Shown here: piece after piece, positions 1-64,000 of the stretch
Position numbering within the stretch: position 1 is the stretch's first letter
Layout of the letters: the number at the start of each line of letters is the position of its first letter
DNA from: Singulisphaera sp. GP187
Lineage (GTDB): Bacteria; Planctomycetota; Phycisphaerae; Phycisphaerales; SM1A02
Direction: 5' to 3'
Assembly: GCA_945862215.1 (NCBI GenBank)
Contig: CAMAXY010000003.1
Coordinates: 62,001-126,000, forward strand
DNA: 64,000 nt
Made by a program: the position numbers and the translations under genes
Notes under the pieces: generated by a model
Told to the model about the DNA's origin: nothing
Database searches by the model: none
Seen by the model: only the letters and a program-made list of their open reading frames with translations

Positions 1-177
1 CGCTTAAGAGTGAAGATTGGGTGGTTGACATGGACACGTAAAACTTCTTCGTGTACAGCAATTCGGTCAAATTGGACCGAGAGATGCACAATTCGCTGAT
101 CTACTATATCCCGCCCGCGAACCATTTCCACTTTTCTTTCATCTTTTCATCATTTTAAGCTATTACGGACCAATACG
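1..177. other. Region upstream of uvrA
   Basis: No gene is visible here. A short inverted repeat has 6-bp arms (63-68 TCGGTC, 75-80 GACCGA) around a 6-bp loop and could be a weak hairpin or an operator. A TTGACA lies near position 25, but no convincing -10 follows at the right distance. No Shine-Dalgarno sequence precedes the uvrA ATG at 178. Confidence 0.3.
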
Positions 178-3171
178 ATGACCTCGCAAACACAAAAATC
201 GGCCGACGAAGGGCGTTTTATTCGAGTCAAAGGTGCATGCGAACACAACCTGCGTGGCATCGATGTTCACGTGCCTCGTGATCAATTTGTTGTCATTACA
301 GGGGTTTCTGGCAGCGGAAAGAGTTCGCTGGCATTCGACACGATCTTCGCCGAGGGTCAACGGAAGTACATGGAGAGCCTCAGCGCATATGCGCGGCAGT
401 TTCTCGACCAGATGAAGAAGCCAAATGTCGAGTCGGTCGATGGCCTGCCCCCCACCATCGCAATCGAGCAACGATCGGGGGGGCATACGCCTCGCTCGAC
501 TGTGGCAACGACGACCGAGATCTATGACTATTTGCGTCTCCTTCTGGCTCGATGCGGAGACCCTCGTTGTTGGCATCGCGATCCAAAGGGAACGCAGTGT
601 GGCAAGCCAATCTCAGCAACGACTGCGACACAGATTGTTGAAAATATTCTTTCCACATTCGACGGACAAAAGATTATTGTCTGCGCTCCGATCATCCGCT
701 CAAAGAAAGGGCATCACAAGGATGTCGCAGAGGAACTGCAACGAAGCGGCTTCGTACGAATTCGTGTCAACGGGACAATCATCGATCTGCGCGACGCATT
801 GAAGGCTGGCGGAGAAAATCCGCTGAAACTGAAGCGTTATGAGATGCATGACATCGAAGCAGTCGTCGATCGATTGGTCCCCGTTGCCGCTGAACGCCAG
901 CGACTTTCTGAAAGCGTCGAGACTGCTTTGCGCACTGGATCAGGCGCATTATTGATTCTCGTCGAGACCGGCGAGACAACGAAAGAAATTCGTTACAGCG
1001 AAAAGTTCTCTTGCCCTGATCATCCAGAGTGCTCACTTGAAGAGATGGAGCCTCGATTGTTCTCCTTCAATTCTCCCCATGGTGCCTGCCCCGCATGCGC
1101 TGGACTGGGATGCGTTGATGAATTTGACGAAGCCCTCGTGGTCGCTGACCCATCACGTGGCGTTGCCGAAGGTGCGATTGAACCTTGGCGCAAGAACGGG
1201 CGCAGAATGAACATCTGGTATTCAAGAACGCTGAAAAGATTCTGTGCTGACACCCAGACAGATCCTTCCACTCCATATGCGAAACTTCCGCAGCGCATTC
1301 GGCAGATGCTCATGCATGGAATCAAAGAAGAAGACGAGGCAAAGTTGGGATTCTCCTTTGAAGGCGTTCTACCCAACTTGCGCAGGCGATATATCGAAAC
1401 CGAAAGTGCGTTTGTTCGGGAACGACTTCATGCGTACACCGGCAATCGCCCTTGCGAATCATGCGGCGGAAGTCGACTGCGTCCCGAAGCACGCGCAGTT
1501 CTGTTGCACGGGAAAAAACAACCGATGAATATCGCTGAGATTTCAGCGCTTTCCATCGAATTTGCTCGCCAATTTCTCTCGACTCTCACCCTGACTCCAG
1601 CGCAGGCAACAATCTCAGAACCGATTCTGAAAGAGATCGATGCGCGCTTGGGATTCCTGAACTCTGTGGGACTGAACTATCTGACTCTCGATCGCACATC
1701 TTCCACTCTTTCAGGCGGCGAGGCGCAGCGCATTCGATTGGCAACTCAGGTTGGCTCTGGCCTTGTTGGTGTTTGTTATGTCTTGGACGAGCCGACGATT
1801 GGATTGCATCAACGCGACAATGACCGTTTAGTGGCGACGCTTCGCAGGCTGACCACCATCGGCAACACCGTTCTCGTTGTCGAGCATGATGAAGACACCA
1901 TTCGTGCAGCTGATCATCTGATCGATGTTGGACCAGGGCCTGGTCGCCATGGAGGACTGATTGTTGCGCAAGGTTCTTTCGCAGATATCTGCGCAACACC
2001 CCAGAGCATCACTGGAAAATATCTCAGCGGCGCTCTCTCCATTCCAGTTCCCGCACAACGCACTCCGCTGAAAGCAAAGCGAGCAATCACGATCAAGGGT
2101 GCGAGCGCAAATAATCTCAAATGCATTGATGTTTCCTTTCCGCTTGGTGGTTTTATCTGTGTGACAGGAGTCTCTGGGAGCGGCAAGAGCACATTGGTTG
2201 GCGACATTCTTTTGCGCGCTGCGCAGCGAGATGTTTCTGGAATGCGCGTGATTCCCGGCAAGCATTCTTCGGTGCACGGATTCGACCAAGTCGATCGAGT
2301 GATCGAAGTAGATCAGTCCCCGATTGGAAGAACTCCAAGATCGAATCCTGCGACATATACAGGGATTTTTGATCATATTCGCCAGGTGTACGCCCGCGTG
2401 CCTGAAGCGAAAATCCGTGGCTATCCCATCGGACGATTTTCGTTCAATGTCAAAGGTGGACGATGTGAAACCTGCCAAGGCCAAGGCATGCGCAGAATTG
2501 AAATGCATTTCCTTCCAGATGTCTTTGTGGAATGCGAAGCCTGCCGTGGCACACGATTCAATCGCGAAACTCTTGAGATTCGATATCGAGGCAAGTCGAT
2601 TGCGGATGTGCTGAACATGACAGTGGATGACGCATGTTTGTTCTTCGAAGCGAACACCAAAATTTCACGCATGCTTGCATGTCTGAGAGATGTTGGATTG
2701 GGATATCTGCAACTCGGACAAGCATCGACCACAATGTCTGGTGGCGAGGCGCAGCGCATTAAGTTGGCGACTGAACTTGGCAGTCAAGCGAATGGTCACA
2801 CGCTCTATGTTCTTGACGAACCTACAACTGGATTGCATTTCGCAGATGTGGCTCGACTACTGACTGTTCTTCAGCGACTTCGTGATTCAGGACACACGCT
2901 GGTGGTCATCGAACATAATTTGGATGTCGTAAAATCGGCAGATTGGATTATCGATCTCGGACCCGAAGGTGGAGATGCAGGCGGAACACTGATTACCGTC
3001 GGCACGCCAGAAGATGTTGCAGCGCACGTAACCAGCAGTACGGGGCACTATCTGCGCCGTCTACTTGGTGCGCCGCCCTCAGAATTGGTGCCCGTTGATG
3101 AAAAAGTTGCTGCCACATCTAAAAAAACACCGCGCAAAGCGCTAAAAAAAGCAACAACTCGCCAAGCCTGA
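178..3171 (+). CDS. uvrA: Excinuclease ABC subunit UvrA
   Basis: UvrA is the damage-sensing ATPase of nucleotide excision repair; as a dimer it loads UvrB onto lesions. The protein (997 aa) has the tandem ABC architecture of the family. The first Walker A, GVSGSGKSS, is near residues 42-49 and the second, GVSGSGKST, near 664-671. Signature loops are LSGGEAQR near 511 and MSGGEAQR near 853. Zinc-finger cysteine pairs (CPAC, CESC, CETC, CEAC) are all present. The C-terminus carries a basic Lys/Ala tail (TSKKTPRKALKKA), common as an extension in this phylum. Length is slightly above the usual ~940 aa because of this tail. It is followed after 32 bp by a thioesterase gene. No recognisable SOS operator was found upstream. 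Confidence 0.97.
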   Translation: MTSQTQKSADEGRFIRVKGACEHNLRGIDVHVPRDQFVVITGVSGSGKSSLAFDTIFAEGQRKYMESLSAYARQFLDQMKKPNVESVDGLPPTIAIEQRSGGHTPRSTVATTTEIYDYLRLLLARCGDPRCWHRDPKGTQCGKPISATTATQIVENILSTFDGQKIIVCAPIIRSKKGHHKDVAEELQRSGFVRIRVNGTIIDLRDALKAGGENPLKLKRYEMHDIEAVVDRLVPVAAERQRLSESVETALRTGSGALLILVETGETTKEIRYSEKFSCPDHPECSLEEMEPRLFSFNSPHGACPACAGLGCVDEFDEALVVADPSRGVAEGAIEPWRKNGRRMNIWYSRTLKRFCADTQTDPSTPYAKLPQRIRQMLMHGIKEEDEAKLGFSFEGVLPNLRRRYIETESAFVRERLHAYTGNRPCESCGGSRLRPEARAVLLHGKKQPMNIAEISALSIEFARQFLSTLTLTPAQATISEPILKEIDARLGFLNSVGLNYLTLDRTSSTLSGGEAQRIRLATQVGSGLVGVCYVLDEPTIGLHQRDNDRLVATLRRLTTIGNTVLVVEHDEDTIRAADHLIDVGPGPGRHGGLIVAQGSFADICATPQSITGKYLSGALSIPVPAQRTPLKAKRAITIKGASANNLKCIDVSFPLGGFICVTGVSGSGKSTLVGDILLRAAQRDVSGMRVIPGKHSSVHGFDQVDRVIEVDQSPIGRTPRSNPATYTGIFDHIRQVYARVPEAKIRGYPIGRFSFNVKGGRCETCQGQGMRRIEMHFLPDVFVECEACRGTRFNRETLEIRYRGKSIADVLNMTVDDACLFFEANTKISRMLACLRDVGLGYLQLGQASTTMSGGEAQRIKLATELGSQANGHTLYVLDEPTTGLHFADVARLLTVLQRLRDSGHTLVVIEHNLDVVKSADWIIDLGPEGGDAGGTLITVGTPEDVAAHVTSSTGHYLRRLLGAPPSELVPVDEKVAATSKKTPRKALKKATTRQA

Positions 3172-3190
3172 CCTTGTGATCGTCAGCGGT

Positions 3191-3196
3191 TACGAT
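3191..3196 (+). promoter_or_regulatory. -10-like hexamer 7 nt before the thioesterase start
   Basis: TACGAT ends 7 nt before the ATG at 3204 and no Shine-Dalgarno is present. This fits a leaderless transcript, but the site could be chance and the gene could instead be read through from uvrA. Confidence 0.35.
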
Positions 3197-3203
3197 CGCG
3201 ACC

Positions 3204-3617
3204 ATGGCGCATCCAGATGGTGAACTTGTTCTTCGAGTGATGACTATGCCGCGTGATACCAATCACAGCGGGACGGTCTTCGGCGGCGTGATCATGAGCT
3301 ATATCGATCAGGCGGCGTATGTGCACGCGAGATCGTTGGGTCTGCACCGCTGGGTCACAGTCATGGTGGAGCGCGTCGAATTTGTCGCACCAGTATTTGT
3401 TGGCGAATTGGTCACACTTCGAGCCAAGACAGTTACAACAGGTCGATCATCTGTCACGATTCGAATTCTTGTCGAGGCCGAGCGCTATTCGACTGGAGAA
3501 AATGTGCGCGTCACAGATTCGACGATCAAGATGGTTGCACTCGATGCGAATCACAAACCGATCCCATTTACGAATCCGCCCACACTGAATTCTGACGACG
3601 GACATTCACTCACGTGA
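3204..3617 (+). CDS. Acyl-CoA thioesterase, hotdog fold (YciA/BACH type)
   Basis: Small hotdog-fold protein (137 aa) expected to hydrolyse acyl-CoA thioesters in the cytoplasm. The family motif lies near the N-terminus: DTNHSGTVFGGVIMSYID, with the Asn/His and the G-G-x-I/L helix that form the active site in YciA-like enzymes. The next helix carries the AA..HARS segment. Length is typical for a single-domain member. The stop overlaps the purN start by 4 bp (GTGA), so the two are probably translated together. The physiological substrate cannot be told from the sequence. Confidence 0.85.
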   Translation: MAHPDGELVLRVMTMPRDTNHSGTVFGGVIMSYIDQAAYVHARSLGLHRWVTVMVERVEFVAPVFVGELVTLRAKTVTTGRSSVTIRILVEAERYSTGENVRVTDSTIKMVALDANHKPIPFTNPPTLNSDDGHSLT

Positions 3618-4201
3618 GCGACTCTGGCAGAATTTTCTCCGCTGCCGTTCTTGTTTCAGGTGGTGGTTCAACTGCTCTCAACTTGATTGCATGCGCAGAG
3701 CGGGGCGAGATTCCAATTCATATCGGGCTGATCGTCGCTCATCGTGCGGAGATTCCCGCAGTCACACGTTGTGCTGGCGCTGGTCGAAAAGTTGACGTTC
3801 TTCCTGGCAATTCTTCTCCCGCGGCGAGTGACGAAATGGATGAATTGCTGCGCTCACACGGCATCGAATTGGTCATTCTCGGCGGATATTTGCGTGCTCT
3901 GCGTGTCGGTCCATGGGCAGGTCGGGCGCTCAACATTCATCCCGCACTACTGCCTGCTTTCGGCGGCAAAGGAATGTATGGCCAACATGTACATGAGGCG
4001 GTCATCGCAAGCGGCGCACGCGAATCTGGTTGCACGGTGCACTTCGTTGATGACCGATATGACCATGGCGAAACAATTGTGCAGCGCAAAGTTCCAGTCT
4101 TGCCAAACGACAGTGCGGAATCGCTTGCAAAGCGCATCGCTGTCGAAGAACACATTGCATTTCCTGAGGCAATTCGAATCTGGGCTGCACGACAGCACTA
4201 A
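3614..4201 (+). CDS. purN: Phosphoribosylglycinamide formyltransferase
   Basis: PurN transfers the formyl group of 10-formyl-THF to GAR, the third step of purine synthesis. The protein (195 aa) has the N-terminal VLVSGGGSTALNLI phosphate loop, the catalytic HPALLPAFGGKGMYGQHVH segment containing the Asn-His signature (NIHPALLP), and the DDRYDHGETI segment with the conserved Asp. The start is a GTG overlapping the upstream thioesterase stop by 4 bp. It is followed after 9 bp by a secreted peptidase gene, apparently in the same transcript. No other purine gene is nearby. Confidence 0.93.
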   Translation: MSDSGRIFSAAVLVSGGGSTALNLIACAERGEIPIHIGLIVAHRAEIPAVTRCAGAGRKVDVLPGNSSPAASDEMDELLRSHGIELVILGGYLRALRVGPWAGRALNIHPALLPAFGGKGMYGQHVHEAVIASGARESGCTVHFVDDRYDHGETIVQRKVPVLPNDSAESLAKRIAVEEHIAFPEAIRIWAARQH

Positions 4202-4210
4202 CATATTGCG

Positions 4211-5707
4211 ATGCAACAATGGCTGAAAGCATTGGCATTTGGATCGCTTGCGATGTGTGCGCTCACAATCGCAACTCCACCATCCAAGGAACAACTGGAA
4301 CTTGCCCTGCCTCGACTGCTTGCTTCCGATCGTGAAAGTGAAGCGCTCGCATTGATCGATTCGTATCTTTCGATTCATCCCGACGATGCTCAAGTTCTCT
4401 TCGATGCATCGAGAATTGCATCACGAAGTGGCGATCCACGAGGAGCAGCGGTGTTTGTGATCAGATCTTTGCGCGCAGGTTGGTTGGATGACAAGGCGCT
4501 TGACGAACATTCCGATTTGAACCGCCTGCGCGCACACGAATCTTGGCAACAAGTGCTTATGATTCGCAAACAAATTCGCGACGCCTCGAAGATTCAGCAG
4601 GACGCAAATGATGCAGCAGGCGGATCAAAAACTCTCGTGAATTCTGTAAGAAATGACGTGATCGCGCGGCGTTCTCTGCAATCTTGGCTTGCGCAATTCG
4701 GTGGTGGTCGATATCGCATTGAAGAAAAAACATCGCTCAATCTCATCTTGGCGTACTCCGTCGAGCCCGAAGGATTTCATCGAACGATGATCACCATCGA
4801 AAAATTGTCGGCAACACTTTCGAAGATTCTCTTCGGCGAAATCCAAGCCCAGAGCGTCTTGTTGGTGATCGCGACACCTGAAGATGCGACGAAGTTTCTT
4901 GGTGACCCGCAGAACGGTGGTCTTTATGTTCACGAAGATCGGCGATTGGTCGCACGAGATACTGGCGCGTCACTACGGCACGAATACACACATGTGAGAC
5001 ACTACGGTCAGATGCAACGCTTGCAACAATTGCATCCTGTGTGGATTCAAGAGGGACTTGCGACGCTCTTCGAAGATTGGCAGTTGGGACCAAGCGGCGA
5101 ATTGGTCATCCTTCCAAATCTGCGAACAAACGACGCGTTCGATCGCGTTCAACAGCGCGACACAACGCCGTGGGTGGACTTCTTTCAACTTGATTCCAAA
5201 CAGTTTATGGCTCAGGCAAGGTGGAATTACGCCCAAGCACGATCGATGTTGATGTACATCGCTTCGCAAGAGAAATTGACCAGTTGGTATCAGATTTATG
5301 TCGCCAGTTGGGGAGAGGATTCGACTGGTCGGCGTGCTCTAGAAGCCTCATTTGGCATGCCAATTGGGAAAATAGAAGCCCAGTGGAAAGCATGGGTTCA
5401 CAATGGTGGGCGGCAGGATTCGACGATCGATCCAGGCGACGGGGTCATGGGAACGACGATTTCCAATCTGCCAGATGGGGTGCGAATCGACTCCGTACAA
5501 CCCGGCGGCCCCGCGGCAAAAGCTGGGATTCGCATCGGTGATGCGATCACGGAAATCGGCGGGGTCGAAATTCGCTCCGTGGGTGACTATTTGCTTGCAA
5601 TGTCAGCGCGACGATCTGGAGAAAATATGAAAGTTCGCTTTCGCAGAGGCAATTTGTATTCGATAGTTGAGGTGTACCTGGCATCAGGAATTGGCAACCC
5701 CCCGTGA
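4211..5707 (+). CDS. Secreted MA-clan metallopeptidase with PDZ domain
   Basis: Predicted exported protein (498 aa). The first ~22 residues are a plausible signal peptide (WLKALAFGSLAMCALTIA). Residues ~30-100 look like a TPR-type helical region. The catalytic zinc motif HEYTH is near residue 258, followed by a downstream EGLA glutamate typical of gluzincin (peptidase MA-like) proteins. The C-terminal ~90 residues form a PDZ domain (SVQPGGPAAKAGIRIGDAI). This arrangement suggests a periplasmic protease whose substrate is presented by the PDZ domain. It lies 9 bp after purN. The target is unknown. Confidence 0.75.
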   Translation: MQQWLKALAFGSLAMCALTIATPPSKEQLELALPRLLASDRESEALALIDSYLSIHPDDAQVLFDASRIASRSGDPRGAAVFVIRSLRAGWLDDKALDEHSDLNRLRAHESWQQVLMIRKQIRDASKIQQDANDAAGGSKTLVNSVRNDVIARRSLQSWLAQFGGGRYRIEEKTSLNLILAYSVEPEGFHRTMITIEKLSATLSKILFGEIQAQSVLLVIATPEDATKFLGDPQNGGLYVHEDRRLVARDTGASLRHEYTHVRHYGQMQRLQQLHPVWIQEGLATLFEDWQLGPSGELVILPNLRTNDAFDRVQQRDTTPWVDFFQLDSKQFMAQARWNYAQARSMLMYIASQEKLTSWYQIYVASWGEDSTGRRALEASFGMPIGKIEAQWKAWVHNGGRQDSTIDPGDGVMGTTISNLPDGVRIDSVQPGGPAAKAGIRIGDAITEIGGVEIRSVGDYLLAMSARRSGENMKVRFRRGNLYSIVEVYLASGIGNPP

Positions 5708-5944
5708 ATACGAACCCAAGCAAATCTCTAATTGAAAGTCGATTGACAAGCCTTTGTGACATGTCAAACGATTTTTCGTTTGTGTATCTGCATGAGTTTT
5801 TTTCAACAGGGATAGCATTTCCAGTGAAGGTCGTGCGTGATCTCGCCGCCTCTAGCGCCGAATTTGGGCGCAAGTCGGTTCGGTCCTTGCGGCAGCGGTT
5901 GCCGATGCATGGCCGATTGTCCGCCAGAATGGGAGGATAGAAAC
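5708..5944 (+). promoter_or_regulatory. hpf leader region with palindrome, hairpin and strong RBS
   Basis: Contains TTGACA at 5743-5748, a perfect 10-bp palindrome TGACATGTCA at 5757-5766, and a small hairpin AAACGA-TTTT-TCGTTT at 5766-5781. The Shine-Dalgarno GGGAGG at 5931-5936 sits 8 nt before the hpf GTG. A GTG-started reading frame at 5704-5940 covers this stretch but resembles no protein I know and is not called. Confidence 0.4.
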
Positions 5945-6241
5945 GTGCTCATCACAATTTGCGCTAAACACATGGAATTGACCGAAGCCCTGACCAATTA
6001 CATCAAGTCAAAGGTCGGTAAACTTCCCCGCTTCTTCAACGGACTACAACAACTTGCAGTCACAATCGAACGTGCACCCATTGGTTATCACGTCGAAATT
6101 CGATCTGATGTCGAGAGACATAAGGACTTCGTCTGCAACTATCGACACCGCGATCTTTACGCATGCGTCGATCTCGCAGTCGATCGCGGAGCGCGACAAT
6201 TGTCCAATTACAAGGATCGGATTCGACATCATCGTTCATAA
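5945..6241 (+). CDS. hpf: Ribosome hibernation promoting factor, short form
   Basis: HPF binds the 30S A/P-site region and helps put ribosomes into hibernation in stationary phase. The 98-aa protein begins LITICAKHMELTEALTNYI and keeps the beta-alpha-beta-beta-beta-alpha pattern of the HPF/YfiA family (KVGKLPRFF, DLYACVDLAVDRGARQL). It lacks the long-HPF C-terminal dimerisation domain. The GTG at 5945 was chosen because GGGAGG stands 8 nt upstream; a longer in-frame extension starting near 5837 has no family similarity. It is followed by ptsN and an HPr gene, the order known from the rpoN-hpf-ptsN-rapZ-ptsO locus of proteobacteria. Confidence 0.9.
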   Translation: MLITICAKHMELTEALTNYIKSKVGKLPRFFNGLQQLAVTIERAPIGYHVEIRSDVERHKDFVCNYRHRDLYACVDLAVDRGARQLSNYKDRIRHHRS

Positions 6242-6263
6242 AACGCTTCGTCTGGCAAGTCTG

Positions 6264-6269
6264 TATGAT
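6264..6269 (+). promoter_or_regulatory. -10-like hexamer 8 nt before ptsN
   Basis: TATGAT (five of six consensus bases) ends 8 nt before the ATG at 6278. No Shine-Dalgarno is visible between hpf and ptsN, so ptsN may have its own near-leaderless transcript. Confidence 0.4.
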
Positions 6270-6277
6270 CGATTGCG

Positions 6278-6757
6278 ATGAAGCTCCGAGACATCGTTGT
6301 AACCAAAGCAATTCTTCCTTCACTTGTGAACACGAAGAGAGATCTTGCGATTGGTGAATTGCTTGATGCTCTCATTGCAAGCGGAGTTGTGTCCGCAGAT
6401 TCCCGCGCGACACTGTTGAAGGAAACTTACGCACGCGAGCGCAAGGGTTCCACTGGATTTGGACATGGAGTTGCGGTTCCGCATGCAAAGACAACTTTGG
6501 TTTCAAAGCCTCATGCTGCCATTGGGGTCTCTGCCTCCGGCGTCGATTTCAACTCGCTCGATCGTCAGCCAGTTCATGCGATTGTTTTCATGCTGAGTCC
6601 ACTGAGCGATCCAGAATCTCATCTCAATGCAATGGAAACTGTCTTTGGCGCCTTAAGCCAAGAGGTTTTTCGCCGCTTCTTGCGCCAAGCGCGCAACGTG
6701 GATGATGTCACACTTCTACTCGACGAAACTGACGGCGCCGCACCCTCTGGCAGCTGA
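6278..6757 (+). CDS. ptsN: PTS IIA-type regulatory protein (PtsN-like)
   Basis: Single-domain fructose/mannitol-type EIIA (159 aa). The phosphorylatable histidine lies in GFGHGVAVPHAK, near residue 68. There is no IIB or IIC partner, which is the hallmark of the nitrogen PTS where phosphorylation state controls regulators rather than sugar import. Its neighbours hpf and an HPr paralogue support this reading. The N-terminus (DIVVTKAILPSLVNTKRDLAIGELLDAL, split here as two helices) matches PtsN-like proteins. No permease or EI gene lies in the window, so the phosphate donor (EI or EI-Ntr) must be encoded elsewhere. Confidence 0.87.
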   Translation: MKLRDIVVTKAILPSLVNTKRDLAIGELLDALIASGVVSADSRATLLKETYARERKGSTGFGHGVAVPHAKTTLVSKPHAAIGVSASGVDFNSLDRQPVHAIVFMLSPLSDPESHLNAMETVFGALSQEVFRRFLRQARNVDDVTLLLDETDGAAPSGS

Positions 6758-6768
6758 GGTTCCATCCG

Positions 6769-7041
6769 GTGGTCAGCGGAGAATCAATAATCATCAATCA
6801 ACTGGGGCTTCATGCACGGCCAGCAATGAGTTTTGTGCAATTGGCGAATGGATTTTCATCGATCGTACGCGTTCGCCGCGCAGATTCTGCGGAGTGGGTC
6901 GACGGCAAAAGTATTATGCAGATGCTGCTGCTTGCTGCAACTCTTGGGACAGTTCTTGAAATTTCTTGTGATGGTTCTGACGAAACGCTGGCACTTGCCG
7001 AGATTCGAAAACTCATCCATCAAAAGTTTGACGAAGAGTGA
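6769..7041 (+). CDS. HPr-family phosphocarrier protein (NPr/PtsO-like)
   Basis: HPr protein of 90 aa. The active-site motif GLHARPA, near residues 14-20, carries the EI-phosphorylated histidine. A second segment, DGKSIMQMLLLAA, preserves the serine position (Ser46 type) that HPr kinase modifies in other bacteria. The GTG start at 6769 gives the standard N-terminus. It follows ptsN by 11 bp. The last 22 bp overlap the 3' end of obgE on the other strand. Whether it acts as ptsH or ptsO cannot be settled from sequence; the single EIIA neighbour and hpf favour the nitrogen-PTS role. Confidence 0.88.
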   Translation: MVSGESIIINQLGLHARPAMSFVQLANGFSSIVRVRRADSAEWVDGKSIMQMLLLAATLGTVLEISCDGSDETLALAEIRKLIHQKFDEE

Positions 7042-8087
7042 TCTGAAGATGCGTGAGGTGTAATCGGCGACTGATCTCGCACACTTCGCGCCAATTCCCA
7101 CACGGACTCTAAGACAGGACGAACTCCTTCGCCACTCGCACCACTGGCAACAAGCGGACGAACTCCCCTCTCACGTTCGAAACGTGCGACGAGTTCATCA
7201 AGCACTTCTTTACGGTCCTCTTCTGGGATGAGATCGACTTTGTTGAGCACCACAATCTCTGGCGTGCGCGCAAGCTGCTCACTGAAGTCTGCAAGTTCGC
7301 GGCGAATCGTGCGATGGTTTTCCAATGGATCGCTTCCATCTGGAGGCGCACAATCCAAGACATGCAAGATGACTCGCGTGCGTTCGATGTGTTTGAGAAA
7401 GTCATGACCAAGCCCAACGCCTTGCGAAGCGCCCTCGATCAAACCAGGAAGATCTGCGAGCACGAGTCGGCGTTCATCTGAAAGTTCTGCGATGCCAAGT
7501 TGCGGCGCAAGTGTGGTGAACGGATACGCAGCAATTTTGGGCTGAGCGCGCGTTGTTGCTCGAAGAAATGTGCTCTTTCCAGCATTGGGAAGCCCAACGA
7601 ATCCGACATCTGCGATAAGGCGAAGCTCCATTCGCAATTGTCGTTCGATCGCATCACCACCTGGGGTGAATTCGGTTGGAGTCTGATGCACGGCACTCTT
7701 GAATCGATCATTGCCAATTCCGCCATGACCACCATGCGCAAGAATCACGGTCTGGTCGGGTGAAGTGATATCGACAAGAAGTTCGTTTGTTTCCGCATCG
7801 AAAATTTGCGTTCCAAGCGGAACAGGCAAGATGCAATCAACGCCGGCTTTGCCTGCGCATTTTTTCTTCGAACCAGCCTCGCCTTCCTGTGCAAACCAAT
7901 GAGGACGAAAACCGAATTCGACCAACGTGTCGATGTGGGCATTCGCGGTGACAACGATGTCGCCACCCTTGCCGCCATCACCGCCATCGGGGCCGCCCTT
8001 TGCATTGCCCTTCAAGCGAAGCATGTGCATGCAACCATTGCCACCCTTTCCAGAGCGGATCAAGATGATTGCGGTATCAATGAACAT
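7020..8087 (-). CDS. obgE: Obg-family GTPase
   Basis: Obg is a late 50S-assembly GTPase also linked to stress signalling. The 355-aa protein has the glycine-rich Obg fold at residues 1-~158 (GKGGNGCM, GGPDGGDGGKGGD), then a G domain with GLPNAGKSTFL (G1), DLPGLIEGA (G3) and NKVDLI (G4). The C-terminal OCT domain of longer Obg proteins is absent, as in several phyla. It follows rpmA on the same strand, the usual rpmA-obgE order. Its 3' end overlaps the HPr gene by 22 bp. Confidence 0.95.
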   Translation of the reverse strand: MFIDTAIILIRSGKGGNGCMHMLRLKGNAKGGPDGGDGGKGGDIVVTANAHIDTLVEFGFRPHWFAQEGEAGSKKKCAGKAGVDCILPVPLGTQIFDAETNELLVDITSPDQTVILAHGGHGGIGNDRFKSAVHQTPTEFTPGGDAIERQLRMELRLIADVGFVGLPNAGKSTFLRATTRAQPKIAAYPFTTLAPQLGIAELSDERRLVLADLPGLIEGASQGVGLGHDFLKHIERTRVILHVLDCAPPDGSDPLENHRTIRRELADFSEQLARTPEIVVLNKVDLIPEEDRKEVLDELVARFERERGVRPLVASGASGEGVRPVLESVWELARSVRDQSPITPHASSDHSSSNF

Positions 8088-8182
8088 GAGTAATAAAGTC
8101 CTCTGCGGCTCGGCATCAAATCAAGTTGAAGCGAGTCGAAGCAAATCAAAACTTGTTTCTAGCAAAGCCTGAACGCAATTCG

Positions 8183-8455
8183 TCAGCGGTCGATCGCCAT
8201 ACGCGGCGTGGCAGGATCCGCAGGAATGATGTCGACCGAGCGTCCTCGGAAGCGAACCTTTCCTTCGACCAGTGCAGTCAGCGTGTAATCGCGACCTTGA
8301 TGGACGAGATAGCCAGCCTTCCACTTGGTTCCACATTGACTGACGAGGACGGAACCTGCTTGCGCAAGTTGACCTCCGAAAAGTTTGATACCACGGAACT
8401 GCGCGTTCGAGTCGCGGCCGTTTTGAGTTGAACCCTGTCCTTTTTTATGTGCCAT
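8183..8455 (-). CDS. rpmA: Large ribosomal subunit protein bL27
   Basis: L27 sits near the peptidyl transferase centre. The 90-aa protein begins MAHKKGQGSTQNGRDSN, the conserved N-terminus that reaches the tRNA acceptor ends, followed by GIKLFGGQLAQAGSVLVSQ and a basic C-terminal barrel. An in-frame extension upstream to 8635 is rejected because the MAHKKG start is universal. A near-consensus sigma-70 promoter lies 38-66 bp upstream. The usual partner rplU (bL21) is not next to it. Confidence 0.97.
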   Translation of the reverse strand: MAHKKGQGSTQNGRDSNAQFRGIKLFGGQLAQAGSVLVSQCGTKWKAGYLVHQGRDYTLTALVEGKVRFRGRSVDIIPADPATPRMAIDR

Positions 8456-8492
8456 AGTTTGATGCTCCGCTGGTGATCTGATCGAGCCCAAT

Positions 8493-8521
8493 ATTATAAA
8501 GACAATTTGCGATTTTTTCAA
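8493..8521 (-). promoter_or_regulatory. Sigma-70-like promoter of rpmA-obgE
   Basis: On the minus strand, -35 TTGAAA (8521-8516), exactly 17 bp spacer, -10 TATAAT (8498-8493). This is the best promoter match I found in the window and leaves a leader of about 30 nt before rpmA. Confidence 0.75.
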
Positions 8522-8573
8522 CCCCCTTGCCGACATGATTCCCAAACGATTGAAATCCTTATCAAACTCTGCT

Positions 8574-9275
8574 TCAGCGCAGAATCCACTCGGTTTGCTC
8601 GCATTCAACCGGTGTCGAACCACGCGCCTGAGCATCCCCAGAAACTCTGTAATCCCGCTTCATTGTCTTGTGCATGGTGATTTCTGCTCCCGTTTCAAGT
8701 GGATTGGGAACCTTCTTAAACTCGCTGGACATGCCGCGAATGAAGAGATGAAGTTCCGTTGAAAGCAATGCATCCGAACTCCAGACAACGAAGCCTTCCT
8801 TTGCATTCGACTCCCCCTGTCGGATCTCGCCCATGATTTGGTATTGATCTTCAATCAACTTATTGCCAATCAAAGCTTCAATTCGCTTGACTGTAATTGG
8901 AGAGACGTCCTTTCCAGAACGACGCAAGCGACCGTGATCCTCGAGAAGTTCCAACTTGGGCGCCCACCATCGATCTTGCCCTGTTCGATTCACAACCTTG
9001 TATGTGAAGTACCAATAGTTTTGGTGCGTCTCTGGATCGGTATAGAGACGAAAGTCGCCTGGCTGAAAATCCAATTGCCAATTTCCTTCGCTTGGTTCTG
9101 GCGAAAGTGTCAACGCCTGATCTGTGGGCATCGGCGTGGCTGGTTGCGGCTCACTTTTCTTGGGAGCCTTTGGCGCCGAAGTTGACCCCTCACCAGAATC
9201 TTGGGCGCCGGCGAAAAGAATCGCAGAAGAGGTGACGGCAAACACGCAAGCAAGATTCAATTTCCAGGATCGCAT
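8574..9275 (-). CDS. Secreted protein of unknown function
   Basis: Predicted 233-aa exported protein. The N-terminus MRSWKLNLACVFAVTSSAIL is a signal peptide, followed by a Pro/Ser-rich linker and then a compact domain rich in aromatic residues (NYWYFTYKVVNRTGQDRWW). I do not recognise the family; similar beta-rich secreted domains occur in planctomycetes. The ATG at 9275 was chosen because it starts the signal peptide and lies 7 nt after a perfect TATAAT. A longer frame to 9392 would run into the divergent GNAT gene. It ends 118 bp before rpmA, which has its own promoter. Confidence 0.72.
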   Translation of the reverse strand: MRSWKLNLACVFAVTSSAILFAGAQDSGEGSTSAPKAPKKSEPQPATPMPTDQALTLSPEPSEGNWQLDFQPGDFRLYTDPETHQNYWYFTYKVVNRTGQDRWWAPKLELLEDHGRLRRSGKDVSPITVKRIEALIGNKLIEDQYQIMGEIRQGESNAKEGFVVWSSDALLSTELHLFIRGMSSEFKKVPNPLETGAEITMHKTMKRDYRVSGDAQARGSTPVECEQTEWILR

Positions 9276-9282
9276 GAGTTTG

Positions 9283-9288
9283 ATTATA
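9283..9288 (-). promoter_or_regulatory. Perfect -10 element 7 nt before the secreted-protein start
   Basis: TATAAT on the minus strand ends 7 nt before the ATG at 9275, placing the expected transcription start at or next to the A of the ATG. No good -35 is visible. Confidence 0.55.
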
Positions 9289-9305
9289 GCGTCGAATGCA
9301 AGTGC

Positions 9306-9311
9306 TAACCT
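9306..9311 (+). promoter_or_regulatory. -10-like TAACCT 7 nt before the GNAT gene
   Basis: GCTAACCT ends 7 nt before the ATG at 9319. The same 8-mer at the same distance precedes the M20 gene at 33332. No Shine-Dalgarno is present. Confidence 0.45.
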
Positions 9312-9318
9312 CATTGAA

Positions 9319-10236
9319 ATGAGTCGGCCAACAAGCGAGCCATTCGATATTTTTTCGCCCCAGGCGCAGGAGCGATCCCAAGCGATTGCCACCGTCTTTG
9401 GTGGATCGCAGCAGAGAGCTGCGCGCTATACAAGTCGACCTGCGGATCGGAAGGAGGAACTCCTCTTTGCGATCAATGATGCGCGAGGAAACATTTCCAA
9501 TGCAGCCTTCTTGACTCGTTCTCCTGGACGAACGGCCATGATCTTTGTTACTCCGCCGCATAACAAGGCAGATCAAGATCGAGGAGCGGCGCTCATTCGC
9601 AGAGCAATCTCTGCTGCAAATGAACTTGATGCTGTGCTCGTGCAGGCGCTCGTCGAACCGCTACGCAGCGAGGAACTCTCCATGTTTTCCGCTGGAGGCA
9701 TGAACCCAATTGGAATTCTTGCATATCTCGAACTCTCTCGCATACGACGCCCACACGATGCAGTAAAGAGTGCGCCCGCGGGTGTGACCATTCGATCTTG
9801 GAAGACAAATGATCGAACATCATTGGAAGAATTGCTTGAAGCAACTTATGTGAACTCGCTCGATTGCCCTGGACTTGCAGAGATGCGTAAAACTTCTGAC
9901 ATTCTTGATGGCCACATCAGTACTGGCATCGTCGATCTAAAAAAATGGCTGATTGCCGAAGTCGATGGCGTGCCATCTGGAGTTTCGTTAATGAGTGAAA
10001 TTCCAGTTTCAAATTGCATCGAGGTTGTTTATTTTGGACTCGCACCAAATGCACGAGGACGTGGAGTTGGGGGATACTTACTCGACCATGCACTTGGAAT
10101 TGTCCAAGATGGTGGAGGGCAATCTGTCGCACTCGCATGTGACGAATTGAATTATCCTGCAATGCGCCTCTATCAATCGCGCGGATTTGCTTTGAGACTG
10201 CGCAGATCGGCATTGATCGGTCGTGTTGGGAGATAA
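9319..10236 (+). CDS. GNAT-family N-acetyltransferase
   Basis: Cytoplasmic protein of 305 aa. The C-terminal ~150 residues are a GNAT domain: the acetyl-CoA pyrophosphate loop is APNARGRGVGGYLL (Q/R-x-x-G-x-G/A type), followed by ALACDELNYPAMRLYQSRGF, the usual beta5-alpha4 end. The N-terminal half may be a decayed second GNAT unit, as in MshD-like double-GNAT proteins, but this is inference. The ATG at 9319 is preferred over the longer frame because the latter overlaps the divergent gene's coding region. The substrate is unknown. The dnaA upstream region follows. Confidence 0.75.
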   Translation: MSRPTSEPFDIFSPQAQERSQAIATVFGGSQQRAARYTSRPADRKEELLFAINDARGNISNAAFLTRSPGRTAMIFVTPPHNKADQDRGAALIRRAISAANELDAVLVQALVEPLRSEELSMFSAGGMNPIGILAYLELSRIRRPHDAVKSAPAGVTIRSWKTNDRTSLEELLEATYVNSLDCPGLAEMRKTSDILDGHISTGIVDLKKWLIAEVDGVPSGVSLMSEIPVSNCIEVVYFGLAPNARGRGVGGYLLDHALGIVQDGGGQSVALACDELNYPAMRLYQSRGFALRLRRSALIGRVGR

Positions 10237-10593
10237 AAAACTGAGATTCCCACGACTTATCCACCCTCCGTGGACAAACCTTTTTTTGAGTCTTCGAAAC
10301 ATTTTTTTTGCGTTCATATCGCCCTTCAACTACGGGATTTAGCGTTTCAGGGCGAAAAACTTCCTGCGAAGTCGATCGAAAAGGTCTTCAAGTGAGATAT
10401 ATTTCTCCTGATGCAACTCAAGGAAGAGTGTGCAAACCTTTCGAGGCAATTCGCTTCTCCCGATGAGTCCCGACTCTGACTGGAGCGAATCGCTACGAAA
10501 CCTAGCGTGGAAGGATCCGTCATACAAACTTGGGTGAACTGGGATCACTGGTCGAACATATCGACTCGGGCGATCTCCTTGTCTGGAGTCTTG
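10237..10593 (+). promoter_or_regulatory. dnaA upstream region, possible origin or autoregulatory site
   Basis: This 357-bp non-coding stretch holds two inverted DnaA-box-like sites (10257-10277), T-runs at about 10281-10287 and 10301-10308, and AT-rich GAGATATATTTCTC near 10392-10405 that could contain a -10. A GGAG about 10 nt before 10594 serves as the dnaA ribosome binding site. Only two boxes are seen, so an origin is possible but autoregulation is equally likely. Confidence 0.4.
10257..10277. promoter_or_regulatory. Inverted pair of DnaA boxes
   Basis: TTATCCACC at 10257-10265 faces CGTGGACAA at 10269-10277 (TTGTCCACG on the minus strand). Each differs from the E. coli consensus TTATCCACA by one or two bases. 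Confidence 0.6.
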
Positions 10594-12075
10594 ATGCACC
10601 ACACTTCTGCCGCCGTCGATTGCGCTCCCGACTCGACCAACACCAAACTTCAGGCCCTTCGCAGCGCACTGAAACAACGACTCGGAGCGCGAAAATACGA
10701 ATTATGGTTTCAAGACAATGCTCAAATCGATCTCTGCTCGGGAGCGATTCGCGTGACAGCCCAAACACAATTCGCCGCCGATTGGATCGATCGTCACTTT
10801 CGAATGGACTTGCTTGAAATCTCTCGAACGCTGATGATCGAAGAACCAAAATTCATCATGCATGTCCAATCCAGCACTGTGCAGAATGCCATGTCGAACA
10901 ATCCCGCCGCCGAGACCGAAGATGTCCAATGCGTGGAGAATTTTAACGCTGCGACTGCTCGCAAGATGCCAACAATGACTGCACGAAAAGTATCGCAATC
11001 CGTTCGGCGAGAGGATTCTGGGGCTGGCTGGAAGCGATTCGACGATTTCCTTGTCGCAGCACCAAATCGCTTGGCTTATGAGAGTGCTCGGCAAGTTGCG
11101 GAGGTCGAAGGTGACCCACTGCGACTTTTGTTCTTGCATGGTTCATGCGGAGTGGGAAAGACTCATCTCTCGCAATCGATTTGCAGGCGATTTCAAGAGC
11201 GCAATCCACAAGCAAAGGTGCGGTACGCAACAGGCGAACAATTTACAAATGAATTTATCGCTGCGATTCGCGAGGACAACATTGAACAGTTTCGTCGCAA
11301 GACACGAAGGCTCGACCTTTTGGTCATTGACGACGTTCATTTCTTGGGCAACAAGACCGCGACTCAATCCGAATGTCTTCACACAATCGATGCGATTGGA
11401 TTTCATGGTGCGCGCATTGTGCTTGCATCTGATGCGCATCCCCGACAAATTGCAAAGTTCAGCGCTGCGCTCGTCAGCAGATTCTTGTCTGGAATGGTTG
11501 TGAAGGTCGATGATCCAGATCGCGCGACACGTGTTGCTTTGGCGACGCAGTTTGCCATTCGTCGTGGACTGGCGTTGCCTGCAGCCGCAATCGAAACACT
11601 CGTAGATCGCGCTGGAACAAGTGTTCGAGAAATCCAAGGTGCCGTGATGACCATCGCAGCCGTGCATTCCTTGGGCGGAATCGAAATGGGAAATGGACAA
11701 ATCCTGGTCGAGCGTGCACTTGGACGGGTAACGACTTCTCATATTGGCCGACCCGTACGAGTCGCGGAGATTTTGCAGGCAGTGTGCACGACGACTGGGG
11801 TTGAACGCGAGGACCTCGTTGGAATTGGACGGCACCGCAGAGTTGTGACTGCACGGGGTCTTGCGGCCCATCTTGCGCGAGAAATGACGACGTTGTCCTT
11901 CCCAGAAATTGCCACTGCCCTTGGCCGATCGAGTCACTCCACAATTCACGCAGCCGCAGCGCGCTATAGAAATATGATCGAACGATCCGAGTTGCTTTCG
12001 GCTCGCAACGACCAGTTAACCGCAGCAGATCTGAGTGAACGGACTCGGCGCGAGGTGTTGCGTGTACGAGCCTGA
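10594..12075 (+). CDS. dnaA: Chromosomal replication initiator protein DnaA
   Basis: DnaA binds origin boxes and opens the duplex. The 493-aa protein has domain I near the start (LRSALKQRLGARKYELWF), a variable low-similarity linker, the AAA+ domain with Walker A GSCGVGKTH at residues ~183-191 and Walker B LLVIDDVHFL near 240, and a C-terminal helix-turn-helix domain ending in LGRSSHSTIHAAAARY, the DNA-recognition signature (variant of GRDHSTV). The start at 10594 has GGAG upstream; a longer frame from 10507 adds unrelated residues. No dnaN, recF or gyrB follows, unlike the classic cluster. Confidence 0.93.
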   Translation: MHHTSAAVDCAPDSTNTKLQALRSALKQRLGARKYELWFQDNAQIDLCSGAIRVTAQTQFAADWIDRHFRMDLLEISRTLMIEEPKFIMHVQSSTVQNAMSNNPAAETEDVQCVENFNAATARKMPTMTARKVSQSVRREDSGAGWKRFDDFLVAAPNRLAYESARQVAEVEGDPLRLLFLHGSCGVGKTHLSQSICRRFQERNPQAKVRYATGEQFTNEFIAAIREDNIEQFRRKTRRLDLLVIDDVHFLGNKTATQSECLHTIDAIGFHGARIVLASDAHPRQIAKFSAALVSRFLSGMVVKVDDPDRATRVALATQFAIRRGLALPAAAIETLVDRAGTSVREIQGAVMTIAAVHSLGGIEMGNGQILVERALGRVTTSHIGRPVRVAEILQAVCTTTGVEREDLVGIGRHRRVVTARGLAAHLAREMTTLSFPEIATALGRSSHSTIHAAAARYRNMIERSELLSARNDQLTAADLSERTRREVLRVRA

Positions 12076-12097
12076 GTGATTTTCTCCATACATTCGT

Positions 12098-12103
12098 TAC
12101 ACT
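12098..12103 (+). promoter_or_regulatory. -10-like TACACT 7 nt before the GTG at 12111
   Basis: TACACT ends 7 nt before the proposed GTG start; no Shine-Dalgarno. Supports the GTG start and a leaderless mRNA. Confidence 0.4.
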
Positions 12104-12110
12104 TCGACAC

Positions 12111-13634
12111 GTGCCACTTCAGAGATTCGCAACCCTAAGAATCCTTCGACCAGTCATGACTGTGATGATGATGAGTGGAATGTTTTTCTGCGGGTCAACG
12201 GCATCCGCACAGTACACACGGACAGATCACTTCGATGCAGCAGTGTTGACATTGAAACGTTGCACAGCTTCTTCGAATACTGGAGAGCAGCATGCGCTGA
12301 TTGTCTCTCTTCGCGCACTCAACGACCAATCTCTACGACCATTTTTCAATTCACTCACAAAGTCCACAAGTTGGAGTTCGAGAGTTGATGGAATTCTTGG
12401 GCTTGCAGAACTCTCCGCAAATCGTGACATTGATGTTGCGCTTGTCAATCAACTTTCTGTCGAAGATCGATCGACTGTTCTACGAAATGCAGTTGGGTTT
12501 CGACTTATCCAACCAGAGACGATTCGAGAAATCTTAAAAACAAAAGACTTGCCACTTCTTGATCTTGTAGTTCTCAATGCAGAGTTGCACCGAAAAGGAG
12601 AAAAGTTCATTGGTACCGGATTGGACAAAGCCGTCTCAGATCCTTCAGATGAAATTTCTGGACTTGCCGCAGCATTGCTGCTTGAAGCTGGCAATGTTGA
12701 AGCATGGAAAATTTTTACGGCGCAACTTGCGACTCGATCCCCAGAGATTCGCAATGTGGTCATTCAAGAATTGACTCGCGCTGTCCAGTTGTATTGCATT
12801 CGCAAATCCATCGCGCCAATCGTCGAAATTGTGCAGGATCCTTCATACACCTTGCCCACAAGAATGATCGTCAATGGCGCAGCTCTTGCGTTAGACCCAG
12901 TCATTGGTCAGCAGGAATGGCGCAAATTCACCACTCAGGAGCGAGGACAGTCAGCGCTTGTACGCGCTGGTCTGCAATTGATGTCCCAGGAAAATAATAT
13001 TGAAGCAGGCTTAGGGTCTTCGCTGAGAAACGGGGAACCTCTTGTTGAGGCGATCGCCGATGCGATCGAAGCGAATGCTTCCGGCGACTCAAAGGCCCTT
13101 GCTGCAGCATTAGAAGTTGTGATCGATCGTGCGAATCGACCATCCGCAGAGTGGGCAGTGAAACGAGCCGCATCGTTACCCCCTCCACTTGCCGCTCAAG
13201 TTTGGAAACACTTGCTTGTCTGGTTTCTGACTGCTCCACCAAACACATCTGCACTTTCAGGCGTCATACTTGACTGCGCAAGCCGACTGGCTTTGGTTGA
13301 TACGGGTGCGATTGAAAATCTCATCAAGGTCTCAACGGATGAGCGACAGTTTCAAGAAATTCTGATTCTTTCGCTTTGCAATGCTGCGACACCTGAAGCG
13401 GCAGCTGTCGCCGAGCGTGTTCGCGGGTCGCTCTCTCGACGTGGCGAAGGATTGGCGATGCTTGCAATCGCTCGTGGGAAACCGGCGCTCGCGCCAGACC
13501 TTCTGCGAGAACTTGGAATAATCGCAGCAGGTGGTGGCGATCTTGACCAAACACTCCTCGTGCAATCTGCGTGGCTCTTTGCACGACACAGCGGCAAAGC
13601 AGATCAAGCTCTCTTACAAATTCAAAACAAATGA
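12111..13634 (+). CDS. Secreted alpha-helical (HEAT-like) protein, unknown function
   Basis: Exported protein of 507 aa with an N-terminal hydrophobic signal segment (VMTVMMMSGMFFCGSTASAQ) ending in a good AxA-like cleavage site. The rest is a series of Ala/Leu-rich amphipathic helices resembling HEAT-type repeats (RVDGILGLAELS, SDEISGLAAALLLEAG), with no catalytic motif I recognise. The GTG start is supported by an upstream -10-like element; an ATG at 12156 would also leave a signal peptide. The stop overlaps the next gene's ATG by 4 bp, so the two are co-expressed. A similar helical secreted protein is encoded at 15046-17349. Confidence 0.65.
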   Translation: MPLQRFATLRILRPVMTVMMMSGMFFCGSTASAQYTRTDHFDAAVLTLKRCTASSNTGEQHALIVSLRALNDQSLRPFFNSLTKSTSWSSRVDGILGLAELSANRDIDVALVNQLSVEDRSTVLRNAVGFRLIQPETIREILKTKDLPLLDLVVLNAELHRKGEKFIGTGLDKAVSDPSDEISGLAAALLLEAGNVEAWKIFTAQLATRSPEIRNVVIQELTRAVQLYCIRKSIAPIVEIVQDPSYTLPTRMIVNGAALALDPVIGQQEWRKFTTQERGQSALVRAGLQLMSQENNIEAGLGSSLRNGEPLVEAIADAIEANASGDSKALAAALEVVIDRANRPSAEWAVKRAASLPPPLAAQVWKHLLVWFLTAPPNTSALSGVILDCASRLALVDTGAIENLIKVSTDERQFQEILILSLCNAATPEAAAVAERVRGSLSRRGEGLAMLAIARGKPALAPDLLRELGIIAAGGGDLDQTLLVQSAWLFARHSGKADQALLQIQNK

Positions 13635-14803
13635 AATACGACATTCCACTGGGAAAACCTGACTTGACTGACGCCGACCGCGAAGCAGTCCTTGCGACAC
13701 TTCAAGGTTCACGATTGACTATGGGAAGCGCGCTGCTGGAATTCGAGGCTCACCTCGCCACTGTCGTTCGACGTCCATTCGCCATTGGTGTATCGAGCGC
13801 GGGAGCAGGATTGGAAATCTGCCTTCGTGCACTTGGTATTGGTGCAAGTGATGAGGTTCTTGTTCCATCGCTCTCATTTTCTTCGAATGTGAATTCGGTG
13901 ATTTCAGTGGGCGCAACTCCGGTATTCGTCGACTGCGATGCGCGCACTTTGAATATGAACGTGGCTCACGCCGAATCCAAAGTGACAGCAAAGACACGAG
14001 CTGTCATCGGTGTTCCAGTCCTTGGAAATCCAGCGGGCTTGCCAGAGCTCATTGCATTCTGCTCACGCTTTGAGATTCCAATGGTCGAGCATGCGGCGGA
14101 AGGACTTGGATCAACGATCGGTGGCGACAATGTTGGCAAGTTCGGCCGCCTGAGCGTCTTTGGGTTTGGACCAAATCGACCGATCGGCGCAGGCGAAGGC
14201 GGCGCGATCGTGACACATGACGATCGACTTGCTGCAGCATGTCGCGCACTTCGCAATCAAGGCCGCGTTGATCGTCAGAGTTTTCCAAATCAGTCACAGG
14301 ACCTTGGAATGCTCATGGCGTTTTCGGGAATGGGATACGACGCGCGGCTCGCCGAACCTCTGGCCGCACTCGCTTCGAGCCAGTTGCGTCGACTTGATGA
14401 AATTCGCTCTCAGCGCTTGGAGATTGCCGCGGCATATACGCGCGCGCTGGGTGGACACCCAGATTTGATTCTGCCAAATGTGATTGAAAATTCGCAAATC
14501 TGTTGGCCTCTTTTTTGGGTTCGACTTTCGGATCGATTTGGCGTTCACGATCGTGATGCCCTCATCGACGGATTACATCGGCACGATATCGGCGCTGCGA
14601 ATCACTATCCCCCGTCGCATTTATTGCCACACGTCCAAAAAATGTTTGGCACCAAGGCCGGAGATTGCCCCACTGCAGAGTCCATCGGTGATCGCATGAT
14701 TACTCTGCCAATGTATACATCCATGCGAGTACGCGAAGTTGGACTGGTCTGCCAAGCGCTTGAAATTGTTCTCTCGCGCGCTGGTATCGATCGATCGTCT
14801 TAA
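13631..14803 (+). CDS. DegT/DnrJ/EryC1-family protein lacking the PLP lysine
   Basis: The 390-aa protein has the fold-type I DegT layout: IPLGKPDLTDADREAV start, VLVPSLSFSSNVNSV, and the C-terminal half with NHYPPSHLLPHV. DegT enzymes transfer an amino group to keto-sugars through a PLP-lysine. Here the lysine position, in FGFGPNRPIGAGEGG, is Arg183, and the Asp that holds the pyridine nitrogen (normally E-D-A-A) is His154 in VEHAAEGLGS. Both changes are read directly from codons CGA and CAT. It is therefore unlikely to be a normal aminotransferase; a lysine-free dehydratase like ColD, or a non-catalytic sensor, are alternatives. It overlaps the upstream secreted-protein gene by 4 bp. Confidence 0.8.
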   Translation: MKYDIPLGKPDLTDADREAVLATLQGSRLTMGSALLEFEAHLATVVRRPFAIGVSSAGAGLEICLRALGIGASDEVLVPSLSFSSNVNSVISVGATPVFVDCDARTLNMNVAHAESKVTAKTRAVIGVPVLGNPAGLPELIAFCSRFEIPMVEHAAEGLGSTIGGDNVGKFGRLSVFGFGPNRPIGAGEGGAIVTHDDRLAAACRALRNQGRVDRQSFPNQSQDLGMLMAFSGMGYDARLAEPLAALASSQLRRLDEIRSQRLEIAAAYTRALGGHPDLILPNVIENSQICWPLFWVRLSDRFGVHDRDALIDGLHRHDIGAANHYPPSHLLPHVQKMFGTKAGDCPTAESIGDRMITLPMYTSMRVREVGLVCQALEIVLSRAGIDRSS

Positions 14804-14820
14804 CTCGTACTCTGACACTG

Positions 14821-14872
14821 GAATCCACAGCAAGAATCCACAGCAAGAATCCACAGCAAGGATCCACATCAC
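14821..14872. repeat. 13-bp tandem repeat beside tRNA-Thr
   Basis: Three perfect copies of GAATCCACAGCAA (14821-14833, 14834-14846, 14847-14859) and a fourth degenerate copy to 14872, ending 5 bp before the 3' end of tRNA-Thr. Confidence 0.9.
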
Positions 14873-14876
14873 GAAA

Positions 14877-14948
14877 AGCCACCCATGGGACTCGAACCCA
14901 CGACCTATGCTTTACGAAAGCATTGCTCTACCACTGAGCTAGGGTGGC
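14877..14948 (-). tRNA. tRNA-Thr (anticodon CGT)
   Basis: The minus strand folds as a cloverleaf: acceptor GCCACCC/GGGTGGC, D arm AGCTCAGTGGTAGAGC, anticodon stem-loop ATGCT-TTCGTAA-AGCAT with CGT, T arm GTGGG-TTCGAGT-CCCAT. The discriminator is T and no CCA is encoded. It lies between the DegT-like gene and a minus-strand secreted protein. Confidence 0.93.
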
Positions 14949-15045
14949 GTAACTCTGAAACAACCCAACTCCTAAAATGATCTCCATATATTCCACAGAA
15001 GTGTAACGGAGTCGCAATAAAATCGGCTAAAATGACAAGGCCTCT

Positions 15046-17349
15046 TTATTTCTGTGGAGTCAGAATCAACTTCACGACCTCGGATGTTGGTAGACCAAGT
15101 GCGCCAAAGGCCTGCCCCGCAGCATTTGCCGTTGCACCTGAGGAATTTAGAATCAGAGTACGAAGCGATTCGATCTGATTCGGCTGGAGCAAATTGCCAA
15201 ACTTTCTTGCGCTTGTTGCCACGCTCATCAAGAGCATCGTCTGTTCATCGCTTGTGGCTGACAATGCAGAATCCATAAGAGCACGCTGGGCTGTATCAGT
15301 CGGCAGAAGTGCCAGAACACCAGCAACGGATGACTTGACCGTCCCACTTGAAGTTCCCAGTGCACCAATTAAATCTGCCTGCGCATCTCGAACATCAAAG
15401 ATTGCATTTGCTGATTCCGCGATCAATCGAAGCACTGACAGCGACTCATTCATGTACTGCGCTGATTCCTCAGGCGACATTGCGATTCCACCTGCAGCGC
15501 CCACTGCTGACTCGATCGCAGCGAGGAACTGCGCATCAGTTGCGCTTGCCAAGAAGACCGACACACGGGAATCATTTTCGAATTCCAAAGAAAAGACGGA
15601 AGCGTCATTCCCGTTGGCGATGACAACGATTGGCGATGTAGCTGCCGATCGTGAGAGTCGAATTGTTCGGATTTCCTCGGTGGCGGAAGCATGCGATCCT
15701 TGAATAACGATGAGGTCGAGCGTCTGCCCCGAGGACAACTTCCCTTCAATCTCGCTGATCGATGCCCCAGTTGTGACTGTATTTGCGCCAGCGCTGCTGA
15801 TGCGTGTTGCGAGGGATTGACGATCTTCTTCAACGGAGGCGATGACAGCGGCGGTCATTCCGCCCGATTGAAGCATTGAAGCAAGAACAGGAACGACGAG
15901 AGATTGTTGCTGAAACGACTCGGCTGGAAGTGATTTCGCCAAGACCACTGCAGCCTCGAAGCGAACTCGACGATCTGCAAAGAGTAAGCATTCAATGATC
16001 GGCGATCGTCCACTCATTGGTGTCACCAATGTTGTTGCGCCACTATTCGCTCCAAGAACGCGGATGCACTCACGAGCAAGCATGACATCGCTGGCATCAA
16101 TGGCAAATCCCAGAGCCATTTGTGTGATGCGCGCACCACTCGCTGTTGCAAAAAAGTCAGCGCTGTACCGACTTGTGAGGATTGAAGACTCCGCAGATTC
16201 AGACGAACTGTCGATGTTGAGTAAACGCGTGAAGACTGAACGCCGCAGATCGGCCGCAACATAAATCGCCAGCGCTAATTCGGAAGTCGGATCGCACCGC
16301 AGAGCTTCTCTCGCAGTTTGAATTGCCATCGTCTCGCAGTAAAGGGTGGTCGGAATCGCTATTCCTGTCAGTCCATTTTGATTGTCGTAACTCCACACCA
16401 CATTGTTCGGATCTCCTGCATAAGGAATGAGCGAAGGGGTTTGATCGAAAAATCGTCTCGACAAGGCTGTGTACTGGCTTGCAGCATCCTGTGACGTTCC
16501 CCCGAGTCGCGCATATGCACGAAGCGCAGCAGTACGAACATCTGCAGTTGTTGCAGAATCTGTCGCGAGACCAAATAGATAGGCCTGACTGCTGGGATAA
16601 CCAATTTCTCCAAGCACTTCACAAACTTTTCGCTGAGTATCTGGATCTACATGTGCAAGGGCAGCACAAAGTGGCGCGACAGCAAGCCGCTTCATTTCAA
16701 CGAGAACAGAGCGAGCTGAATTTGCGAGCTTCAGATTTTGGACATCTCCGAGTGCCTTAAGAAGAGAAGGAACTGCGAATGCACCTGCAGCCAAAAGTCT
16801 TTGACGAGAAACCATTTCTTGCCGCATGGATCCACCAAGACCTTGGACAGCCTCCTCGATGCGCAATGCATTTCGACTCGTTGCGCGAGTTCCTGCAAAG
16901 TATCGAGATTCCAGTTCAGCCACTAATTCAGCCGATCCGTCCAATCCTCGACCTCGGATCAACGATCTTTCAAATTTTTCGCGAATCCCTTTCTCGTCAA
17001 CCAATTGAGCGATCTGCTCATCCGTTATCTCAGAATCAAAGAGAGCTTGGATCGAAGCCTTCGTCATATCTGCCTTGCCAATCAAGATGAAATGCATCGC
17101 CATGTCGAGATCATGTGACTGCGCAGCCGTCGCAACGAATTGTTCTGCAGGATCGGTCGCCGCAGGTGCATTCGCACTCGCTGGTTCGGCGGATGGTTCG
17201 GCGGATGGTTCGGCGGATGGTTCTTCGACAGGTGGATCTATGGGTTCATCACCCTGCATCATGGCGTTTGATTGCGAAGATCCGCTAATCAAACTGACGG
17301 CAAGAACTGCAGAAAGAATCCTGAAGGAACGAAGTATTTGGTCAAACAA
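15046..17349 (-). CDS. Secreted HEAT-like repeat protein with a receiver-like segment
   Basis: Large exported protein (767 aa from this start). The signal segment is RSFRILSAVLAVSLISGSS, followed by a Glu/Pro/Ser/Ala linker with three EPSA units. Residues ~200-430 are HEAT-like helices (LLKALGDVQNLKLANSARSV, CEVLGEIGYPSS). Around residues 530-650 the pattern AAVIASVEEDRQSLATRI...LDLIVIQG...SPIVVIANG resembles the beta-alpha order of a response-regulator receiver, but without a clear phospho-Asp context. The TTG at 17349 is chosen because AGGAG lies 10 nt upstream and the signal peptide follows; the frame stays open to 17445. The role is unknown. Confidence 0.62.
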   Translation of the reverse strand: MFDQILRSFRILSAVLAVSLISGSSQSNAMMQGDEPIDPPVEEPSAEPSAEPSAEPASANAPAATDPAEQFVATAAQSHDLDMAMHFILIGKADMTKASIQALFDSEITDEQIAQLVDEKGIREKFERSLIRGRGLDGSAELVAELESRYFAGTRATSRNALRIEEAVQGLGGSMRQEMVSRQRLLAAGAFAVPSLLKALGDVQNLKLANSARSVLVEMKRLAVAPLCAALAHVDPDTQRKVCEVLGEIGYPSSQAYLFGLATDSATTADVRTAALRAYARLGGTSQDAASQYTALSRRFFDQTPSLIPYAGDPNNVVWSYDNQNGLTGIAIPTTLYCETMAIQTAREALRCDPTSELALAIYVAADLRRSVFTRLLNIDSSSESAESSILTSRYSADFFATASGARITQMALGFAIDASDVMLARECIRVLGANSGATTLVTPMSGRSPIIECLLFADRRVRFEAAVVLAKSLPAESFQQQSLVVPVLASMLQSGGMTAAVIASVEEDRQSLATRISSAGANTVTTGASISEIEGKLSSGQTLDLIVIQGSHASATEEIRTIRLSRSAATSPIVVIANGNDASVFSLEFENDSRVSVFLASATDAQFLAAIESAVGAAGGIAMSPEESAQYMNESLSVLRLIAESANAIFDVRDAQADLIGALGTSSGTVKSSVAGVLALLPTDTAQRALMDSALSATSDEQTMLLMSVATSARKFGNLLQPNQIESLRTLILNSSGATANAAGQAFGALGLPTSEVVKLILTPQK
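17183..17218. repeat. 12-bp tandem repeat encoding the EPSA linker
   Basis: Three identical copies of GGTTCGGCGGAT, in frame inside the secreted protein gene, encode Ser-Ala-Glu-Pro units of a flexible linker. Confidence 0.9.
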
Positions 17350-17514
17350 TTGAATTCTGCTCCTAGCGGACTTGATTAAAACAAGCCTTTGGCTCGATCG
17401 AACATGAGAATGGGTAAAAGTAGCGCATTCACTCACTCCGTGCAACGATCATGGGCAATGAATTTGGTATCCTCCAATGCGTGATTGATCCTCGGCACTC
17501 GTGAGCCGAGGCGT

Positions 17515-17700
17515 AGCGTGGATGGCTGGCGCCACTCATTCTGCGAGGGAAGGCGGTGAAAATCCGCTATGGACGCGCCGCCGTAACGGGTGGAGGATTT
17601 TCCTCCCCAGCCCGAACCAGAGTCGCCACTGGAAATTGCATTTGCAATATCTGGGAAGGCAGGTTCGAGTGCCCGAAGTCGGAAGACCTGCATTCACTTT
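17515..17700 (+). promoter_or_regulatory. Cobalamin (B12) riboswitch
   Basis: Conserved cobalamin-aptamer blocks occur in order. GAGGGAAGGCGGTGAAAATC with the pairing CGCCGCC lies at about 17545-17582, GCCACTGG at about 17625, TGGGAAGGC at about 17653, and the B12 box AGTCGGAAGACCTGC at about 17677-17691. A hairpin (CTCGGC/GCCGAG) lies just upstream at 17491-17510. Downstream, GTCCC/GGGAC at about 17705-17725 may be the expression platform. It stands 60 bp before the ATG of a surface protein gene, so B12 probably represses the 17760-19730 genes. Confidence 0.9.
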
Positions 17701-17759
17701 GCGCTGTCCCCTCGCGACTAGGGACCACGGTGCGTCACGCCGGCTTCAAACAATTCAAC

Positions 17760-18680
17760 ATGTCATTCATAGAGTGTTTCTTGTTTCGTATCGCCATTGC
17801 GATATTTGTCGCATTGGGTTTAATCGCATTGCCAACAAGCGCAAGCGACTTTGCAAACAACGTCCTCTCGTATGTCGCAGGCTCAAATCCTGCAAACGGT
17901 TTTACAAATCCTCTTGTTGCTCTTGGGCCTCCCGAACGATTTACTGGTGAGGGAATCGCTCCAGGTGCTGTGACTCCGTTTCATCCGTGCTTCCGTACAA
18001 ATGAAATTGTTTCCATTGGTGCAGGTGGACAACTGACTCTGGGTTTCGAACCCCCACTACGCGATCAAGCGAACAATCCATTTGGGATTGACTTCATCGT
18101 GTTTGGAAATTCTTTTTTCACCGACGCCGCATATCCAAGCGGAGTCGTTGGCGCACTTGCCGCTGACGGTGGAACGATTCAAGTCTCCGCAGATGGAATC
18201 ACGTGGATTTCGATTCCAAATGTTTTTGCGGACGGACTCTGCCCCACGATGGGGTGGGTCGATGGTGGTGCCTATGCAACAACAAACGGCGTGATTGCGA
18301 CGGACCCAAATACTCCCGTGGATCCCACGTGGACTGCAGCGTCGCTCTCAGGAAAAACATACGACGAACTTGTGGACATCTATGACGGATCCGCGGGAGG
18401 CGCAGGAGTTGATCTTGCAAGTGTCGGATTGACCCAAGCGATTGCGGTTCGGATCATTGTTCCAACTGGGATTCATCCCAATGTGGAAATCGATGCCGTT
18501 GCGCGAGTTCATGCAAGTGGAAATCCTGCAGATATCGATGGGAATGGGCTTGTAAATGGCGCGGATCTTGCAGCAGTTCTTACTGCATTTGGTACGGCGT
18601 CCTCGGCGGCAGATATTGATCACAGCGGACTTGTCGATGGCTTGGATCTTGCTGCAATCTTGGCTGGATGGAGCGCCTGA
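17760..18680 (+). CDS. Exported surface protein with dockerin-like C-terminus, B12-riboswitch controlled
   Basis: Predicted 306-aa exported protein: signal peptide (FRIAIAIFVALGLIALPTSA), a ~210-residue beta-rich domain with VALGPPERFTGEG, GQLTLGFEPPL and FGIDFIVFGNSFF, and then two Asp/Asn-rich dockerin-like repeats (DIDGNGLVNGADLAAVL, DIDHSGLVDGLDLAAIL) of the planctomycete type. Similar FGN-type cell-surface domains are found near B12 riboswitches and B12 transport genes in other phyla (recalled, not checked), so a role in cobalamin capture is plausible. The ATG at 17760 is used because the longer frame would lie inside the riboswitch. It is followed with no gap by a pseudopilin gene. Confidence 0.78.
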   Translation: MSFIECFLFRIAIAIFVALGLIALPTSASDFANNVLSYVAGSNPANGFTNPLVALGPPERFTGEGIAPGAVTPFHPCFRTNEIVSIGAGGQLTLGFEPPLRDQANNPFGIDFIVFGNSFFTDAAYPSGVVGALAADGGTIQVSADGITWISIPNVFADGLCPTMGWVDGGAYATTNGVIATDPNTPVDPTWTAASLSGKTYDELVDIYDGSAGGAGVDLASVGLTQAIAVRIIVPTGIHPNVEIDAVARVHASGNPADIDGNGLVNGADLAAVLTAFGTASSAADIDHSGLVDGLDLAAILAGWSA

Positions 18681-19484
18681 ATGTCCCGTCGAGCGTTCAC
18701 ACTTATTGAAATGTTGGTCACGATGGGCATCATCACACTGCTTGCTTCTCTTGCGATGCCTGGATTGAAGAGCGTGCGCGAGAGCAGTCGAAGTAGCGAA
18801 TGCGCGACAAGACTTCGACAACTTTCAATTGCCGCGCAGTCATACTCAAATGTTTTTCGAGGAGTCTTTCCGCCAGCGATACTTTTTGAAATGACTTCAT
18901 CGGGTGTTCGAACCGTTGCGTGGGACTTCGTGCAAGAGCCAAATGGCCAAGTGCGTCCTGGACCATTATGGTCTTTCACCGACCATCCATTTCAAGTACA
19001 GCAATGTCCATCATTCATCGGCTCGAGCACCTTCGGCGCGGATCCATACACGGGCTTCAATTACAACACTACATTCATCGGCGCAGAAGGATCGTGGCCA
19101 ATCATGGGAGACGATGGCCAAGTATTAAGCGGTTGGAAAAACGCGCGTCGCGGTTTGACGGTCAGCCAACACAACCGTCCCGCTGAAACTGCCCTCTTTG
19201 GCGATGGCGGATGGCAAGGCGGCGCGAATAAATTTATGCGTGCGCCGAGTGCGTCAGTCGAAATGGACCTGGGAATTGTCTACTCGGGGGCGCAAGCATT
19301 TCGTCATCAAGGATGCACAAATGTTGCATGGTTGGATGGCCATGTTCGCGGCGTATGCCAACAGTGCAAGGGCATGCATGCGGTGGAGAATTCTGCAGTT
19401 TCATTTCAATATCTCCAGTCGCCACTCGCATGGCCTGCAAATGGATTTCTCAGCGACGACGATTCTGCCTACGACCCGAGATAG
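18681..19484 (+). CDS. Pseudopilin with H-X9-DG C-terminus
   Basis: The 267-aa protein starts RRAFTLIEMLVTMGIITLL, a type III prepilin signal cleaved before Phe, with Glu at +5. The C-terminal part has HQGCTNVAWLDGH, the H-X9-DG motif characteristic of planctomycete pseudopilins. In that phylum such proteins are numerous and are thought to form trans-envelope fibres for uptake. It abuts the upstream surface-protein stop and is probably in the same B12-regulated operon. That regulation is unusual for a pseudopilin. Confidence 0.85.
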   Translation: MSRRAFTLIEMLVTMGIITLLASLAMPGLKSVRESSRSSECATRLRQLSIAAQSYSNVFRGVFPPAILFEMTSSGVRTVAWDFVQEPNGQVRPGPLWSFTDHPFQVQQCPSFIGSSTFGADPYTGFNYNTTFIGAEGSWPIMGDDGQVLSGWKNARRGLTVSQHNRPAETALFGDGGWQGGANKFMRAPSASVEMDLGIVYSGAQAFRHQGCTNVAWLDGHVRGVCQQCKGMHAVENSAVSFQYLQSPLAWPANGFLSDDDSAYDPR

Positions 19485-19508
19485 TCACATTGAAATGCAC
19501 AGAATCTT

Positions 19509-19730
19509 ATGACGCCCATCAACATTGATCGATGTGTTTGCTATGACACCACCTTCGCCGCAATTGACGCTTGGGCACGTGCGCAGTCAAGAGTCGTCAC
19601 GAGAGAAGATGTCCGAAAAGAATTTGGTTGCGGCGGAGGCTGCAAACTTTGTCAGCCTTACATCGCGTGCACACTTCGGACAGGACAGGTTGTCTTTCAC
19701 GAAATCCGATTCGAAGAAGAGATGGACTGA
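19509..19730 (+). CDS. Small BFD-like [2Fe-2S] protein
   Basis: Protein of 73 aa with the cysteine pattern of bacterioferritin-associated-ferredoxin-type domains: C-V-C near residues 9-11 and C-GGG-C-KLC near 41-48, each suited to hold part of a 2Fe-2S cluster. The helix between them (AAIDAWARAQSRVVTREDVRK, spanning residues 17-37) matches the BFD fold. It lies 24 bp after the pseudopilin gene, at the end of the riboswitch-led group. Its partner is unknown; a redox step on cobalamin is only a guess. Confidence 0.72.
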   Translation: MTPINIDRCVCYDTTFAAIDAWARAQSRVVTREDVRKEFGCGGGCKLCQPYIACTLRTGQVVFHEIRFEEEMD

Positions 19731-19747
19731 TTTGCCATCGGGCGTTC

Positions 19748-21592
19748 TCAGCGTCGACCGAATCGCCGCTCGATATCACTCATTGGAATTCGAATCGAAG
19801 TCGGTCTTCCATGAGGACAATTCGTAGATCGATCAGTAGTTGCTCGATCGTCAAGCAATCGCGTGATCTCTGCAACAGAAAGTCGATCGCCACCTTTCAC
19901 TGCGGCTTTACAAGCCATCATGTCAAGAACATCAGCGAGCGCCCCTTCGCGCAGTGCAGAATCTTCAGTCGATTCGCTGGCACTTGCAAGCGCGTCGCTG
20001 GTCAGAACACGGGCGACAAATGTTGCCGCATCAACTTTGCGACCCGTCAGAAAACCTGGAAACGCATGCACGGCGACGGTTCGAGGACCTGCCGCCGTCG
20101 CTTCGATTCCGAGGCGCGCAAACAGGGGTGCGAAAGTTTCCAAATGCGCAAGAGCTTCCGGCGGAACATCCGCCATCGCTGGCACTAAGAGTCGCTGCGA
20201 CATGAGATCACCACTGCCAATACGTGCTCGAATTTCTTCGAACATCACGCGTTCGTGCAATGCATGCTGATCAACGATGACCAGCGCATCGTCTTCGGCA
20301 AGAATCAACCACGTATTGTCTACTTGGAGCACTTCACGAACAGCAACTGCGGGAGTTGGAAGAAGCGTCTCGTGGGGAGGAGTTTGAGATGCAGATGTAT
20401 CTCTGAGAAATGAAGGGAAGGATTGAGTCCGTGTTGCACTCGGTCCGCTTGACATGCTTGGCATATTTGACATGGCACGCGTTGCGCGTGTCGGCCAATG
20501 ACTCTGCCGCGCATGCTGCGTCGAAGTCATGTCGATCTTTGCGGCTGGATCACTCTGCGTACTTGAAAGCAAACTCGAACCACCTGCAGTCAGATCTGCA
20601 CCTCGCAGAGCATCTTGCACGGATCGATAGACCAATCTGTGCATCCAAGCAGGATTGCGCCAACGAACCTCGCTCTTTTGTGGATGCACATTGACATCAA
20701 CCATCTCAGGATCAACTTGCAGAAAGATCACGAAAACAGGCTGCAATGAAGGCTCCGCGAGTCCTCGATATGCCTCGCGTACGGCATGAATGAGCGATCG
20801 ATCAACGATGGGTCGACCGTTCACCATGATGCGCTGTGTTCGACTGACCGATCGCATGCTTTCTGGACGACACGTCACTCCGATGATTCGACTTTTCAGA
20901 TCATCTCCCTCTGCTTCTCCTGCGATTGTCAACGGACTCTCGCCAAGCGCATCGCCGAAGACATCGGCGACTCGACCAAAGACATCCTTTGCCGCAGCAA
21001 AGTCCAAAACTTTTCGCCCACCGCTCTCCAAGCGAAACGAAACCGTTGGATATGCGAGTGCTGCATTACAAACAACTTCGGTGACACGCGCTGCTTCCGC
21101 TGGATCACCTCGCAAAAACTTTCGCCGGGCAGGAACGTTATTAAATAATCCTAGAACTTCGATGGTTGTTCCAACTGTGCCAGCGGCAGGTTTCGTTTCA
21201 CTCAACTGACCGAATCGAGATTCGATCATCCAAGCTTGCGACGCATTTCTCACTGCAGAAGTGATCCGCACATGAGCGACGGATGAAATTGCACAAAGAG
21301 CCTCTCCACGAAATCCAAATGTATTGATTCGGTTCAGGTCGTCGCTCGTACTGATCTTGCTGGTTGCGTGAGGAGCAAGCGCCAATGCAAGTTCTTCTTG
21401 GGAAATTCCTCCTCCATCGTCAATAATTTCCAATCGTTCGCGTCCGCCGCCTTCGATTCGCACGATGACCTTGGTCGCCCAAGCATCCAGCGAGTTTTCG
21501 ATCAATTCTTTTGCCACGCTAGATGGTCGTTCGACGACTTCACCGGCGGCGATTTGATTGACAAGCGCGGTTGGGAGAATCCGAATCGTCAT
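19748..21592 (-). CDS. mutL: DNA mismatch repair protein MutL (endonuclease type)
   Basis: MutL couples mismatch recognition by MutS to strand incision. The 614-aa protein starts TIRILPTALVNQIAAGEVV, the ATP-binding GHKL domain, with DDGGGIS and GFRGEALCAI. The C-terminal domain contains DQHALHERVMFEE, the DQHA-x2-E-x4-E nuclease motif, and CPHGRP near the end. It is therefore a nicking MutL, as expected where MutH is absent. The ATG at 21592 is the family start; an upstream frame to 21706 enters the divergent gene. It is convergent with the BFD-like gene. Confidence 0.96.
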   Translation of the reverse strand: MTIRILPTALVNQIAAGEVVERPSSVAKELIENSLDAWATKVIVRIEGGGRERLEIIDDGGGISQEELALALAPHATSKISTSDDLNRINTFGFRGEALCAISSVAHVRITSAVRNASQAWMIESRFGQLSETKPAAGTVGTTIEVLGLFNNVPARRKFLRGDPAEAARVTEVVCNAALAYPTVSFRLESGGRKVLDFAAAKDVFGRVADVFGDALGESPLTIAGEAEGDDLKSRIIGVTCRPESMRSVSRTQRIMVNGRPIVDRSLIHAVREAYRGLAEPSLQPVFVIFLQVDPEMVDVNVHPQKSEVRWRNPAWMHRLVYRSVQDALRGADLTAGGSSLLSSTQSDPAAKIDMTSTQHARQSHWPTRATRAMSNMPSMSSGPSATRTQSFPSFLRDTSASQTPPHETLLPTPAVAVREVLQVDNTWLILAEDDALVIVDQHALHERVMFEEIRARIGSGDLMSQRLLVPAMADVPPEALAHLETFAPLFARLGIEATAAGPRTVAVHAFPGFLTGRKVDAATFVARVLTSDALASASESTEDSALREGALADVLDMMACKAAVKGGDRLSVAEITRLLDDRATTDRSTNCPHGRPTSIRIPMSDIERRFGRR

Positions 21593-21600
21593 TATCAAAG

Positions 21601-21607
21601 TATTGTA
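21601..21607. promoter_or_regulatory. Shared bidirectional -10 element of mutL and the metallophosphatase gene
   Basis: TATTGTA reads TATTGT on the plus strand, 6 nt before ATG 21613, and TACAAT on the minus strand, 9 nt before ATG 21592. The two -10-like hexamers overlap by five bases in a 20-bp gap between divergent genes. Confidence 0.5.
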
Positions 21608-21612
21608 CGGCG

Positions 21613-22389
21613 ATGCGTGACACGGTCGTGATTGGAGATATCCACGGCTGTGGCGAAGAACTTCAAGCAATGTTCGATCGACTTCAAACTTGGGCGAGAA
21701 AATCACGCATCGTTCTTATCGGAGATTTGCTTACGAAAGGACCGCGCCCCGATCTTGTGGTCGAAGAAATACTTGCTCGTCAAAGAGCTGGGTGGCAGAT
21801 CGATCTGGTCTGTGGAAATCACGAACCACGCGCGCTTGCGGCGCTTCGACGCGCTGGTCCCGATGGGCGAACGAGCGAACTTCCGCCGAGGCTTGCTGAA
21901 ATGGTTGACATTCTCGCCGATGCTGATTTATTAGAAGACGCACAGGAAATTCTCCGGCGTGCGATGCGAACTCCATTTCTGCGCGGGCGTAATCCAATTT
22001 GGACTGCGGTCCATGCAGGTGTTGATCCAGCGCTTGGATTCAAACGCACAACGCAGCGAATGCGGATGACGATCAAGTCCGCACAAGGCGAGGATGATTG
22101 GTGGTGGAAATATGACGGAAAAGATGGTCTGCTGATCGTTGGGCATAAACCACTCTCTCGCCCGCTGATTCTTCGCAGACCAGATGGGCGTGCGGTTGTT
22201 GCTGCAATCGACACCGGGTGTGTGTACGGAGGATTTTTGACCGCGTATCGCATCGGCGCAGATCGACTGCTGATGATTCCAAGCAAGCAGCGTCGTCAAT
22301 TCAATTTCAAACGTCGGACGAGTCGTCGACCAACCGACAGCGCATGGCAAGTGGCATCCGTCGTCCCGGCCCGAAAGCTCTTGCGCTGA
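21613..22389 (+). CDS. Metallophosphatase (ApaH/PrpE-like calcineurin superfamily)
   Basis: Calcineurin-type phosphoesterase of 258 aa. Metal-binding motifs appear in order: GDIHGCGEEL near the N-terminus, IGDLLTKGPRP (GD...GP), CGNHEPR, and in the C-terminal half HAGVDPALG and GHKPLS. This order fits diadenosine-tetraphosphatase or protein phosphatase-like enzymes; the exact substrate cannot be told. The ATG at 21613 gives the standard start. The last 83 bp overlap the 3' end of nadE on the opposite strand, so the basic C-terminal tail (RRQFNFKRRTSRRP) is encoded within that overlap. Confidence 0.85.
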   Translation: MRDTVVIGDIHGCGEELQAMFDRLQTWARKSRIVLIGDLLTKGPRPDLVVEEILARQRAGWQIDLVCGNHEPRALAALRRAGPDGRTSELPPRLAEMVDILADADLLEDAQEILRRAMRTPFLRGRNPIWTAVHAGVDPALGFKRTTQRMRMTIKSAQGEDDWWWKYDGKDGLLIVGHKPLSRPLILRRPDGRAVVAAIDTGCVYGGFLTAYRIGADRLLMIPSKQRRQFNFKRRTSRRPTDSAWQVASVVPARKLLR

Positions 22390-23995
22390 GTTTTGGAATG
22401 ATCGGCGCTTGATTGCGCTTGTATTGAGCGCGATCGATTGCTGCTGTCCAACGAGCAACCAATGCTCGATCCAAACCGGTCGTTTGTGTAATTTCTTCGG
22501 CGGATTTTTCGTCGTCGACCCAGCCTGAAACAATTTGGTCGAGCACGGAATATTCTGGCAGCGAATCTTGATCAGTTTGATTTGGGCGAAGTTCCGCCGA
22601 GGGCGGCTTGGTCAAACTCGACTGCGGTATCGGCGGCGATGAAAAACCAAGCGCACTTGGATTTGCATTCAGCCAGCGTGCGACAGAAAAAACTTGTGTC
22701 TTCAAGAGATCACCAAGCGGCGCCATCCCACCGCACATATCGCCATAAAGCGTTGCATATCCAACTGCAAATTCACTCTTATTCCCCGTCGAAAGGACCA
22801 ACGCACCCGTCGCATTTGAGAGTGTCATCAGAGTCAAACCGCGCAAGCGACTTTGCAGGTTTTCGTCCGTGATTCCAGAAACTTCTGCAGCGAGACTGAT
22901 ATTCGCACCCATCAACCTATATGCATCGTTGATCGACAAAACATCAGGAGGTTTCATTCCAAGTCGCTTTGCAGAATCCATCGCATCGGTGCGAGACTCC
23001 TCGGACGAGAATGGGCCTGGCATCGAAACGCCTCGCACATTCTTCGGTCCAAGTGCGGCAACAGCAAGTGCAGCGACGAGTGCGCTATCGATTCCGCCAG
23101 AAAGTCCAAGAAGCACGCCGTGATGACCAGTCTTACCAACATATCCCCGAATTGCGCTAGTCACTGCATGTGCGAGTTCTTCGTCGGGAGGCATGTTTGC
23201 AGGTTGCATAGATGTTGCAGTGCAATCCACAACAAGTACTTCCTCCCCAAATCTTTTGGCGAATGAACCTGTGCCATCTGGATGAAGAATGCAAGAACCG
23301 CCATCAAAAACGAAGTCATCATTCGCGCCAACTGCATTCACGCTTGCGATTGAAATTTTATGGCTCGCAGCAGCACGTGCGATCAAATCAAGTCTTCGAC
23401 TTTGTTTCCCAAGAAAGAAAGGAGATGCGCTTGGAACGATGATCACTTTTGCGCCAGATCGAACAGTTTGTGTGAGCGGATCAATTTGATACCCCCCACT
23501 TTCGTCGACATCCGCACCTTTCCAAAAGTCCTCGCAAATCAGAATGCCGACTTTCTCTCCTGCAACATCGATCACTATGGGCTCAGATCCTTGCGCGAAA
23601 TATCTCGCTTCATCAAAGACGTCGTAGTGTGGCAGAAGTCGTTTCGTATAAACGCACTCGATCTTCCCACCACGCAGCACAACACATGCATTGAAAATCA
23701 CAGTCGATTGATTGTCAATATGCCACGGCAATCCGACAATCAAAGCAAGATCACCCGCTCCATTTTGCGCTAATTGCTTCGCAAGATGATTCGCGGCATC
23801 GGCACTCGCATGTGTAAATCCACTGCGCAGCAGAAGATCACGCGGCGGATATCCAACCAACGACAATTCGGGAGTGACTGCGATTTGGGCGCCGTTCTTC
23901 GATGCTGCGACAGCGTGCGCCAGAATCGCCTGAGCATTGTGCGCAAGATCTCCGACAACCGAATCCATTTGAATGAGCGCGATGCGCATAGGCAT
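22307..23995 (-). CDS. nadE: Glutamine-dependent NAD+ synthetase
   Basis: Makes NAD+ from nicotinate adenine dinucleotide using glutamine-derived ammonia. The 562-aa protein has an N-terminal CN-hydrolase glutaminase domain (ALIQMDSVVGD start, PELSLVGYPPRDLL glutamate, nucleophile ILICEDFW) and a C-terminal synthetase domain with the PPi loop LGLSGGIDSALVAA and STGNKSEFAVGYATLYGDM. The ATG at 23995 immediately follows the stop of the threonine ammonia-lyase gene (TAA-ATG), so the two are co-translated. The 3' end overlaps the metallophosphatase gene. Confidence 0.96.
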   Translation of the reverse strand: MPMRIALIQMDSVVGDLAHNAQAILAHAVAASKNGAQIAVTPELSLVGYPPRDLLLRSGFTHASADAANHLAKQLAQNGAGDLALIVGLPWHIDNQSTVIFNACVVLRGGKIECVYTKRLLPHYDVFDEARYFAQGSEPIVIDVAGEKVGILICEDFWKGADVDESGGYQIDPLTQTVRSGAKVIIVPSASPFFLGKQSRRLDLIARAAASHKISIASVNAVGANDDFVFDGGSCILHPDGTGSFAKRFGEEVLVVDCTATSMQPANMPPDEELAHAVTSAIRGYVGKTGHHGVLLGLSGGIDSALVAALAVAALGPKNVRGVSMPGPFSSEESRTDAMDSAKRLGMKPPDVLSINDAYRLMGANISLAAEVSGITDENLQSRLRGLTLMTLSNATGALVLSTGNKSEFAVGYATLYGDMCGGMAPLGDLLKTQVFSVARWLNANPSALGFSSPPIPQSSLTKPPSAELRPNQTDQDSLPEYSVLDQIVSGWVDDEKSAEEITQTTGLDRALVARWTAAIDRAQYKRNQAPIIPKLSARAFGPGRRMPLAMRCRLVDDSSDV

Positions 23996-25252
23996 TTAAA
24001 TCGCTGCGATGTTTCGCAGGCCACCACGAGCGACAACTTCGATGTCGCTGGCTCGCAAAGCGTGAAAGACTTCTTCACAGTGATCCGGACCCCGCACTTC
24101 AATCTGACAAAGCACTTGAACCTTCGAGACGTCTGCTTCGCCAAATGCACGTTCATGAGAAACTTGCTTGATACTTGCGCCAGTCGAAGCGATTGCAGTT
24201 GCAAGATCTGCTAAACCACCTGGCCGATCACGAATCACAGCAAGAAATTGCACAAGACGTCCATCAAGCATTAAACCGTGTTCGATGACTCTCGACAGAG
24301 TCGTTGGATCGATGTTTCCTCCGCAGAGAACAAGCACAACTTTGCGGCCAACGAGTTGAGGTAATTTCCCTTCCAGGAGTGCCGCAAGCGGAGTTGCTCC
24401 AGCGCCTTCGACCACTCCTTTTTCCAATTCGGCAATACGCAAAATTGCGCGCGTGATTGCTTCCTCAGAAACAGTCACAACTTGTTCGATTCTGCTTCGT
24501 GCCACTTCAAATGCGAGAGGCCCAACTTCTGGAACCGCCAATCCATCGGCAAGTGAAGATTCAGAGGTCACTCGCACTGGATGGCCCGCTGCAAGCGCAG
24601 CAGACATGCTGGGACAGCGCAAGGATTCAACACCGATCACTTTTGTTGCGGGGCGCAGAGTCTTGGCGACGAGGCTGATGCCTGCGATCAATCCACCTCC
24701 ACCAACGGGAACGACAATCGCATCTGGCTCGGGGCATTGCTCAAATATTTCCAGCCCGCACGTTCCCGCTCCTGTGATGATGTGCGGATCATTAAATCCG
24801 TTGATGTATGTCATGCCTTGCGAAGCAACAAGTTCGTCAGCGCGTTGCCGCGCATCGGCGATGTTGTCGCCATGCACTAATACATGAGCGCCAAATTCGC
24901 GACATCGAACTTGTTTCACAAGGGGCGCAAATCGTGGCATGACGACTGTGACTGCAATTCCAAGCGCACGGCCGTGATACGCAAGCGCGAGCGCATGATT
25001 GCCAGCGCTTGCAGCGATGACTCCCTTGGCGCGTGTCGCTGCATCCAACTGCATCAACGCATTTCGACCGCCGCGTTCTTTGAAGGAACCTGTGGACTGT
25101 TGATAATCCAACTTGCACCAAACATTTGCACCACACAACTCTGAAAGCGCAGCGCTTCGCACGCATGGCGTTCGAATAATCCCGCTCTCGATCCGACGCG
25201 CAGCTTCAACAACTTGATCGAATGTTGGGGTCGCAGTCATGATGGCGGACAT
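23996..25252 (-). CDS. ilvA: Threonine ammonia-lyase with ACT domain
   Basis: PLP enzyme converting threonine to 2-oxobutanoate. The 418-aa protein has the PLP lysine in STGSFKERGG near residue 60, the phosphate loop VGGGGLIAG, and a C-terminal ACT-like domain (VIRDRPGGLADLATAIASTG). The single short ACT domain resembles the TdcB/Tdh-like catabolic or YbcE-type enzymes more than the two-domain biosynthetic IlvA, so the symbol is tentative. ilvC lies 29 kb away. It sits 8 bp after pckA and directly before nadE on the minus strand. Confidence 0.88.
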   Translation of the reverse strand: MSAIMTATPTFDQVVEAARRIESGIIRTPCVRSAALSELCGANVWCKLDYQQSTGSFKERGGRNALMQLDAATRAKGVIAASAGNHALALAYHGRALGIAVTVVMPRFAPLVKQVRCREFGAHVLVHGDNIADARQRADELVASQGMTYINGFNDPHIITGAGTCGLEIFEQCPEPDAIVVPVGGGGLIAGISLVAKTLRPATKVIGVESLRCPSMSAALAAGHPVRVTSESSLADGLAVPEVGPLAFEVARSRIEQVVTVSEEAITRAILRIAELEKGVVEGAGATPLAALLEGKLPQLVGRKVVLVLCGGNIDPTTLSRVIEHGLMLDGRLVQFLAVIRDRPGGLADLATAIASTGASIKQVSHERAFGEADVSKVQVLCQIEVRGPDHCEEVFHALRASDIEVVARGGLRNIAAI

Positions 25253-25260
25253 GTGATCTC

Positions 25261-26856
25261 CTATGCAGTGATTGGGCCAGCAGCACGAACCTCGTCAGTG
25301 ATTGCGAACTTTGCATCGTTTGCACGGAATCGCGTCGCCAAGTCTTTCGCCTTCACGTCGTACGCTGCTTTATCTGCCCAAGTATTTCGAGGATCGAGAA
25401 CTTCAGCAGGAACGCCTTCAACAGCTGTCGGCATCTGCAATCCAAAAATTGGATGCTTGACAAATTTCGCAGAACGAAGTGATCCATCCAAGATTGCTGT
25501 GACAAATGCACGGGTGTATGCCAATTTGAATCTTGATCCAGTTCCGTATGGGCCGCCAGTCCATCCTGTATTCAACAACCAAACATCCGATTTGTGTGTT
25601 GCGATTCGGTCGCGAAGCATTTCTGCGTATCGCATCGGCGGCCGAGGCATGAATGGTCCGCCGAAGCATGCGGAGAAATTCGGCATTGGTTCGGTGACTC
25701 CCGCTTCGGTTCCTGCAAGCTTCGATGTGTATCCGTTGAGGAAGTAATACATCGCCTGTTCTGGAGTGAGTCGCGAAACTGGTGGCAGCACACCGAATGC
25801 ATCAGCCGTCAAGAAGATCACATTGCGTGGGTGCGATGCAATACTCGGCATTCGGGCATTCTTGATGTACGACACGGGATATGTGACGCGCGTATTTTCA
25901 GTCTTTGCAGAACTGTCATAGTCTGGAATACGAGTCGTAGGATCAATGACCGTATTTTCCAACACGCTTCCAAATCGGATCGCGTCCCAAATTTCCGGTT
26001 CTCCTTCGCGCGAAAGCTTGATGCACTTCGCATAACAACCGCCTTCCATATTGAAGACGCCCTTTTCGCTCCAACCGTGTTCGTCGTCTCCAACGAGATC
26101 TCGATTTGGATCAGCCGAAAGCGTGGTCTTGCCAGTTCCAGAAAGCCCGAAGAAAAGCGCAACATTTGAATGATCTTTACGATCGACATTGCACGAACAA
26201 TGCATCGGGAAAACCTTCATATCAGGCAGGTCATAATTCATCGCATAAAAAATCGACTTTTTGATCTCGCCCGCATATCGCGTTCCAACGATCAACACAG
26301 TTCGTTTTTCAAGACTCTGTGCGATACAGACTGGACCTTTCGCTCCATACTTCGCTGGATCATCAAGTCGCAGACTTCCCGCATCGATGATCGTCCAGTC
26401 TTGCTTCCAATTGTTCAAATCTGTCGCAGCCGCATTGATAAACAATGTCTTTGCAAAGAGACTGTGCCATGCTTCTTCAGTGAAGACAGAAACTTTCAGG
26501 CGAAATGCAGGATCTGCGCCGGCATATCCATCGAATCGGTACAAATGCTCACGACGACCAAGAGTTGCCAAAACTAATTTTTCAAGTGCATCGAAATGTT
26601 CAGGAGACATCGGCTGATTCACTTTGCCCCAATCGATGTTGTTGTGAATGCCAGCGGAATCTTCCAAGAATTTGTCGTTTGGACTGCGCCCCGTTCGATC
26701 TCCTGTATCGCATGCGAGCGCACCATTGGCTGCAAGCGTTCCTTCGCCTCGGGCAAGTGCGTGTTCGACAAGAATCGCTGCGGAAAGATTGTTTAGAATT
26801 TTTGCGGTGCCAAATGCGTGGCGTTGGGATGACGAAACGGCTGTCATAGTGCTCAT
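25261..26856 (-). CDS. pckA: Phosphoenolpyruvate carboxykinase (ATP)
   Basis: Interconverts oxaloacetate plus ATP with PEP, CO2 and ADP in gluconeogenesis. The 531-aa protein has the kinase-1a P-loop GLSGTGKTTLSADPNRDLVG and GDDEHGW, as well as TGDRTGRSPNDKF and RYAGEIKKSIF of the ATP-type family. The ATG at 26856 was chosen because AAGGAG stands 8 nt upstream; the frame remains open to 26952 but that would overlap the tRNA-His side. It leads a minus-strand group pckA, ilvA, nadE with gaps of 8 and 0 bp. Confidence 0.96.
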   Translation of the reverse strand: MSTMTAVSSSQRHAFGTAKILNNLSAAILVEHALARGEGTLAANGALACDTGDRTGRSPNDKFLEDSAGIHNNIDWGKVNQPMSPEHFDALEKLVLATLGRREHLYRFDGYAGADPAFRLKVSVFTEEAWHSLFAKTLFINAAATDLNNWKQDWTIIDAGSLRLDDPAKYGAKGPVCIAQSLEKRTVLIVGTRYAGEIKKSIFYAMNYDLPDMKVFPMHCSCNVDRKDHSNVALFFGLSGTGKTTLSADPNRDLVGDDEHGWSEKGVFNMEGGCYAKCIKLSREGEPEIWDAIRFGSVLENTVIDPTTRIPDYDSSAKTENTRVTYPVSYIKNARMPSIASHPRNVIFLTADAFGVLPPVSRLTPEQAMYYFLNGYTSKLAGTEAGVTEPMPNFSACFGGPFMPRPPMRYAEMLRDRIATHKSDVWLLNTGWTGGPYGTGSRFKLAYTRAFVTAILDGSLRSAKFVKHPIFGLQMPTAVEGVPAEVLDPRNTWADKAAYDVKAKDLATRFRANDAKFAITDEVRAAGPITA

Positions 26857-26913
26857 ATTGGACTCCTTATGGGGTGAACCATATAGTTTAGCACGGGATC
26901 GCCTTTCGCTCCT

Positions 26914-26942
26914 TTGCGGAGTCGGCATAAGTTTCCTACTAT
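26914..26942 (+). promoter_or_regulatory. Probable tRNA-His promoter
   Basis: -35-like TTGCGG (26914-26919), 17-bp spacer, -10-like TACTAT (26937-26942), 16 bp before the tRNA. Confidence 0.4.
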
Positions 26943-26958
26943 CTTCCCTCATCAGTTG

Positions 26959-27031
26959 GCGACCGTAGCTCAGTTGGTAGAGCGCCGGGTTGTGATCCTG
27001 GATGTCGCGGGTTCAAATCCCGTCGGCCGCC
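26959..27031 (+). tRNA. tRNA-His (anticodon GTG)
   Basis: Cloverleaf with anticodon loop TTGTGAT. A G precedes position 1 (26958) and the discriminator is C, the pair characteristic of tRNA-His. The acceptor stem GCGACCG/CGGCCGC has one A-C mismatch at pair 4-69. T arm GCGGG-TTCAAAT-CCCGT. No CCA is encoded. Confidence 0.93.
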
Positions 27032-27047
27032 CTTGTCGAGTTTCAAT

Positions 27048-27818
27048 ATGCGTTTTCATTCGATTCAAACGAATCCCATTTGGGAAGAACCGATCCCGAA
27101 TCGTGCAGAAATCGAGCGTGCGCTGCAAAAATGCTCGCCGAATGCTGGAGATTTTATTGTTCTTCCAGAACTTTGCGAAACTGGTTTTACGATGCGCAGC
27201 GATCTCGCTGCAACGGCGGATTCGGTGCAGTGGGGATCTCGCGTTGCGAAATCGCACAAAATTTGGCTGCAATGCGGGCTTGCGCGGCGGCAACCCGATG
27301 GCGGCATCGCCAATACTGCAACAATTTTTTCGCCAGATGGATCGGAAGTTGGCCAGTATCGAAAATGTTTTCTATTTACACCTGGTGGCGAAGATCGTTC
27401 CTACTCCCCTGGCTCTGGCCCAGTTGTCTTTGATTGTGGAGGGGTGAAAATTGCGCCAATGATCTGTTACGACTTGCGGTTCCCCGAGTTATGGCGTCAC
27501 GCGCTCTTGGCCGGCGCAGAAGTTTTTACGATGAGCGCGTGCTGGCCCGCGTTGCGATTGCGTCAGAAACACGCCATGCTTGCATCGCGTGCAATTGAAA
27601 ATCAAGTGTGGGTTATCGCTGCCAATCGAACCGGAAACGAGCCCAATACGAATTATTCTGGTGGATCAACAATCGTAGATTTTCTTGGGGAAACCAAGGC
27701 GCTTTGCGAAAGCGACCCAAGTTTTATCAGTCACGCAATCGACTTGGATGAACTGCGAACTTTCCGCGCAAAGTTCAAAGTCATATCGGACATCCAAAGA
27801 AAATTCCTTGGACTGTAA
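27048..27818 (+). CDS. Carbon-nitrogen hydrolase (omega-amidase-like)
   Basis: Nitrilase-superfamily amidase of 256 aa. The catalytic triad is visible: Glu in VLPELCETGF, Lys in YRKCFLFTPGGED, Cys in MICYDLRFPE. The GGEDRSYSPG segment after the lysine is typical of omega-amidase (YafV/Nit2-like) enzymes, which remove the amide from alpha-keto acids formed in transamination. The ATG at 27048 is preferred to a TTG at 27033 that would touch the tRNA. It directly follows tRNA-His. Confidence 0.85.
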   Translation: MRFHSIQTNPIWEEPIPNRAEIERALQKCSPNAGDFIVLPELCETGFTMRSDLAATADSVQWGSRVAKSHKIWLQCGLARRQPDGGIANTATIFSPDGSEVGQYRKCFLFTPGGEDRSYSPGSGPVVFDCGGVKIAPMICYDLRFPELWRHALLAGAEVFTMSACWPALRLRQKHAMLASRAIENQVWVIAANRTGNEPNTNYSGGSTIVDFLGETKALCESDPSFISHAIDLDELRTFRAKFKVISDIQRKFLGL

Positions 27819-27930
27819 AATTTCGTCTGATTGCATTGACGGCTGTACCAAAGTTCGTAAACTTCTCTCACGTTTCATAGGTCGGTCGAGAAAGATTTTT
27901 TGTGGGTCTCAATCAAAGTCAATCAACGTA
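27819..27930 (+). other. Spacer before the hypothetical gene
   Basis: 112 bp with no recognisable gene. The frame of the next gene extends back through it into the amidase gene, so the start at 27931 is uncertain. Confidence 0.4.
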
Positions 27931-28509
27931 ATGAATATTATTGCATTGCCATCTGCAAAGCTGAAGAAGCACAAGACGATCACTGTTGTTGATCGCACCC
28001 ACTCTCTTCGCCGCGCATATTTTGCAAGTTCCATTTCGCACTCTCGTTGGAATGTCGGAGTGGAATGCGTGATCGCTCAAGTCAATTGGATTGATTGCAA
28101 GCGAGATTCTCAACCAGAACAATGGGTGGAAGATGTCGTGATTGCTTGCGCATGTATTCGAGGCGAACAGCAAGCATGGCACCACGTGCAATTTGCAAAT
28201 ACATGGAGACTGCGCGAAGCAGCCGAATTGCGACTCAGCCCAGAAAAAGCAAGCCTCTTGGTCGAGCGTTTCTGGAGGCTTTTACGCACCAATTCCCGTA
28301 CGGCAAACTCCCAGTGCGCAAACGGACTGCGAATGCAGAATTATCGCGGTGGCCAGATGCTCACGCGGTGGTTGCTCTCGCAGATTTTGACTCAGATCGA
28401 AGCACTGCCTTTGGGCTCGAGCGTTGATGCCATTCTTGACACAATGCCCCAATTGCGTACTCTCGGTTGTGACGCTTCCGTTTCCGAACGGGTGCCGCAG
28501 GCAACATAG
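27931..28509 (+). CDS. Hypothetical protein ending inside tRNA-Phe
   Basis: Predicted 192-aa basic protein of unknown family. The start at ATG 27931 (NIIALPSAKLKKHKTITVVD) is the first plausible one; the frame continues upstream to 27685 through the amidase gene. The middle contains two Cys (VIACACIRGEQQAWHHV) and a helical region (SPEKASLLVERFWRLLR). The stop TAG at 28507-28509 consists of tRNA-Phe positions 8-10, so CDS and tRNA overlap by 10 bp. It could be a lineage-specific protein, and I cannot exclude that it is non-coding. Confidence 0.5.
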   Translation: MNIIALPSAKLKKHKTITVVDRTHSLRRAYFASSISHSRWNVGVECVIAQVNWIDCKRDSQPEQWVEDVVIACACIRGEQQAWHHVQFANTWRLREAAELRLSPEKASLLVERFWRLLRTNSRTANSQCANGLRMQNYRGGQMLTRWLLSQILTQIEALPLGSSVDAILDTMPQLRTLGCDASVSERVPQAT

Positions 28510-28572
28510 CTCAGTTGGTAGAGCACCGCATTGAAAATGCGGGTGTCCCCGGTTCAAGTCCGGGTGTTGCCA
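28500..28572 (+). tRNA. tRNA-Phe (anticodon GAA)
   Basis: Acceptor GGCAACA/TGTTGCC, T8-A9, anticodon stem-loop CCGCA-TTGAAAA-TGCGG, T arm CCCGG-TTCAAGT-CCGGG, discriminator A. No CCA is encoded. The 5' end overlaps the stop codon of the upstream CDS. Confidence 0.95.
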
Positions 28573-28617
28573 TTGGTTCCGAGTGTTGCCATTGGTTCCG
28601 AGTGTTGCCATTGGTTT
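28564..28617 (+). repeat. Tandem copies of the tRNA-Phe 3' end
   Basis: A 19-bp unit beginning GTGTTGCCATTGGTTCCGA, whose first nine bases are the 3' end of tRNA-Phe, occurs at 28564-28582, again perfectly at 28583-28601, and as a 16-bp partial copy at 28602-28617. Confidence 0.92.
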
Positions 28618-28629
28618 TGGATTGACTGC

Positions 28630-29142
28630 CTACGCAGTTTTTCCGTATCGCTTGTGGATCGACCGAACGGTCTCCACTCCCATTCCATCAATCGGATAAT
28701 GCGTTTCCAACGCGCTAGAAAGTTCGTATGAATCAACAACCACGAACAACGCAGGCATTGCCAACACACCACTGCAAAATCTCGATGCGCGTGCAAGATG
28801 TCCGGGTGTTGTCGCTGCGATTAATGTTGCATTTTCAATCCGAAGCGGGAAGATTCGAAATTGCCACGCTTGTCGAGCAGTCACGAGTGCAGTTGCTGCC
28901 GGATTCACACAAGTGAAATCTGCGTCGAATGATGCGGAGAGCGCGCGATATTGATCGACCCACGCTGCTTCGATGAATTCTGGATCGATGCCAAACATTT
29001 CTTCGCACAGAAGTCCGAATGGGCGACCGATCTCGGCTTGGCGAGCCAGGACCGCATCGACTTCGCTTTGTCTCAGCAGTCCTTGTGCAACAAGAAGTTC
29101 TCCAAGTCGTGGAATGCGCGGGTGAATATGAATGTTTGTCAT
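28630..29142 (-). CDS. Stand-alone MshEN-domain protein
   Basis: Protein of 170 aa resembling the N-terminal domain of GspE/PilB ATPases (MshEN): RLGELLVAQGLLRQSEVDAVLARQ with its repeated L-hydrophobic pattern, then a second segment around FIEAAWVDQYRALS. In PilB/MshE proteins such domains bind cyclic di-GMP through RLG...L..G motifs, one of which is present here. No ATPase domain follows, so it may be a regulatory c-di-GMP adaptor. The ATG at 29142 follows weak GAGA; the frame to 29199 is longer. It is divergent from the gene at 29265. Confidence 0.68.
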   Translation of the reverse strand: MTNIHIHPRIPRLGELLVAQGLLRQSEVDAVLARQAEIGRPFGLLCEEMFGIDPEFIEAAWVDQYRALSASFDADFTCVNPAATALVTARQAWQFRIFPLRIENATLIAATTPGHLARASRFCSGVLAMPALFVVVDSYELSSALETHYPIDGMGVETVRSIHKRYGKTA

Positions 29143-29264
29143 AGTTTGGGTCTCTTTCTCATAAGGCTCATCGGATGAGTCAAGGGGCGACTTTCGCAAG
29201 CTTGTAAATTTGTTGTAATCGAAACATCATTTGGCGAATACACTCGATTCCGACATAAAAACAT

Positions 29265-30212
29265 ATGAATCTGCGAATCAATACGCTTTCAAATCACGCC
29301 CAAAGTTGGCTCAAGTCCCCCGCCGCTGCAGGAATGGGGCAAATGTCCAAGCGATTGACTCGTTCGATACCCAATTCGAGACTGCACACATCGCTCCTTC
29401 GGGAAGTGTTGCTTGCAAAGCGACTCAGCGCTGAGGGCTTCAGCGTGCGCAGCGAAATCCCCACGCAAGCAGGTCGATCCTGTGATCTTGTCGCAGTCCG
29501 AGGATCGCTTGTTTTGCACTTACACGTGAAGTGCATGGACGCAGACGATGATCTGACTCAACCTCGATCGCCGCGGATTCCATCTGCGATTCGATCTCTT
29601 GAGAATGTCGATCGCCGACTGTTGATTGAAGTCGAGTGGAAAAATGGATTGAGTTCAAGCGCACTGCGATCAACTGCAGATGCGATGAGAAATTTCCTCG
29701 GCCGTGCGGCAGTTGGAGATGAATGCGTCGTGCGAAGTCGAAGCGGTGAAATTCGCGGAAGGTGTCGCGTACGTTCACCGCGTGATACAGGCGGTGTTTC
29801 ATTGACCAGCGGTATCACCGATGATCATCGACTTGCAGTCGATCGCGTGCGGCGACTTCTGCGCAAAGCGCGCGATCAATTTCTTGCGGGTGGGGAAAAT
29901 ATTATTGTGGTCTTCGGCCCCAAGTCTGCAAAATGGATTTTCTCTCAGGCACTTCTAGGAACACCAGTCGAACGATGGGATGAATATCCACGACGCGGCG
30001 AGCGCGTTGCTTTGGGCAATGCAGATGATGGGTTCTGGGCCGGCGCAGGAAAGTCAGGTTGTGCAAGCGGCACTCTCAGTCGAATCGCAGTGTGGGCATC
30101 ACTCGACTCTGTTCGCGATGATTCGGTCGCATGGATTCGAAGTGGAGTCACCCCCGTCGTTCGTGGCGCATGCGCTGAACTTTTTCGACAAGTCCTGCCC
30201 ACAAACCGCTAA
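29265..30212 (+). CDS. Unknown protein, possible PD-(D/E)XK nuclease-like fold
   Basis: Protein of 315 aa that I cannot assign to a family. Residues ~45-90 read LLREVLLAKRLSAEG, SEIPT, CDLVAV and LHLHVKC. This is the order helix-Glu, hydrophobic-Asp, then hydrophobic x-V-K of PD-(D/E)XK nuclease folds, so a nuclease or nuclease-like role is possible. Residues 200-250 have RKARDQFLAGGENIIVVFGP, an alpha-beta unit. The start at 29265 is the first ATG. The 3' end lies 6 bp from hflX, convergent. Confidence 0.55.
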   Translation: MNLRINTLSNHAQSWLKSPAAAGMGQMSKRLTRSIPNSRLHTSLLREVLLAKRLSAEGFSVRSEIPTQAGRSCDLVAVRGSLVLHLHVKCMDADDDLTQPRSPRIPSAIRSLENVDRRLLIEVEWKNGLSSSALRSTADAMRNFLGRAAVGDECVVRSRSGEIRGRCRVRSPRDTGGVSLTSGITDDHRLAVDRVRRLLRKARDQFLAGGENIIVVFGPKSAKWIFSQALLGTPVERWDEYPRRGERVALGNADDGFWAGAGKSGCASGTLSRIAVWASLDSVRDDSVAWIRSGVTPVVRGACAELFRQVLPTNR

Positions 30213-30218
30213 AGAAAA

Positions 30219-31646
30219 CTATGCGCCGTCGCCGACGAGTCGTTCATGCGGCGGAATACGCTCGACGAAGCTCTCTTTCGGAGGTGGCCAAAGCGCAAGC
30301 AAACCTTCGTGAACCGGCAAATCATTCACGGTGAATCGAGACCCCATCGCAATAAGTTGTTCAATATGCCGCCGCCCTAAAGTCACAGTGATGATGCAAT
30401 TTGTTTCGTCATAATCGCGATTGGTGACGGTCGCACGAGACTCCAGAAAATCGACTGCGCGACCATCACGAAGCGGAATCCGAAGAACCGCCTCACGCAT
30501 TTCGCCAAGCAAATTCCCGCGAACCATCTTGCGAAGTTCATCGAATCCTGCCGAGTTCAGCGCAGAAACGGCGATGGCAGTTGGTTCTTTCTTGCGCCAT
30601 TCTTCGAGAGATGGCGGTCGTTCTCCAATGGGACCGACTGCTACCCCCATCTTGTCGATCTTGTTCAGAACAACCAAGCGAGGCTGATTCTTTGCGCCAA
30701 TCCCGTCGAGAACTTCACGAACAGTCGCAAGTTGTGAATGCGCATTTGGATCTGCCGCATCGACAATCAACAATAACAAATGTGAATGCACAGTCTCTTC
30801 GAGTGTCGCACGAAAACTTGCGACAAGATGATGCGGAAGCCGTTGAATGAATCCAACCGTGTCGGAGAGCATCACAATATTGCCACCACCAAGATTCCAA
30901 GCCTCCGTTCGAGTTTGGAGCGTCGCGAAAAGTTGGTCATTTGCGAATGCGCCGCCATTTGTCAGCGCATTAAAGAGCGTGCTCTTTCCTGCATTCGTAT
31001 AACCCACAATTCCAACCGTAAAATGCTCTGCTCGGCGAGTCTGAACTTCGCGCGTCTTTCGCGCTTGCACTTCCGAAAGTTCGCGCTTCAGAGCGACAAT
31101 GCGCCGCGAAACAAGACGACGATCGATTTCGAGTTGTTGTTCACCTGGACCGCGCGTTCCCACTCCCATCGGCGATCCGCCTGTGACTTGTCCCAAGTGC
31201 GACCACATCGCACGCAATCGGGGCGCGGTGTATTCAAGTTGTGCGATCTCAACCTGTAATTGTGCTGCGCGGGATGTTGCTCGATTAGCGAAAATGTCCA
31301 AGATCAATTCGCTTCGATCAATCACCTTGCAGCAAAGTTCTTTCTCGATATTTCGAAGTTGACTCGGACTGAGATCATGATCGAACACGACAACTCCCGC
31401 ACGCAGTTCTTTGACCGCTGCGTTCAATTCCTGAATTTTTCCTTTTCCAAGACATGTTCTTCCATCCATACCGTGGCGATTCTGGATCAGTTGCCCAACG
31501 GTCTGCACCCCTGCTGTCTCAGCCAGTGCGCGAAGTTCGCTGAGTGGATCGGGATTATTCAGCGCTGCATCATCAGAACTCAAGATCACCGCGGCCAGAA
31601 TGGCTCTCTCCGCCTGAATTGATGCGCTTCGCAGACCTGTCTCCAT
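30219..31646 (-). CDS. hflX: Ribosome-associated GTPase HflX
   Basis: HflX is a GTPase that can split stalled ribosomes under stress. The 475-aa protein has the N-terminal HflX domain (LAETAGVQTVGQLIQNR, DHDLSPSQLRNIEKEL), the glycine-rich GTRGPGEQQLEIDRR linker, and a G domain with GYTNAGKSTLFNAL (G1), DTVGFI (G3) and NKIDK (G4). A C-terminal extension follows. The ATG at 31646 lies 9 nt after TAGACT on the minus strand. Divergent from tsaD. Confidence 0.95.
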   Translation of the reverse strand: METGLRSASIQAERAILAAVILSSDDAALNNPDPLSELRALAETAGVQTVGQLIQNRHGMDGRTCLGKGKIQELNAAVKELRAGVVVFDHDLSPSQLRNIEKELCCKVIDRSELILDIFANRATSRAAQLQVEIAQLEYTAPRLRAMWSHLGQVTGGSPMGVGTRGPGEQQLEIDRRLVSRRIVALKRELSEVQARKTREVQTRRAEHFTVGIVGYTNAGKSTLFNALTNGGAFANDQLFATLQTRTEAWNLGGGNIVMLSDTVGFIQRLPHHLVASFRATLEETVHSHLLLLIVDAADPNAHSQLATVREVLDGIGAKNQPRLVVLNKIDKMGVAVGPIGERPPSLEEWRKKEPTAIAVSALNSAGFDELRKMVRGNLLGEMREAVLRIPLRDGRAVDFLESRATVTNRDYDETNCIITVTLGRRHIEQLIAMGSRFTVNDLPVHEGLLALWPPPKESFVERIPPHERLVGDGA

Positions 31647-31655
31647 AGTTCAGCA

Positions 31656-31661
31656 AGTCTA
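31656..31661 (-). promoter_or_regulatory. -10-like TAGACT 9 nt before hflX
   Basis: TAGACT on the minus strand ends 9 nt before the hflX ATG; no Shine-Dalgarno. The same hexamer at the same distance precedes the UDP-glucuronate decarboxylase gene. Confidence 0.45.
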
Positions 31662-31673
31662 CGCATGAACGGC

Positions 31674-31679
31674 GATACT
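31674..31679 (+). promoter_or_regulatory. -10-like GATACT 9 nt before tsaD
   Basis: GATACT ends 9 nt before the ATG at 31689. The same hexamer at the same distance precedes anmK. This favours 31689 over 31665 as the tsaD start. Confidence 0.45.
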
Positions 31680-31688
31680 CTGACACAT

Positions 31689-32729
31689 ATGCCGCCGCGA
31701 ATCATCCTTGGTATCGAAAGCAGCTGTGACGAAACATCCGCGGCGCTTGTCAACATTGATGGCGATCAACTGCGGGTTCTTTCTTGCCGCACAGCTGGAC
31801 AGGATGATTTACATGCGGAATATCGGGGGGTTGTTCCTGAAATCGCCAGTCGTGCACACTTGGACAGAATCATCCCCGTCATTCGAGGCGCGTGCGCCGA
31901 TGCCGGCATCAAGATGAATGAAATCACTGGTGTCGCCGCGGGTCATCGCCCTGGATTGATCGGGTCGTTACTTGTTGGAACGAGCACAGCAAAAGCATTC
32001 GCATGGTCGCTCGACATTCCTTTCGTTGGAGTCGATCATGTGATGGCGCATCTTGTCGCCGGGCTGCTCGATCAAGTTGGGCTTGAGTGGCCGGCGATTG
32101 GACTTGTCGCATCGGGTGGACACACGAGTCTATTTCTTATGCGCTCTCCACTGGAAGCGCTATTGATTGGCGCAACAATCGATGATGCCGCAGGTGAAGC
32201 ATTCGATAAAGCTGCGTCCATATTGGAACTCGGATACCCAGGCGGCGCGAAACTGGATGCGCTTGCCGAAACTGGTGATGCTGATGCGATTGCACTGCCG
32301 ATGACAAGGCTGGATAAAGGAGATTTTTCTTTCAGCGGAATCAAGACTGCTCTTGCGCTTGCCGCGAGAGATCCCAAGCATGCTAGAAATTCTGCAGATT
32401 TGGCTGCGTCATTTCGTAAAGTTGTCGTCGCACAAATCATTCGCAATTTATCGCTCGCACTAGATGAGCATGCCACACCCTCTTGTTTGATTGGAGGCGG
32501 TGTCGCTGCAAATTCACTTTTGCGACGCGAAGCTGCAATCGCATGTGCACAGCGCAGCGTCACACTTCGAATCGCCGATCTTCGATGGTGCACAGATAAT
32601 GCCGCAATGATCGCTGGCGCAGGCGCATTGAGAATCGCTCGCGGGGAATGCGATGGATGGGATCTTGCTGCACATCCGCTCTCCGAAATCGCTCGGGGCG
32701 ATCGCGGAGCTCGGAGACGTGGCAGTTGA
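31689..32729 (+). CDS. tsaD: tRNA N6-adenosine threonylcarbamoyltransferase TsaD
   Basis: TsaD, with TsaB and TsaE, makes t6A37 in ANN-decoding tRNAs. From this start the protein is 346 aa and begins PPRIILGIESSCDETSAALV, the universal TsaD N-terminus. The metal-binding HVMAH motif (HxxxH) near residue 120 and GGVAANSLLR near 272 are present. An upstream ATG at 31665 would add 8 residues without similarity. The stop TGA overlaps the TTG start of the release-factor-like gene. Confidence 0.95.
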   Translation: MPPRIILGIESSCDETSAALVNIDGDQLRVLSCRTAGQDDLHAEYRGVVPEIASRAHLDRIIPVIRGACADAGIKMNEITGVAAGHRPGLIGSLLVGTSTAKAFAWSLDIPFVGVDHVMAHLVAGLLDQVGLEWPAIGLVASGGHTSLFLMRSPLEALLIGATIDDAAGEAFDKAASILELGYPGGAKLDALAETGDADAIALPMTRLDKGDFSFSGIKTALALAARDPKHARNSADLAASFRKVVVAQIIRNLSLALDEHATPSCLIGGGVAANSLLRREAAIACAQRSVTLRIADLRWCTDNAAMIAGAGALRIARGECDGWDLAAHPLSEIARGDRGARRRGS

Positions 32730-33277
32730 GCGATCTCCCCTCTGCATCTGATTCGATTTTTATTTCGGGACGACATCCTGTTTCTCTTGATGAAGAACAA
32801 CTTGTTCGGCAATGCACATTGAAGACTGGACGCGTCTCGGGTCCAGGAGGTCAGCATCGCAATCGAGTCGAGACTGCAATTTTCGTCACGCATAACCCAA
32901 CGCAAGTAGACGCACAAGGAACCGAGCGTCGTAGTCAAGTTGAAAATCGTCGCGTTGCGATTCGCCGCCTTCGCATTCGACTTGCAGTTCTGGTTCGAAC
33001 ACTCGAAGTCACCGCGGAACATCAACCGAGTGCGCTTTGGCAAAGCAGACGACGGGATCGAAGAATTCAGGTCAGCATTGATCACTGGGACTACGCAATA
33101 GTTCTTGCTGAAGCTCTCGATTTAGTCACTGCCTTGAATTTTGATGTCTCTGCAGCGGCAGCAACTTTGGGAGTTTCCATGAGTCAGTTGACTCGATTGA
33201 TTCGAGAAGACAAATTCGCGGCCGCAAAGTTGAATGCAGGTCGAAAATCAGCTGGACTGGGACCTCTGCGCGACTGA
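32726..33277 (+). CDS. Peptide-chain-release-factor-like GGQ protein
   Basis: Protein of about 183 aa with a class-I release-factor domain: TGRVSGPGGQHRNRVETAIF, whose GGQ loop triggers peptidyl-tRNA hydrolysis, followed by the basic stretch RRSQVENRRVAIRRLRIRL. There is no stop-codon recognition domain, so it resembles ribosome-rescue factors of the ArfB type rather than RF1/RF2. The C-terminal ~60 residues form a separate helical segment (AAAATLGVSMSQLTRLIRED), helix-turn-helix-like. The TTG start overlaps the tsaD stop and is proposed because the frame upstream is inside tsaD. Confidence 0.78.
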   Translation: MSDLPSASDSIFISGRHPVSLDEEQLVRQCTLKTGRVSGPGGQHRNRVETAIFVTHNPTQVDAQGTERRSQVENRRVAIRRLRIRLAVLVRTLEVTAEHQPSALWQSRRRDRRIQVSIDHWDYAIVLAEALDLVTALNFDVSAAAATLGVSMSQLTRLIREDKFAAAKLNAGRKSAGLGPLRD

Positions 33278-33318
33278 TGCGCTTGCTGGCGGAAGATTCA
33301 CCAAGCGAGAGCGTGCGC

Positions 33319-33324
33319 TAACCT
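33319..33324 (+). promoter_or_regulatory. -10-like TAACCT 7 nt before the M20 gene
   Basis: GCTAACCT ends 7 nt before the ATG at 33332, identical in sequence and distance to the site before the GNAT gene. Confidence 0.45.
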
Positions 33325-33331
33325 TCTTTGA

Positions 33332-34525
33332 ATGACTCACAGCGCACAACTTTCGCAACTGATTCAGGACGAACTTCCAAGCCTCATCGCAATTCGTCAC
33401 GATTTGCACACGCATCCAGAAATTGGTCTGAATGAAACAAGAACTTCGAAAGTGATTCAGCGTGAATTGCATTCTGCCGGGATAAAATTCCAAAGTGGAT
33501 TGGGCGGAGGAACAGGAGTGATCGCACAACTCCCTGGCCTAGGCGATAAGTCAATTGGGTTGCGAGCTGATATTGATGCACTTCCGATCATCGAAGAGAC
33601 GGGACTTTCATACTCATCACAATCCCCTGGAATTATGCATGCATGTGGTCACGACGGACATACCACGATACTTCTAGGTGTCGCTCGTGTGCTGGCAAAG
33701 TTGGCGAAGATCGCGCCTTTGCCCCGCCCAGTCACTCTGCTCTTTCAACCTGCAGAAGAAAATCTCGGCGGTGCAACACGCATGATCGCCGATGGTTGCT
33801 TGACTGGCCTGCTCGGTCCTTCGATCAGTGAGATGTACGGATTGCATTGCTGGCCGTGGCTTCCAGTCAATTCCATTGGAGTTCGAAACGGACCACTTCT
33901 CGCTTCGACAGATTATTTTTCAATCACTGTGCATGGACGCGGTTCTCACGCCGCGTGGCCGCATTTATCAAATGACCCAGTGATCGCCATGGCCGCAATT
34001 ATCACTGCGCTCCAAACGGTCGTGAGTCGAAACACAGATCCCAACGACGCAGTGGTTGTCTCTGTATGTGTCGTCATGGCAGGACATGCGTTTAATGTTA
34101 TTCCTCAAGATGGGGCGCTTGAAGGAACGATTCGGACACTCAACGAACAGGTCCGTACGAACACGATCAAGCGAATCGAAGAAATTGTCGATCACGCTGC
34201 GAGAATGCATGGTTGCACTGCAGATACAAAAATTTCTTCGGGATGCCCACCAACTGTGAATTACCCCACTGCGACGGATGCAGTCCGATGTGCGGCGCTT
34301 CAGATTCCTGCAGCTCAACTTGTTGAAATGGAAAATCCGTTCATGGGCGGAGAGGATTTCGCCTTTTATGGCAAAGAGATTCCTACAAGTTTTTTTCTGC
34401 TTGGAATACAAGATCCAAGTCGCCCAAGCATGCCAGCCTTGCATCATCCATCTTTTAACTTCAACGATGATGCAATTTCGACAGGCGTAGAAGCATTCTG
34501 CCGACTTGCGATTTCCGATTCTTGA
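33332..34525 (+). CDS. M20-family amidohydrolase (N-acyl-amino-acid/IAA-conjugate type)
   Basis: Dinuclear-metal amidohydrolase of 397 aa. Ordered motifs: RHDLHTHPEIGLNETRTS near residue 22, GLRADIDALPIIEETGL, MHACGHDGHTTILLG (His and Asp metal ligands), FQPAEENLGGATRMI (Glu pair) and GGEDFAFYG near 350. This is the order of the amidohydrolase (M20D) subfamily that cleaves N-acyl amino acids. The dimerisation domain (HAAWPHLSNDPVIAMAAI) is intact. The substrate is not determinable. No signal peptide, so it is cytoplasmic. Confidence 0.9.
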   Translation: MTHSAQLSQLIQDELPSLIAIRHDLHTHPEIGLNETRTSKVIQRELHSAGIKFQSGLGGGTGVIAQLPGLGDKSIGLRADIDALPIIEETGLSYSSQSPGIMHACGHDGHTTILLGVARVLAKLAKIAPLPRPVTLLFQPAEENLGGATRMIADGCLTGLLGPSISEMYGLHCWPWLPVNSIGVRNGPLLASTDYFSITVHGRGSHAAWPHLSNDPVIAMAAIITALQTVVSRNTDPNDAVVVSVCVVMAGHAFNVIPQDGALEGTIRTLNEQVRTNTIKRIEEIVDHAARMHGCTADTKISSGCPPTVNYPTATDAVRCAALQIPAAQLVEMENPFMGGEDFAFYGKEIPTSFFLLGIQDPSRPSMPALHHPSFNFNDDAISTGVEAFCRLAISDS

Positions 34526-34584
34526 AGATTTAATTTGGATTTCAGGTTTTTCGTGTTCTAATAACCTCAATCAAGCATTATCCC

Positions 34585-36864
34585 ATGAATAAAAATATTT
34601 TTCGATCTCTCTCTCTGTTGTTCGTTCAATTGACCGTCATCTCTGCTGGTTCGTCAGCTGCGCAGATCCAGCCAAATGATCCCGCACCAATCGAAATTCG
34701 CACGGTGGCTCGAGTTGACTCGCCACTGGTGCGCAGTCAAGATCAAACACTCATTCCAAAGCATCTTCGTGAATCTGTTACTGCGATAACGATCGATGAG
34801 TCGAAATGGAAAGCACTCAGTGCTCATGGTGATGTGCTGATCGAATCCGTTCCATTTGGACCATCCCAAACTCACTCTTTGATTATGCATCGAGCCGATC
34901 CATTTGAGAATCATCCGCGAATCGTTGGCGCAACGATCGCAGCAAATGGCATGGTCATCGAAACTCCAATCGCGATTCCAGCGATCGACTGCTATGTCGG
35001 ATCACTCTTCAATGATCCAGAGTCTCGCGTGCTGCTTTCTCGCGGCGATGGTTTTCTTGTTGGATATGTTCAGGCAAATGGAAAGACATGGATTGTGTCC
35101 AACGAACGCGTAGGTGGCAATGGACCGATCGTCTCCTATGGAATGGATGATGTTCCGCCAGGAACATTTGATGTCCCAAAGTGGACTTGCGAAGCGCTTC
35201 AGCCACCTGATTCGGTTGCAGGCGCTGGCTCCGAAGGTGGCATCGCCGATTCGATGCAGCCCTGTTGGCAATCGCGAATTGCAATCGATACGGATCTTGA
35301 GTTTCTCGCACTCTTTGCAAACAATCAAGCAGCTGCGATTGGATATGTCGGAACACTCTTTGCGGCACTTTCGGATATTTATTCTCGCGATACATATTTG
35401 CGACCAGGTATGGGATCGTTGCGACTCTGGACGAATGGCACTGACCCTTGGAATGCGACAAGCACTTCAAATCAGCTCACAGAATTTCGCGACTTCTGGG
35501 AAGCCCAACCCGAGACATCACCACGTGAATCTGCGGCATTACTTTCTGGTCGTGGACTTGGCGGAGGGGTTGCGTGGCTGAACTCGGGATGTGGTTCATT
35601 TGCGTACTCCGTTTCTGCCAATCTTGCTGGTTCTTTTCCATATCCCTTGCTCGACAACAACAATTCGAACTGGGACATCATGGTGGTCGCTCACGAACTT
35701 GGCCACAACTATGGTGCGCCCCATACTCATAACTACACGCCACCAGCAGATGGTTGCGGATCGAGTCCGCAAGATTGTTCCGCAGCGACGAATGATCTTG
35801 GAACGATCATGAGTTATTGTCATATCTGCCCAGGCGGTATGGCGAATATGAATTTGTATTTTCACGCGCTTAATGTTGGATCGATTCAGGCGTATTTGCA
35901 ATCTGCTGCTTGCCCTTTCTCTGCTGCAGCTCAACCAGCGATGGCCGTACCTGAGCGTATGAGCGCAGTTCCTGGAACCACAATCGATATCGACGTGATG
36001 GGCAACGACGTGAAATTCAATTGCGAAACTATTTCATTGCTTGGAATCACTCAGCCTGGTCAAGGTTGCTCGGCGGTGATCGTTGTTGGCGCTGGACCAA
36101 GCGGGCGAAACATTGTGCGATTCACTTCTCCAAACCTTGCTGCAACCACTGTTACTTTCAATTACACAATTGCAGAATTAAGCGGCACTCAAGCAACTGC
36201 AACTGTGACCATCGATCTCACACCAATGCGTTTGCCTGAAAATCCAACTGGTGACACGCCAGGAATGGCGACTCAGTACTACATCCTGAACGCACCTGCT
36301 GTCCTTCCAAATTTTAATGCACTCACTCCATATAGCACAACCAGCGTTGCACAAATGAATTTCGATAGCACAGGCGGAAACTTTGCAACAAGCAATCGAG
36401 CAGATGAAGTCGGCGCGGTCTTCACTGGTTGGCTGAATGTTCCTACTGCGGGAACATGGACGCTCTATACGAATTCGGATGACGGATCTCGGCTGCTTAT
36501 TGGAACAACTCAAATTGTGGCCAACGATGGACTGCATGGGATGGTTGAAAAAAGTGGGACCGTCGATCTTGCCCCTGGCAAGCATGCTCTGCGTATCGAA
36601 TTCTTCGAAAATGGTGGCGGCGCAGGTTTACTCGTCTCGTGGTCTGGGCCAAATACTTCGAAGGCTCTCATCCCTTCGAGCGGACTCAGTAAAGGCGGCA
36701 CCATCAACCGTGCAGACATCAATAGGGATGGCAGCGTTGGCGGTCCAGATTTGACAGCGCTCTTGTCAGCATGGGGTACGAATGATTCGAATACAGATAT
36801 CAATCAGGACGGAACCGTCAATGGCTCCGACATGACAAACTTGCTTACGGCATGGTCGAACTGA
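34585..36864 (+). CDS. Secreted reprolysin-like metalloprotease with PA14 and dockerin-like repeats
   Basis: Exported protein of 759 aa: signal peptide at the start, an N-terminal propeptide-like region, then a metzincin catalytic domain with HELGHNYGAPH near residue 370 and NDLGTIMSYCH as the likely Met-turn. A beta-rich segment follows (~450-545). The PA14 domain spans about 560-690 (FTGWLNVPTAGTWTLYTNSD, RIEFFENGGGAGLLVSW). The end has two dockerin-like repeats (DINRDGSVGGPDLTALLSAW, DINQDGTVNGSDMTNLLTAW), the same tail as the 17760 gene product. PA14 suggests carbohydrate binding. It probably digests extracellular protein. Confidence 0.85.
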   Translation: MNKNIFRSLSLLFVQLTVISAGSSAAQIQPNDPAPIEIRTVARVDSPLVRSQDQTLIPKHLRESVTAITIDESKWKALSAHGDVLIESVPFGPSQTHSLIMHRADPFENHPRIVGATIAANGMVIETPIAIPAIDCYVGSLFNDPESRVLLSRGDGFLVGYVQANGKTWIVSNERVGGNGPIVSYGMDDVPPGTFDVPKWTCEALQPPDSVAGAGSEGGIADSMQPCWQSRIAIDTDLEFLALFANNQAAAIGYVGTLFAALSDIYSRDTYLRPGMGSLRLWTNGTDPWNATSTSNQLTEFRDFWEAQPETSPRESAALLSGRGLGGGVAWLNSGCGSFAYSVSANLAGSFPYPLLDNNNSNWDIMVVAHELGHNYGAPHTHNYTPPADGCGSSPQDCSAATNDLGTIMSYCHICPGGMANMNLYFHALNVGSIQAYLQSAACPFSAAAQPAMAVPERMSAVPGTTIDIDVMGNDVKFNCETISLLGITQPGQGCSAVIVVGAGPSGRNIVRFTSPNLAATTVTFNYTIAELSGTQATATVTIDLTPMRLPENPTGDTPGMATQYYILNAPAVLPNFNALTPYSTTSVAQMNFDSTGGNFATSNRADEVGAVFTGWLNVPTAGTWTLYTNSDDGSRLLIGTTQIVANDGLHGMVEKSGTVDLAPGKHALRIEFFENGGGAGLLVSWSGPNTSKALIPSSGLSKGGTINRADINRDGSVGGPDLTALLSAWGTNDSNTDINQDGTVNGSDMTNLLTAWSN

Positions 36865-36881
36865 ACCGCGCGAAAAAAGTG

Positions 36882-36908
36882 AAACTGTTTTCTTTAATCA
36901 GTTTTTCT
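36882..36908. terminator. Weak bidirectional terminator-like hairpin
   Basis: AAACTG at 36882-36887 pairs with CAGTTT at 36899-36904 and is followed by T-rich sequence; A-rich sequence precedes it. It sits between the convergent protease and transaldolase genes. Confidence 0.4.
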
Positions 36909-36912
36909 TAAC

Positions 36913-37995
36913 TCACTTGGCCAAGACTGTGGCCTTGGCTTCGATCTTGGCAATGAGTTCGTTCCAACTTGCGTCGAACGAATCGCGACCTTCGATCTGA
37001 AGTTCCTTGCCACATGCATCCAAGTCGACGCCAGCTTTCTTCACCGCATCGAGCGTGTTCTGCCACGAAGTATCACCTGGTGCAAGCACATTCTTGATCG
37101 CTGCGCCTTTGCTTAGGGCAATGAGCGTTTCCTCTGGCATTGTGTTGACCGTGCGAGGCGAAGCAAGACCTTCAACATACAAAGTCTGCGGAAGCGCTGG
37201 ATCTTTCGTACTTGTGCTTGCATAAAGCAAGCGTTGAGGTCTCGCGCCTTTCGCTTCAAGGGCAAGCCATCGATCGGATGCATAGAGCGCGCAGTATGCG
37301 TTGTAGCACTGACGGCTCACTGCGATTCCAACAGTATTTTTCAATTCCGCAGGCAACTTTGGCGCGGTTTTGCGATCCCATCGTGAAACGAAAAGACTTG
37401 CGACGCTCGACACAGCGCCAAGTGGCAGTCCCGCAGCAGCACGTTTTTCAAGACCACGCAGATAAGCATCTGATGCAGCATCGAAGTGCGCTTTGGAAAA
37501 GAGCAGCGTGACATTGACCGAGATTCCGTCTGCGATCAAATCAACAATCGCAGGAATTCCTTCTGGAGTCCCTGGAACTTTGATGAACAAGTTTGGACGC
37601 TTCGCCCGCGCATGCAGGTCGCGCGCTTGTGCAACCGTTGCCATCGTGTCGTTGGCCAAGAGTGGAGAAACTTCGAGAGAAACCCATCCATCGATTCCGC
37701 CAGTGCGGTCGTAAATAGGTTTGAAGAGATCACATGCTCGGATCAGATCTGAGATTGCGCATTCGAAGAAAATCTGCTCAGACTTCATTCCCTTGGACAT
37801 CAATGGACGAATCTGGGCGTCATAATCGCTGCTGCCAACAATTGCCTTCTCAAAAATCGATGGGTTGGATGTCAGGCCAACCACGGAAAGATCTTTGATC
37901 CAAGTTGCCAACTGACCAGAGTCGAGCAATTTTCGAGTGATGTTGTCGAGCCAGATGGATTGGCCGGTCATGGCAAGTAAAGCAGTTGAGCGCAT
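36913..37995 (-). CDS. tal: Transaldolase
   Basis: Transfers a dihydroxyacetone unit between sugar phosphates in the pentose phosphate pathway. The 360-aa protein has the motifs GLTSNPSIFEKAI, DGWVSLEVSPLLANDT (Asp/Glu loop) and NLFIKVPGTPEGIPAI with the Schiff-base lysine, then NVTLLFS. The length fits the long bacterial subfamily that in some genomes is fused to pgi; here the two are separate and divergent. AGGAG-type GGAG lies about 9 nt before the ATG at 37995. Confidence 0.95.
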   Translation of the reverse strand: MRSTALLAMTGQSIWLDNITRKLLDSGQLATWIKDLSVVGLTSNPSIFEKAIVGSSDYDAQIRPLMSKGMKSEQIFFECAISDLIRACDLFKPIYDRTGGIDGWVSLEVSPLLANDTMATVAQARDLHARAKRPNLFIKVPGTPEGIPAIVDLIADGISVNVTLLFSKAHFDAASDAYLRGLEKRAAAGLPLGAVSSVASLFVSRWDRKTAPKLPAELKNTVGIAVSRQCYNAYCALYASDRWLALEAKGARPQRLLYASTSTKDPALPQTLYVEGLASPRTVNTMPEETLIALSKGAAIKNVLAPGDTSWQNTLDAVKKAGVDLDACGKELQIEGRDSFDASWNELIAKIEAKATVLAK

Positions 37996-38122
37996 TTGCA
38001 GAATCTCCTTAGTGTTGATGTGCTGATTGAATCGAAGATATAAGCATAACGAAAATTGATTTGAGAAACACTAAGAATCCATCAAGAGTCGATTGCGGCA
38101 TATTTTTTCACAAGCTCACTGC

Positions 38123-38128
38123 TATATT
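38123..38128 (+). promoter_or_regulatory. -10 TATATT 6 nt before pgi
   Basis: TATATT (five of six consensus bases) ends 6 nt before the ATG at 38135; no Shine-Dalgarno. Confidence 0.5.
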
Positions 38129-38134
38129 CGTGCA

Positions 38135-39799
38135 ATGACAACTGCACAATCCTCCCCTGCCCACGCCGTCCGCACTCCTCTGAACAGCCTTCCACAATGG
38201 AAAGCGTTGCAGGCACATTATTCTCAGCAAGCGAATGCGCATTTGCGTGACATGTTTAAAAGCGATGCCGCACGTGCAAAATCTCTCAGCATCGAAGGTC
38301 CTGGAGATATGTTCATGGATTATTCCAAGCAGCGTGTCACCACGCAGACTATGGAACTGCTGCTCAGTCTCGCAGACGCGAGTGGATTGCGAACGCACAT
38401 CGATGCGATGTTTCGTGGAGACAAGATCAATGTGACTGAAGATCGTGCGGTGCTGCATGTCGCACTTCGCGCACCGCGCACAAGTCGCATCATGGTCGAT
38501 GGTGTTGATGTTGTTCCTGCCGTCCACGAAGTTCTCGATCGAATGGGTTCTTTCGCCGAGTCCATCCGCAGCGGTGCATGGAAGGGTCATACTGGAAAGC
38601 GCATTCGAAATGTCATCAACATCGGCATCGGTGGCAGTGACTTGGGGCCTGCAATGGCGTATGACGCTCTGTGCGCTTACACCGCACGTGACATTTCATT
38701 CCGCTTTGTGTCGAATGTTGACGCAACAGATTTTGCAGAGAAGACGCGAGACTGCGATCCTGCTGAGACTCTCTTCATTGTCTGCTCGAAAACCTTTACC
38801 ACGCTCGAGACAATGACCAATGCGAACACGGCGCGTGACTGGGCGCTGAAGGCACTCGGTGGCGATATTGCCGCGGTTGCAAAGCATTTTGTTGCGGTTT
38901 CAACCAATGCAGAAAAGGTGAAAGCCTTTGGAATCGACACTGCAAATATGTTTGGCTTCTGGGATTGGGTCGGCGGGCGATACTCGATGGATTCTGCAAT
39001 CGGACTCTCGACGATGGTTGCAGTTGGACCTGCAGCTTTCAAGGAAATGCTTGGAGGTTTCCACGAAATGGATGAACATTTCCGAACGACTCCATTTGCA
39101 AAGAATCTTCCGGTGCTGATGGCGCTTGTTGGAATTTGGAATACGAATTTTCTGGGAGCGCAGACTCTTGCGGTTCTTCCATACGATCAATACCTCGATC
39201 GATTCAGTTCGTATCTGCAACAACTTGAAATGGAATCCAACGGCAAGCATGTCACGCTTGATGGGACTCGCGTGCAGTGGTCCACATGCCCCGCTGTTTG
39301 GGGTCAGCCTGGAACGAATGGTCAGCATGCGTTTTATCAAATGATCCATCAAGGAACGCCGCTTGTTCCATGCGACTTTATTGCTTTCTGCGAACCGCTC
39401 AATCCAATCGGCAAGCATCAAGATTTGTTGATCGCCAACGTGCTTGCACAAGCGGAAGCGTTGGCATTCGGCAAGACTTTGAGTGAAGTTGAAGCGGAAG
39501 GTTCTGCTCCATGGCTTGCTCAACATCGCGAGTTTGATGGCAATCGACCTTCAACAACAATCTTGTGCCCCAAACTGACGCCCGCAACTTTGGGCAGGCT
39601 CATTGCGTTGTACGAGCACAAAGTTTTCGTGCAAGGAACGATTTGGGGAATCAACTCGTTCGATCAATGGGGCGTTGAACTCGGCAAAGTTTTGGCACAG
39701 CGAATCATTCCAGAACTTTCTGGCGCTGCACCAAAGCCCGCGCATGACTCGAGCACTCAGCAGTTGATTGGCCGATATCGCGCGGGTCGCGGCCGATAG
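38135..39799 (+). CDS. pgi: Glucose-6-phosphate isomerase
   Basis: Interconverts glucose-6-P and fructose-6-P. The 554-aa long-form enzyme has [54 protein letters not shown], the signature [16 protein letters not shown] and, near the end, [18 protein letters not shown] (PGI signature 2). The ATG at 38135 is chosen over a frame from 38093 because the family N-terminus matches [14 protein letters not shown] closely after it. Divergent from transaldolase, giving a linked glycolysis and pentose-phosphate pair. Confidence 0.96.
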
Positions 39800-39852
39800 T
39801 CGCTGTCGAAAGTCGCATGCGAGAGCTGCCTCGTTACAGGAGGTTGACTTCT

Positions 39853-41043
39853 TTATGCGGTTGGCATTGATCGCGAGAGTTGTTGAACGGATTCGATTAC
39901 AGCATTTGCTGCGGAGATAATTTCTGTATTTGTTGTATTGCGAGAAATCGAAAACCGCACAGCTCCATGAGCGATTTCTGGTGGGATTCCCATTGCTAAC
40001 AAAACTGGCGATGGATCCAGCGATCCAGATGAGCACGCCGCTCCCGCTGATGCTGCGACTCCATGCCTTGCGAGATTCATAAGCACAGCTTCGGCTTCTA
40101 GATTTGCAAATGCAATGTTGCTCGTATTCCACACACGAAGATTCTGACTCGTCAGAATGATTGCATTTGGGATTCCCGCGCAAACCAACTCTTCGAATCG
40201 ATTGCGCAGTGATTCGAAATGCAACCATGGATTGGGCGTCTGATTCAGCCAAATCTCCGCCATTTCTGCGGCGACTCCCATCCCGATGATTCCCGAAACA
40301 TTTTCAGTGCCTCCGCGGCGATCTCGTTCCTGTGGACCGCCGATGATTGCCGATCGCAGCATGGTGCCGCGACGACAGTACAAAGCGCCAACTCCCTTTG
40401 GTCCTTGAAATTTGTGAGCAGATAATGTGAGCAAATCAACTTCGATCGACGACAAGTCGGTTGGCATTCGTCCGACCCACTGCGTCGCATCTGTATGAAA
40501 ACGAACTCCATACTGACGGCACATCGATCCCAATTGCGCAATCGGCTGCAGAACTCCGGTCTCATTGTTCGCCCACATCACAGAAACAATTGCAATTTCT
40601 TTTGCACGTTTCTGAAGTAAATGCTCGAGAGTCTTTGGGTCTATGACTCCATCTCGACCACCTTCCAGCCATACAACTTCTGCTCCTTCATTGGCAAATC
40701 GATTTACCAATTCTTGTGCGCATTCTCGAACCGCGCTGTGTTCGAAGCGAGTTGTCACGATGACCTTACGCAATCCAGCACCGGCTGCGAGATATCCGCC
40801 CAGCGATCCAGCCAACGCAAGATTGCACGATTCTGTTCCGCCCGAAGTCAAAATAATCTCGCGTGGCGCACACCCGACGAGTTGCGCGATTTGTTCCCGT
40901 GCATGCTCGACTGCCTGTCGAGCGCGCTCTCCGTCGGCATAGAGACTCGACGGATTCCCCCAATTTTCACGCAATGATTCTTGAATTGCCAAGACGACCT
41001 CTTCGGCAGGTCGAGTTGTCGCATTATTGTCCAGATAGATCAC
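39853..41043 (-). CDS. iscS: Cysteine desulfurase (NifS/IscS family)
   Basis: PLP enzyme releasing sulfur from cysteine for Fe-S clusters and tRNA thiolation. The 396-aa protein starts IYLDNNATTRPAEEVV, has ILTSGGTESCNLAL, the PLP lysine in LTLSAHKFQGPKGVGALYCR, and the catalytic loop GAACSSGSLDPSPVLLAMGI. The start is a GTG (AGGTGA upstream) overlapping the stop of a short upstream frame (GTGA). No iscU or iscR is adjacent, so it could supply any of several sulfur pathways; the symbol is tentative between iscS and nifS. Confidence 0.93.
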   Translation of the reverse strand: MIYLDNNATTRPAEEVVLAIQESLRENWGNPSSLYADGERARQAVEHAREQIAQLVGCAPREIILTSGGTESCNLALAGSLGGYLAAGAGLRKVIVTTRFEHSAVRECAQELVNRFANEGAEVVWLEGGRDGVIDPKTLEHLLQKRAKEIAIVSVMWANNETGVLQPIAQLGSMCRQYGVRFHTDATQWVGRMPTDLSSIEVDLLTLSAHKFQGPKGVGALYCRRGTMLRSAIIGGPQERDRRGGTENVSGIIGMGVAAEMAEIWLNQTPNPWLHFESLRNRFEELVCAGIPNAIILTSQNLRVWNTSNIAFANLEAEAVLMNLARHGVAASAGAACSSGSLDPSPVLLAMGIPPEIAHGAVRFSISRNTTNTEIISAANAVIESVQQLSRSMPTA

Positions 41044-41147
41044 AGTTTCACCTGCACTGGGTCTTCACCGCCTCGACCTTCACTTCCATCTAGTCCATCT
41101 GGTCCATCTGGTGCAAGTGGGCGGTGATTGAGATTTGATTTCAGCAT
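41040..41147 (-). CDS. Possible 35-residue leader peptide before cysteine desulfurase
   Basis: Short frame MLKSNLNHRPLAPDGPDGLD... of 35 aa, rich in Gly-Pro-Asp triplets from a 9-bp DNA repeat (TCCATCTGG). Its stop overlaps the cysteine desulfurase GTG by 4 bp, which would allow translational coupling. The ribosome binding site is weak (GAGAAG). It could equally be spacer. Confidence 0.25.
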   Translation of the reverse strand: MLKSNLNHRPLAPDGPDGLDGSEGRGGEDPVQVKL

Positions 41148-41176
41148 CAAAATCTTCTCGTACGAAAGCGAGCGAA

Positions 41177-41260
41177 TGCGGGCGAGAGGAATCGAACCTC
41201 CACGGGTTTTACCCCACAAGAACCTGAATCTTGCGCGTCTGCCAATTCCGCCACGCCCGC
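41177..41260 (-). tRNA. tRNA-Leu (anticodon CAG)
   Basis: Class II tRNA with a long variable arm (TGGGGTAAAACCCG). Acceptor GCGGGCG/CGCCCGC, D arm with TGGCAGACGC, anticodon loop TTCAGGT (CAG), T arm GGAGG-TTCGATT-CCTCT, discriminator A. No CCA is encoded. A -10-like TACAAT lies 11 bp upstream on the minus strand (41277-41272). Confidence 0.95.
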
Positions 41261-41359
41261 GACGGTTGGACATTGTAGCACTCTCTGAATTTGATGAATT
41301 TTGCGGAATACTGTTGAAATATTTGGAATTATAAAAATAGTCGTTCGACGCCCTGGCCC

Positions 41360-41455
41360 CTGTTGAATGTGTGTTGAATGTGTGTTAACTGTGTTTCACT
41401 TTGTGTTAACTGTGTTTCACTTTGTGTTAACTGTGTATCACTTTGTGTTCAACAT
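41360..41455. repeat. 21-bp and 11-bp tandem repeats
   Basis: The 11-bp unit TGTTGAATGTG occurs twice from about 41361, then three copies of the 21-bp unit TGTGTTAACTGTGTTTCACT(T) at 41381-41401, 41402-41422 and 41423-41443 (one substitution in the third), with a partial fourth. It lies in the 305-bp gene-free stretch between tRNA-Leu and recA; I see no gene in that stretch. Confidence 0.92.
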
Positions 41456-41488
41456 GCGTCGACCGACTTCAAATTTCAACTGCGAGAT

Positions 41489-41505
41489 CTTGCCTCGGAG
41501 GCAAG
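41489..41505. terminator. Hairpin downstream of recA
   Basis: CTTGCCT-CGG-AGGCAAG, a perfect 7-bp stem with a 3-base loop, about 60 bp past the recA stop on the minus strand. No T-run follows on that strand, so termination is uncertain. Confidence 0.4.
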
Positions 41506-41565
41506 CACGTGTTCATGATGAACAACGCGAAGCCTCCGAAGCGAAATCTTCGATTTTCTACCGAA

Positions 41566-42984
41566 TCACTCCCCGCCACGAGGCGTTCGAGGTGTGATCG
41601 CCGCATCTGGATTGAGTGCACGCTTGGCAATGATCCCACTGCGAATCTCCGCCGCAAGATCGGGATTTTCGCGAATGAACTGCTTCGATGCTTCGCGACC
41701 TTGTCCCAAACGAACATCGCCATAGCTGAACCAAGATCCGGCCTTGTCGACAACTCCATGATTCACCGCGAGATCGATGAGATCTCCCGAGACGCTGATT
41801 CCTTCGTTGAACATAATGTCAAATTCTGCTTCACGGAATGGGGGTGCAATCTTGTTCTTAACCACCTTTGCGCGCACGCGATTTCCAACATTGTTCTCAC
41901 CATCTTTGATCGCGCCAATACGGCGAATATCGATGCGAATGGTCGAATAGAACTTGAGCGCGCGTCCACCCGTCGTTGTTTCGGGACTGCCGAACATCAC
42001 GCCAATCTTCTCGCGCAACTGATTGATGAAGATCACGATCACTTCGCTTTTGGCAATAGCACCAGTCAACTTTCGCATCGCCTGACTCATCAATCGAGCC
42101 TGCAATCCAACGTGACTATCACCCATTTCTCCTTCGATTTCCGCGCGTGGAATCAGCGCAGCAACCGAATCAATGACGATGACATCGACTGCATTTGATC
42201 GCACAAGAAGTTCACAGATTTCCAAAGCTTGTTCGCCAGTATCGGGTTGTGAAATGAGCATCTCCTCCAAATCAACTCCCAACCGCTTTGCCCACGATGG
42301 ATCGAGAGCGTGCTCGGCGTCAATGAATGCAGCGTTGCCACCATTCTTCTGCGCGTTGGCGATCACCGTCAGCGCGAGCGTGGTCTTTCCCGAAGATTCT
42401 GGGCCAAAGATTTCGACGATGCGTCCCTTTGGAAGTCCACGACCTCCCAGAGCGAGATCGAGACTCAATGTCCCAGTGCTGATGCCCTGGATGTCCGGAA
42501 GATTGTCGCCGACGAATCGCATGATCGATCCCTTGCCGAATGCCTTCTCGATCTGTCCCACTGCGGCTTCGAGTGCGCGCGTTCGACCAGCAGATTCTGC
42601 TGCGGTTGCTTTCGCAGCAGCTGCCGCCGCGGCTGTTTGCTTTGTATTCGCAGCCGGTCCAGTTGCATTCCCATTTGAATTTGCGTTCTTTGTTTCCATG
42701 GGTGTATTTGTATCTGAGCTCCTCCCTTCTGACTTGTCTGATTTTCCATCAGTGGGCTTTGCCGTGGCCGTGGCCGTGCCTGAAGTGGCTGTGGCTGAAG
42801 TGGCTGTGGCTGAAGTGGCTGTGCCTGAAGTGGCTGTGCCTGAAGTGGCTGTGGCTGAAGTAGCCGCAGCCGGCGTAGTGGTCACGGTCCTTGCCTGAGT
42901 CGTCGCAGATGCGGCGAGCGAAACAGTTGCTGGGTTAGAGGTGCTGACGGGGGACTTTGTTGCGATGCTTCCGTTTGAAATCAT
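41566..42984 (-). CDS. recA: Recombinase RecA with a repetitive N-terminal extension
   Basis: RecA catalyses strand exchange and induces the SOS response. The 472-aa protein has the core from about residue 137 ([19 protein letters not shown]), Walker [25 protein letters not shown], and the L2 loop region [20 protein letters not shown]. The first ~130 residues are Ala/Thr/Ser-rich with 5-residue repeats ([10 protein letters not shown]), absent from ordinary RecA. The ATG at 42984 has AAGGAA 8 nt upstream, whereas the internal ATG at 42699 (METKNANS) has no RBS, so the extension is probably translated. Confidence 0.9.
42781..42870. repeat. 15-bp minisatellite inside the recA 5' region
   Basis: Six in-frame 15-bp units of the type TGAAGTGGCTGTGGC (plus strand), at 42781, 42796, 42811, 42826, 42841 and a degenerate one at 42856, encode the Ala-Thr-Ser repeats of the RecA extension. 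Confidence 0.92.
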
Positions 42985-43009
42985 TTTGGATTCCTTTCCG
43001 CCTCTTTCA

Positions 43010-43028
43010 CTTATCCACGCTGGATAAG
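43010..43028. promoter_or_regulatory. Palindrome in the recA leader
   Basis: CTTATCCA-CGC-TGGATAAG, perfect 8-bp arms and 3-bp spacer, about 26 bp before the recA start. It contains a DnaA-box-like TTATCCACG and could be an SOS-type operator, a DnaA site or a leader hairpin. Confidence 0.45.
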
Positions 43029-43065
43029 CACTGATTGAGGCATCCTTGCTTCGTTTGGTGTTTGT

Positions 43066-43094
43066 ACGGTATAGATAGTATCGGTTGCTGTCAA
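43066..43094 (-). promoter_or_regulatory. Possible recA promoter
   Basis: On the minus strand, TTGACA (43094-43089) is followed after 17 bp by TACCGT (43071-43066) or after 15 bp by TATACC. This would put the palindrome at 43010-43028 in the transcribed leader. Confidence 0.4.
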
Positions 43095-43310
43095 GGTTTG
43101 TTCGGATTTTTTTAGGGTCTATTTATGCGATACCGTTCAACCAACACAATAACCACCCGCAGGCAAGCAAATCAATTCACTCCCTTTTTTCTTGTCCAAG
43201 CAGTCCGATAATAACTCAAAATCCAACCCAATTCCCCTTGTACGCTTTCACCATCGAAAAAATATTCATCTCGGTGAATCACCCATTGCAAAATCGAAAG
43301 CCAGAACACT

Positions 43311-43553
43311 ATGAATGATGCGAACGAACTCCCGCGCACCTGCGACCGATGCAAATCTTCCGAATTATTTACAACTCAAGCCAGCAGCGGCGGTGGCTAT
43401 GCGCCAAATTACTTGCCGCAACTTGGCACGAAATGGTTTTCCACTCCAAACTTCGATGTCGTCGTTTGCGAAAAGTGTGGACTGACACAATTTTTCACCC
43501 CCGCCGAAAATCGCGCAAAACTTTCCACGAGCAGTAAGTGGCGAAAACTTTGA
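43311..43553 (+). CDS. Small zinc-ribbon-like protein
   Basis: An 80-aa protein with two Cys pairs, CDRC near residue 11 and CEKC near residue 53, separated by a Gly/Pro-rich loop. This spacing suits one zinc-ribbon site. Aromatic residues FFTPAENRAKL follow the second knuckle. I do not recognise a family; such proteins are common as unannotated planctomycete genes. It is convergent with the UDP-glucuronate decarboxylase gene, 26 bp apart. Confidence 0.6.
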   Translation: MNDANELPRTCDRCKSSELFTTQASSGGGYAPNYLPQLGTKWFSTPNFDVVVCEKCGLTQFFTPAENRAKLSTSSKWRKL

Positions 43554-43579
43554 ATCCATAATTCGAATAAAACTTCGAA

Positions 43580-44551
43580 TCAATAATTTGGCGTTGGCGC
43601 TTTGAACTGAGACATATCAACGGAGCGAAACCAATCAATCGTTCGCTTCAATCCAACTTCCAGCGGAACCTTCGGCTCCCACTTCAGCACGCTGCGGGCA
43701 AAAGAAATATCCGGGCAACGCTGCTTGGGATCATCCTGCGGAAGAGGACGTGCAACTTCAATCTTCGCAGCACCTCCCACCAACCGCACAACATGTTCTG
43801 CCAATTGGCGAATTGTAAATTCCACGGGGTTACCAATATTCACTGGCCCTGTGAAATCATCTGAAGTATTCATGGCGCCCACCAGTCCGTCAATCAGATC
43901 GTCGACATAACAGAATGATCGACTCTGCTTGCCATCGCCATAAATTGTCAATGGCTCTCCCGCGACTGCTTGCCGAATGAAATTACTGACCACGCGCCCA
44001 TCGAATGGATGCATTCTCGGCCCGTATGTATTAAAAATTCGCACCACTTTGATGCGCATTTTGTGCACGCGGCGATAGTCGAACATCAGCGTTTCAGCGG
44101 CGCGCTTCCCTTCGTCATAGCACGATCGCGGACCGATCGGATTCACATTGCCGCGATAACTCTCGACCTGCGGGTGCACATCAGGATCGCCATAGACCTC
44201 GCTTGTCGACGCTTGCAGCACGCGCGCATTCAATCGCCTGCCCAATCCAAGCGCATGCATCGTTCCAAGCACGCTTGTCTTCATCGTCTTGATCGGGTTG
44301 TATTGATAGTGACCAGGCGCAGCTGGGCATGCAAGGTTGTAAATCTCATCGACCTCAAACTTGAATGGTTCGGTGACATCATGAAGAACGAAATGAAAGT
44401 TCGGCTTCTGCAACAAGTGCTCGATGTTCAATTTCTGGCTCGTAAAAAGGTTGTCCAAACAAACAACTTCATCCCCCTGCGCAACCAATCGATCGCACAA
44501 ATGCGAACCAAGAAAGCCTGCGCCACCTGTGACAAGAATTCGTTTGCTCAT
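43580..44551 (-). CDS. UDP-glucuronate decarboxylase (UDP-xylose synthase)
   Basis: NAD-dependent extended-SDR enzyme converting UDP-glucuronate to UDP-xylose for envelope sugars. The 323-aa protein has [14 protein letters not shown], the signature [46 protein letters not shown] (Tyr-x3-Lys) and [12 protein letters not shown]. The YNLACPAAP and D-E-G-K motifs are characteristic of the Uxs subfamily. The ATG at 44551 is used because TAGACT lies 9 nt upstream; a GTG at 44557 is possible. Divergent from anmK. Confidence 0.92.
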
Positions 44552-44560
44552 TGGCACACA

Positions 44561-44566
44561 AGTCTA
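44561..44566 (-). promoter_or_regulatory. -10-like TAGACT 9 nt before the decarboxylase gene
   Basis: TAGACT on the minus strand ends 9 nt before the ATG at 44551; same hexamer and distance as at hflX. Confidence 0.45.
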
Positions 44567-44574
44567 GCAAATGC

Positions 44575-44580
44575 GATACT
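44575..44580 (+). promoter_or_regulatory. -10-like GATACT 9 nt before anmK
   Basis: GATACT ends 9 nt before the ATG at 44590; same as at tsaD. Confidence 0.45.
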
Positions 44581-44589
44581 GCCCCCCAC

Positions 44590-45777
44590 ATGTCTCCCCG
44601 ATCAAAAACGCGTTTGGTTTTCGCCGCCATGACTGGAACAAGTATCGACGGCATCGATACTGCTGCAGTTCGAATCTCTGGTCGCGGATTGAAAGCGCGT
44701 GCGACACTCCTGGGACAAGTCAGCGCACCTTTGGGCGAATTGACCGCGCGACTTCGCGCCGCACAAAGACAAGAACCGCTGACCGCTGGTGCATTCACTG
44801 CACTTGCAAGAGATTTGGCGCTCGCGCATTTGCCGCCGCTTCGCGAACTTACAAAGGTCCATGGCAAGCCAGATCTGATCGCGCTGCACGGTCAAACGCT
44901 CTTTCATAAACCCCCGCTTTCGCTGCAATTGATTGATGCATCAATTGTCGCACAAGATTTTGGTTGTGCCGTTGTCAGCAATCTTCGCGCTGCGGATCTT
45001 GCTGCGGGCGGACAAGGTGCGCCGATCACACCACTCTCGGACTGGATGATGTTTCGCTCGAAAGCATCATGCAGAGCTGTCGTCAATCTTGGTGGGTTTT
45101 CTAACGCGACCATTCTTCCCGCAGAACCACGCGCGACTGGCAATTCAGTTTTCAATCCTGCCGACAAACGCGCCGCATGGATTGATGGCATCCGCGGATT
45201 CGATCTCTGTTTATGCAATCAACTGCTCGATCATATTTCTCGAACGATGGCGAATATTCCATTTGATCAAGATGGACGGCTCGCACTTTCTGGTCGTGTG
45301 AATCCTTTGGCTCTCAAACCTCTGCACACTCTTCTCGATCAACAACGCAAATCAGGACGATCACTTGGAACAACAGACGAAATCGTGGCGCAAGCTTCAG
45401 CGCATCTTTCTGGTTTATCGCCTTCTGATGCGCTTGCAACCGCAGCGCAAGCAATCGCACAAGCTATCTCTCAGGCGATTGGCGAAACGATCCCCGCAAA
45501 TCAACGCACTTCCCGCGTGCTTGTGCTTTTCGCTGGAGGCGGAGTGCGAAATGCAGGGTTGATGAGTGCGATGCGCCTTGCCATAAAATCCGGCAGCTCT
45601 TGGAAGGGTTCAGTGCGAACAACCGACGAATATGGCGTGCCAAGCGATGCTCGAGAAACCACTGCCATGGCTCTTTTAGGGATCCTCGCAGCAGACGGAG
45701 TCTCCATCACACTGCCAGCGGTGACCGGCAGACAGGCGATCCGAGCCATTGATGGCGCTTTCTTGCTTGTTCCGTAA
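44590..45777 (+). CDS. anmK: Anhydro-N-acetylmuramic acid kinase
   Basis: Phosphorylates and opens 1,6-anhydro-MurNAc released during peptidoglycan recycling. The 395-aa ASKHA-fold protein has FAAMTGTSIDGIDTAAV at the N-terminus, IALHGQTLFHKP, VVNLGGFSNATIL and, near residue 320, VLFAGGGVRNAGLMSAM, followed by EYGVPSDARETTAMALLG. This is the AnmK signature set. The ATG at 44590 replaces a TTG at 44551 that would overlap the divergent gene. Its presence implies peptidoglycan turnover, in line with uppP at 55.8 kb. Confidence 0.93.
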   Translation: MSPRSKTRLVFAAMTGTSIDGIDTAAVRISGRGLKARATLLGQVSAPLGELTARLRAAQRQEPLTAGAFTALARDLALAHLPPLRELTKVHGKPDLIALHGQTLFHKPPLSLQLIDASIVAQDFGCAVVSNLRAADLAAGGQGAPITPLSDWMMFRSKASCRAVVNLGGFSNATILPAEPRATGNSVFNPADKRAAWIDGIRGFDLCLCNQLLDHISRTMANIPFDQDGRLALSGRVNPLALKPLHTLLDQQRKSGRSLGTTDEIVAQASAHLSGLSPSDALATAAQAIAQAISQAIGETIPANQRTSRVLVLFAGGGVRNAGLMSAMRLAIKSGSSWKGSVRTTDEYGVPSDARETTAMALLGILAADGVSITLPAVTGRQAIRAIDGAFLLVP

Positions 45778-45831
45778 AATCAATTCACTCAATCTTCACA
45801 CAAGTTCGATGCGTCGAAGTGTCGCAAACCT

Positions 45832-45837
45832 CATAAT
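45832..45837 (+). promoter_or_regulatory. -10-like CATAAT upstream of phoB
   Basis: CATAAT (five of six consensus bases) with no -35 at 16-18 bp, hinting at an activator-dependent promoter. AAGGA lies 9-10 nt before the phoB ATG at 45867. Confidence 0.35.
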
Positions 45838-45866
45838 GCCCCTCCACCCATGGAAGGATTGAATTG

Positions 45867-46580
45867 ATGATCAACACAAATAGAACTGCGCTTGTTGTAG
45901 AGGATGAACCGGAAATTGCTGATCTTGTGAAGTTTCATCTCGAGCGCGAAGGCGTTGATGTGACGATCACTCGATCCGGGCGACGCGCGCTCGAACTTGC
46001 ACGCAAATCGATTCCTGATTTGCTCGTACTTGATTTGATGTTGCCAGATCTTGACGGACTTGAAGTCTGTCGTCGACTGAAAGAAAACGACGAGACCAAA
46101 AAAATTCCAGTTGTCATGCTGACTGCGCGTGGAAGTGAAGCAGACATTGTTGCGGGAATTGAAATGGGCGCTGACGATTATGTCACCAAGCCATTCAGTC
46201 CACGCGTTTTAATGGCGCGCCTGCAAAATGCAATGCGAAAGCACGGCATTCCTGGAGTCGAACAACATGATGGCGTCTTGGTGCGTTGCGGCGGAAAGTT
46301 GACTATTGACAAAGAACGACACGTTGTGATTTGCAACGGAGAAACGATCTCGCTGACAATCACAGAATTTGAAATGCTCTTTATGCTTGCAAAGCGACCA
46401 GGATTTGTTCGCACGCGCGATCAAATTATCTCGACCGTGCATGGCCCACTGACCGTTCTGTCGCAGAGAACAATCGATGTCCACATCACTGCAATCCGCA
46501 GAAAAATGCAAGATTTGGGTGATTCCATCGAGACGGTGCGCGGCGTGGGCTATCGATTCTCTGATGGCGAAAAGGAATAG
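45867..46580 (+). CDS. phoB: Phosphate-regulon response regulator PhoB
   Basis: OmpR-type response regulator (237 aa). The receiver has ALVVEDEPEIADL (acidic pair), LLVLDLMLPDLDG with the phosphorylated Asp, VVMLTARG (Thr) and DDYVTKPFSP (Lys). The C-terminal winged helix ends RTIDVHITAIRRKM and VRGVGYRFSD. It is followed 44 bp later by phoR and then pst genes, which fixes its identity as PhoB/PhoP. The ATG at 45867 is preferred over TTG 45864 because AAGGA is suitably placed. Confidence 0.93.
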   Translation: MINTNRTALVVEDEPEIADLVKFHLEREGVDVTITRSGRRALELARKSIPDLLVLDLMLPDLDGLEVCRRLKENDETKKIPVVMLTARGSEADIVAGIEMGADDYVTKPFSPRVLMARLQNAMRKHGIPGVEQHDGVLVRCGGKLTIDKERHVVICNGETISLTITEFEMLFMLAKRPGFVRTRDQIISTVHGPLTVLSQRTIDVHITAIRRKMQDLGDSIETVRGVGYRFSDGEKE

Positions 46581-46624
46581 CCGCTCCCGACATCCCTCGC
46601 CAACGGATACCTTGGGACATACCA

Positions 46625-47998
46625 ATGGTTCCGCCGAATTCGATCTCCTTGCTTCGTTTGCTTCGTCTTTGTGCATCGATCATTTTTGTCGCATCAGCAA
46701 TTCTTGCACTTTGCGGGATCTCTGTCATTGCAAGCGTCATTGGCATGCTCACGATGGGTGTGATTTTGGCTCACGCAACGCAAACGATCAATCGCCACCG
46801 CGTGGATCAGATGTATGCACTGCTTGCGCGGATTGGTGATGGCGAACTTGGTGCCACGCTTGAAGATTCGGATGACGAATTGGTCTTGAGAATGCAGCGC
46901 GGAATCGCTCGCGCGCAGCGTGGTTATGCCGAAGCGCTTGCACGGGCGGAGATCGAACGCGACGAACTTCAAACTCTCCTTGGTGCAATTCAGACTGGCC
47001 TCATTTCGCTTGACGCTCAAATGCGCTTTCGAAGTGCGAACGAAGTTGCCGAAAAAATGCTGGGATTGGATTCGCGCGAATACCGCGGACGACTTCTGGC
47101 AGAGGTGATCCGCCAACCAGAATTGCTGCGATTTGCGGAAGAATCGCTCACTGGCAGCGTCGCTGCAACGCGTGAAATCAAACTCTCAGGTGGTTCCGTT
47201 GAATCCATTTTCGTCGCAGCAGATCCACTAAAAAACTCCTCAGGAGGGAACGACGGCCTCTTGTTAGCACTCGATGACGTCACCAAAATTCGGCGCTTAG
47301 AAAATGTGCGAACAGACTTTGCTGCAAATGTCTCGCATGAACTGCGCACGCCAATCACCAATATCAAGGGATATCTGGAGACTCTGATGCAAGTCGGATC
47401 GGAAGATCCCGTACAAGTCGCTCACTTTCTTGGCGTGATGCATCGAAATACGATCCGTCTTTCCACGCTTGTTGAGGACATTCTGCTTCTTGCGTTTTTG
47501 GATCAACCCAAAGCAATATCGCAATTGGAATTTGTCAGCATTGATGCACTCAGCGTGGTGCGTGATGCCACGGAACAAGTCGAAATTGTCTGCGCAGCAA
47601 AACAGATGGTGCTTGAAATCAAAATCAATCCAAATCTGTGCTTTGTTGTCAACGCGGGATTGATCTCCCAAGCACTTCTGAATCTGGTCTCAAACGCGCT
47701 CAAATATTCTCCGCCCAATACAAGGGTCACTATTTCTGCCCAACTCGAGGATGGTCACATCGAACTGCGCGTGAGTGATGAAGGACCTGGAATCGATGCT
47801 CTCCATCTCCCACGATTGTTTGAGCGTTTTTACAGAGTCGATACTGCTCGCAGTCGCGAACTCGGTGGCACAGGTCTTGGCCTTTCCATCGTCAAGCACA
47901 TCGCAATGATTCATGGGGGCTCCGTCAGCGTCAACTGCCCCAAAGAAGGCGGAACTGTGTTTTCGATGCGAATACCGCAGGTATCTGAAGAGGGATAG
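46625..47998 (+). CDS. phoR: Phosphate sensor histidine kinase PhoR
   Basis: Membrane-bound kinase of 457 aa partnering PhoB. Two transmembrane helices at residues ~8-50 (LCASIIFVASAILALCGI, SVIGMLTMGVILA), a PAS-like domain around 125-225 (LGAIQTGLISLDAQMRF), HisKA with FAANVSHELRTPITNIKGY, and HATPase_c with NLVSNALKYSPP, VSDEGPGID, GGTGLGLSIVKHI. There is no large periplasmic sensor domain, as in classic PhoR that senses via PstSCAB-PhoU. All partners follow directly. Confidence 0.94.
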   Translation: MVPPNSISLLRLLRLCASIIFVASAILALCGISVIASVIGMLTMGVILAHATQTINRHRVDQMYALLARIGDGELGATLEDSDDELVLRMQRGIARAQRGYAEALARAEIERDELQTLLGAIQTGLISLDAQMRFRSANEVAEKMLGLDSREYRGRLLAEVIRQPELLRFAEESLTGSVAATREIKLSGGSVESIFVAADPLKNSSGGNDGLLLALDDVTKIRRLENVRTDFAANVSHELRTPITNIKGYLETLMQVGSEDPVQVAHFLGVMHRNTIRLSTLVEDILLLAFLDQPKAISQLEFVSIDALSVVRDATEQVEIVCAAKQMVLEIKINPNLCFVVNAGLISQALLNLVSNALKYSPPNTRVTISAQLEDGHIELRVSDEGPGIDALHLPRLFERFYRVDTARSRELGGTGLGLSIVKHIAMIHGGSVSVNCPKEGGTVFSMRIPQVSEEG

Positions 47999-48014
47999 CG
48001 CCCACTTCACAGAT

Positions 48015-48048
48015 TCTGAACGCAATCTGAACATTCATCTCCGATACT
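48015..48048 (+). promoter_or_regulatory. Pho-box-like direct repeat and -10 of pstS
   Basis: TCTGAAC occurs at 48015-48021 and 48026-48032, an 11-bp period as in PhoB/PhoP boxes, and GATACT at 48043-48048 starts 10 bp after it, the usual Pho-box to -10 spacing. GATACT ends 7 nt before the ATG at 48056. Confidence 0.55.
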
Positions 48049-48055
48049 TCTACTC

Positions 48056-49096
48056 ATGCAACAGAACAATATGAAACACGACGCTCAACCCCGTTTACTC
48101 CGCACGCTTGCAAAGTGCTCAGCGTTCATTGTTCTCGCATCAACGGCATCAATTCTTGTCGCGGCGAATCAAGACGCGCCTGTAAATCTTGCTGCAATGA
48201 AGGGATCGATTCGAATCGACGGCTCCTCAACGGTTTATCCGATCACCGAAGCTGTCGCAGAAGAGTTTTCCAAAGTAGCACCAAAGGTCAATGTCACTGT
48301 TGGAATTTCAGGAACTGGCGGAGGCTTCAAACGATTCTGTGCTGGCGAAACTGCAATCTCAGATGCGTCGCGACCAATTACTCCAAGCGAAGTCGCACTC
48401 GCTGCCACAAATAAGATCGAGTTCATCGAGATACCGATTGCATACGACGCACTCTCGATCGTGGTCAATCCGAAAAACGATTGGATGAAGAGTGTCTCAG
48501 TGGCACAATTGAAACAAATTTATTCCACCGGCGGACCAAAAACTTGGAAGGAAATCGACCCAACGTGGCCCGACCGAGCCATGAAAATCTACTCTCCAGG
48601 AACAGATTCTGGAACTTTTGATTATTTCAAGGAAGCAATTGTCGGCAAAGAAGGCAAAGTTCGCTCAGATATAAGCGTCTCCGAAGATGACAATGTTCTT
48701 GTTCTGGGAGTCAGTGGCGACCAAGATGCAATTGGATTCTTTGGCCTTGCATACTTTGAGGAGAACAAAGACAAACTCCGCTCCGTGCCTGTGATCGGCG
48801 CATCTGGTTCGCCAGTTGCTGCTCAAACATCGACGGTCAACGATGGAACATATCCCCTCTCGCGCCCACTCTTTATTTATGTGAACTCGAAGAGCGCAAG
48901 CAAACCCGAAGTCGTCGCATTCATCGAGTTTTATCTCAACAAAGCTGATGCACTTATCGGCGAAGTGGGCTACGTCATCTTGCCTGCTGACATTCTCGCC
49001 AAGTCCAACGCAAACTGGAAAGCACGCCGACTCGGAACGCAGTTCGTCAAGGACGATAAAAAAGTCGATGGGTCGTTTTCAACAATCTATAAGTAA
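48056..49096 (+). CDS. pstS: Phosphate ABC transporter substrate-binding protein PstS
   Basis: Periplasmic phosphate-binding protein, 346 aa. A signal segment (AFIVLASTASILVAANQ) is followed by RIDGSSTVYPITEAVAEEF, the phosphate-binding loop, VTVGISGTGGGFKRFCAGE, and SPGTDSGTFDYFKEAI; this set matches the PstS branch with SGTxGGFxxFCxGE. Upstream Pho-box-like repeats suggest PhoB control. If the -10 is right, transcription begins at or near this ATG, and ATG 48071 (MKHDAQ) would be an alternative start. First gene of pstSCAB-phoU. Confidence 0.94.
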   Translation: MQQNNMKHDAQPRLLRTLAKCSAFIVLASTASILVAANQDAPVNLAAMKGSIRIDGSSTVYPITEAVAEEFSKVAPKVNVTVGISGTGGGFKRFCAGETAISDASRPITPSEVALAATNKIEFIEIPIAYDALSIVVNPKNDWMKSVSVAQLKQIYSTGGPKTWKEIDPTWPDRAMKIYSPGTDSGTFDYFKEAIVGKEGKVRSDISVSEDDNVLVLGVSGDQDAIGFFGLAYFEENKDKLRSVPVIGASGSPVAAQTSTVNDGTYPLSRPLFIYVNSKSASKPEVVAFIEFYLNKADALIGEVGYVILPADILAKSNANWKARRLGTQFVKDDKKVDGSFSTIYK

Positions 49097-49156
49097 TCAA
49101 ATTTTTCGAAGTATTCCAGGCATTTTGCCATCGGATACTCTTGGTGGCAATTCCAT

Positions 49157-50122
49157 ATGACCTCGATCGCAGCTCGAACCGCAGCAGAAATTTCCCAGCG
49201 CGGACGAATTCGCTCTGCTGCATTTCATGGTTTGTTTGAAGGCTCGATTAAAGTCATTTTGATCGCACTCACGCTTCTCAGCGTGCTGACAACAGTTGTA
49301 ATCATCGCCGTCTTGGTCAAAGAGAGCATTGGGTTTTTTACGATGGCGGATCATCCAGAGATTTCTCTCTGGAGTTTTTTCACTGGCACCGAATGGAGCC
49401 CACTCCTTGGAGCCAAGCCCCTCTTTGGTGTTCTGCCACTCATCTCTGGAACGCTCCTCGTCACGGCGATCGCTGGGATTTTCGCGATGCCTGTCGGACT
49501 ACTGACTGCGGTCTTTCTCAGTGAATATGCCTCGCCTCGAACACGATCAATTCTGAAATCCGTCCTCGAAGTTCTCGCCGGCGTGCCAACCGTCGTGTAT
49601 GGATTTTTCGCACTCACATTTATCACGCCATATCTCTTGCAACCACTTTCATCATCTTTCGGCACATATAACGCGATGGGCGCAGGCATCGCAGTTGGCA
49701 TAATGATTCTGCCGATCGTCTGCTCACTCTCCGAAGACGCGCTGCGCGCTGTCCCGCAATCTCTGCGAGATGGTGCCTATGCGCTTGGCGCGACAAAGTT
49801 TGATGTCACGGCGAAAGTTGTGATTCCCGCAGGACTTTCTGGCGTCGTCGCAGCATTTCTTCTTGCGTTGACACGCGCAATCGGCGAGACCATGATCGTC
49901 GCTCTTGCTGCGGGCGGCTTGGCGCAATTGACCGTGAATCCAAGTCAACAAGTGCAGACAATGACTGCGTACATGGTGCAGATTTTCCTTGGTGATGCGC
50001 CTGCAGCCGGAGTCGAATATCGATCAAGTTATGCCGTCGCATTCACGCTGTTTCTGATCACCTTCATCATGACGTGGACGGGCGCGATCATCTTGAAGCG
50101 ATATCGCGAGGAATACGAATGA
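49157..50122 (+). CDS. pstC: Phosphate ABC transporter permease PstC
   Basis: Inner-membrane permease, 321 aa, with about six transmembrane helices. The first is IKVILIALTLLSVLTTVVII; the EAA loop is EDALRAVPQSLRDGAYALGATKFD, split by the conserved Gly, contacting PstB. SGTLLVTAIAGIFAMPVGL matches PstC. The start at 49157 is 60 bp after pstS. It overlaps pstA by 4 bp (ATGA). Confidence 0.93.
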   Translation: MTSIAARTAAEISQRGRIRSAAFHGLFEGSIKVILIALTLLSVLTTVVIIAVLVKESIGFFTMADHPEISLWSFFTGTEWSPLLGAKPLFGVLPLISGTLLVTAIAGIFAMPVGLLTAVFLSEYASPRTRSILKSVLEVLAGVPTVVYGFFALTFITPYLLQPLSSSFGTYNAMGAGIAVGIMILPIVCSLSEDALRAVPQSLRDGAYALGATKFDVTAKVVIPAGLSGVVAAFLLALTRAIGETMIVALAAGGLAQLTVNPSQQVQTMTAYMVQIFLGDAPAAGVEYRSSYAVAFTLFLITFIMTWTGAIILKRYREEYE

Positions 50123-51057
50123 AAACTGGACGCACCATTCCTCAAGCGAAGCGGATCCTCTCCAATCGATTGATGTGGGCGGCTTGTCTTGGCGCGACAA
50201 CAATCGCTGTTCTTGTTCTTTCTGCACTGCTGATCACGATTGCAATCGAAGGAACTGGAGCACTTTCATGGTCTTTCTTGACATCATTCGCTTCGCGTAA
50301 ACCTGCGCAAGCGGGAATCATCGCTCCACTCATGGGCTCGATCTGGGTTTGCGCAATCTGCGCGATCGTTGCGATTCCAGTTGGCATCGGCACTGCAATC
50401 TATCTGGAAGAATATGCGCGTCGCTCGAGAATCAAGAGCCTGATCCAACTGAACATCTCAAACCTTTCTGGCGTGCCAAGCATTGTCTATGGAATCTTGG
50501 CACTCGTCGCATTCGTGCGATTCTTTGGAATTCGATCCGCCGACGATGCCTGGACATTTGGAAATGCAGAAAGTATTTTTTATCTGCAGATTCCATTTGG
50601 TCCAAGCGTGATTGCAGGCGGATTGACGCTCGCATTGGTCGTCCTGCCGATCATGATTATCTCCAGTCAAGAAGCGCTCAGATCTGTTCCGCAATCGCTG
50701 CGTCAAGCTGCCCTTGCGCTTGGATCAACACAGTGGCAAGTTGTTTGGCATGTGACTCTTCCTGCAGCACTTCCGACGATCATGACTGGCGCCATTCTTT
50801 CGATGAGCCGCGCAATCGGCGAAGCGGCACCCCTGCTGGTCATCGGCGGATTCTTGCTTGTCTTTCAAACTCCAGCCAATCTCATGAGTGATTTCACAGT
50901 CCTTCCACTGCAGATTTACAACTGGGCCGGAAGACCACAAAGTGATTTTCACAAGATTGCTGCTGCTGCGATCATTGTCCAACTTGTTGTATTGCTTGCG
51001 TTCAACACGATTGCAATCATCATCCGTCAAAAACTCCAACGACCACTGCAGTCATGA
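50119..51057 (+). CDS. pstA: Phosphate ABC transporter permease PstA
   Basis: Second permease of the phosphate transporter (312 aa), with about six transmembrane helices. The EAA loop [26 protein letters not shown] is typical, and [14 protein letters not shown] is the PstA signature. The ATG at 50119 overlaps the pstC stop by 4 bp, and the stop overlaps pstB by 4 bp, so the three are translationally coupled. An upstream frame from 50074 lies within pstC. Confidence 0.93.
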
Positions 51058-51917
51058 AGGCCATACCCTCTCCCGAGACGAACATGGAACAACCGACGAC
51101 GACATCCACTTCTCATTCACACTCTGGATCGCCGACGATCGGCGAGCCAATGACACTGCGTAACGACACTGCTATTGAAATGCAAAATTTGTCTGCGTGG
51201 TATTCCAAAAATCAAGTTCTGCACGCAATCGATCTCGATATCGCTGCCAAGCAAGTCTGCGCATTCATCGGGCCATCGGGTTGCGGCAAGAGCACCCTCT
51301 TGCGCTGGCTGAATCGAATGAATGACACAATTCCAGGTGCGCGAGCAACTGGAAAGATAGCACTTCACGGAGTTTCACTGCTCGAGCCAACTCTCGATGT
51401 GGTCGACCTGCGCCGCCGAGTCGGAATGGTTTTTCAAAAGCCAAATCCATTTCCAAAGTCTATTTTCGATAATGTCGCATTCGGACCTCGACTGCACCGC
51501 ATTTATTCACGAACAGATCTCGAAGAATTGGTCGAACAATCACTGCGAGCATCTGCACTTTGGGATGAAGTGAAAGATCGGCTCACAAGTTCGGCGCTTG
51601 GCCTCTCTGGTGGTCAACAGCAAAGACTCTGTATTGCGCGGGCAATCGCGGTCGGCCCTGAACTTCTGCTGATGGACGAGCCTTGTTCGGCCCTCGATCC
51701 CCGATCGACTGCATCCATCGAAGAACTGATTCGCGAATTGCGTGCGACGTACACCATCGTGATCGTTACTCACAATATGCAGCAAGCGTCGCGTGTTTCA
51801 GATACCACCGCCTTCTTCTACGAAGGCAAATTGGTCGAGACTGGACCAACAGATGTCCTTTTCACAACACCCAAAGAACGCCGAACAGAGGACTATGTCA
51901 CAGGTCGATTCGGCTGA
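51054..51917 (+). CDS. pstB: Phosphate ABC transporter ATPase PstB
   Basis: Cytoplasmic ATPase, 287 aa. Walker [20 protein letters not shown] is exactly the PstB form, followed by [24 protein letters not shown], the ABC signature [18 protein letters not shown], Walker [14 protein letters not shown] and VTHNMQQA. The ATG at 51054 adds a ~40-residue Ser/Thr/His-rich N-terminal segment before the ABC domain; ATG 51150 (MTLRND) would give a standard length. Confidence 0.94.
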
Positions 51918-51937
51918 TTCATACAACGGAGAACACA

Positions 51938-52594
51938 ATGGGAGTCAATTTACAGAATGACATTATCGAACTGCGCAGATCTCTCTTGAGTATGGGTGCG
52001 CTTGTTGAGCAGCGCGTGAACGATGTTGTCGATGCACTCATTGACTCGAACCTTCAAACAGCCGAAGCGGTCCGCCGAGGCGACGACGAAATCGATCAGA
52101 TGGAAGTTTCTATCGAAGCTCAGTGCATGCGCTTGCTTGCGCTGGCGCATCCAGTCGCAACCGACTTGCGTTTCGTCCTTGCTGTCATTCGAATCAGTGG
52201 TGAATTGGAACGTATCGGTGATCTCGCACGCGGCATTGCGAAACGAATCATCAAGCTGAGTCAAGTCGATGCGGTTGAATTGCCATCGTCGCTGATCGAT
52301 CTTGCATTCGGTGCTCGAACAATGCTTTCCGATGTGCTGTCCGCAATGGCGAATGAAGACGCGCAACTTTGCCGTCAAGTTCGGCGCTCCGATCAACGAA
52401 TCGACGACATTCACAAGACCGTTCTGGTTTGGGCGCGCGAGGAAATCCCTAAGAGTGCGGATTCTGCGTCGATGGCGATCGAATTCCTCAGCATTGCCCA
52501 GCGTTTCGAGCGCATTGCAGATCTTGCTTCACATGTTGCGGACGACGTCATCTTCCTGATCGAAGGACGCGTCGTTCGGCATCAACCAGACTGA
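51938..52594 (+). CDS. phoU: Phosphate signalling complex protein PhoU
   Basis: Cytoplasmic regulator linking the Pst transporter to PhoR, 218 aa. Two PhoU repeats, each a three-helix bundle, carry the metal-binding pattern: ISGELERIGDLARGIAKRI at ~80 and IAQRFERIADLASHVADDV near 190 (E-R-I-x-D-x2). The ATG at 51938 has a CGGAG site 8 nt upstream; the longer frame from 51683 lies within pstB. It completes phoB-phoR-pstSCAB-phoU. Confidence 0.94.
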   Translation: MGVNLQNDIIELRRSLLSMGALVEQRVNDVVDALIDSNLQTAEAVRRGDDEIDQMEVSIEAQCMRLLALAHPVATDLRFVLAVIRISGELERIGDLARGIAKRIIKLSQVDAVELPSSLIDLAFGARTMLSDVLSAMANEDAQLCRQVRRSDQRIDDIHKTVLVWAREEIPKSADSASMAIEFLSIAQRFERIADLASHVADDVIFLIEGRVVRHQPD

Positions 52595-52650
52595 GAACCC
52601 CTTTGGGGTACCGGTCCTGAGCCTACTTTTCTTGCAGGAAGCCACTGGAC

Positions 52651-52678
52651 TTGCAGTTTATGGGATTTCGTCTAGACT
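52651..52678 (+). promoter_or_regulatory. Possible rpmH promoter
   Basis: TTGCAG (52651-52656), 16 bp, then TAGACT (52673-52678), which ends 12 nt before the rpmH ATG. A short hairpin ACCCC-TTT-GGGGT at 52597-52609 just after phoU may end the pst transcript. Confidence 0.4.
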
Positions 52679-52690
52679 TCTTGGCTCGCC

Positions 52691-52825
52691 ATGCATTACC
52701 CACATAAAGTCAGCCGAAGAAAGAAAGTTCGAGCAATCGGATTTCTCGCTCGCATGAAGACGAGCGCTGGTCGAAAGATCATCAACCGCAAACGACGGCT
52801 TGGTCGTCGTATCAACCCTCGGTGA
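52691..52825 (+). CDS. rpmH: Large ribosomal subunit protein bL34
   Basis: Very short (44 aa) basic ribosomal protein, MHYPHKVSRRKKVRAIGFLA... with the L34 core R-x2-G-F-L-A-R-M-K-T-x2-G-R-K-x2-x2-R-R. Length and motif are diagnostic: GFLARMKTSAGRKIINRKRR. Normally rpmH is followed by rnpA; here it overlaps the shikimate kinase GTG by 4 bp. No rnpA is found in the window. Too short for most gene callers to score well, but the pattern is unambiguous. Confidence 0.95.
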   Translation: MHYPHKVSRRKKVRAIGFLARMKTSAGRKIINRKRRLGRRINPR

Positions 52826-53403
52826 TTCCCTCTCCCGCTGCGCCCCTGCGAGGAATTGTCCTCATCGGAATGCGCGGTGTCGGAAAGACCACCGTCGGAG
52901 AGTTGGTTGCGAAATACTTCAATTCATCCTTTTGCGATCTCGACGCTTTAGCGTTGAGTTTCTTGGGCGCATCATCAGTTCGCGATGTCTTTCAAACTCA
53001 GGGCGAACAAATCTGGCGCGATGCGGAAAGTGCTGCTCTTCGCAAATTTTTCCAATCAGACGCGCTGCTGCAACCACAAGACTCATCCACGCTTTCTCCA
53101 TCCATTCTTGCTATCGGCGGCGGTGCGCCTGCCAATCCTTCTTGCATACCACTCATCCAAGATGCTCGAAAAACAGGATGGCGCATTGTGTTGATGACTT
53201 CACCGATTGATGTGCTTGTGAAGCGACTGAGCAATGATTTGGGTGATCGAGCAGCGTTGACAGAACATCCACTCGCCGAGGAACTCGCTCAACTCACACG
53301 AGAACGAGCCGTTTTCTATTCCACCTTGGCGGATACGGAGGTCGATGGATCATCCGATCCTGCGGTTGTCTGCGCTGCAATTGCGGCGCTCGCTTTTAAC
53401 TGA
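52822..53403 (+). CDS. aroK: Shikimate kinase
   Basis: Phosphorylates shikimate in aromatic amino acid synthesis. The 193-aa P-loop protein has GMRGVGKTTVGELVA near residue 16, then the DLDALALSF region (D of the D-x-D motif), SAALRKFF, and AIGGGAPANPSC (G-G-G substrate loop). It lies directly after rpmH, GTG overlapping by 4 bp, an unusual partner. The last 88 bp overlap the 3' end of rnc on the other strand. Confidence 0.85.
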   Translation: MIPSPAAPLRGIVLIGMRGVGKTTVGELVAKYFNSSFCDLDALALSFLGASSVRDVFQTQGEQIWRDAESAALRKFFQSDALLQPQDSSTLSPSILAIGGGAPANPSCIPLIQDARKTGWRIVLMTSPIDVLVKRLSNDLGDRAALTEHPLAEELAQLTRERAVFYSTLADTEVDGSSDPAVVCAAIAALAFN

Positions 53404-54137
53404 TTCGCAAGCGCAATTCCCCACGTGATTCTGACATTGGGCTCTTCACCATCGGCATAGCCGAGTTCACGAAGTGCCAACAGCGCGGCAGCTTGCTCTG
53501 CGCTCTTCTTGTTCAATCCCCAACAACTGGCAAATCGCCGACGCCCAACTTCCACGCATATTTCAAAGGCTTTTGCATGATCTGGCCCCTTCTGATCAAT
53601 CACCAAATAGTTCGGCGTTCCTTCTTCCATCGACTGCGCAACTTGTTGAAGCACGCTCTTGAAATTCATCTGATGCCCCATTCTTTCGGTCAAGTCAACA
53701 TGTGGTTCGACGAATCGAAGAATGAATCGACGCGCGCATTCCATTCCTCCATCGAGATACACCGCAGCAATCAGCGCTTCGAAAACAGAACCCGCAATCG
53801 ATGAAGGAATCGCAGAACCTGCAAATCCTTTTCCCAAGACAACGAGTGACACAACTCCAGCTTCGTTGGCATACTCAGCGCACTTCAATCGACTGACGAG
53901 GTATGACTTGATCTTGGTTAATTCACCTTCGTCTGCATCCGGATAACGCGCGTACAAGTGATCGCAGACCACAAGACCCAGCACACTATCACCCAGCAAC
54001 TCGAGTCTCTCATTGCTCTCGATACGCTGCGAGACAAATGAAGCATGCGTCAATGCGCATTTGATTAATGATGGGTTTGCAAAGACATGCCCCACGGCGC
54101 TCTCAACCTGCTGCCTGACGGAATCATCAATTGTCAC
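53316..54137 (-). CDS. rnc: Ribonuclease III
   Basis: Cleaves double-stranded RNA in rRNA processing. The 273-aa protein has the catalytic signature NERLELLGDSVLGLVV near residue 42, and the downstream metal ligand in SVFEALIAAVYLD. The dsRNA-binding domain follows (MNFKSVLQQVAQSMEEGTPNYLVID, residues ~160-230), and a C-terminal Ala/Ser-rich tail is encoded in the overlap with aroK. GTG start at 54137. Three tandem TTGACA-containing units lie 33-68 bp upstream. Confidence 0.94.
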   Translation of the reverse strand: MTIDDSVRQQVESAVGHVFANPSLIKCALTHASFVSQRIESNERLELLGDSVLGLVVCDHLYARYPDADEGELTKIKSYLVSRLKCAEYANEAGVVSLVVLGKGFAGSAIPSSIAGSVFEALIAAVYLDGGMECARRFILRFVEPHVDLTERMGHQMNFKSVLQQVAQSMEEGTPNYLVIDQKGPDHAKAFEICVEVGRRRFASCWGLNKKSAEQAAALLALRELGYADGEEPNVRITWGIALANQLKASAAIAAQTTAGSDDPSTSVSAKVE

Positions 54138-54169
54138 GGGGTCCTCTGCAATGCATAAATTGTCTGAAG

Positions 54170-54205
54170 AGTGTCAAGAAAAGTGTCAAGAAGAGTGTCA
54201 AAGGA
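54170..54205. repeat. 12-bp tandem repeat upstream of rnc
   Basis: AGTGTCAAGAAA, AGTGTCAAGAAG and AGTGTCAAAGGA at 54170, 54182 and 54194. On the rnc strand each carries TTGACA, giving three -35-like elements 12 bp apart. Confidence 0.85.
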
Positions 54206-54244
54206 AGCGGAAGATTGTGCGCAAACGATCACGAGGATCGAAGA

Positions 54245-54634
54245 TTACTTCTCGGGTCCGAAGTAACCACTCCCAAGATGGGCCGTCAAGCGCGAGGCAT
54301 CGAGCGGCGAATGAAAACTCTGAAAAGTCGCAGCCATTCTGCGCGGACCGTGGTCGCCATCTTCATCAAAGATGCGGACAACACGAGCCTTGGACCGAAT
54401 CGAAGTCAAAAGACCAGGAAGGTGAAGTTCAATTTCAACACTGGAACCCTCCTCGAGAGGTTCATCAAGTTCGAAACGCAATCCATTGAGCGAAATGTCA
54501 TAGGCATGACCCTCAAATTCCGTGTGTTCTGGCGTTGTTTTTTCGGGAGCGATAACCACTCGGGTATATCCAGTCATCGGGGCAAATCTATCAGCCGCCC
54601 GGCGATTTTCTTCATGAATGAGTGTTCCGACCAT
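54245..54634 (-). CDS. PilZ-domain protein
   Basis: Small 129-aa protein that is mainly a PilZ domain, a c-di-GMP receptor fold. The N-terminal ENRRAADRFAP (R-R-x3-R type) is followed by DISLNGLRFELDEPL (D/N-x-S-x2-G), the two motifs that contact c-di-GMP. No catalytic partner domain. The ATG at 54634 follows GATAAT by 9 nt. An upstream frame to 54868 overlaps ilvC. It may control motility or envelope functions. Confidence 0.82.
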   Translation of the reverse strand: MVGTLIHEENRRAADRFAPMTGYTRVVIAPEKTTPEHTEFEGHAYDISLNGLRFELDEPLEEGSSVEIELHLPGLLTSIRSKARVVRIFDEDGDHGPRRMAATFQSFHSPLDASRLTAHLGSGYFGPEK

Positions 54635-54643
54635 TGTCACTTT

Positions 54644-54649
54644 ATTATC
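54644..54649 (-). promoter_or_regulatory. -10-like GATAAT 9 nt before the PilZ gene
   Basis: GATAAT on the minus strand (five of six consensus bases) ends 9 nt before the ATG at 54634; no Shine-Dalgarno. Confidence 0.4.
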
Positions 54650-54760
54650 GTCCAATATTTGAGGAGATCTTGAATTATGCAAACACAACGCATCGACACT
54701 CTGAATATGACATTGAATTTCAAGAATGCAAATCAAACCGTTCTTTGATAGGATTTTTAT

Positions 54761-55789
54761 GTGATTAGTAGCGAAATTGTTGCAAATTCCGAACTCATTT
54801 ATGGGGCAGAAGTCATTTCTGACAAAAGAGTTGCGGTGATTGGCTATGGAAATCAAGGTCGTGCGCACGCGCTGAACCTTCGAGAGAGTGGAATTTCAGT
54901 CATCATCGGCGGTCGAATTGGATCGATTTCCTGCGCGCAAGCTCTCGCCGATGGATTCCAAGCCCAAGATCACCTCCAAGCCGTTGCCGAAGCGGACCTT
55001 GTGATTGTCTCCCTCCCAGACGAAGTTCATGGGGCCGTCTGTCCGACCTTGTTCGAGGCTATGAACCCCACAGCAGTTATGGGTTTTTTGCACGGTTTTT
55101 CTGTGCATTTTGGACAATTCAAGCCGCCGAAAGATCGTGCAATTGTGCTCGTTGCACCAAAGGGACCAGGCACAGCGCTGCGCGAGCGATTTCTGCAAGG
55201 AATGGGAATTCCAAGTCTGCTCGCTGTGCATCATGGAGGCGAAAATCCCAAACAAACTGAGGCGATTGCAATTGGTTGGGCGCACGGCATTGGCAGCGGT
55301 CGAGCTGGGATCATTCGTACAACTTTTCGCGATGAAACTGAGACGGATTTGTTTGGTGAACAAACTGTTCTCTGCGGTGGATTGACCGAGCTCATTCGCA
55401 GTGCGTACGAGATCTTGGTTGAAGAGGGATATCCCCCGCTCTTGGCGTACACCGAATGCTGCCATGAAGTGAAGCAAATTGCGGACTTGATTTGTGATCG
55501 TGGAATTGCAGGAATGAGCTCGGCGATTTCGGGGACTGCGCGATTTGGCGCGATCGATGCAGGTCCACGAGTGATCGATTCATCCGTGCGAGCGCGAATG
55601 AAGGATGTCCTTCGAGATATTCAGAGCGGCGAGTTTGCGAAGCGGATCATTGCCGATGCACACCAGGGTTCTCCAAGAGTGATTGCAGATCGAACTGCTG
55701 CCGCGAATCATCCGATGGAAGATGCGGGTCGACAACTGCGTGCGATGCTGCCGTGGCTGAAGAACGTTGACGGCACAAAGTCACCGTAA
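54761..55789 (+). CDS. ilvC: Ketol-acid reductoisomerase
   Basis: Converts acetolactate or acetohydroxybutyrate to dihydroxy acids in branched-chain synthesis. The 342-aa class I enzyme has VIGYGNQGRAHALNL (Rossmann), GFLHGFSVHFGQF, VLVAPKGPGTALRERF, then DLFGEQTVLCGG (metal ligands) and YTECCHEVKQI. Start: GTG at 54761 with AGGA 8-9 nt upstream. ilvB/ilvN are not in the window. Confidence 0.95.
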   Translation: MISSEIVANSELIYGAEVISDKRVAVIGYGNQGRAHALNLRESGISVIIGGRIGSISCAQALADGFQAQDHLQAVAEADLVIVSLPDEVHGAVCPTLFEAMNPTAVMGFLHGFSVHFGQFKPPKDRAIVLVAPKGPGTALRERFLQGMGIPSLLAVHHGGENPKQTEAIAIGWAHGIGSGRAGIIRTTFRDETETDLFGEQTVLCGGLTELIRSAYEILVEEGYPPLLAYTECCHEVKQIADLICDRGIAGMSSAISGTARFGAIDAGPRVIDSSVRARMKDVLRDIQSGEFAKRIIADAHQGSPRVIADRTAAANHPMEDAGRQLRAMLPWLKNVDGTKSP

Positions 55790-55807
55790 ATTGCCGATAG
55801 ACCAACC

Positions 55808-56689
55808 ATGACCCCATTTGATGCTCTCATACTTGGAATTGTCGAAGGAATCACTGAATATTTGCCTGTCAGTTCGACTGGACATTTGATCTTGGTTTCG
55901 CGTTGGCTTGGATTGGCTGGCAGCGAAGAGGCAAGAAAATCAATCGATACTTTTAATATTGTCGTGCAAGGAGCGGCAGTTCTTGCGGTGCTTGGGCTCT
56001 ATCGATTTGATGTTCTGCGCATGATTCGAGCGATGCTCGCATCGGTTCGTTTGCGACGTGAATCCGAAACGCATCGACGTGATTTGCGCTTGGCACGCAA
56101 TCTTTTTCTTTCGTTTCTCCCTGCGGCGATCATTGGCAAGACATTGGGCGATTGGTTTGAGGCGCGATTCTTTGCGCCAGGTCCTGTGATTACTGCACTT
56201 GCTCTTGGCGGAGTTGTGATGATCGCACTTGCGCCGTGGGTGCGCGCGCGCGCTCGAAACGCATCGGAGACTGGGCGCGACGGATCATCGCTGACCATTC
56301 CAGCGGCGCTTGGAATTGGGCTTATGCAGTGCCTCGCGCTTTTTCCAGGAACAAGCAGATCGATGGTGACAATTCTTGGATCACTTGCAACTGGTATGGC
56401 TCCCCGCGAAGCCGCGAAATATTCTTTTCTGCTGGCGCTACCAACGCTCGGCGCCGCGTGCGCATACAAATCACTTGGACTTATCAAGACCGGCGGCATG
56501 ATCGAACAACTCGGCGGCTGGATGCCGATGACGATTGGTTTAATCGCTGCATTCATCAGCGCAGCGCTGAGTGTGTATTGGCTCGTCGGCTATCTCGGCC
56601 GTGGTGGATTCGCGCTCTTTGGCTGGTGGAGAGTTTCGCTCGCCGCAGTCGTGTGCTTGGGACTTTATCAAGGCTGGGTTCATTTTTAA
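55808..56689 (+). CDS. uppP: Undecaprenyl-diphosphatase
   Basis: Integral membrane phosphatase recycling undecaprenyl-PP to the monophosphate carrier. The 293-aa protein has the catalytic signature GIVEGITEYLPVSSTGHLIL at the N-terminus and, near residue 180, LFPGTSRSMVTILGSLATGM with the second conserved Arg/Ser motif. Six to eight transmembrane helices. Lies 18 bp after ilvC on the same strand, possibly co-transcribed. Confidence 0.95.
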   Translation: MTPFDALILGIVEGITEYLPVSSTGHLILVSRWLGLAGSEEARKSIDTFNIVVQGAAVLAVLGLYRFDVLRMIRAMLASVRLRRESETHRRDLRLARNLFLSFLPAAIIGKTLGDWFEARFFAPGPVITALALGGVVMIALAPWVRARARNASETGRDGSSLTIPAALGIGLMQCLALFPGTSRSMVTILGSLATGMAPREAAKYSFLLALPTLGAACAYKSLGLIKTGGMIEQLGGWMPMTIGLIAAFISAALSVYWLVGYLGRGGFALFGWWRVSLAAVVCLGLYQGWVHF

Positions 56690-56731
56690 TCCGCTTGCGT
56701 TTGAAGTAAGGGCAGAGAAACACAATTCGCC

Positions 56732-56737
56732 TATTCT
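56732..56737 (+). promoter_or_regulatory. -10-like TATTCT 6 nt before the GTG at 56744
   Basis: TATTCT ends 6 nt before the GTG start; no Shine-Dalgarno. Confidence 0.4.
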
Positions 56738-56743
56738 GCAATC

Positions 56744-57259
56744 GTGTCCTCATACGTCCAACTCATTCTTGGCTTGAGAAGCCTTGCGATCAAGATCGTT
56801 ATATTCATCGTTCTCGCAGGACTTTTTGCGTGGTTTGTTGGTGGATCGATTTTTCCAGGATCGCAAGTCGTCAATTCCCCCGCATTCGAATGGCAAGGAT
56901 CGAAGTGGCATGCGCAAGTCACTGGGAATGGTCGCGGACCTTCTGCTGTGCAGTGGAAGCTGATTCGCGTTGACGAAAAAGGAAACGATTCGGTTGCCGA
57001 TTTGAGCGTCACGGGAATTTGGAGAAATCTTCAAGGACCTCTGATCCAATCTGGGTCCATGATGTTCGGCATCGAGAGCGAACAGAAAAATATCACAACT
57101 TGGTGGAGTGCGATGATCGATTCGCAAGGACGGATTGCAACGCATCAGTGGAATAATCAGCAGGAACTTTTTACAGCGCTCGGCACATCTGCTGTTGGTG
57201 CAACGTCAGCTGTCACCCCCGCTGAAACGCCAGCTGAAACGCCAGCTCAATCAAAGTGA
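56744..57259 (+). CDS. Single-pass membrane protein of unknown function
   Basis: A 171-aa protein with one N-terminal transmembrane helix (IKIVIFIVLAGLFAWFVGG) and a ~110-residue outer domain rich in Trp and Gly (AFEWQGSKWHAQVTGNGRG). The C-terminus is a short Thr-Pro-Ala-Glu repeat (TPAETPAETPA). I recognise no family. The GTG start is chosen because it begins the hydrophobic helix and follows a -10-like element. Convergent with ligA, 14 bp apart. Confidence 0.6.
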   Translation: MSSYVQLILGLRSLAIKIVIFIVLAGLFAWFVGGSIFPGSQVVNSPAFEWQGSKWHAQVTGNGRGPSAVQWKLIRVDEKGNDSVADLSVTGIWRNLQGPLIQSGSMMFGIESEQKNITTWWSAMIDSQGRIATHQWNNQQELFTALGTSAVGATSAVTPAETPAETPAQSK

Positions 57260-57273
57260 TCGTGGAGTGAAGT

Positions 57274-59361
57274 TCAGGATTGCGAAGACGAATCGAGTGC
57301 CTCTCGAAGACGAGCTTCATCCCACACGTCGACGCCCAACTCCTGCGCACGTGAGAGCTTTGAACCTGCTTCCGCGCCAGCGATCAAGATATGCGTCTTC
57401 GCCGAAACACTGCCGCTGATCTTTGCACCGCGCTGTTCAAGCAATTCGGTCAGCGCACGACGGTCGAATGATGCGAGTGTTCCAGTTAATACGATTGTTT
57501 TTCCACGAAACGGATCGGAATCATCTGCAGCTGCAGAAACCAAAGAAACCAAGCGGTATTCCTTGCTTTTCATATCGACCCCACACTCTGTAAGTCGCCG
57601 AAAAGTCTCGCGCATCACAGGGTCTGAAAAATCGCGCGTCAGCGCAGCCGCAGTGATCTCTCCAATATCGTCAAGTGCTTGCAAATCATGCGTTGTGGCA
57701 GCCATCAACGCATCTGAGTCTGGATAGTTGCGCGCAAGCATCTTCGATGCACTCGTTCCCAGATGTCGAATCCCTAGCGCAGCAAGGACTCTCGCCAATC
57801 CGCGCCCACGCGCTTCGTTGGCGCTTGCGATAATCGCATCGACGGTCTTTTCCCCGATGCGGCGCTGAACGACTTTCCCAGATTTGTTGACGCTCTCGGA
57901 TTCGAGTTTCGCCATTGTCTCGCGTGGCAATCGAAACAGATCCGCAAAGTGCGAAACGATCTTCGCTTCGACAAGTTGTTCGATCAATCGCTCGCCTAGA
58001 CCTTCGATTGCCATTTGGTCGCGACCCACAAACCACTTCAGTCGTTCGAGAAATTGCGCAGGACAATTTGTATTTGCGCAGAAAAGTTTTGGTCCTTCTT
58101 GAATGATTGGCCCACCGCATGAAGGACACTCAGTTGGAGGCTCGATCGGGCGTTCCGTTCCCACGCGCGCACTCAGCACAGGAGCGACAACTTGCGGAAT
58201 AACTTCTCCTGCTTTTTCAACCTCAACTCGATCTCCGATTCGAATATCTTTTCTGCGGATTTCTTCTATGTTGTGCAGCGTCGCATGGGAAACCTTCGAA
58301 CCCGAAACAACAACGGGTTCCATCGTTGCCCTGGGCGTCAGAGTTCCACCCTTGCCGACTTGCCACTCGACGTGCACCAACGTGGTCACCTCGCGTTGAG
58401 CGGGATACTTGAATGCAACAATCCAACGCGGACTCTTCTCCGTAACTCCAAGCATTTCCTGCTCTGCAAAATTATCTACGCGAACCACCATTCCATCAAC
58501 ACCAAATGGAAGCGTTGCTCTCTGAGATGCAAAGGACTCGATTGCAGCGATGGCGTCGTCAGGGCTTGCACATTGAACAGAAAGATCATTCACAGGAATG
58601 TGCCACTCTTTCAGTGCTGCAATAAATTCGCTGTGGCTGTCAATTTGTGGACCGCCAATACTTTCGCCACGACCATGCGCAATGAATGCAAGCCTGCGCG
58701 ATGCGGCAACACCAGGATCGAGACTCTTGATCGTTCCTGCAGTCGCATTTCTTGCATTGGCGAGCAGCGGTTCATCACGCAAAGCGCGCTCTGCATTAAT
58801 GCGGTGAAATTCCGCATTCGGCATATAGATTTCGCCTCGAACTTCCAGTACATCAGGTAACGCAAGCGATCGTTTTCCCGTGCGCGAAAGTCGTAAAGGC
58901 ACAGCCCGAATCGCACGCACATTTTCAGTGACATCATTACCAATCTCTCCATCTCCACGAGTCGCCGCATATTCCAAAACCCCTTTCACATAGCGCAAAC
59001 TGACTGCAACTCCGTCAATTTTTGGATCCGCAATCAAATGCGGCGAATGACCGAGCGTCTTCTCGCAGCGTGCAGCCCATGCGCGAAATCCTTCCATGTC
59101 ATAAGTATTGTCGATCGACTGCATCGGGCGTCGATGCGTGATCGGCAAGAATCCTTCGATGGGTTTCCCACCCACGCGCTTGGTCGGACTGGCGGGATCT
59201 TCGAGTTCAGGGAATTTTTCTTCCAGCGCTGCGAGTTCGCGCAGTAAACGGTCATACTCCGAATCTGGCATCAACGATTCTGCATCGACGTAATACGCAG
59301 CATTCGCACGATTGAGGAGTTCGCGAAGTTCTTCAACCTTTGACTTGGCGAGTTGATCCAT
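57274..59361 (-). CDS. ligA: NAD-dependent DNA ligase LigA
   Basis: Joins nicks using NAD+. The 695-aa protein has the Ia domain (YDRLLRELAALEEKFPEL), the adenylated lysine in PKIDGVAVSLRY near residue 115, the four-Cys zinc finger (CPSCGG, CANTNCPAQ), helix-hairpin-helix repeats (EGLGERLIEQLV) and a C-terminal BRCT domain (GKTIVLTGTLASFDRRAL). All domains are in the canonical order. It is minus strand, followed by a hotdog-like gene upstream. Confidence 0.96.
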   Translation of the reverse strand: MDQLAKSKVEELRELLNRANAAYYVDAESLMPDSEYDRLLRELAALEEKFPELEDPASPTKRVGGKPIEGFLPITHRRPMQSIDNTYDMEGFRAWAARCEKTLGHSPHLIADPKIDGVAVSLRYVKGVLEYAATRGDGEIGNDVTENVRAIRAVPLRLSRTGKRSLALPDVLEVRGEIYMPNAEFHRINAERALRDEPLLANARNATAGTIKSLDPGVAASRRLAFIAHGRGESIGGPQIDSHSEFIAALKEWHIPVNDLSVQCASPDDAIAAIESFASQRATLPFGVDGMVVRVDNFAEQEMLGVTEKSPRWIVAFKYPAQREVTTLVHVEWQVGKGGTLTPRATMEPVVVSGSKVSHATLHNIEEIRRKDIRIGDRVEVEKAGEVIPQVVAPVLSARVGTERPIEPPTECPSCGGPIIQEGPKLFCANTNCPAQFLERLKWFVGRDQMAIEGLGERLIEQLVEAKIVSHFADLFRLPRETMAKLESESVNKSGKVVQRRIGEKTVDAIIASANEARGRGLARVLAALGIRHLGTSASKMLARNYPDSDALMAATTHDLQALDDIGEITAAALTRDFSDPVMRETFRRLTECGVDMKSKEYRLVSLVSAAADDSDPFRGKTIVLTGTLASFDRRALTELLEQRGAKISGSVSAKTHILIAGAEAGSKLSRAQELGVDVWDEARLREALDSSSQS

Positions 59362-59371
59362 CAGAGAAAGA

Positions 59372-59929
59372 TCAGCGTCGCGCGAGGCGCCGTGCCTTCA
59401 ACATTGCCTTGGGAGCGCAGTGGAATGTCGCATCGCAGCGACCAACACGCTTTTCCTTGCCCGCACCGATTCCAGGAACTTGCTGCAGGATTTCGAGTTC
59501 GATGTCAATATTGAATTCTCGACCTCCCGCAATTTTCTCGGTGAGATCTTCGTTGCACACGACGTGATAGACCGCAGGTCCAACGCATGGACGCAAAAAA
59601 TTGTAATTCAATTTCTTGCAAACCACGATGTACTCACCGCCACAACGCGAGAAGAGATACATGCCTCCAGCCACTTCGCTGTTTGCCAGAAGGGCAGCAC
59701 CCGCCATCGCGTTGTACCAATTTCGATTGATGCGACGAAATGGAAGAATGGCGACAAATCGATCAGTTCCAAGACTCTTCATCGAGATGCCAGAACGGAA
59801 GGCATACGGCAACCAAATGAGAGAACAGACTCGATGCCAGAAATTGTTGCGCGTTGAAAGACGAGAAACATATGCCTCGAATCGTTCGGCAAGTGTCAGA
59901 GGAGGATGCTCGGATTTGATGGTCGTCAC
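59372..59929 (-). CDS. DUF4442-like hotdog thioesterase family protein
   Basis: A 185-aa protein with a single hotdog-type region: FRRINRNWYNAMAGAALLANSEVAGGMYLF, as two adjacent segments with N-x2-G/A-x-I helix, then YIVVCKKLNYNFLRPCVGPA. This resembles the DUF4442/PaaI-like thioesterase group, though catalytic residues are not certain. GTG start at 59929; the longer frame to 60205 overlaps the divergent gene. The ligA gene follows 10 bp downstream on the same strand, so this gene probably starts that transcript. Confidence 0.6.
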   Translation of the reverse strand: MTTIKSEHPPLTLAERFEAYVSRLSTRNNFWHRVCSLIWLPYAFRSGISMKSLGTDRFVAILPFRRINRNWYNAMAGAALLANSEVAGGMYLFSRCGGEYIVVCKKLNYNFLRPCVGPAVYHVVCNEDLTEKIAGGREFNIDIELEILQQVPGIGAGKEKRVGRCDATFHCAPKAMLKARRLARR

Positions 59930-59983
59930 AGGCAAGTCTCGTTGAATGATGATGATAGCATCGACGCTTGCGAGAACCTTACT

Positions 59984-60817
59984 ATGGCGAAATTGGGTAT
60001 TTGTTCTTGGAGTTTGCGACCTTTGGATGCCATGGATTTGGCGCAGAGGGTTATAAGTTTGGGCATTCCGCGAGTTCAACTTGCGCTGACTCCCTGCATC
60101 GATCAGCAAGCGTGGCGAGGCGCAATCGACATTCTGCGTGGCGAAGGAGTCGAAGTTATCAGCGGCATGCTTGCGATGGCCGGCGAAGATTATTCCACGC
60201 TCCAATCAATCGCACAAACTGGCGGCGTTCGAAGCGATATCAAGTGGGGCGAAAATCTTGATCGCGCATTTCGAGTTGCAGACCTTGCGGAGCAAACTGG
60301 CATTCATCTCGTCACTTTGCACGGTGGTTTTCTGCCGCACGAAACGAACGATCCAACTCGACGAACGATGCTTGATCGACTGCGCACGATTGCGGACATC
60401 TTTGGTCAACGCGGTATTGGCATCGCTCTGGAAACAGGACAAGAGAGCGCTACGACTTTGGCGCATGCACTGCACGAACTTGATCGCCCTTCAGTGGGAG
60501 TGAATTTCGATCCTGCGAACATGATTTTGTATGGCATGGGCGATCCTCTTGAAGCGATCGAATTGCTCGCGCCGTGGCTGCGGCAAGTTCACATCAAGGA
60601 TGCAATTGCGACCAAGAACCCAGGAACGTGGGGAACGGAAGTTCCCGTTGGCACAGGGAGTGTGCCGTGGCCTTCTTTTCTTGCAAGTGTGAGCCGCGTT
60701 CAAATTGGTGGCGAAGGAATCGATCTAATTATCGAGCGCGAATCTGGCGCTTGCCGTGACGAGGACATCGTGCGTGCACGGGACATCGTGCGCAAGCTTG
60801 TCCATACAATCAATTGA
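59984..60817 (+). CDS. Sugar phosphate isomerase/epimerase (xylose isomerase-like TIM barrel)
   Basis: AP-endonuclease-2/xylose-isomerase-type barrel, 277 aa. It begins AKLGICSWSLRPLDAMDLAQ, has LVTLHGGFLP, IALETGQES (metal Glu), VGVNFDPANM (Asp), VHIKDA (His) and ends with DLIIERESG (Glu), the metal-site order of sugar phosphate isomerases. Planctomycetes carry many such genes with unknown substrates. Start ATG 59984, with the FmdB-like gene after 2 bp. Confidence 0.85.
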   Translation: MAKLGICSWSLRPLDAMDLAQRVISLGIPRVQLALTPCIDQQAWRGAIDILRGEGVEVISGMLAMAGEDYSTLQSIAQTGGVRSDIKWGENLDRAFRVADLAEQTGIHLVTLHGGFLPHETNDPTRRTMLDRLRTIADIFGQRGIGIALETGQESATTLAHALHELDRPSVGVNFDPANMILYGMGDPLEAIELLAPWLRQVHIKDAIATKNPGTWGTEVPVGTGSVPWPSFLASVSRVQIGGEGIDLIIERESGACRDEDIVRARDIVRKLVHTIN

Positions 60818-60819
60818 TC

Positions 60820-61107
60820 ATGCCGACTTACCTTTACTGCGTAGTGCTTCCCGATGGCAACGACGGAGAGCACTTCGAAGTTTTTCAAACGATGTCCGAG
60901 GATGCGTTGACTGCGCATCCAGAGAGCGGCCTGCCCGTCCGGCGCGTACCTGTCGCAAGCCAAATTCAATTCGGGAGCGATAGCCAACGACTCTCGAATA
61001 AAAATCTCGACCGTTTAGGATTCACGAAATACGAACGCGCTGGCAATGGGACTTGGGAAAAGAAAGCGGGAAAAGGCCCGCCAAGCATTCAGCGCGACGA
61101 TGACTAA
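60820..61107 (+). CDS. FmdB-like protein without zinc cysteines
   Basis: A 95-aa protein. The start PTYLYCVVLPDGNDGEHFEVF and EDALTAHPESGLPVRRV align by eye with the FmdB zinc-ribbon domain (PxYEYxCxxCGxxF...LTxCPxCGGPVRR), but three of the four cysteines are replaced (only Cys7 remains). The C-terminal LSNKNLDRLGFTKYERAGNG matches the FmdB-type tail. The zinc site is therefore probably lost. It overlaps the next gene by 8 bp and follows the isomerase-like gene by 2 bp, so it belongs to that operon. Confidence 0.65.
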   Translation: MPTYLYCVVLPDGNDGEHFEVFQTMSEDALTAHPESGLPVRRVPVASQIQFGSDSQRLSNKNLDRLGFTKYERAGNGTWEKKAGKGPPSIQRDDD

Positions 61108-62182
61108 TCGTGCACTTCCCACCATCGGCTGGGGAATCTTCTGCGCCGCAAGCTGGACTTGGTGCATTGGAATGTTTTTGCCCTTCGTGCTGCTTGGACA
61201 ATTTGGATGGCCAGGATTCTTAGCATTTCTGATTCCAAATGTGATCGGATGCGCTGCATTTGGATATGTATTGACCCCCGCGCGTCAACAATTTGTGCGC
61301 GAAAGATGTGCGGGAGTCTGTCTTTGGTTTTCACTCGCAACCATGGCATATCAAGCATTCTTCGCTGGATGGATGCTCGCTCCACCGATTGCATTTGGAA
61401 TTGTTGCAATTGCAATTGTGCTCGCAGGTTCGTTTGGCGATCGCGGATGGGTTCGACTTGCTGTGATCGTCACCGCTACAAGCGCAGTGTGTGTTGGCTG
61501 GAACTTTTTCTCTGGAGATGGATCGCAATCGATAATGCAATTGCCAGCGAGCGGTACCAATCCACCTGAATCATTACTTGGGCTCATCCCAGTGATCGCA
61601 CTTGGATTTATAGCCTGCCCCTATTTAGATTTGACCTTTCACCGCGCACTTGAAAAGTCGCCGAGTCGACATGCATTTCTGGTCTTTGGAATTGTCTTTG
61701 GATCAACACTCTTTGGAGTGGCCTCATTTTGGGACTTGAAAACAAATGGATCGACGATCACCTTCGCTCTTCTCTCGCTTTGGGCAATTCAACTTTGCTT
61801 CACAATTGGAGCGCATGCGAGAGAAGTTCGACCGCGCTGGCGACTTGCGGGGATTTGGGTGGTGCTGTTGGGGCTTGCACTCGGTTGGATAACACGGTTC
61901 GCCGCTGATGACTCCCTCGGTGATTTTCTGGGCGGCGGCGAAGCAACCTATTTGCGGATGCTGGTGCTTTATGGGCTTGTTTTCCCATTCTTTCTGCTCT
62001 TTCGCCTGCAAAAAATCCCCGACTGGCTTGGTTGGCTTGCCATCGCAGCGTGCTTGCCGTTTTATGAACTCGGGTTTATGCAGAACCGCACCGATATGCT
62101 TTTCGTACCAATTGGATTGATTTTTGTCCTACTCATTGCATATTTAAACAAAGGCATATTGAAGCCTCGAGCAAACGCATGA
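61100..62182 (+). CDS. Polytopic membrane protein of unknown function
   Basis: Predicted 360-aa integral membrane protein with about ten hydrophobic helices, for example IGMFLPFVLLGQFGWPGFLAF (in parts) and GIVAIAIVLAGSFGD. No catalytic or transport signature is recognised; the pattern resembles a multi-pass transporter-like protein found in planctomycetes. ATG 61100 overlaps the FmdB-like gene by 8 bp, and the stop overlaps the DUF1800 ATG by 4 bp, so it is in one transcript with both. Confidence 0.65.
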   Translation: MTNRALPTIGWGIFCAASWTWCIGMFLPFVLLGQFGWPGFLAFLIPNVIGCAAFGYVLTPARQQFVRERCAGVCLWFSLATMAYQAFFAGWMLAPPIAFGIVAIAIVLAGSFGDRGWVRLAVIVTATSAVCVGWNFFSGDGSQSIMQLPASGTNPPESLLGLIPVIALGFIACPYLDLTFHRALEKSPSRHAFLVFGIVFGSTLFGVASFWDLKTNGSTITFALLSLWAIQLCFTIGAHAREVRPRWRLAGIWVVLLGLALGWITRFAADDSLGDFLGGGEATYLRMLVLYGLVFPFFLLFRLQKIPDWLGWLAIAACLPFYELGFMQNRTDMLFVPIGLIFVLLIAYLNKGILKPRANA

Positions 62183-63672
62183 CCAATCTTTCGATGAGTC
62201 CAATCAGCAAGTCTCAGTGGAATGCAACCACTGCGCGGCATCTGCTCAATCGAGCTGGCTTTGGTGGGACAAGCGAACAAGTCGACGCACTCGTCGCGAT
62301 GGGGCCTGATGGTGCGGTGGATTACTTGCTGAATTATGACTCTCTCCCAGCGGAGGCGATCAGCGATACAGAATTTGATCGTGACATTCGAAGGCCGCTC
62401 AACGATGAAGAACGATCGATGGTTCAACAGGCGCGCAAGTCCAATGATGAAAATGCGCTTGCTCAGATTCAGAAATTGAGAAACGAACGCGACGGACTCG
62501 ACCGCAAGCAAGCGCAGGAAGTGCAGAAGTGGTGGCTTCGCCGCATGATCGAAACGGGTCGTCCATTTGAGGAAAAGATGACGCTGTTTTGGCATGGACA
62601 CTTTGCAACTGGATATCGCACAATCGAAGACAGTTATCACATGTTTCTGCAGAACCAACTTTTTCGAAAGAACGCTGTTGGCAATTTTTCGCAACTGGTC
62701 ATGCGCATTCTGCGCGATCCTGCGATGTTGAAATATCTCGACAATGACGAAAGTCGCAAGGGACGACCGAATGAAAATCTTGCGCGCGAATTGATGGAGC
62801 TTTTCGTGCTTGGCGAAGGGAATGCCTACACCGAAAACGACATTAAGGAAGGTGCGCGTGCGCTGACTGGATACACATTTGAAGATGATGCGTTTAAGTT
62901 CAACGCAGGCCAGCACGACGGCGAATCCAAAACCATCTTGGGTCAGAAAGGCGAATGGGATGGTGATGATTTCGCGCGGATCATTTTGTCGCGAAAGGAG
63001 TCGTCGGAATTTCTCTGCCGAAAACTCTATCGGTTTTTTATCAATGACGGACCTGGAATGCCAGATACAAAGGTTGCTACAGTCACCAAGGCGTTGGCCG
63101 AAGAACTGCGCAAGAAGCAATACGAAATGAAACCCGTGCTGCGAATGCTCTTTCGAAGTCAGCATTTTTATGACGCTGCGAATAGGGGCGCGACGATCAA
63201 GAGTCCAGTGCAATTGACGGTTCAAACAATTCGCGAGCTTGGAGTTCCGCCGCGCGATTTGTCGACGCTCAACTCCGCAACGGACTTGATGGGGCAGAGT
63301 CTTTTCATGCCTCCAAACGTGAAGGGCTGGGAGTGCGGTCAAACGTGGATTAATACAAGCACCTTCTTTGTTCGGCAGAATCTTGCGGTCTATTTGATTA
63401 CCGGCAAGCGCCCAGATGCATTTGACTGGGACGAAAGTTTGGCGCACTGGAACACAAGTGCGCTCGAAGCAGCGATCGCCGCACGAACAAGTGGCGATGC
63501 TTCGAAAGAAGCCGATGCGCTGATGGACATCGCATTGGCGATCGATGCTTCAACAGAACGACGCGAGCAATTCAAGAAGTATGTGCAAACTCTCAACGGA
63601 CCATTGAAGGGCGAACGACTTGTCGCTGCGCTCTGTCTCGTGACCGCGATGCCCGAGTATCAACTCTGCTGA
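62179..63672 (+). CDS. DUF1800 family protein
   Basis: A 497-aa member of the DUF1800 family, typically encoded next to DUF1501 in planctomycetes. It starts WNATTARHLLNRAGFGGTSEQ, has RMIETGRPFEEKMTLFWHGHFATG, RKGRPNENLARELMELFVLG and YTENDIKEGARALTGYTF, the family signature with the W-H-x-H-F motif. No classical signal peptide; the function is uncharacterised, probably linked to the exported DUF1501 partner. It overlaps the upstream membrane protein gene by 4 bp. Confidence 0.9.
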   Translation: MTNLSMSPISKSQWNATTARHLLNRAGFGGTSEQVDALVAMGPDGAVDYLLNYDSLPAEAISDTEFDRDIRRPLNDEERSMVQQARKSNDENALAQIQKLRNERDGLDRKQAQEVQKWWLRRMIETGRPFEEKMTLFWHGHFATGYRTIEDSYHMFLQNQLFRKNAVGNFSQLVMRILRDPAMLKYLDNDESRKGRPNENLARELMELFVLGEGNAYTENDIKEGARALTGYTFEDDAFKFNAGQHDGESKTILGQKGEWDGDDFARIILSRKESSEFLCRKLYRFFINDGPGMPDTKVATVTKALAEELRKKQYEMKPVLRMLFRSQHFYDAANRGATIKSPVQLTVQTIRELGVPPRDLSTLNSATDLMGQSLFMPPNVKGWECGQTWINTSTFFVRQNLAVYLITGKRPDAFDWDESLAHWNTSALEAAIAARTSGDASKEADALMDIALAIDASTERREQFKKYVQTLNGPLKGERLVAALCLVTAMPEYQLC

Positions 63673-63690
63673 CCAAACTGAAAGCAAACT

Positions 63691-64000
63691 ATGGAACCAA
63701 CCAAACCATTCTCTCGACGAATCTTCTTGCAACAAGGCGTCACGCTTGCTTCGATGGTTGCCTCCATCCCATGGTTCTTGCAGCACTCTGCGCTTGGCAT
63801 TCTTCCTGTCGACGGTCGAGTCACAAGCCATGCTGGAGTTCCCGAAGACAAGATTCTTGTGGTGGTTCAATTGGGCGGTGGGAATGATGGACTGAACACG
63901 GTCATCCCTTATGGCAGCGATGACTATTACCGCTCGCGTCCACAATTGGGAATCGCGGCGCCTGGAAAAAACAATGGAGCCATCGAACTTGATAAAAAGA
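63691..64000 (+). CDS. DUF1501 family protein (start only, runs off the window)
   Basis: Partial gene of 103+ codons. The N-terminus SRRIFLQQGVTLASMVASIP is a twin-arginine (Tat) signal peptide, and VVVQLGGGNDGLNTVIPYG is the DUF1501 start, a sulfatase-like fold. The pairing with DUF1800 18 bp upstream is the standard planctomycete arrangement. The C-terminal part lies outside the window. Confidence 0.9.
   Translation, partial: MEPTKPFSRRIFLQQGVTLASMVASIPWFLQHSALGILPVDGRVTSHAGVPEDKILVVVQLGGGNDGLNTVIPYGSDDYYRSRPQLGIAAPGKNNGAIELDKK

Follow-up and report, generated by a model that had tools for sequence, protein, structure and literature searches.

Which protein carries vitamin B12 across the outer membrane of a planctomycete is the question raised by a locus in which a pilin-like gene lies behind a cobalamin riboswitch. 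In well-studied Gram-negative bacteria, B12 passes the outer membrane via BtuB and TonB. The locus described here belongs to a freshwater planctomycete (genome G000; 2.79 Mb, 93.5% complete) and lies within a window of 64,000 nucleotides, the whole stretch of DNA that was analyzed. Three same-strand genes are found 3' of a cobalamin aptamer, and we consider it probable that the window holds a B12-acquisition, or scavenging, operon in which a pseudopilin fills the BtuB slot at the outer membrane. The features are as follows.

17505-17709, + strand: cobalamin riboswitch aptamer (RF00174), complete; cmscan, 56.7 bits, model positions 1-189
17760-18680, + strand: gene 1 (P0003), exported BtuH-type protein with a dockerin-like tail, 306 aa; PDB-sequence profile match, AlphaFold model, riboswitch-linked conservation
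17832-18512, + strand: BtuH-type domain of gene 1, residues 25-251; range aligned to 7BIZ and 8BLW
18516-18677, + strand: dockerin-like C-terminal tail of gene 1, residues 253-306; structural match to the type II dockerin 2Y3N (Z 9.0), NF041540 match below threshold
18681-19484, + strand: gene 2 (P0001), DUF1559 pseudopilin of a B12-riboswitch-linked subfamily, 267 aa; N_methyl and DUF1559 matches above cutoff
19509-19730, + strand: gene 3 (P0002), BFD-like 2Fe-2S protein, 73 aa; Fer2_BFD match (E 0.00035) below cutoff, invariant cysteines

A preliminary description of this DNA had proposed a complete B12 aptamer followed by a dockerin-tailed exported protein, a pseudopilin, and a BFD-like protein, and the aptamer, the gene order, and the spacing all hold. 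The aptamer exceeds the RF00174 gathering score of 31.5 bits in a covariance search, and its AGUCGGAAGACCUGC box is intact. No structure suggestive of an expression platform was detected in the 100 nt downstream of the aptamer, which fold no better than shuffled sequences. Gene 1 starts 50 bp after the aptamer ends; a longer open reading frame with a start at 17556, which falls within the aptamer, was set aside. Gene 2 begins on the base right after the stop of gene 1 (a gap of 0), gene 3 follows after 24 bp, and 18 bp past the gene 3 stop lies the end of a convergent mutL-type gene. The neighbor upstream of the aptamer is divergently oriented; near its N terminus, its product contains an AEPS repeat, which is encoded by a short tandem repeat at 17184-17240 (ggttcggcggat units). 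All three genes behind the aptamer are probably under B12-dependent control.

Cobalamin riboswitches occur in 58 of 61 relatives, mostly one per genome. Across the family and part of the order, a BtuH-type gene lies directly 3' of the riboswitch, and in nearly all sampled loci of relatives the pseudopilin gene follows it directly or at a short distance. Joint conservation of the riboswitch with genes 1 and 2 across family and order shows that their grouping is not a matter of chance. The survey of genomes thus bore out the association of the first two genes, while gene 3 is missing from most loci.

The protein encoded by gene 1 has a signal-type helix at its N terminus and a GC-type dockerin-like tail at its C terminus, the latter matched below threshold by Pfam and NCBIfam models. 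Apart from that tail and a weak match to an LIC_13355 lipoprotein, searches against Pfam and NCBIfam returned nothing, and plasmid records held no match. By those collections the protein seemed novel; its relation to BtuH surfaced with a profile search of PDB sequences. A profile built from 43 homologues, drawn from behind riboswitches in related genomes, matched residues 391 to 523 of 8BLW chain B (E 2.1e-9), a stretch of the BtuH domain of BtuG1. With a more distant planctomycete member as a single query, 8BLW was found at E 3.8e-20 and BtuH2 (7BIZ) at E 2e-12. In Bacteroides thetaiotaomicron, the BtuH domain is fused to BtuG1 (PMC10404256), and this fused domain binds cobalamin on its own (PMC12751083).

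Structure prediction agreed with the profile search. The two best structural matches to the AlphaFold model of gene 1 (pLDDT 92) were B12-bound BtuH2 (7BIZ; Z 11.1 over 141 residues) and 8BLW (Z 10.7). The best unrelated structure scored 9.7, so we read the fold as support for the sequence match, not as standing by itself. To compare contact residues, chain positions in 7BIZ were converted to residue numbers with an offset of 100, set by four agreeing residue names. Asn399 of BtuH2 touches the phosphate of B12 (PMC8941943), and its equivalent, Asn117 of gene 1, is invariant in 43/43 homologues. It is alone in this among the contact residues that could be placed: the equivalent of Gln333 is kept in 7 of the 43 and is absent from gene 1, and Trp577 appears unconserved. 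Gene 1 is a divergent BtuH domain protein, homologous to the Bacteroides B12-binding surface domain, and it presumably binds cobamides in this species as well.

Compared with the BtuH and BtuG1 (BtuGH) lipoproteins of B. thetaiotaomicron (7BIZ, 8BLW), gene 1 shares a homologous domain, export, and a place in a cobalamin-riboswitch locus. It differs in ending in a dockerin-like tail where those proteins have a lipid anchor and PKD or propeller domains, in the change of some B12 contact residues, and in a locus that lacks btuB and has a pseudopilin alongside. The structural match to a type II dockerin, together with the commonness of similar tails in this genome, makes it likely that the tail holds gene 1 at the cell surface. 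The preliminary description had called the group an undescribed capture system; B12 capture by a surface binder together with a subunit of pilin type is well supported, but the binder, being homologous to BtuH, is not of an undescribed kind. The same description saw no known B12 transporter or B12-dependent enzyme, which is true of the neighborhood but not of the wider picture, as a B12-binding protein the size of MetH is encoded in the genome and gene 1 itself belongs to a known B12-binding family. The presence of B12-dependent enzymes in the genome speaks for a B12-acquisition operon.

BtuH-type domains also lie behind riboswitches in two more distant genomes without the pilin subfamily (G070, locus L184; G222, locus L193), and the leading gene of L193 encodes another DUF1559 pilin. 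Some loci in distant families of the order hold an extra exported gene between the riboswitch and the BtuH-type gene; in L107, L113, L114, and L115, this first gene encodes a protein of about 360 to 380 aa that is possibly a propeller. A search of PDB sequences with this extra family (A5) in the distant loci gave no match, and its assignment as a BtuG propeller is unsupported.

Gene 2 shares the prepilin N terminus and the domain match of the DUF1559 (H-X9-DG) pseudopilins, scoring 25.6 bits against N_methyl (PF07963; cutoff, 21.2; E 8e-6) and 29.5 bits against DUF1559 (PF07596; cutoff, 23.3; E 1e-6). It differs from that large group in belonging to one distinct subfamily that is tied to B12 riboswitches, of which it is the top-scoring member in its genome. 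A genome scan with the single gene 2 protein found six relatives, mostly unclassified or metagenome-assembled Planctomycetota, one being a Phycisphaerales bacterium from deep Lake Baikal.

Because DUF1559 pilins are abundant in these genomes, one might suppose that such a gene had come to lie behind the riboswitch by accident, a supposition helped by the absence of gene 3 from most loci. We therefore weigh it against a held-out search. A profile of the pilin (A3), trained on loci from the order only, was run against 294 genomes of the phylum with acceptance at E 1e-35 or better. It matched 35 genomes outside the training set, 30 of which contained a cobalamin riboswitch, and in 24 of these 30 the top pilin match lay on the same strand, 136 to 2841 bp downstream of the riboswitch, where a rough estimate of chance gives about 0.03. 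In a 25th genome (G334), the second pilin match was the riboswitch-linked one. The linked pilin is the best-scoring member of the subfamily, far above the remaining pilins. For the pilin, accident is close to refuted, and as an account of the whole group we rate it as very improbable; for gene 3, it may still apply.

Among the held-out genomes, linkage was missing in the genus g87 and in a handful of assemblies that were fragmented or had no riboswitch. Searches for a riboswitch in G023, in G045, at the g87 loci checked, and on contig C160 of G060 found none, even with lax filters. In g87 (L158 in G288 and L159 in G106), riboswitches precede a different DUF1559 pilin, and the member of the B12-linked subfamily lies elsewhere, with no detectable riboswitch. 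Across the phylum, the subfamily of gene 2 is tied to B12 riboswitches, in the position that the outer-membrane B12 transporter has in other bacteria, which suggests a B12 uptake route that has gone undescribed.

The company that this pilin keeps in other loci bears on what it might do. Four loci (L141, L144, L149, and L151) run from riboswitch to a transcobalamin-beta-like gene, a BtuH-type gene, and the pilin. In L139, genes of BtuF, BtuC, and BtuD type lie between riboswitch and pilin, while in L142 the riboswitch is followed by one further gene, a BtuH-type gene, the pilin, and genes for a BtuF-type protein and an ABC ATPase. In L145, the pilin precedes a small open reading frame, a BtuF-type gene, and two genes that by appearance resemble an ATPase and a permease. 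In L131, the order is riboswitch, pilin, small open reading frame, BluB, CobQ, and CobA adenosyltransferase. Matches for BluB, CobQ, and CobA were above the NCBIfam and Pfam cutoffs; the ABC components matched BtuF, BtuC, and corrinoid ATPase models below equivalog cutoffs. In many genomes, the pilin is itself the first gene behind the riboswitch, with no BtuH- or transcobalamin-type gene detected nearby.

These arrangements weigh on the main rival to our reading, in which the pseudopilin would be a subunit of a secretion pseudopilus that exports the BtuH-type binder, and B12 would enter by an unlinked porin or an unrecognized receptor. Pseudopilins do occur in type II secretion systems, genes 1 and 2 abut, and the genome has seven matches to T2SSE-family (pilus-type) ATPases. 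Loci in which the pilin comes first and a binder gene was not detected weaken the proposal, however, and the pairing of some pilins with BtuFCD also speaks against it. We regard a role in secretion as unlikely, though it is the best of the alternatives.

The pilin and TonB-dependent receptors were also compared across riboswitch loci. Of 40 such loci sampled in genomes that lack the pilin subfamily, 20 contained a TonB-dependent receptor, mostly as the first gene. At the level of loci, pilin and receptor are mutually exclusive: in three sets totaling 142 riboswitch or pilin loci, the receptor occurred in 23, the pilin in 83, and both in none. We present this as a pattern and attach no p-value, since pilin status partly guided the choice of the sets, and the species are related to one another. 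In the order, one relative alone (G048) has its riboswitch ahead of a TonB receptor, and it lacks a clear pilin-subfamily member. In the window, the TonB receptor profile gave no match at the riboswitch locus; the genome as a whole has a single Plug match, on another contig, in an open reading frame of about 1,020 aa, and near-complete relatives, including G037, G042, G046, and G058, have zero Plug domain matches. A FecCD-type permease is present in most relatives and was not found in the incomplete genome G000. B12-riboswitch control is common to these loci and to the BtuB-TonB and BtuFCD system, and some pilin loci of other planctomycetes include BtuF-, BtuC-, or BtuD-type genes; what the planctomycete pilin loci lack is the TonB-dependent receptor, in whose stead they have the pseudopilin.

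A second locus in the same genome, outside the window, also involves B12 carriers. A cobalamin riboswitch match at C11:8302-8427 (L002:1501-1626) scores 23.3 bits, below threshold, and precedes a gene for an exported 191-aa protein (L002:1685-2260). The weak match is credible because the same pair recurs in seven other genomes. Modeled, the 191-aa protein resembles the beta-domains of human intrinsic factor, haptocorrin, and transcobalamin (Z 12.0 to 13.7), with the next fold at 6.5. In contrast to those carriers, it is bacterial, consists of the beta-domain without an alpha-domain, and often has a PEP-CTERM-like end. An assignment to DUF4465 (BtuJ) was dropped, as there was no Pfam match and the model is that of a transcobalamin/intrinsic-factor beta-domain. 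Each of the two riboswitch loci in this genome therefore codes for an exported protein that either is related to known B12 binders or shares their fold.

This bears on a further possibility, that these genes form a surface module which is regulated by B12 but has another purpose, such as adhesion to B12-producing algae or particles, and that its BtuH-like domain has lost B12 binding. The two placeable BtuH2 contact residues that are not conserved in the family are in keeping with such a role, and structure comparison indicates that a related fold is also used for carbohydrate binding. Against it stand the invariant equivalent of Asn399, the occurrence of the same pilin with BtuFCD or with BluB, CobQ, and CobA, and the different protein with a B12-carrier fold at the second riboswitch. 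We judge it improbable, less so than accident and more so than secretion.

Under the scavenging model that we favor, low cobalamin would relieve the riboswitch and allow expression of the three genes. Gene 1 would be exported, held by its tail at the surface, and bind cobamides via its BtuH domain. Gene 2 would be assembled by machinery like that of type IV pili or type II secretion into a short fiber or pseudopilus, a plausible role for a protein of its kind, and could present or draw B12, free or BtuH bound, across the outer membrane, taking the role of the TonB-dependent receptor BtuB. It is the genomic position of the pilin that points to passage by this route. Several observations run against the model: among the BtuH2 contact residues that could be placed, Asn399 alone is invariant, G000 yielded no FecCD permease, the g87 members of the pilin subfamily have no riboswitch beside them, and no expression-platform structure was seen. 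A broader version, in which Planctomycetota import B12 by a pilus-type machine instead of a TonB receptor, with BtuH- or transcobalamin-type surface proteins loading B12 onto a dedicated DUF1559 pseudopilin and assembly and retraction of the latter delivering the vitamin to the periplasm, is tentative, and we would sooner doubt than assert it.

Dextran-binding pili-like fibers have been observed in planctomycetes, as has uptake into the periplasm, with the route left open (PMC5394234). Those fibers suggest a link between pili and uptake, and gene 2 may or may not be one of their components. A pseudopilin occupies the place of BtuB in many planctomycete genomes, among them some in which no TonB plug domain could be detected. 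The open question of how planctomycetes import large molecules (PMC5394234) thereby becomes testable through a single gene and a single vitamin. A literature search of open-licence papers found none linking pilins to cobalamin riboswitches or B12 uptake in Planctomycetota. The gene 1 binder is a further member of a known family; the import mechanism would be new if shown. The BtuH family members described in PMC8941943 come from Bacteroidetes and Firmicutes, a range that is now extended, and the second locus points to bacterial proteins with the fold of a human B12-carrier beta-domain under B12 riboswitches.

The third gene is the least constant part of the operon. Its Fer2_BFD match in Pfam reaches 21.3 bits, under the 26-bit cutoff, and the cysteines of its CxC...CxxC pattern (C9, C11, C45, and C48) are invariant in 16 homologues. 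This distinct BFD-like subfamily occurs in 23 of the 61 relatives and adjoins the pilin in 21 of the 23; one of the two other copies sits at a contig break. Being missing from most loci, gene 3 is accessory. As a small putative 2Fe-2S protein, it may act in cytosolic cobalamin reduction or recycling, and its role as a B12 reductant is a guess.

Yet another set of parts accompanies the pilin in a different family of the phylum. In L132, L134, L140, and L143, a small exported open reading frame comes after the riboswitch and pilin, along with genes for a BtuF-like protein and a DUF6580 membrane protein, and most of the four also have one for a PF01902 (diphthamide synthase-like) ATPase; the profile check covers the genes of L132. 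This arrangement is a B12 locus with uncharacterized parts.
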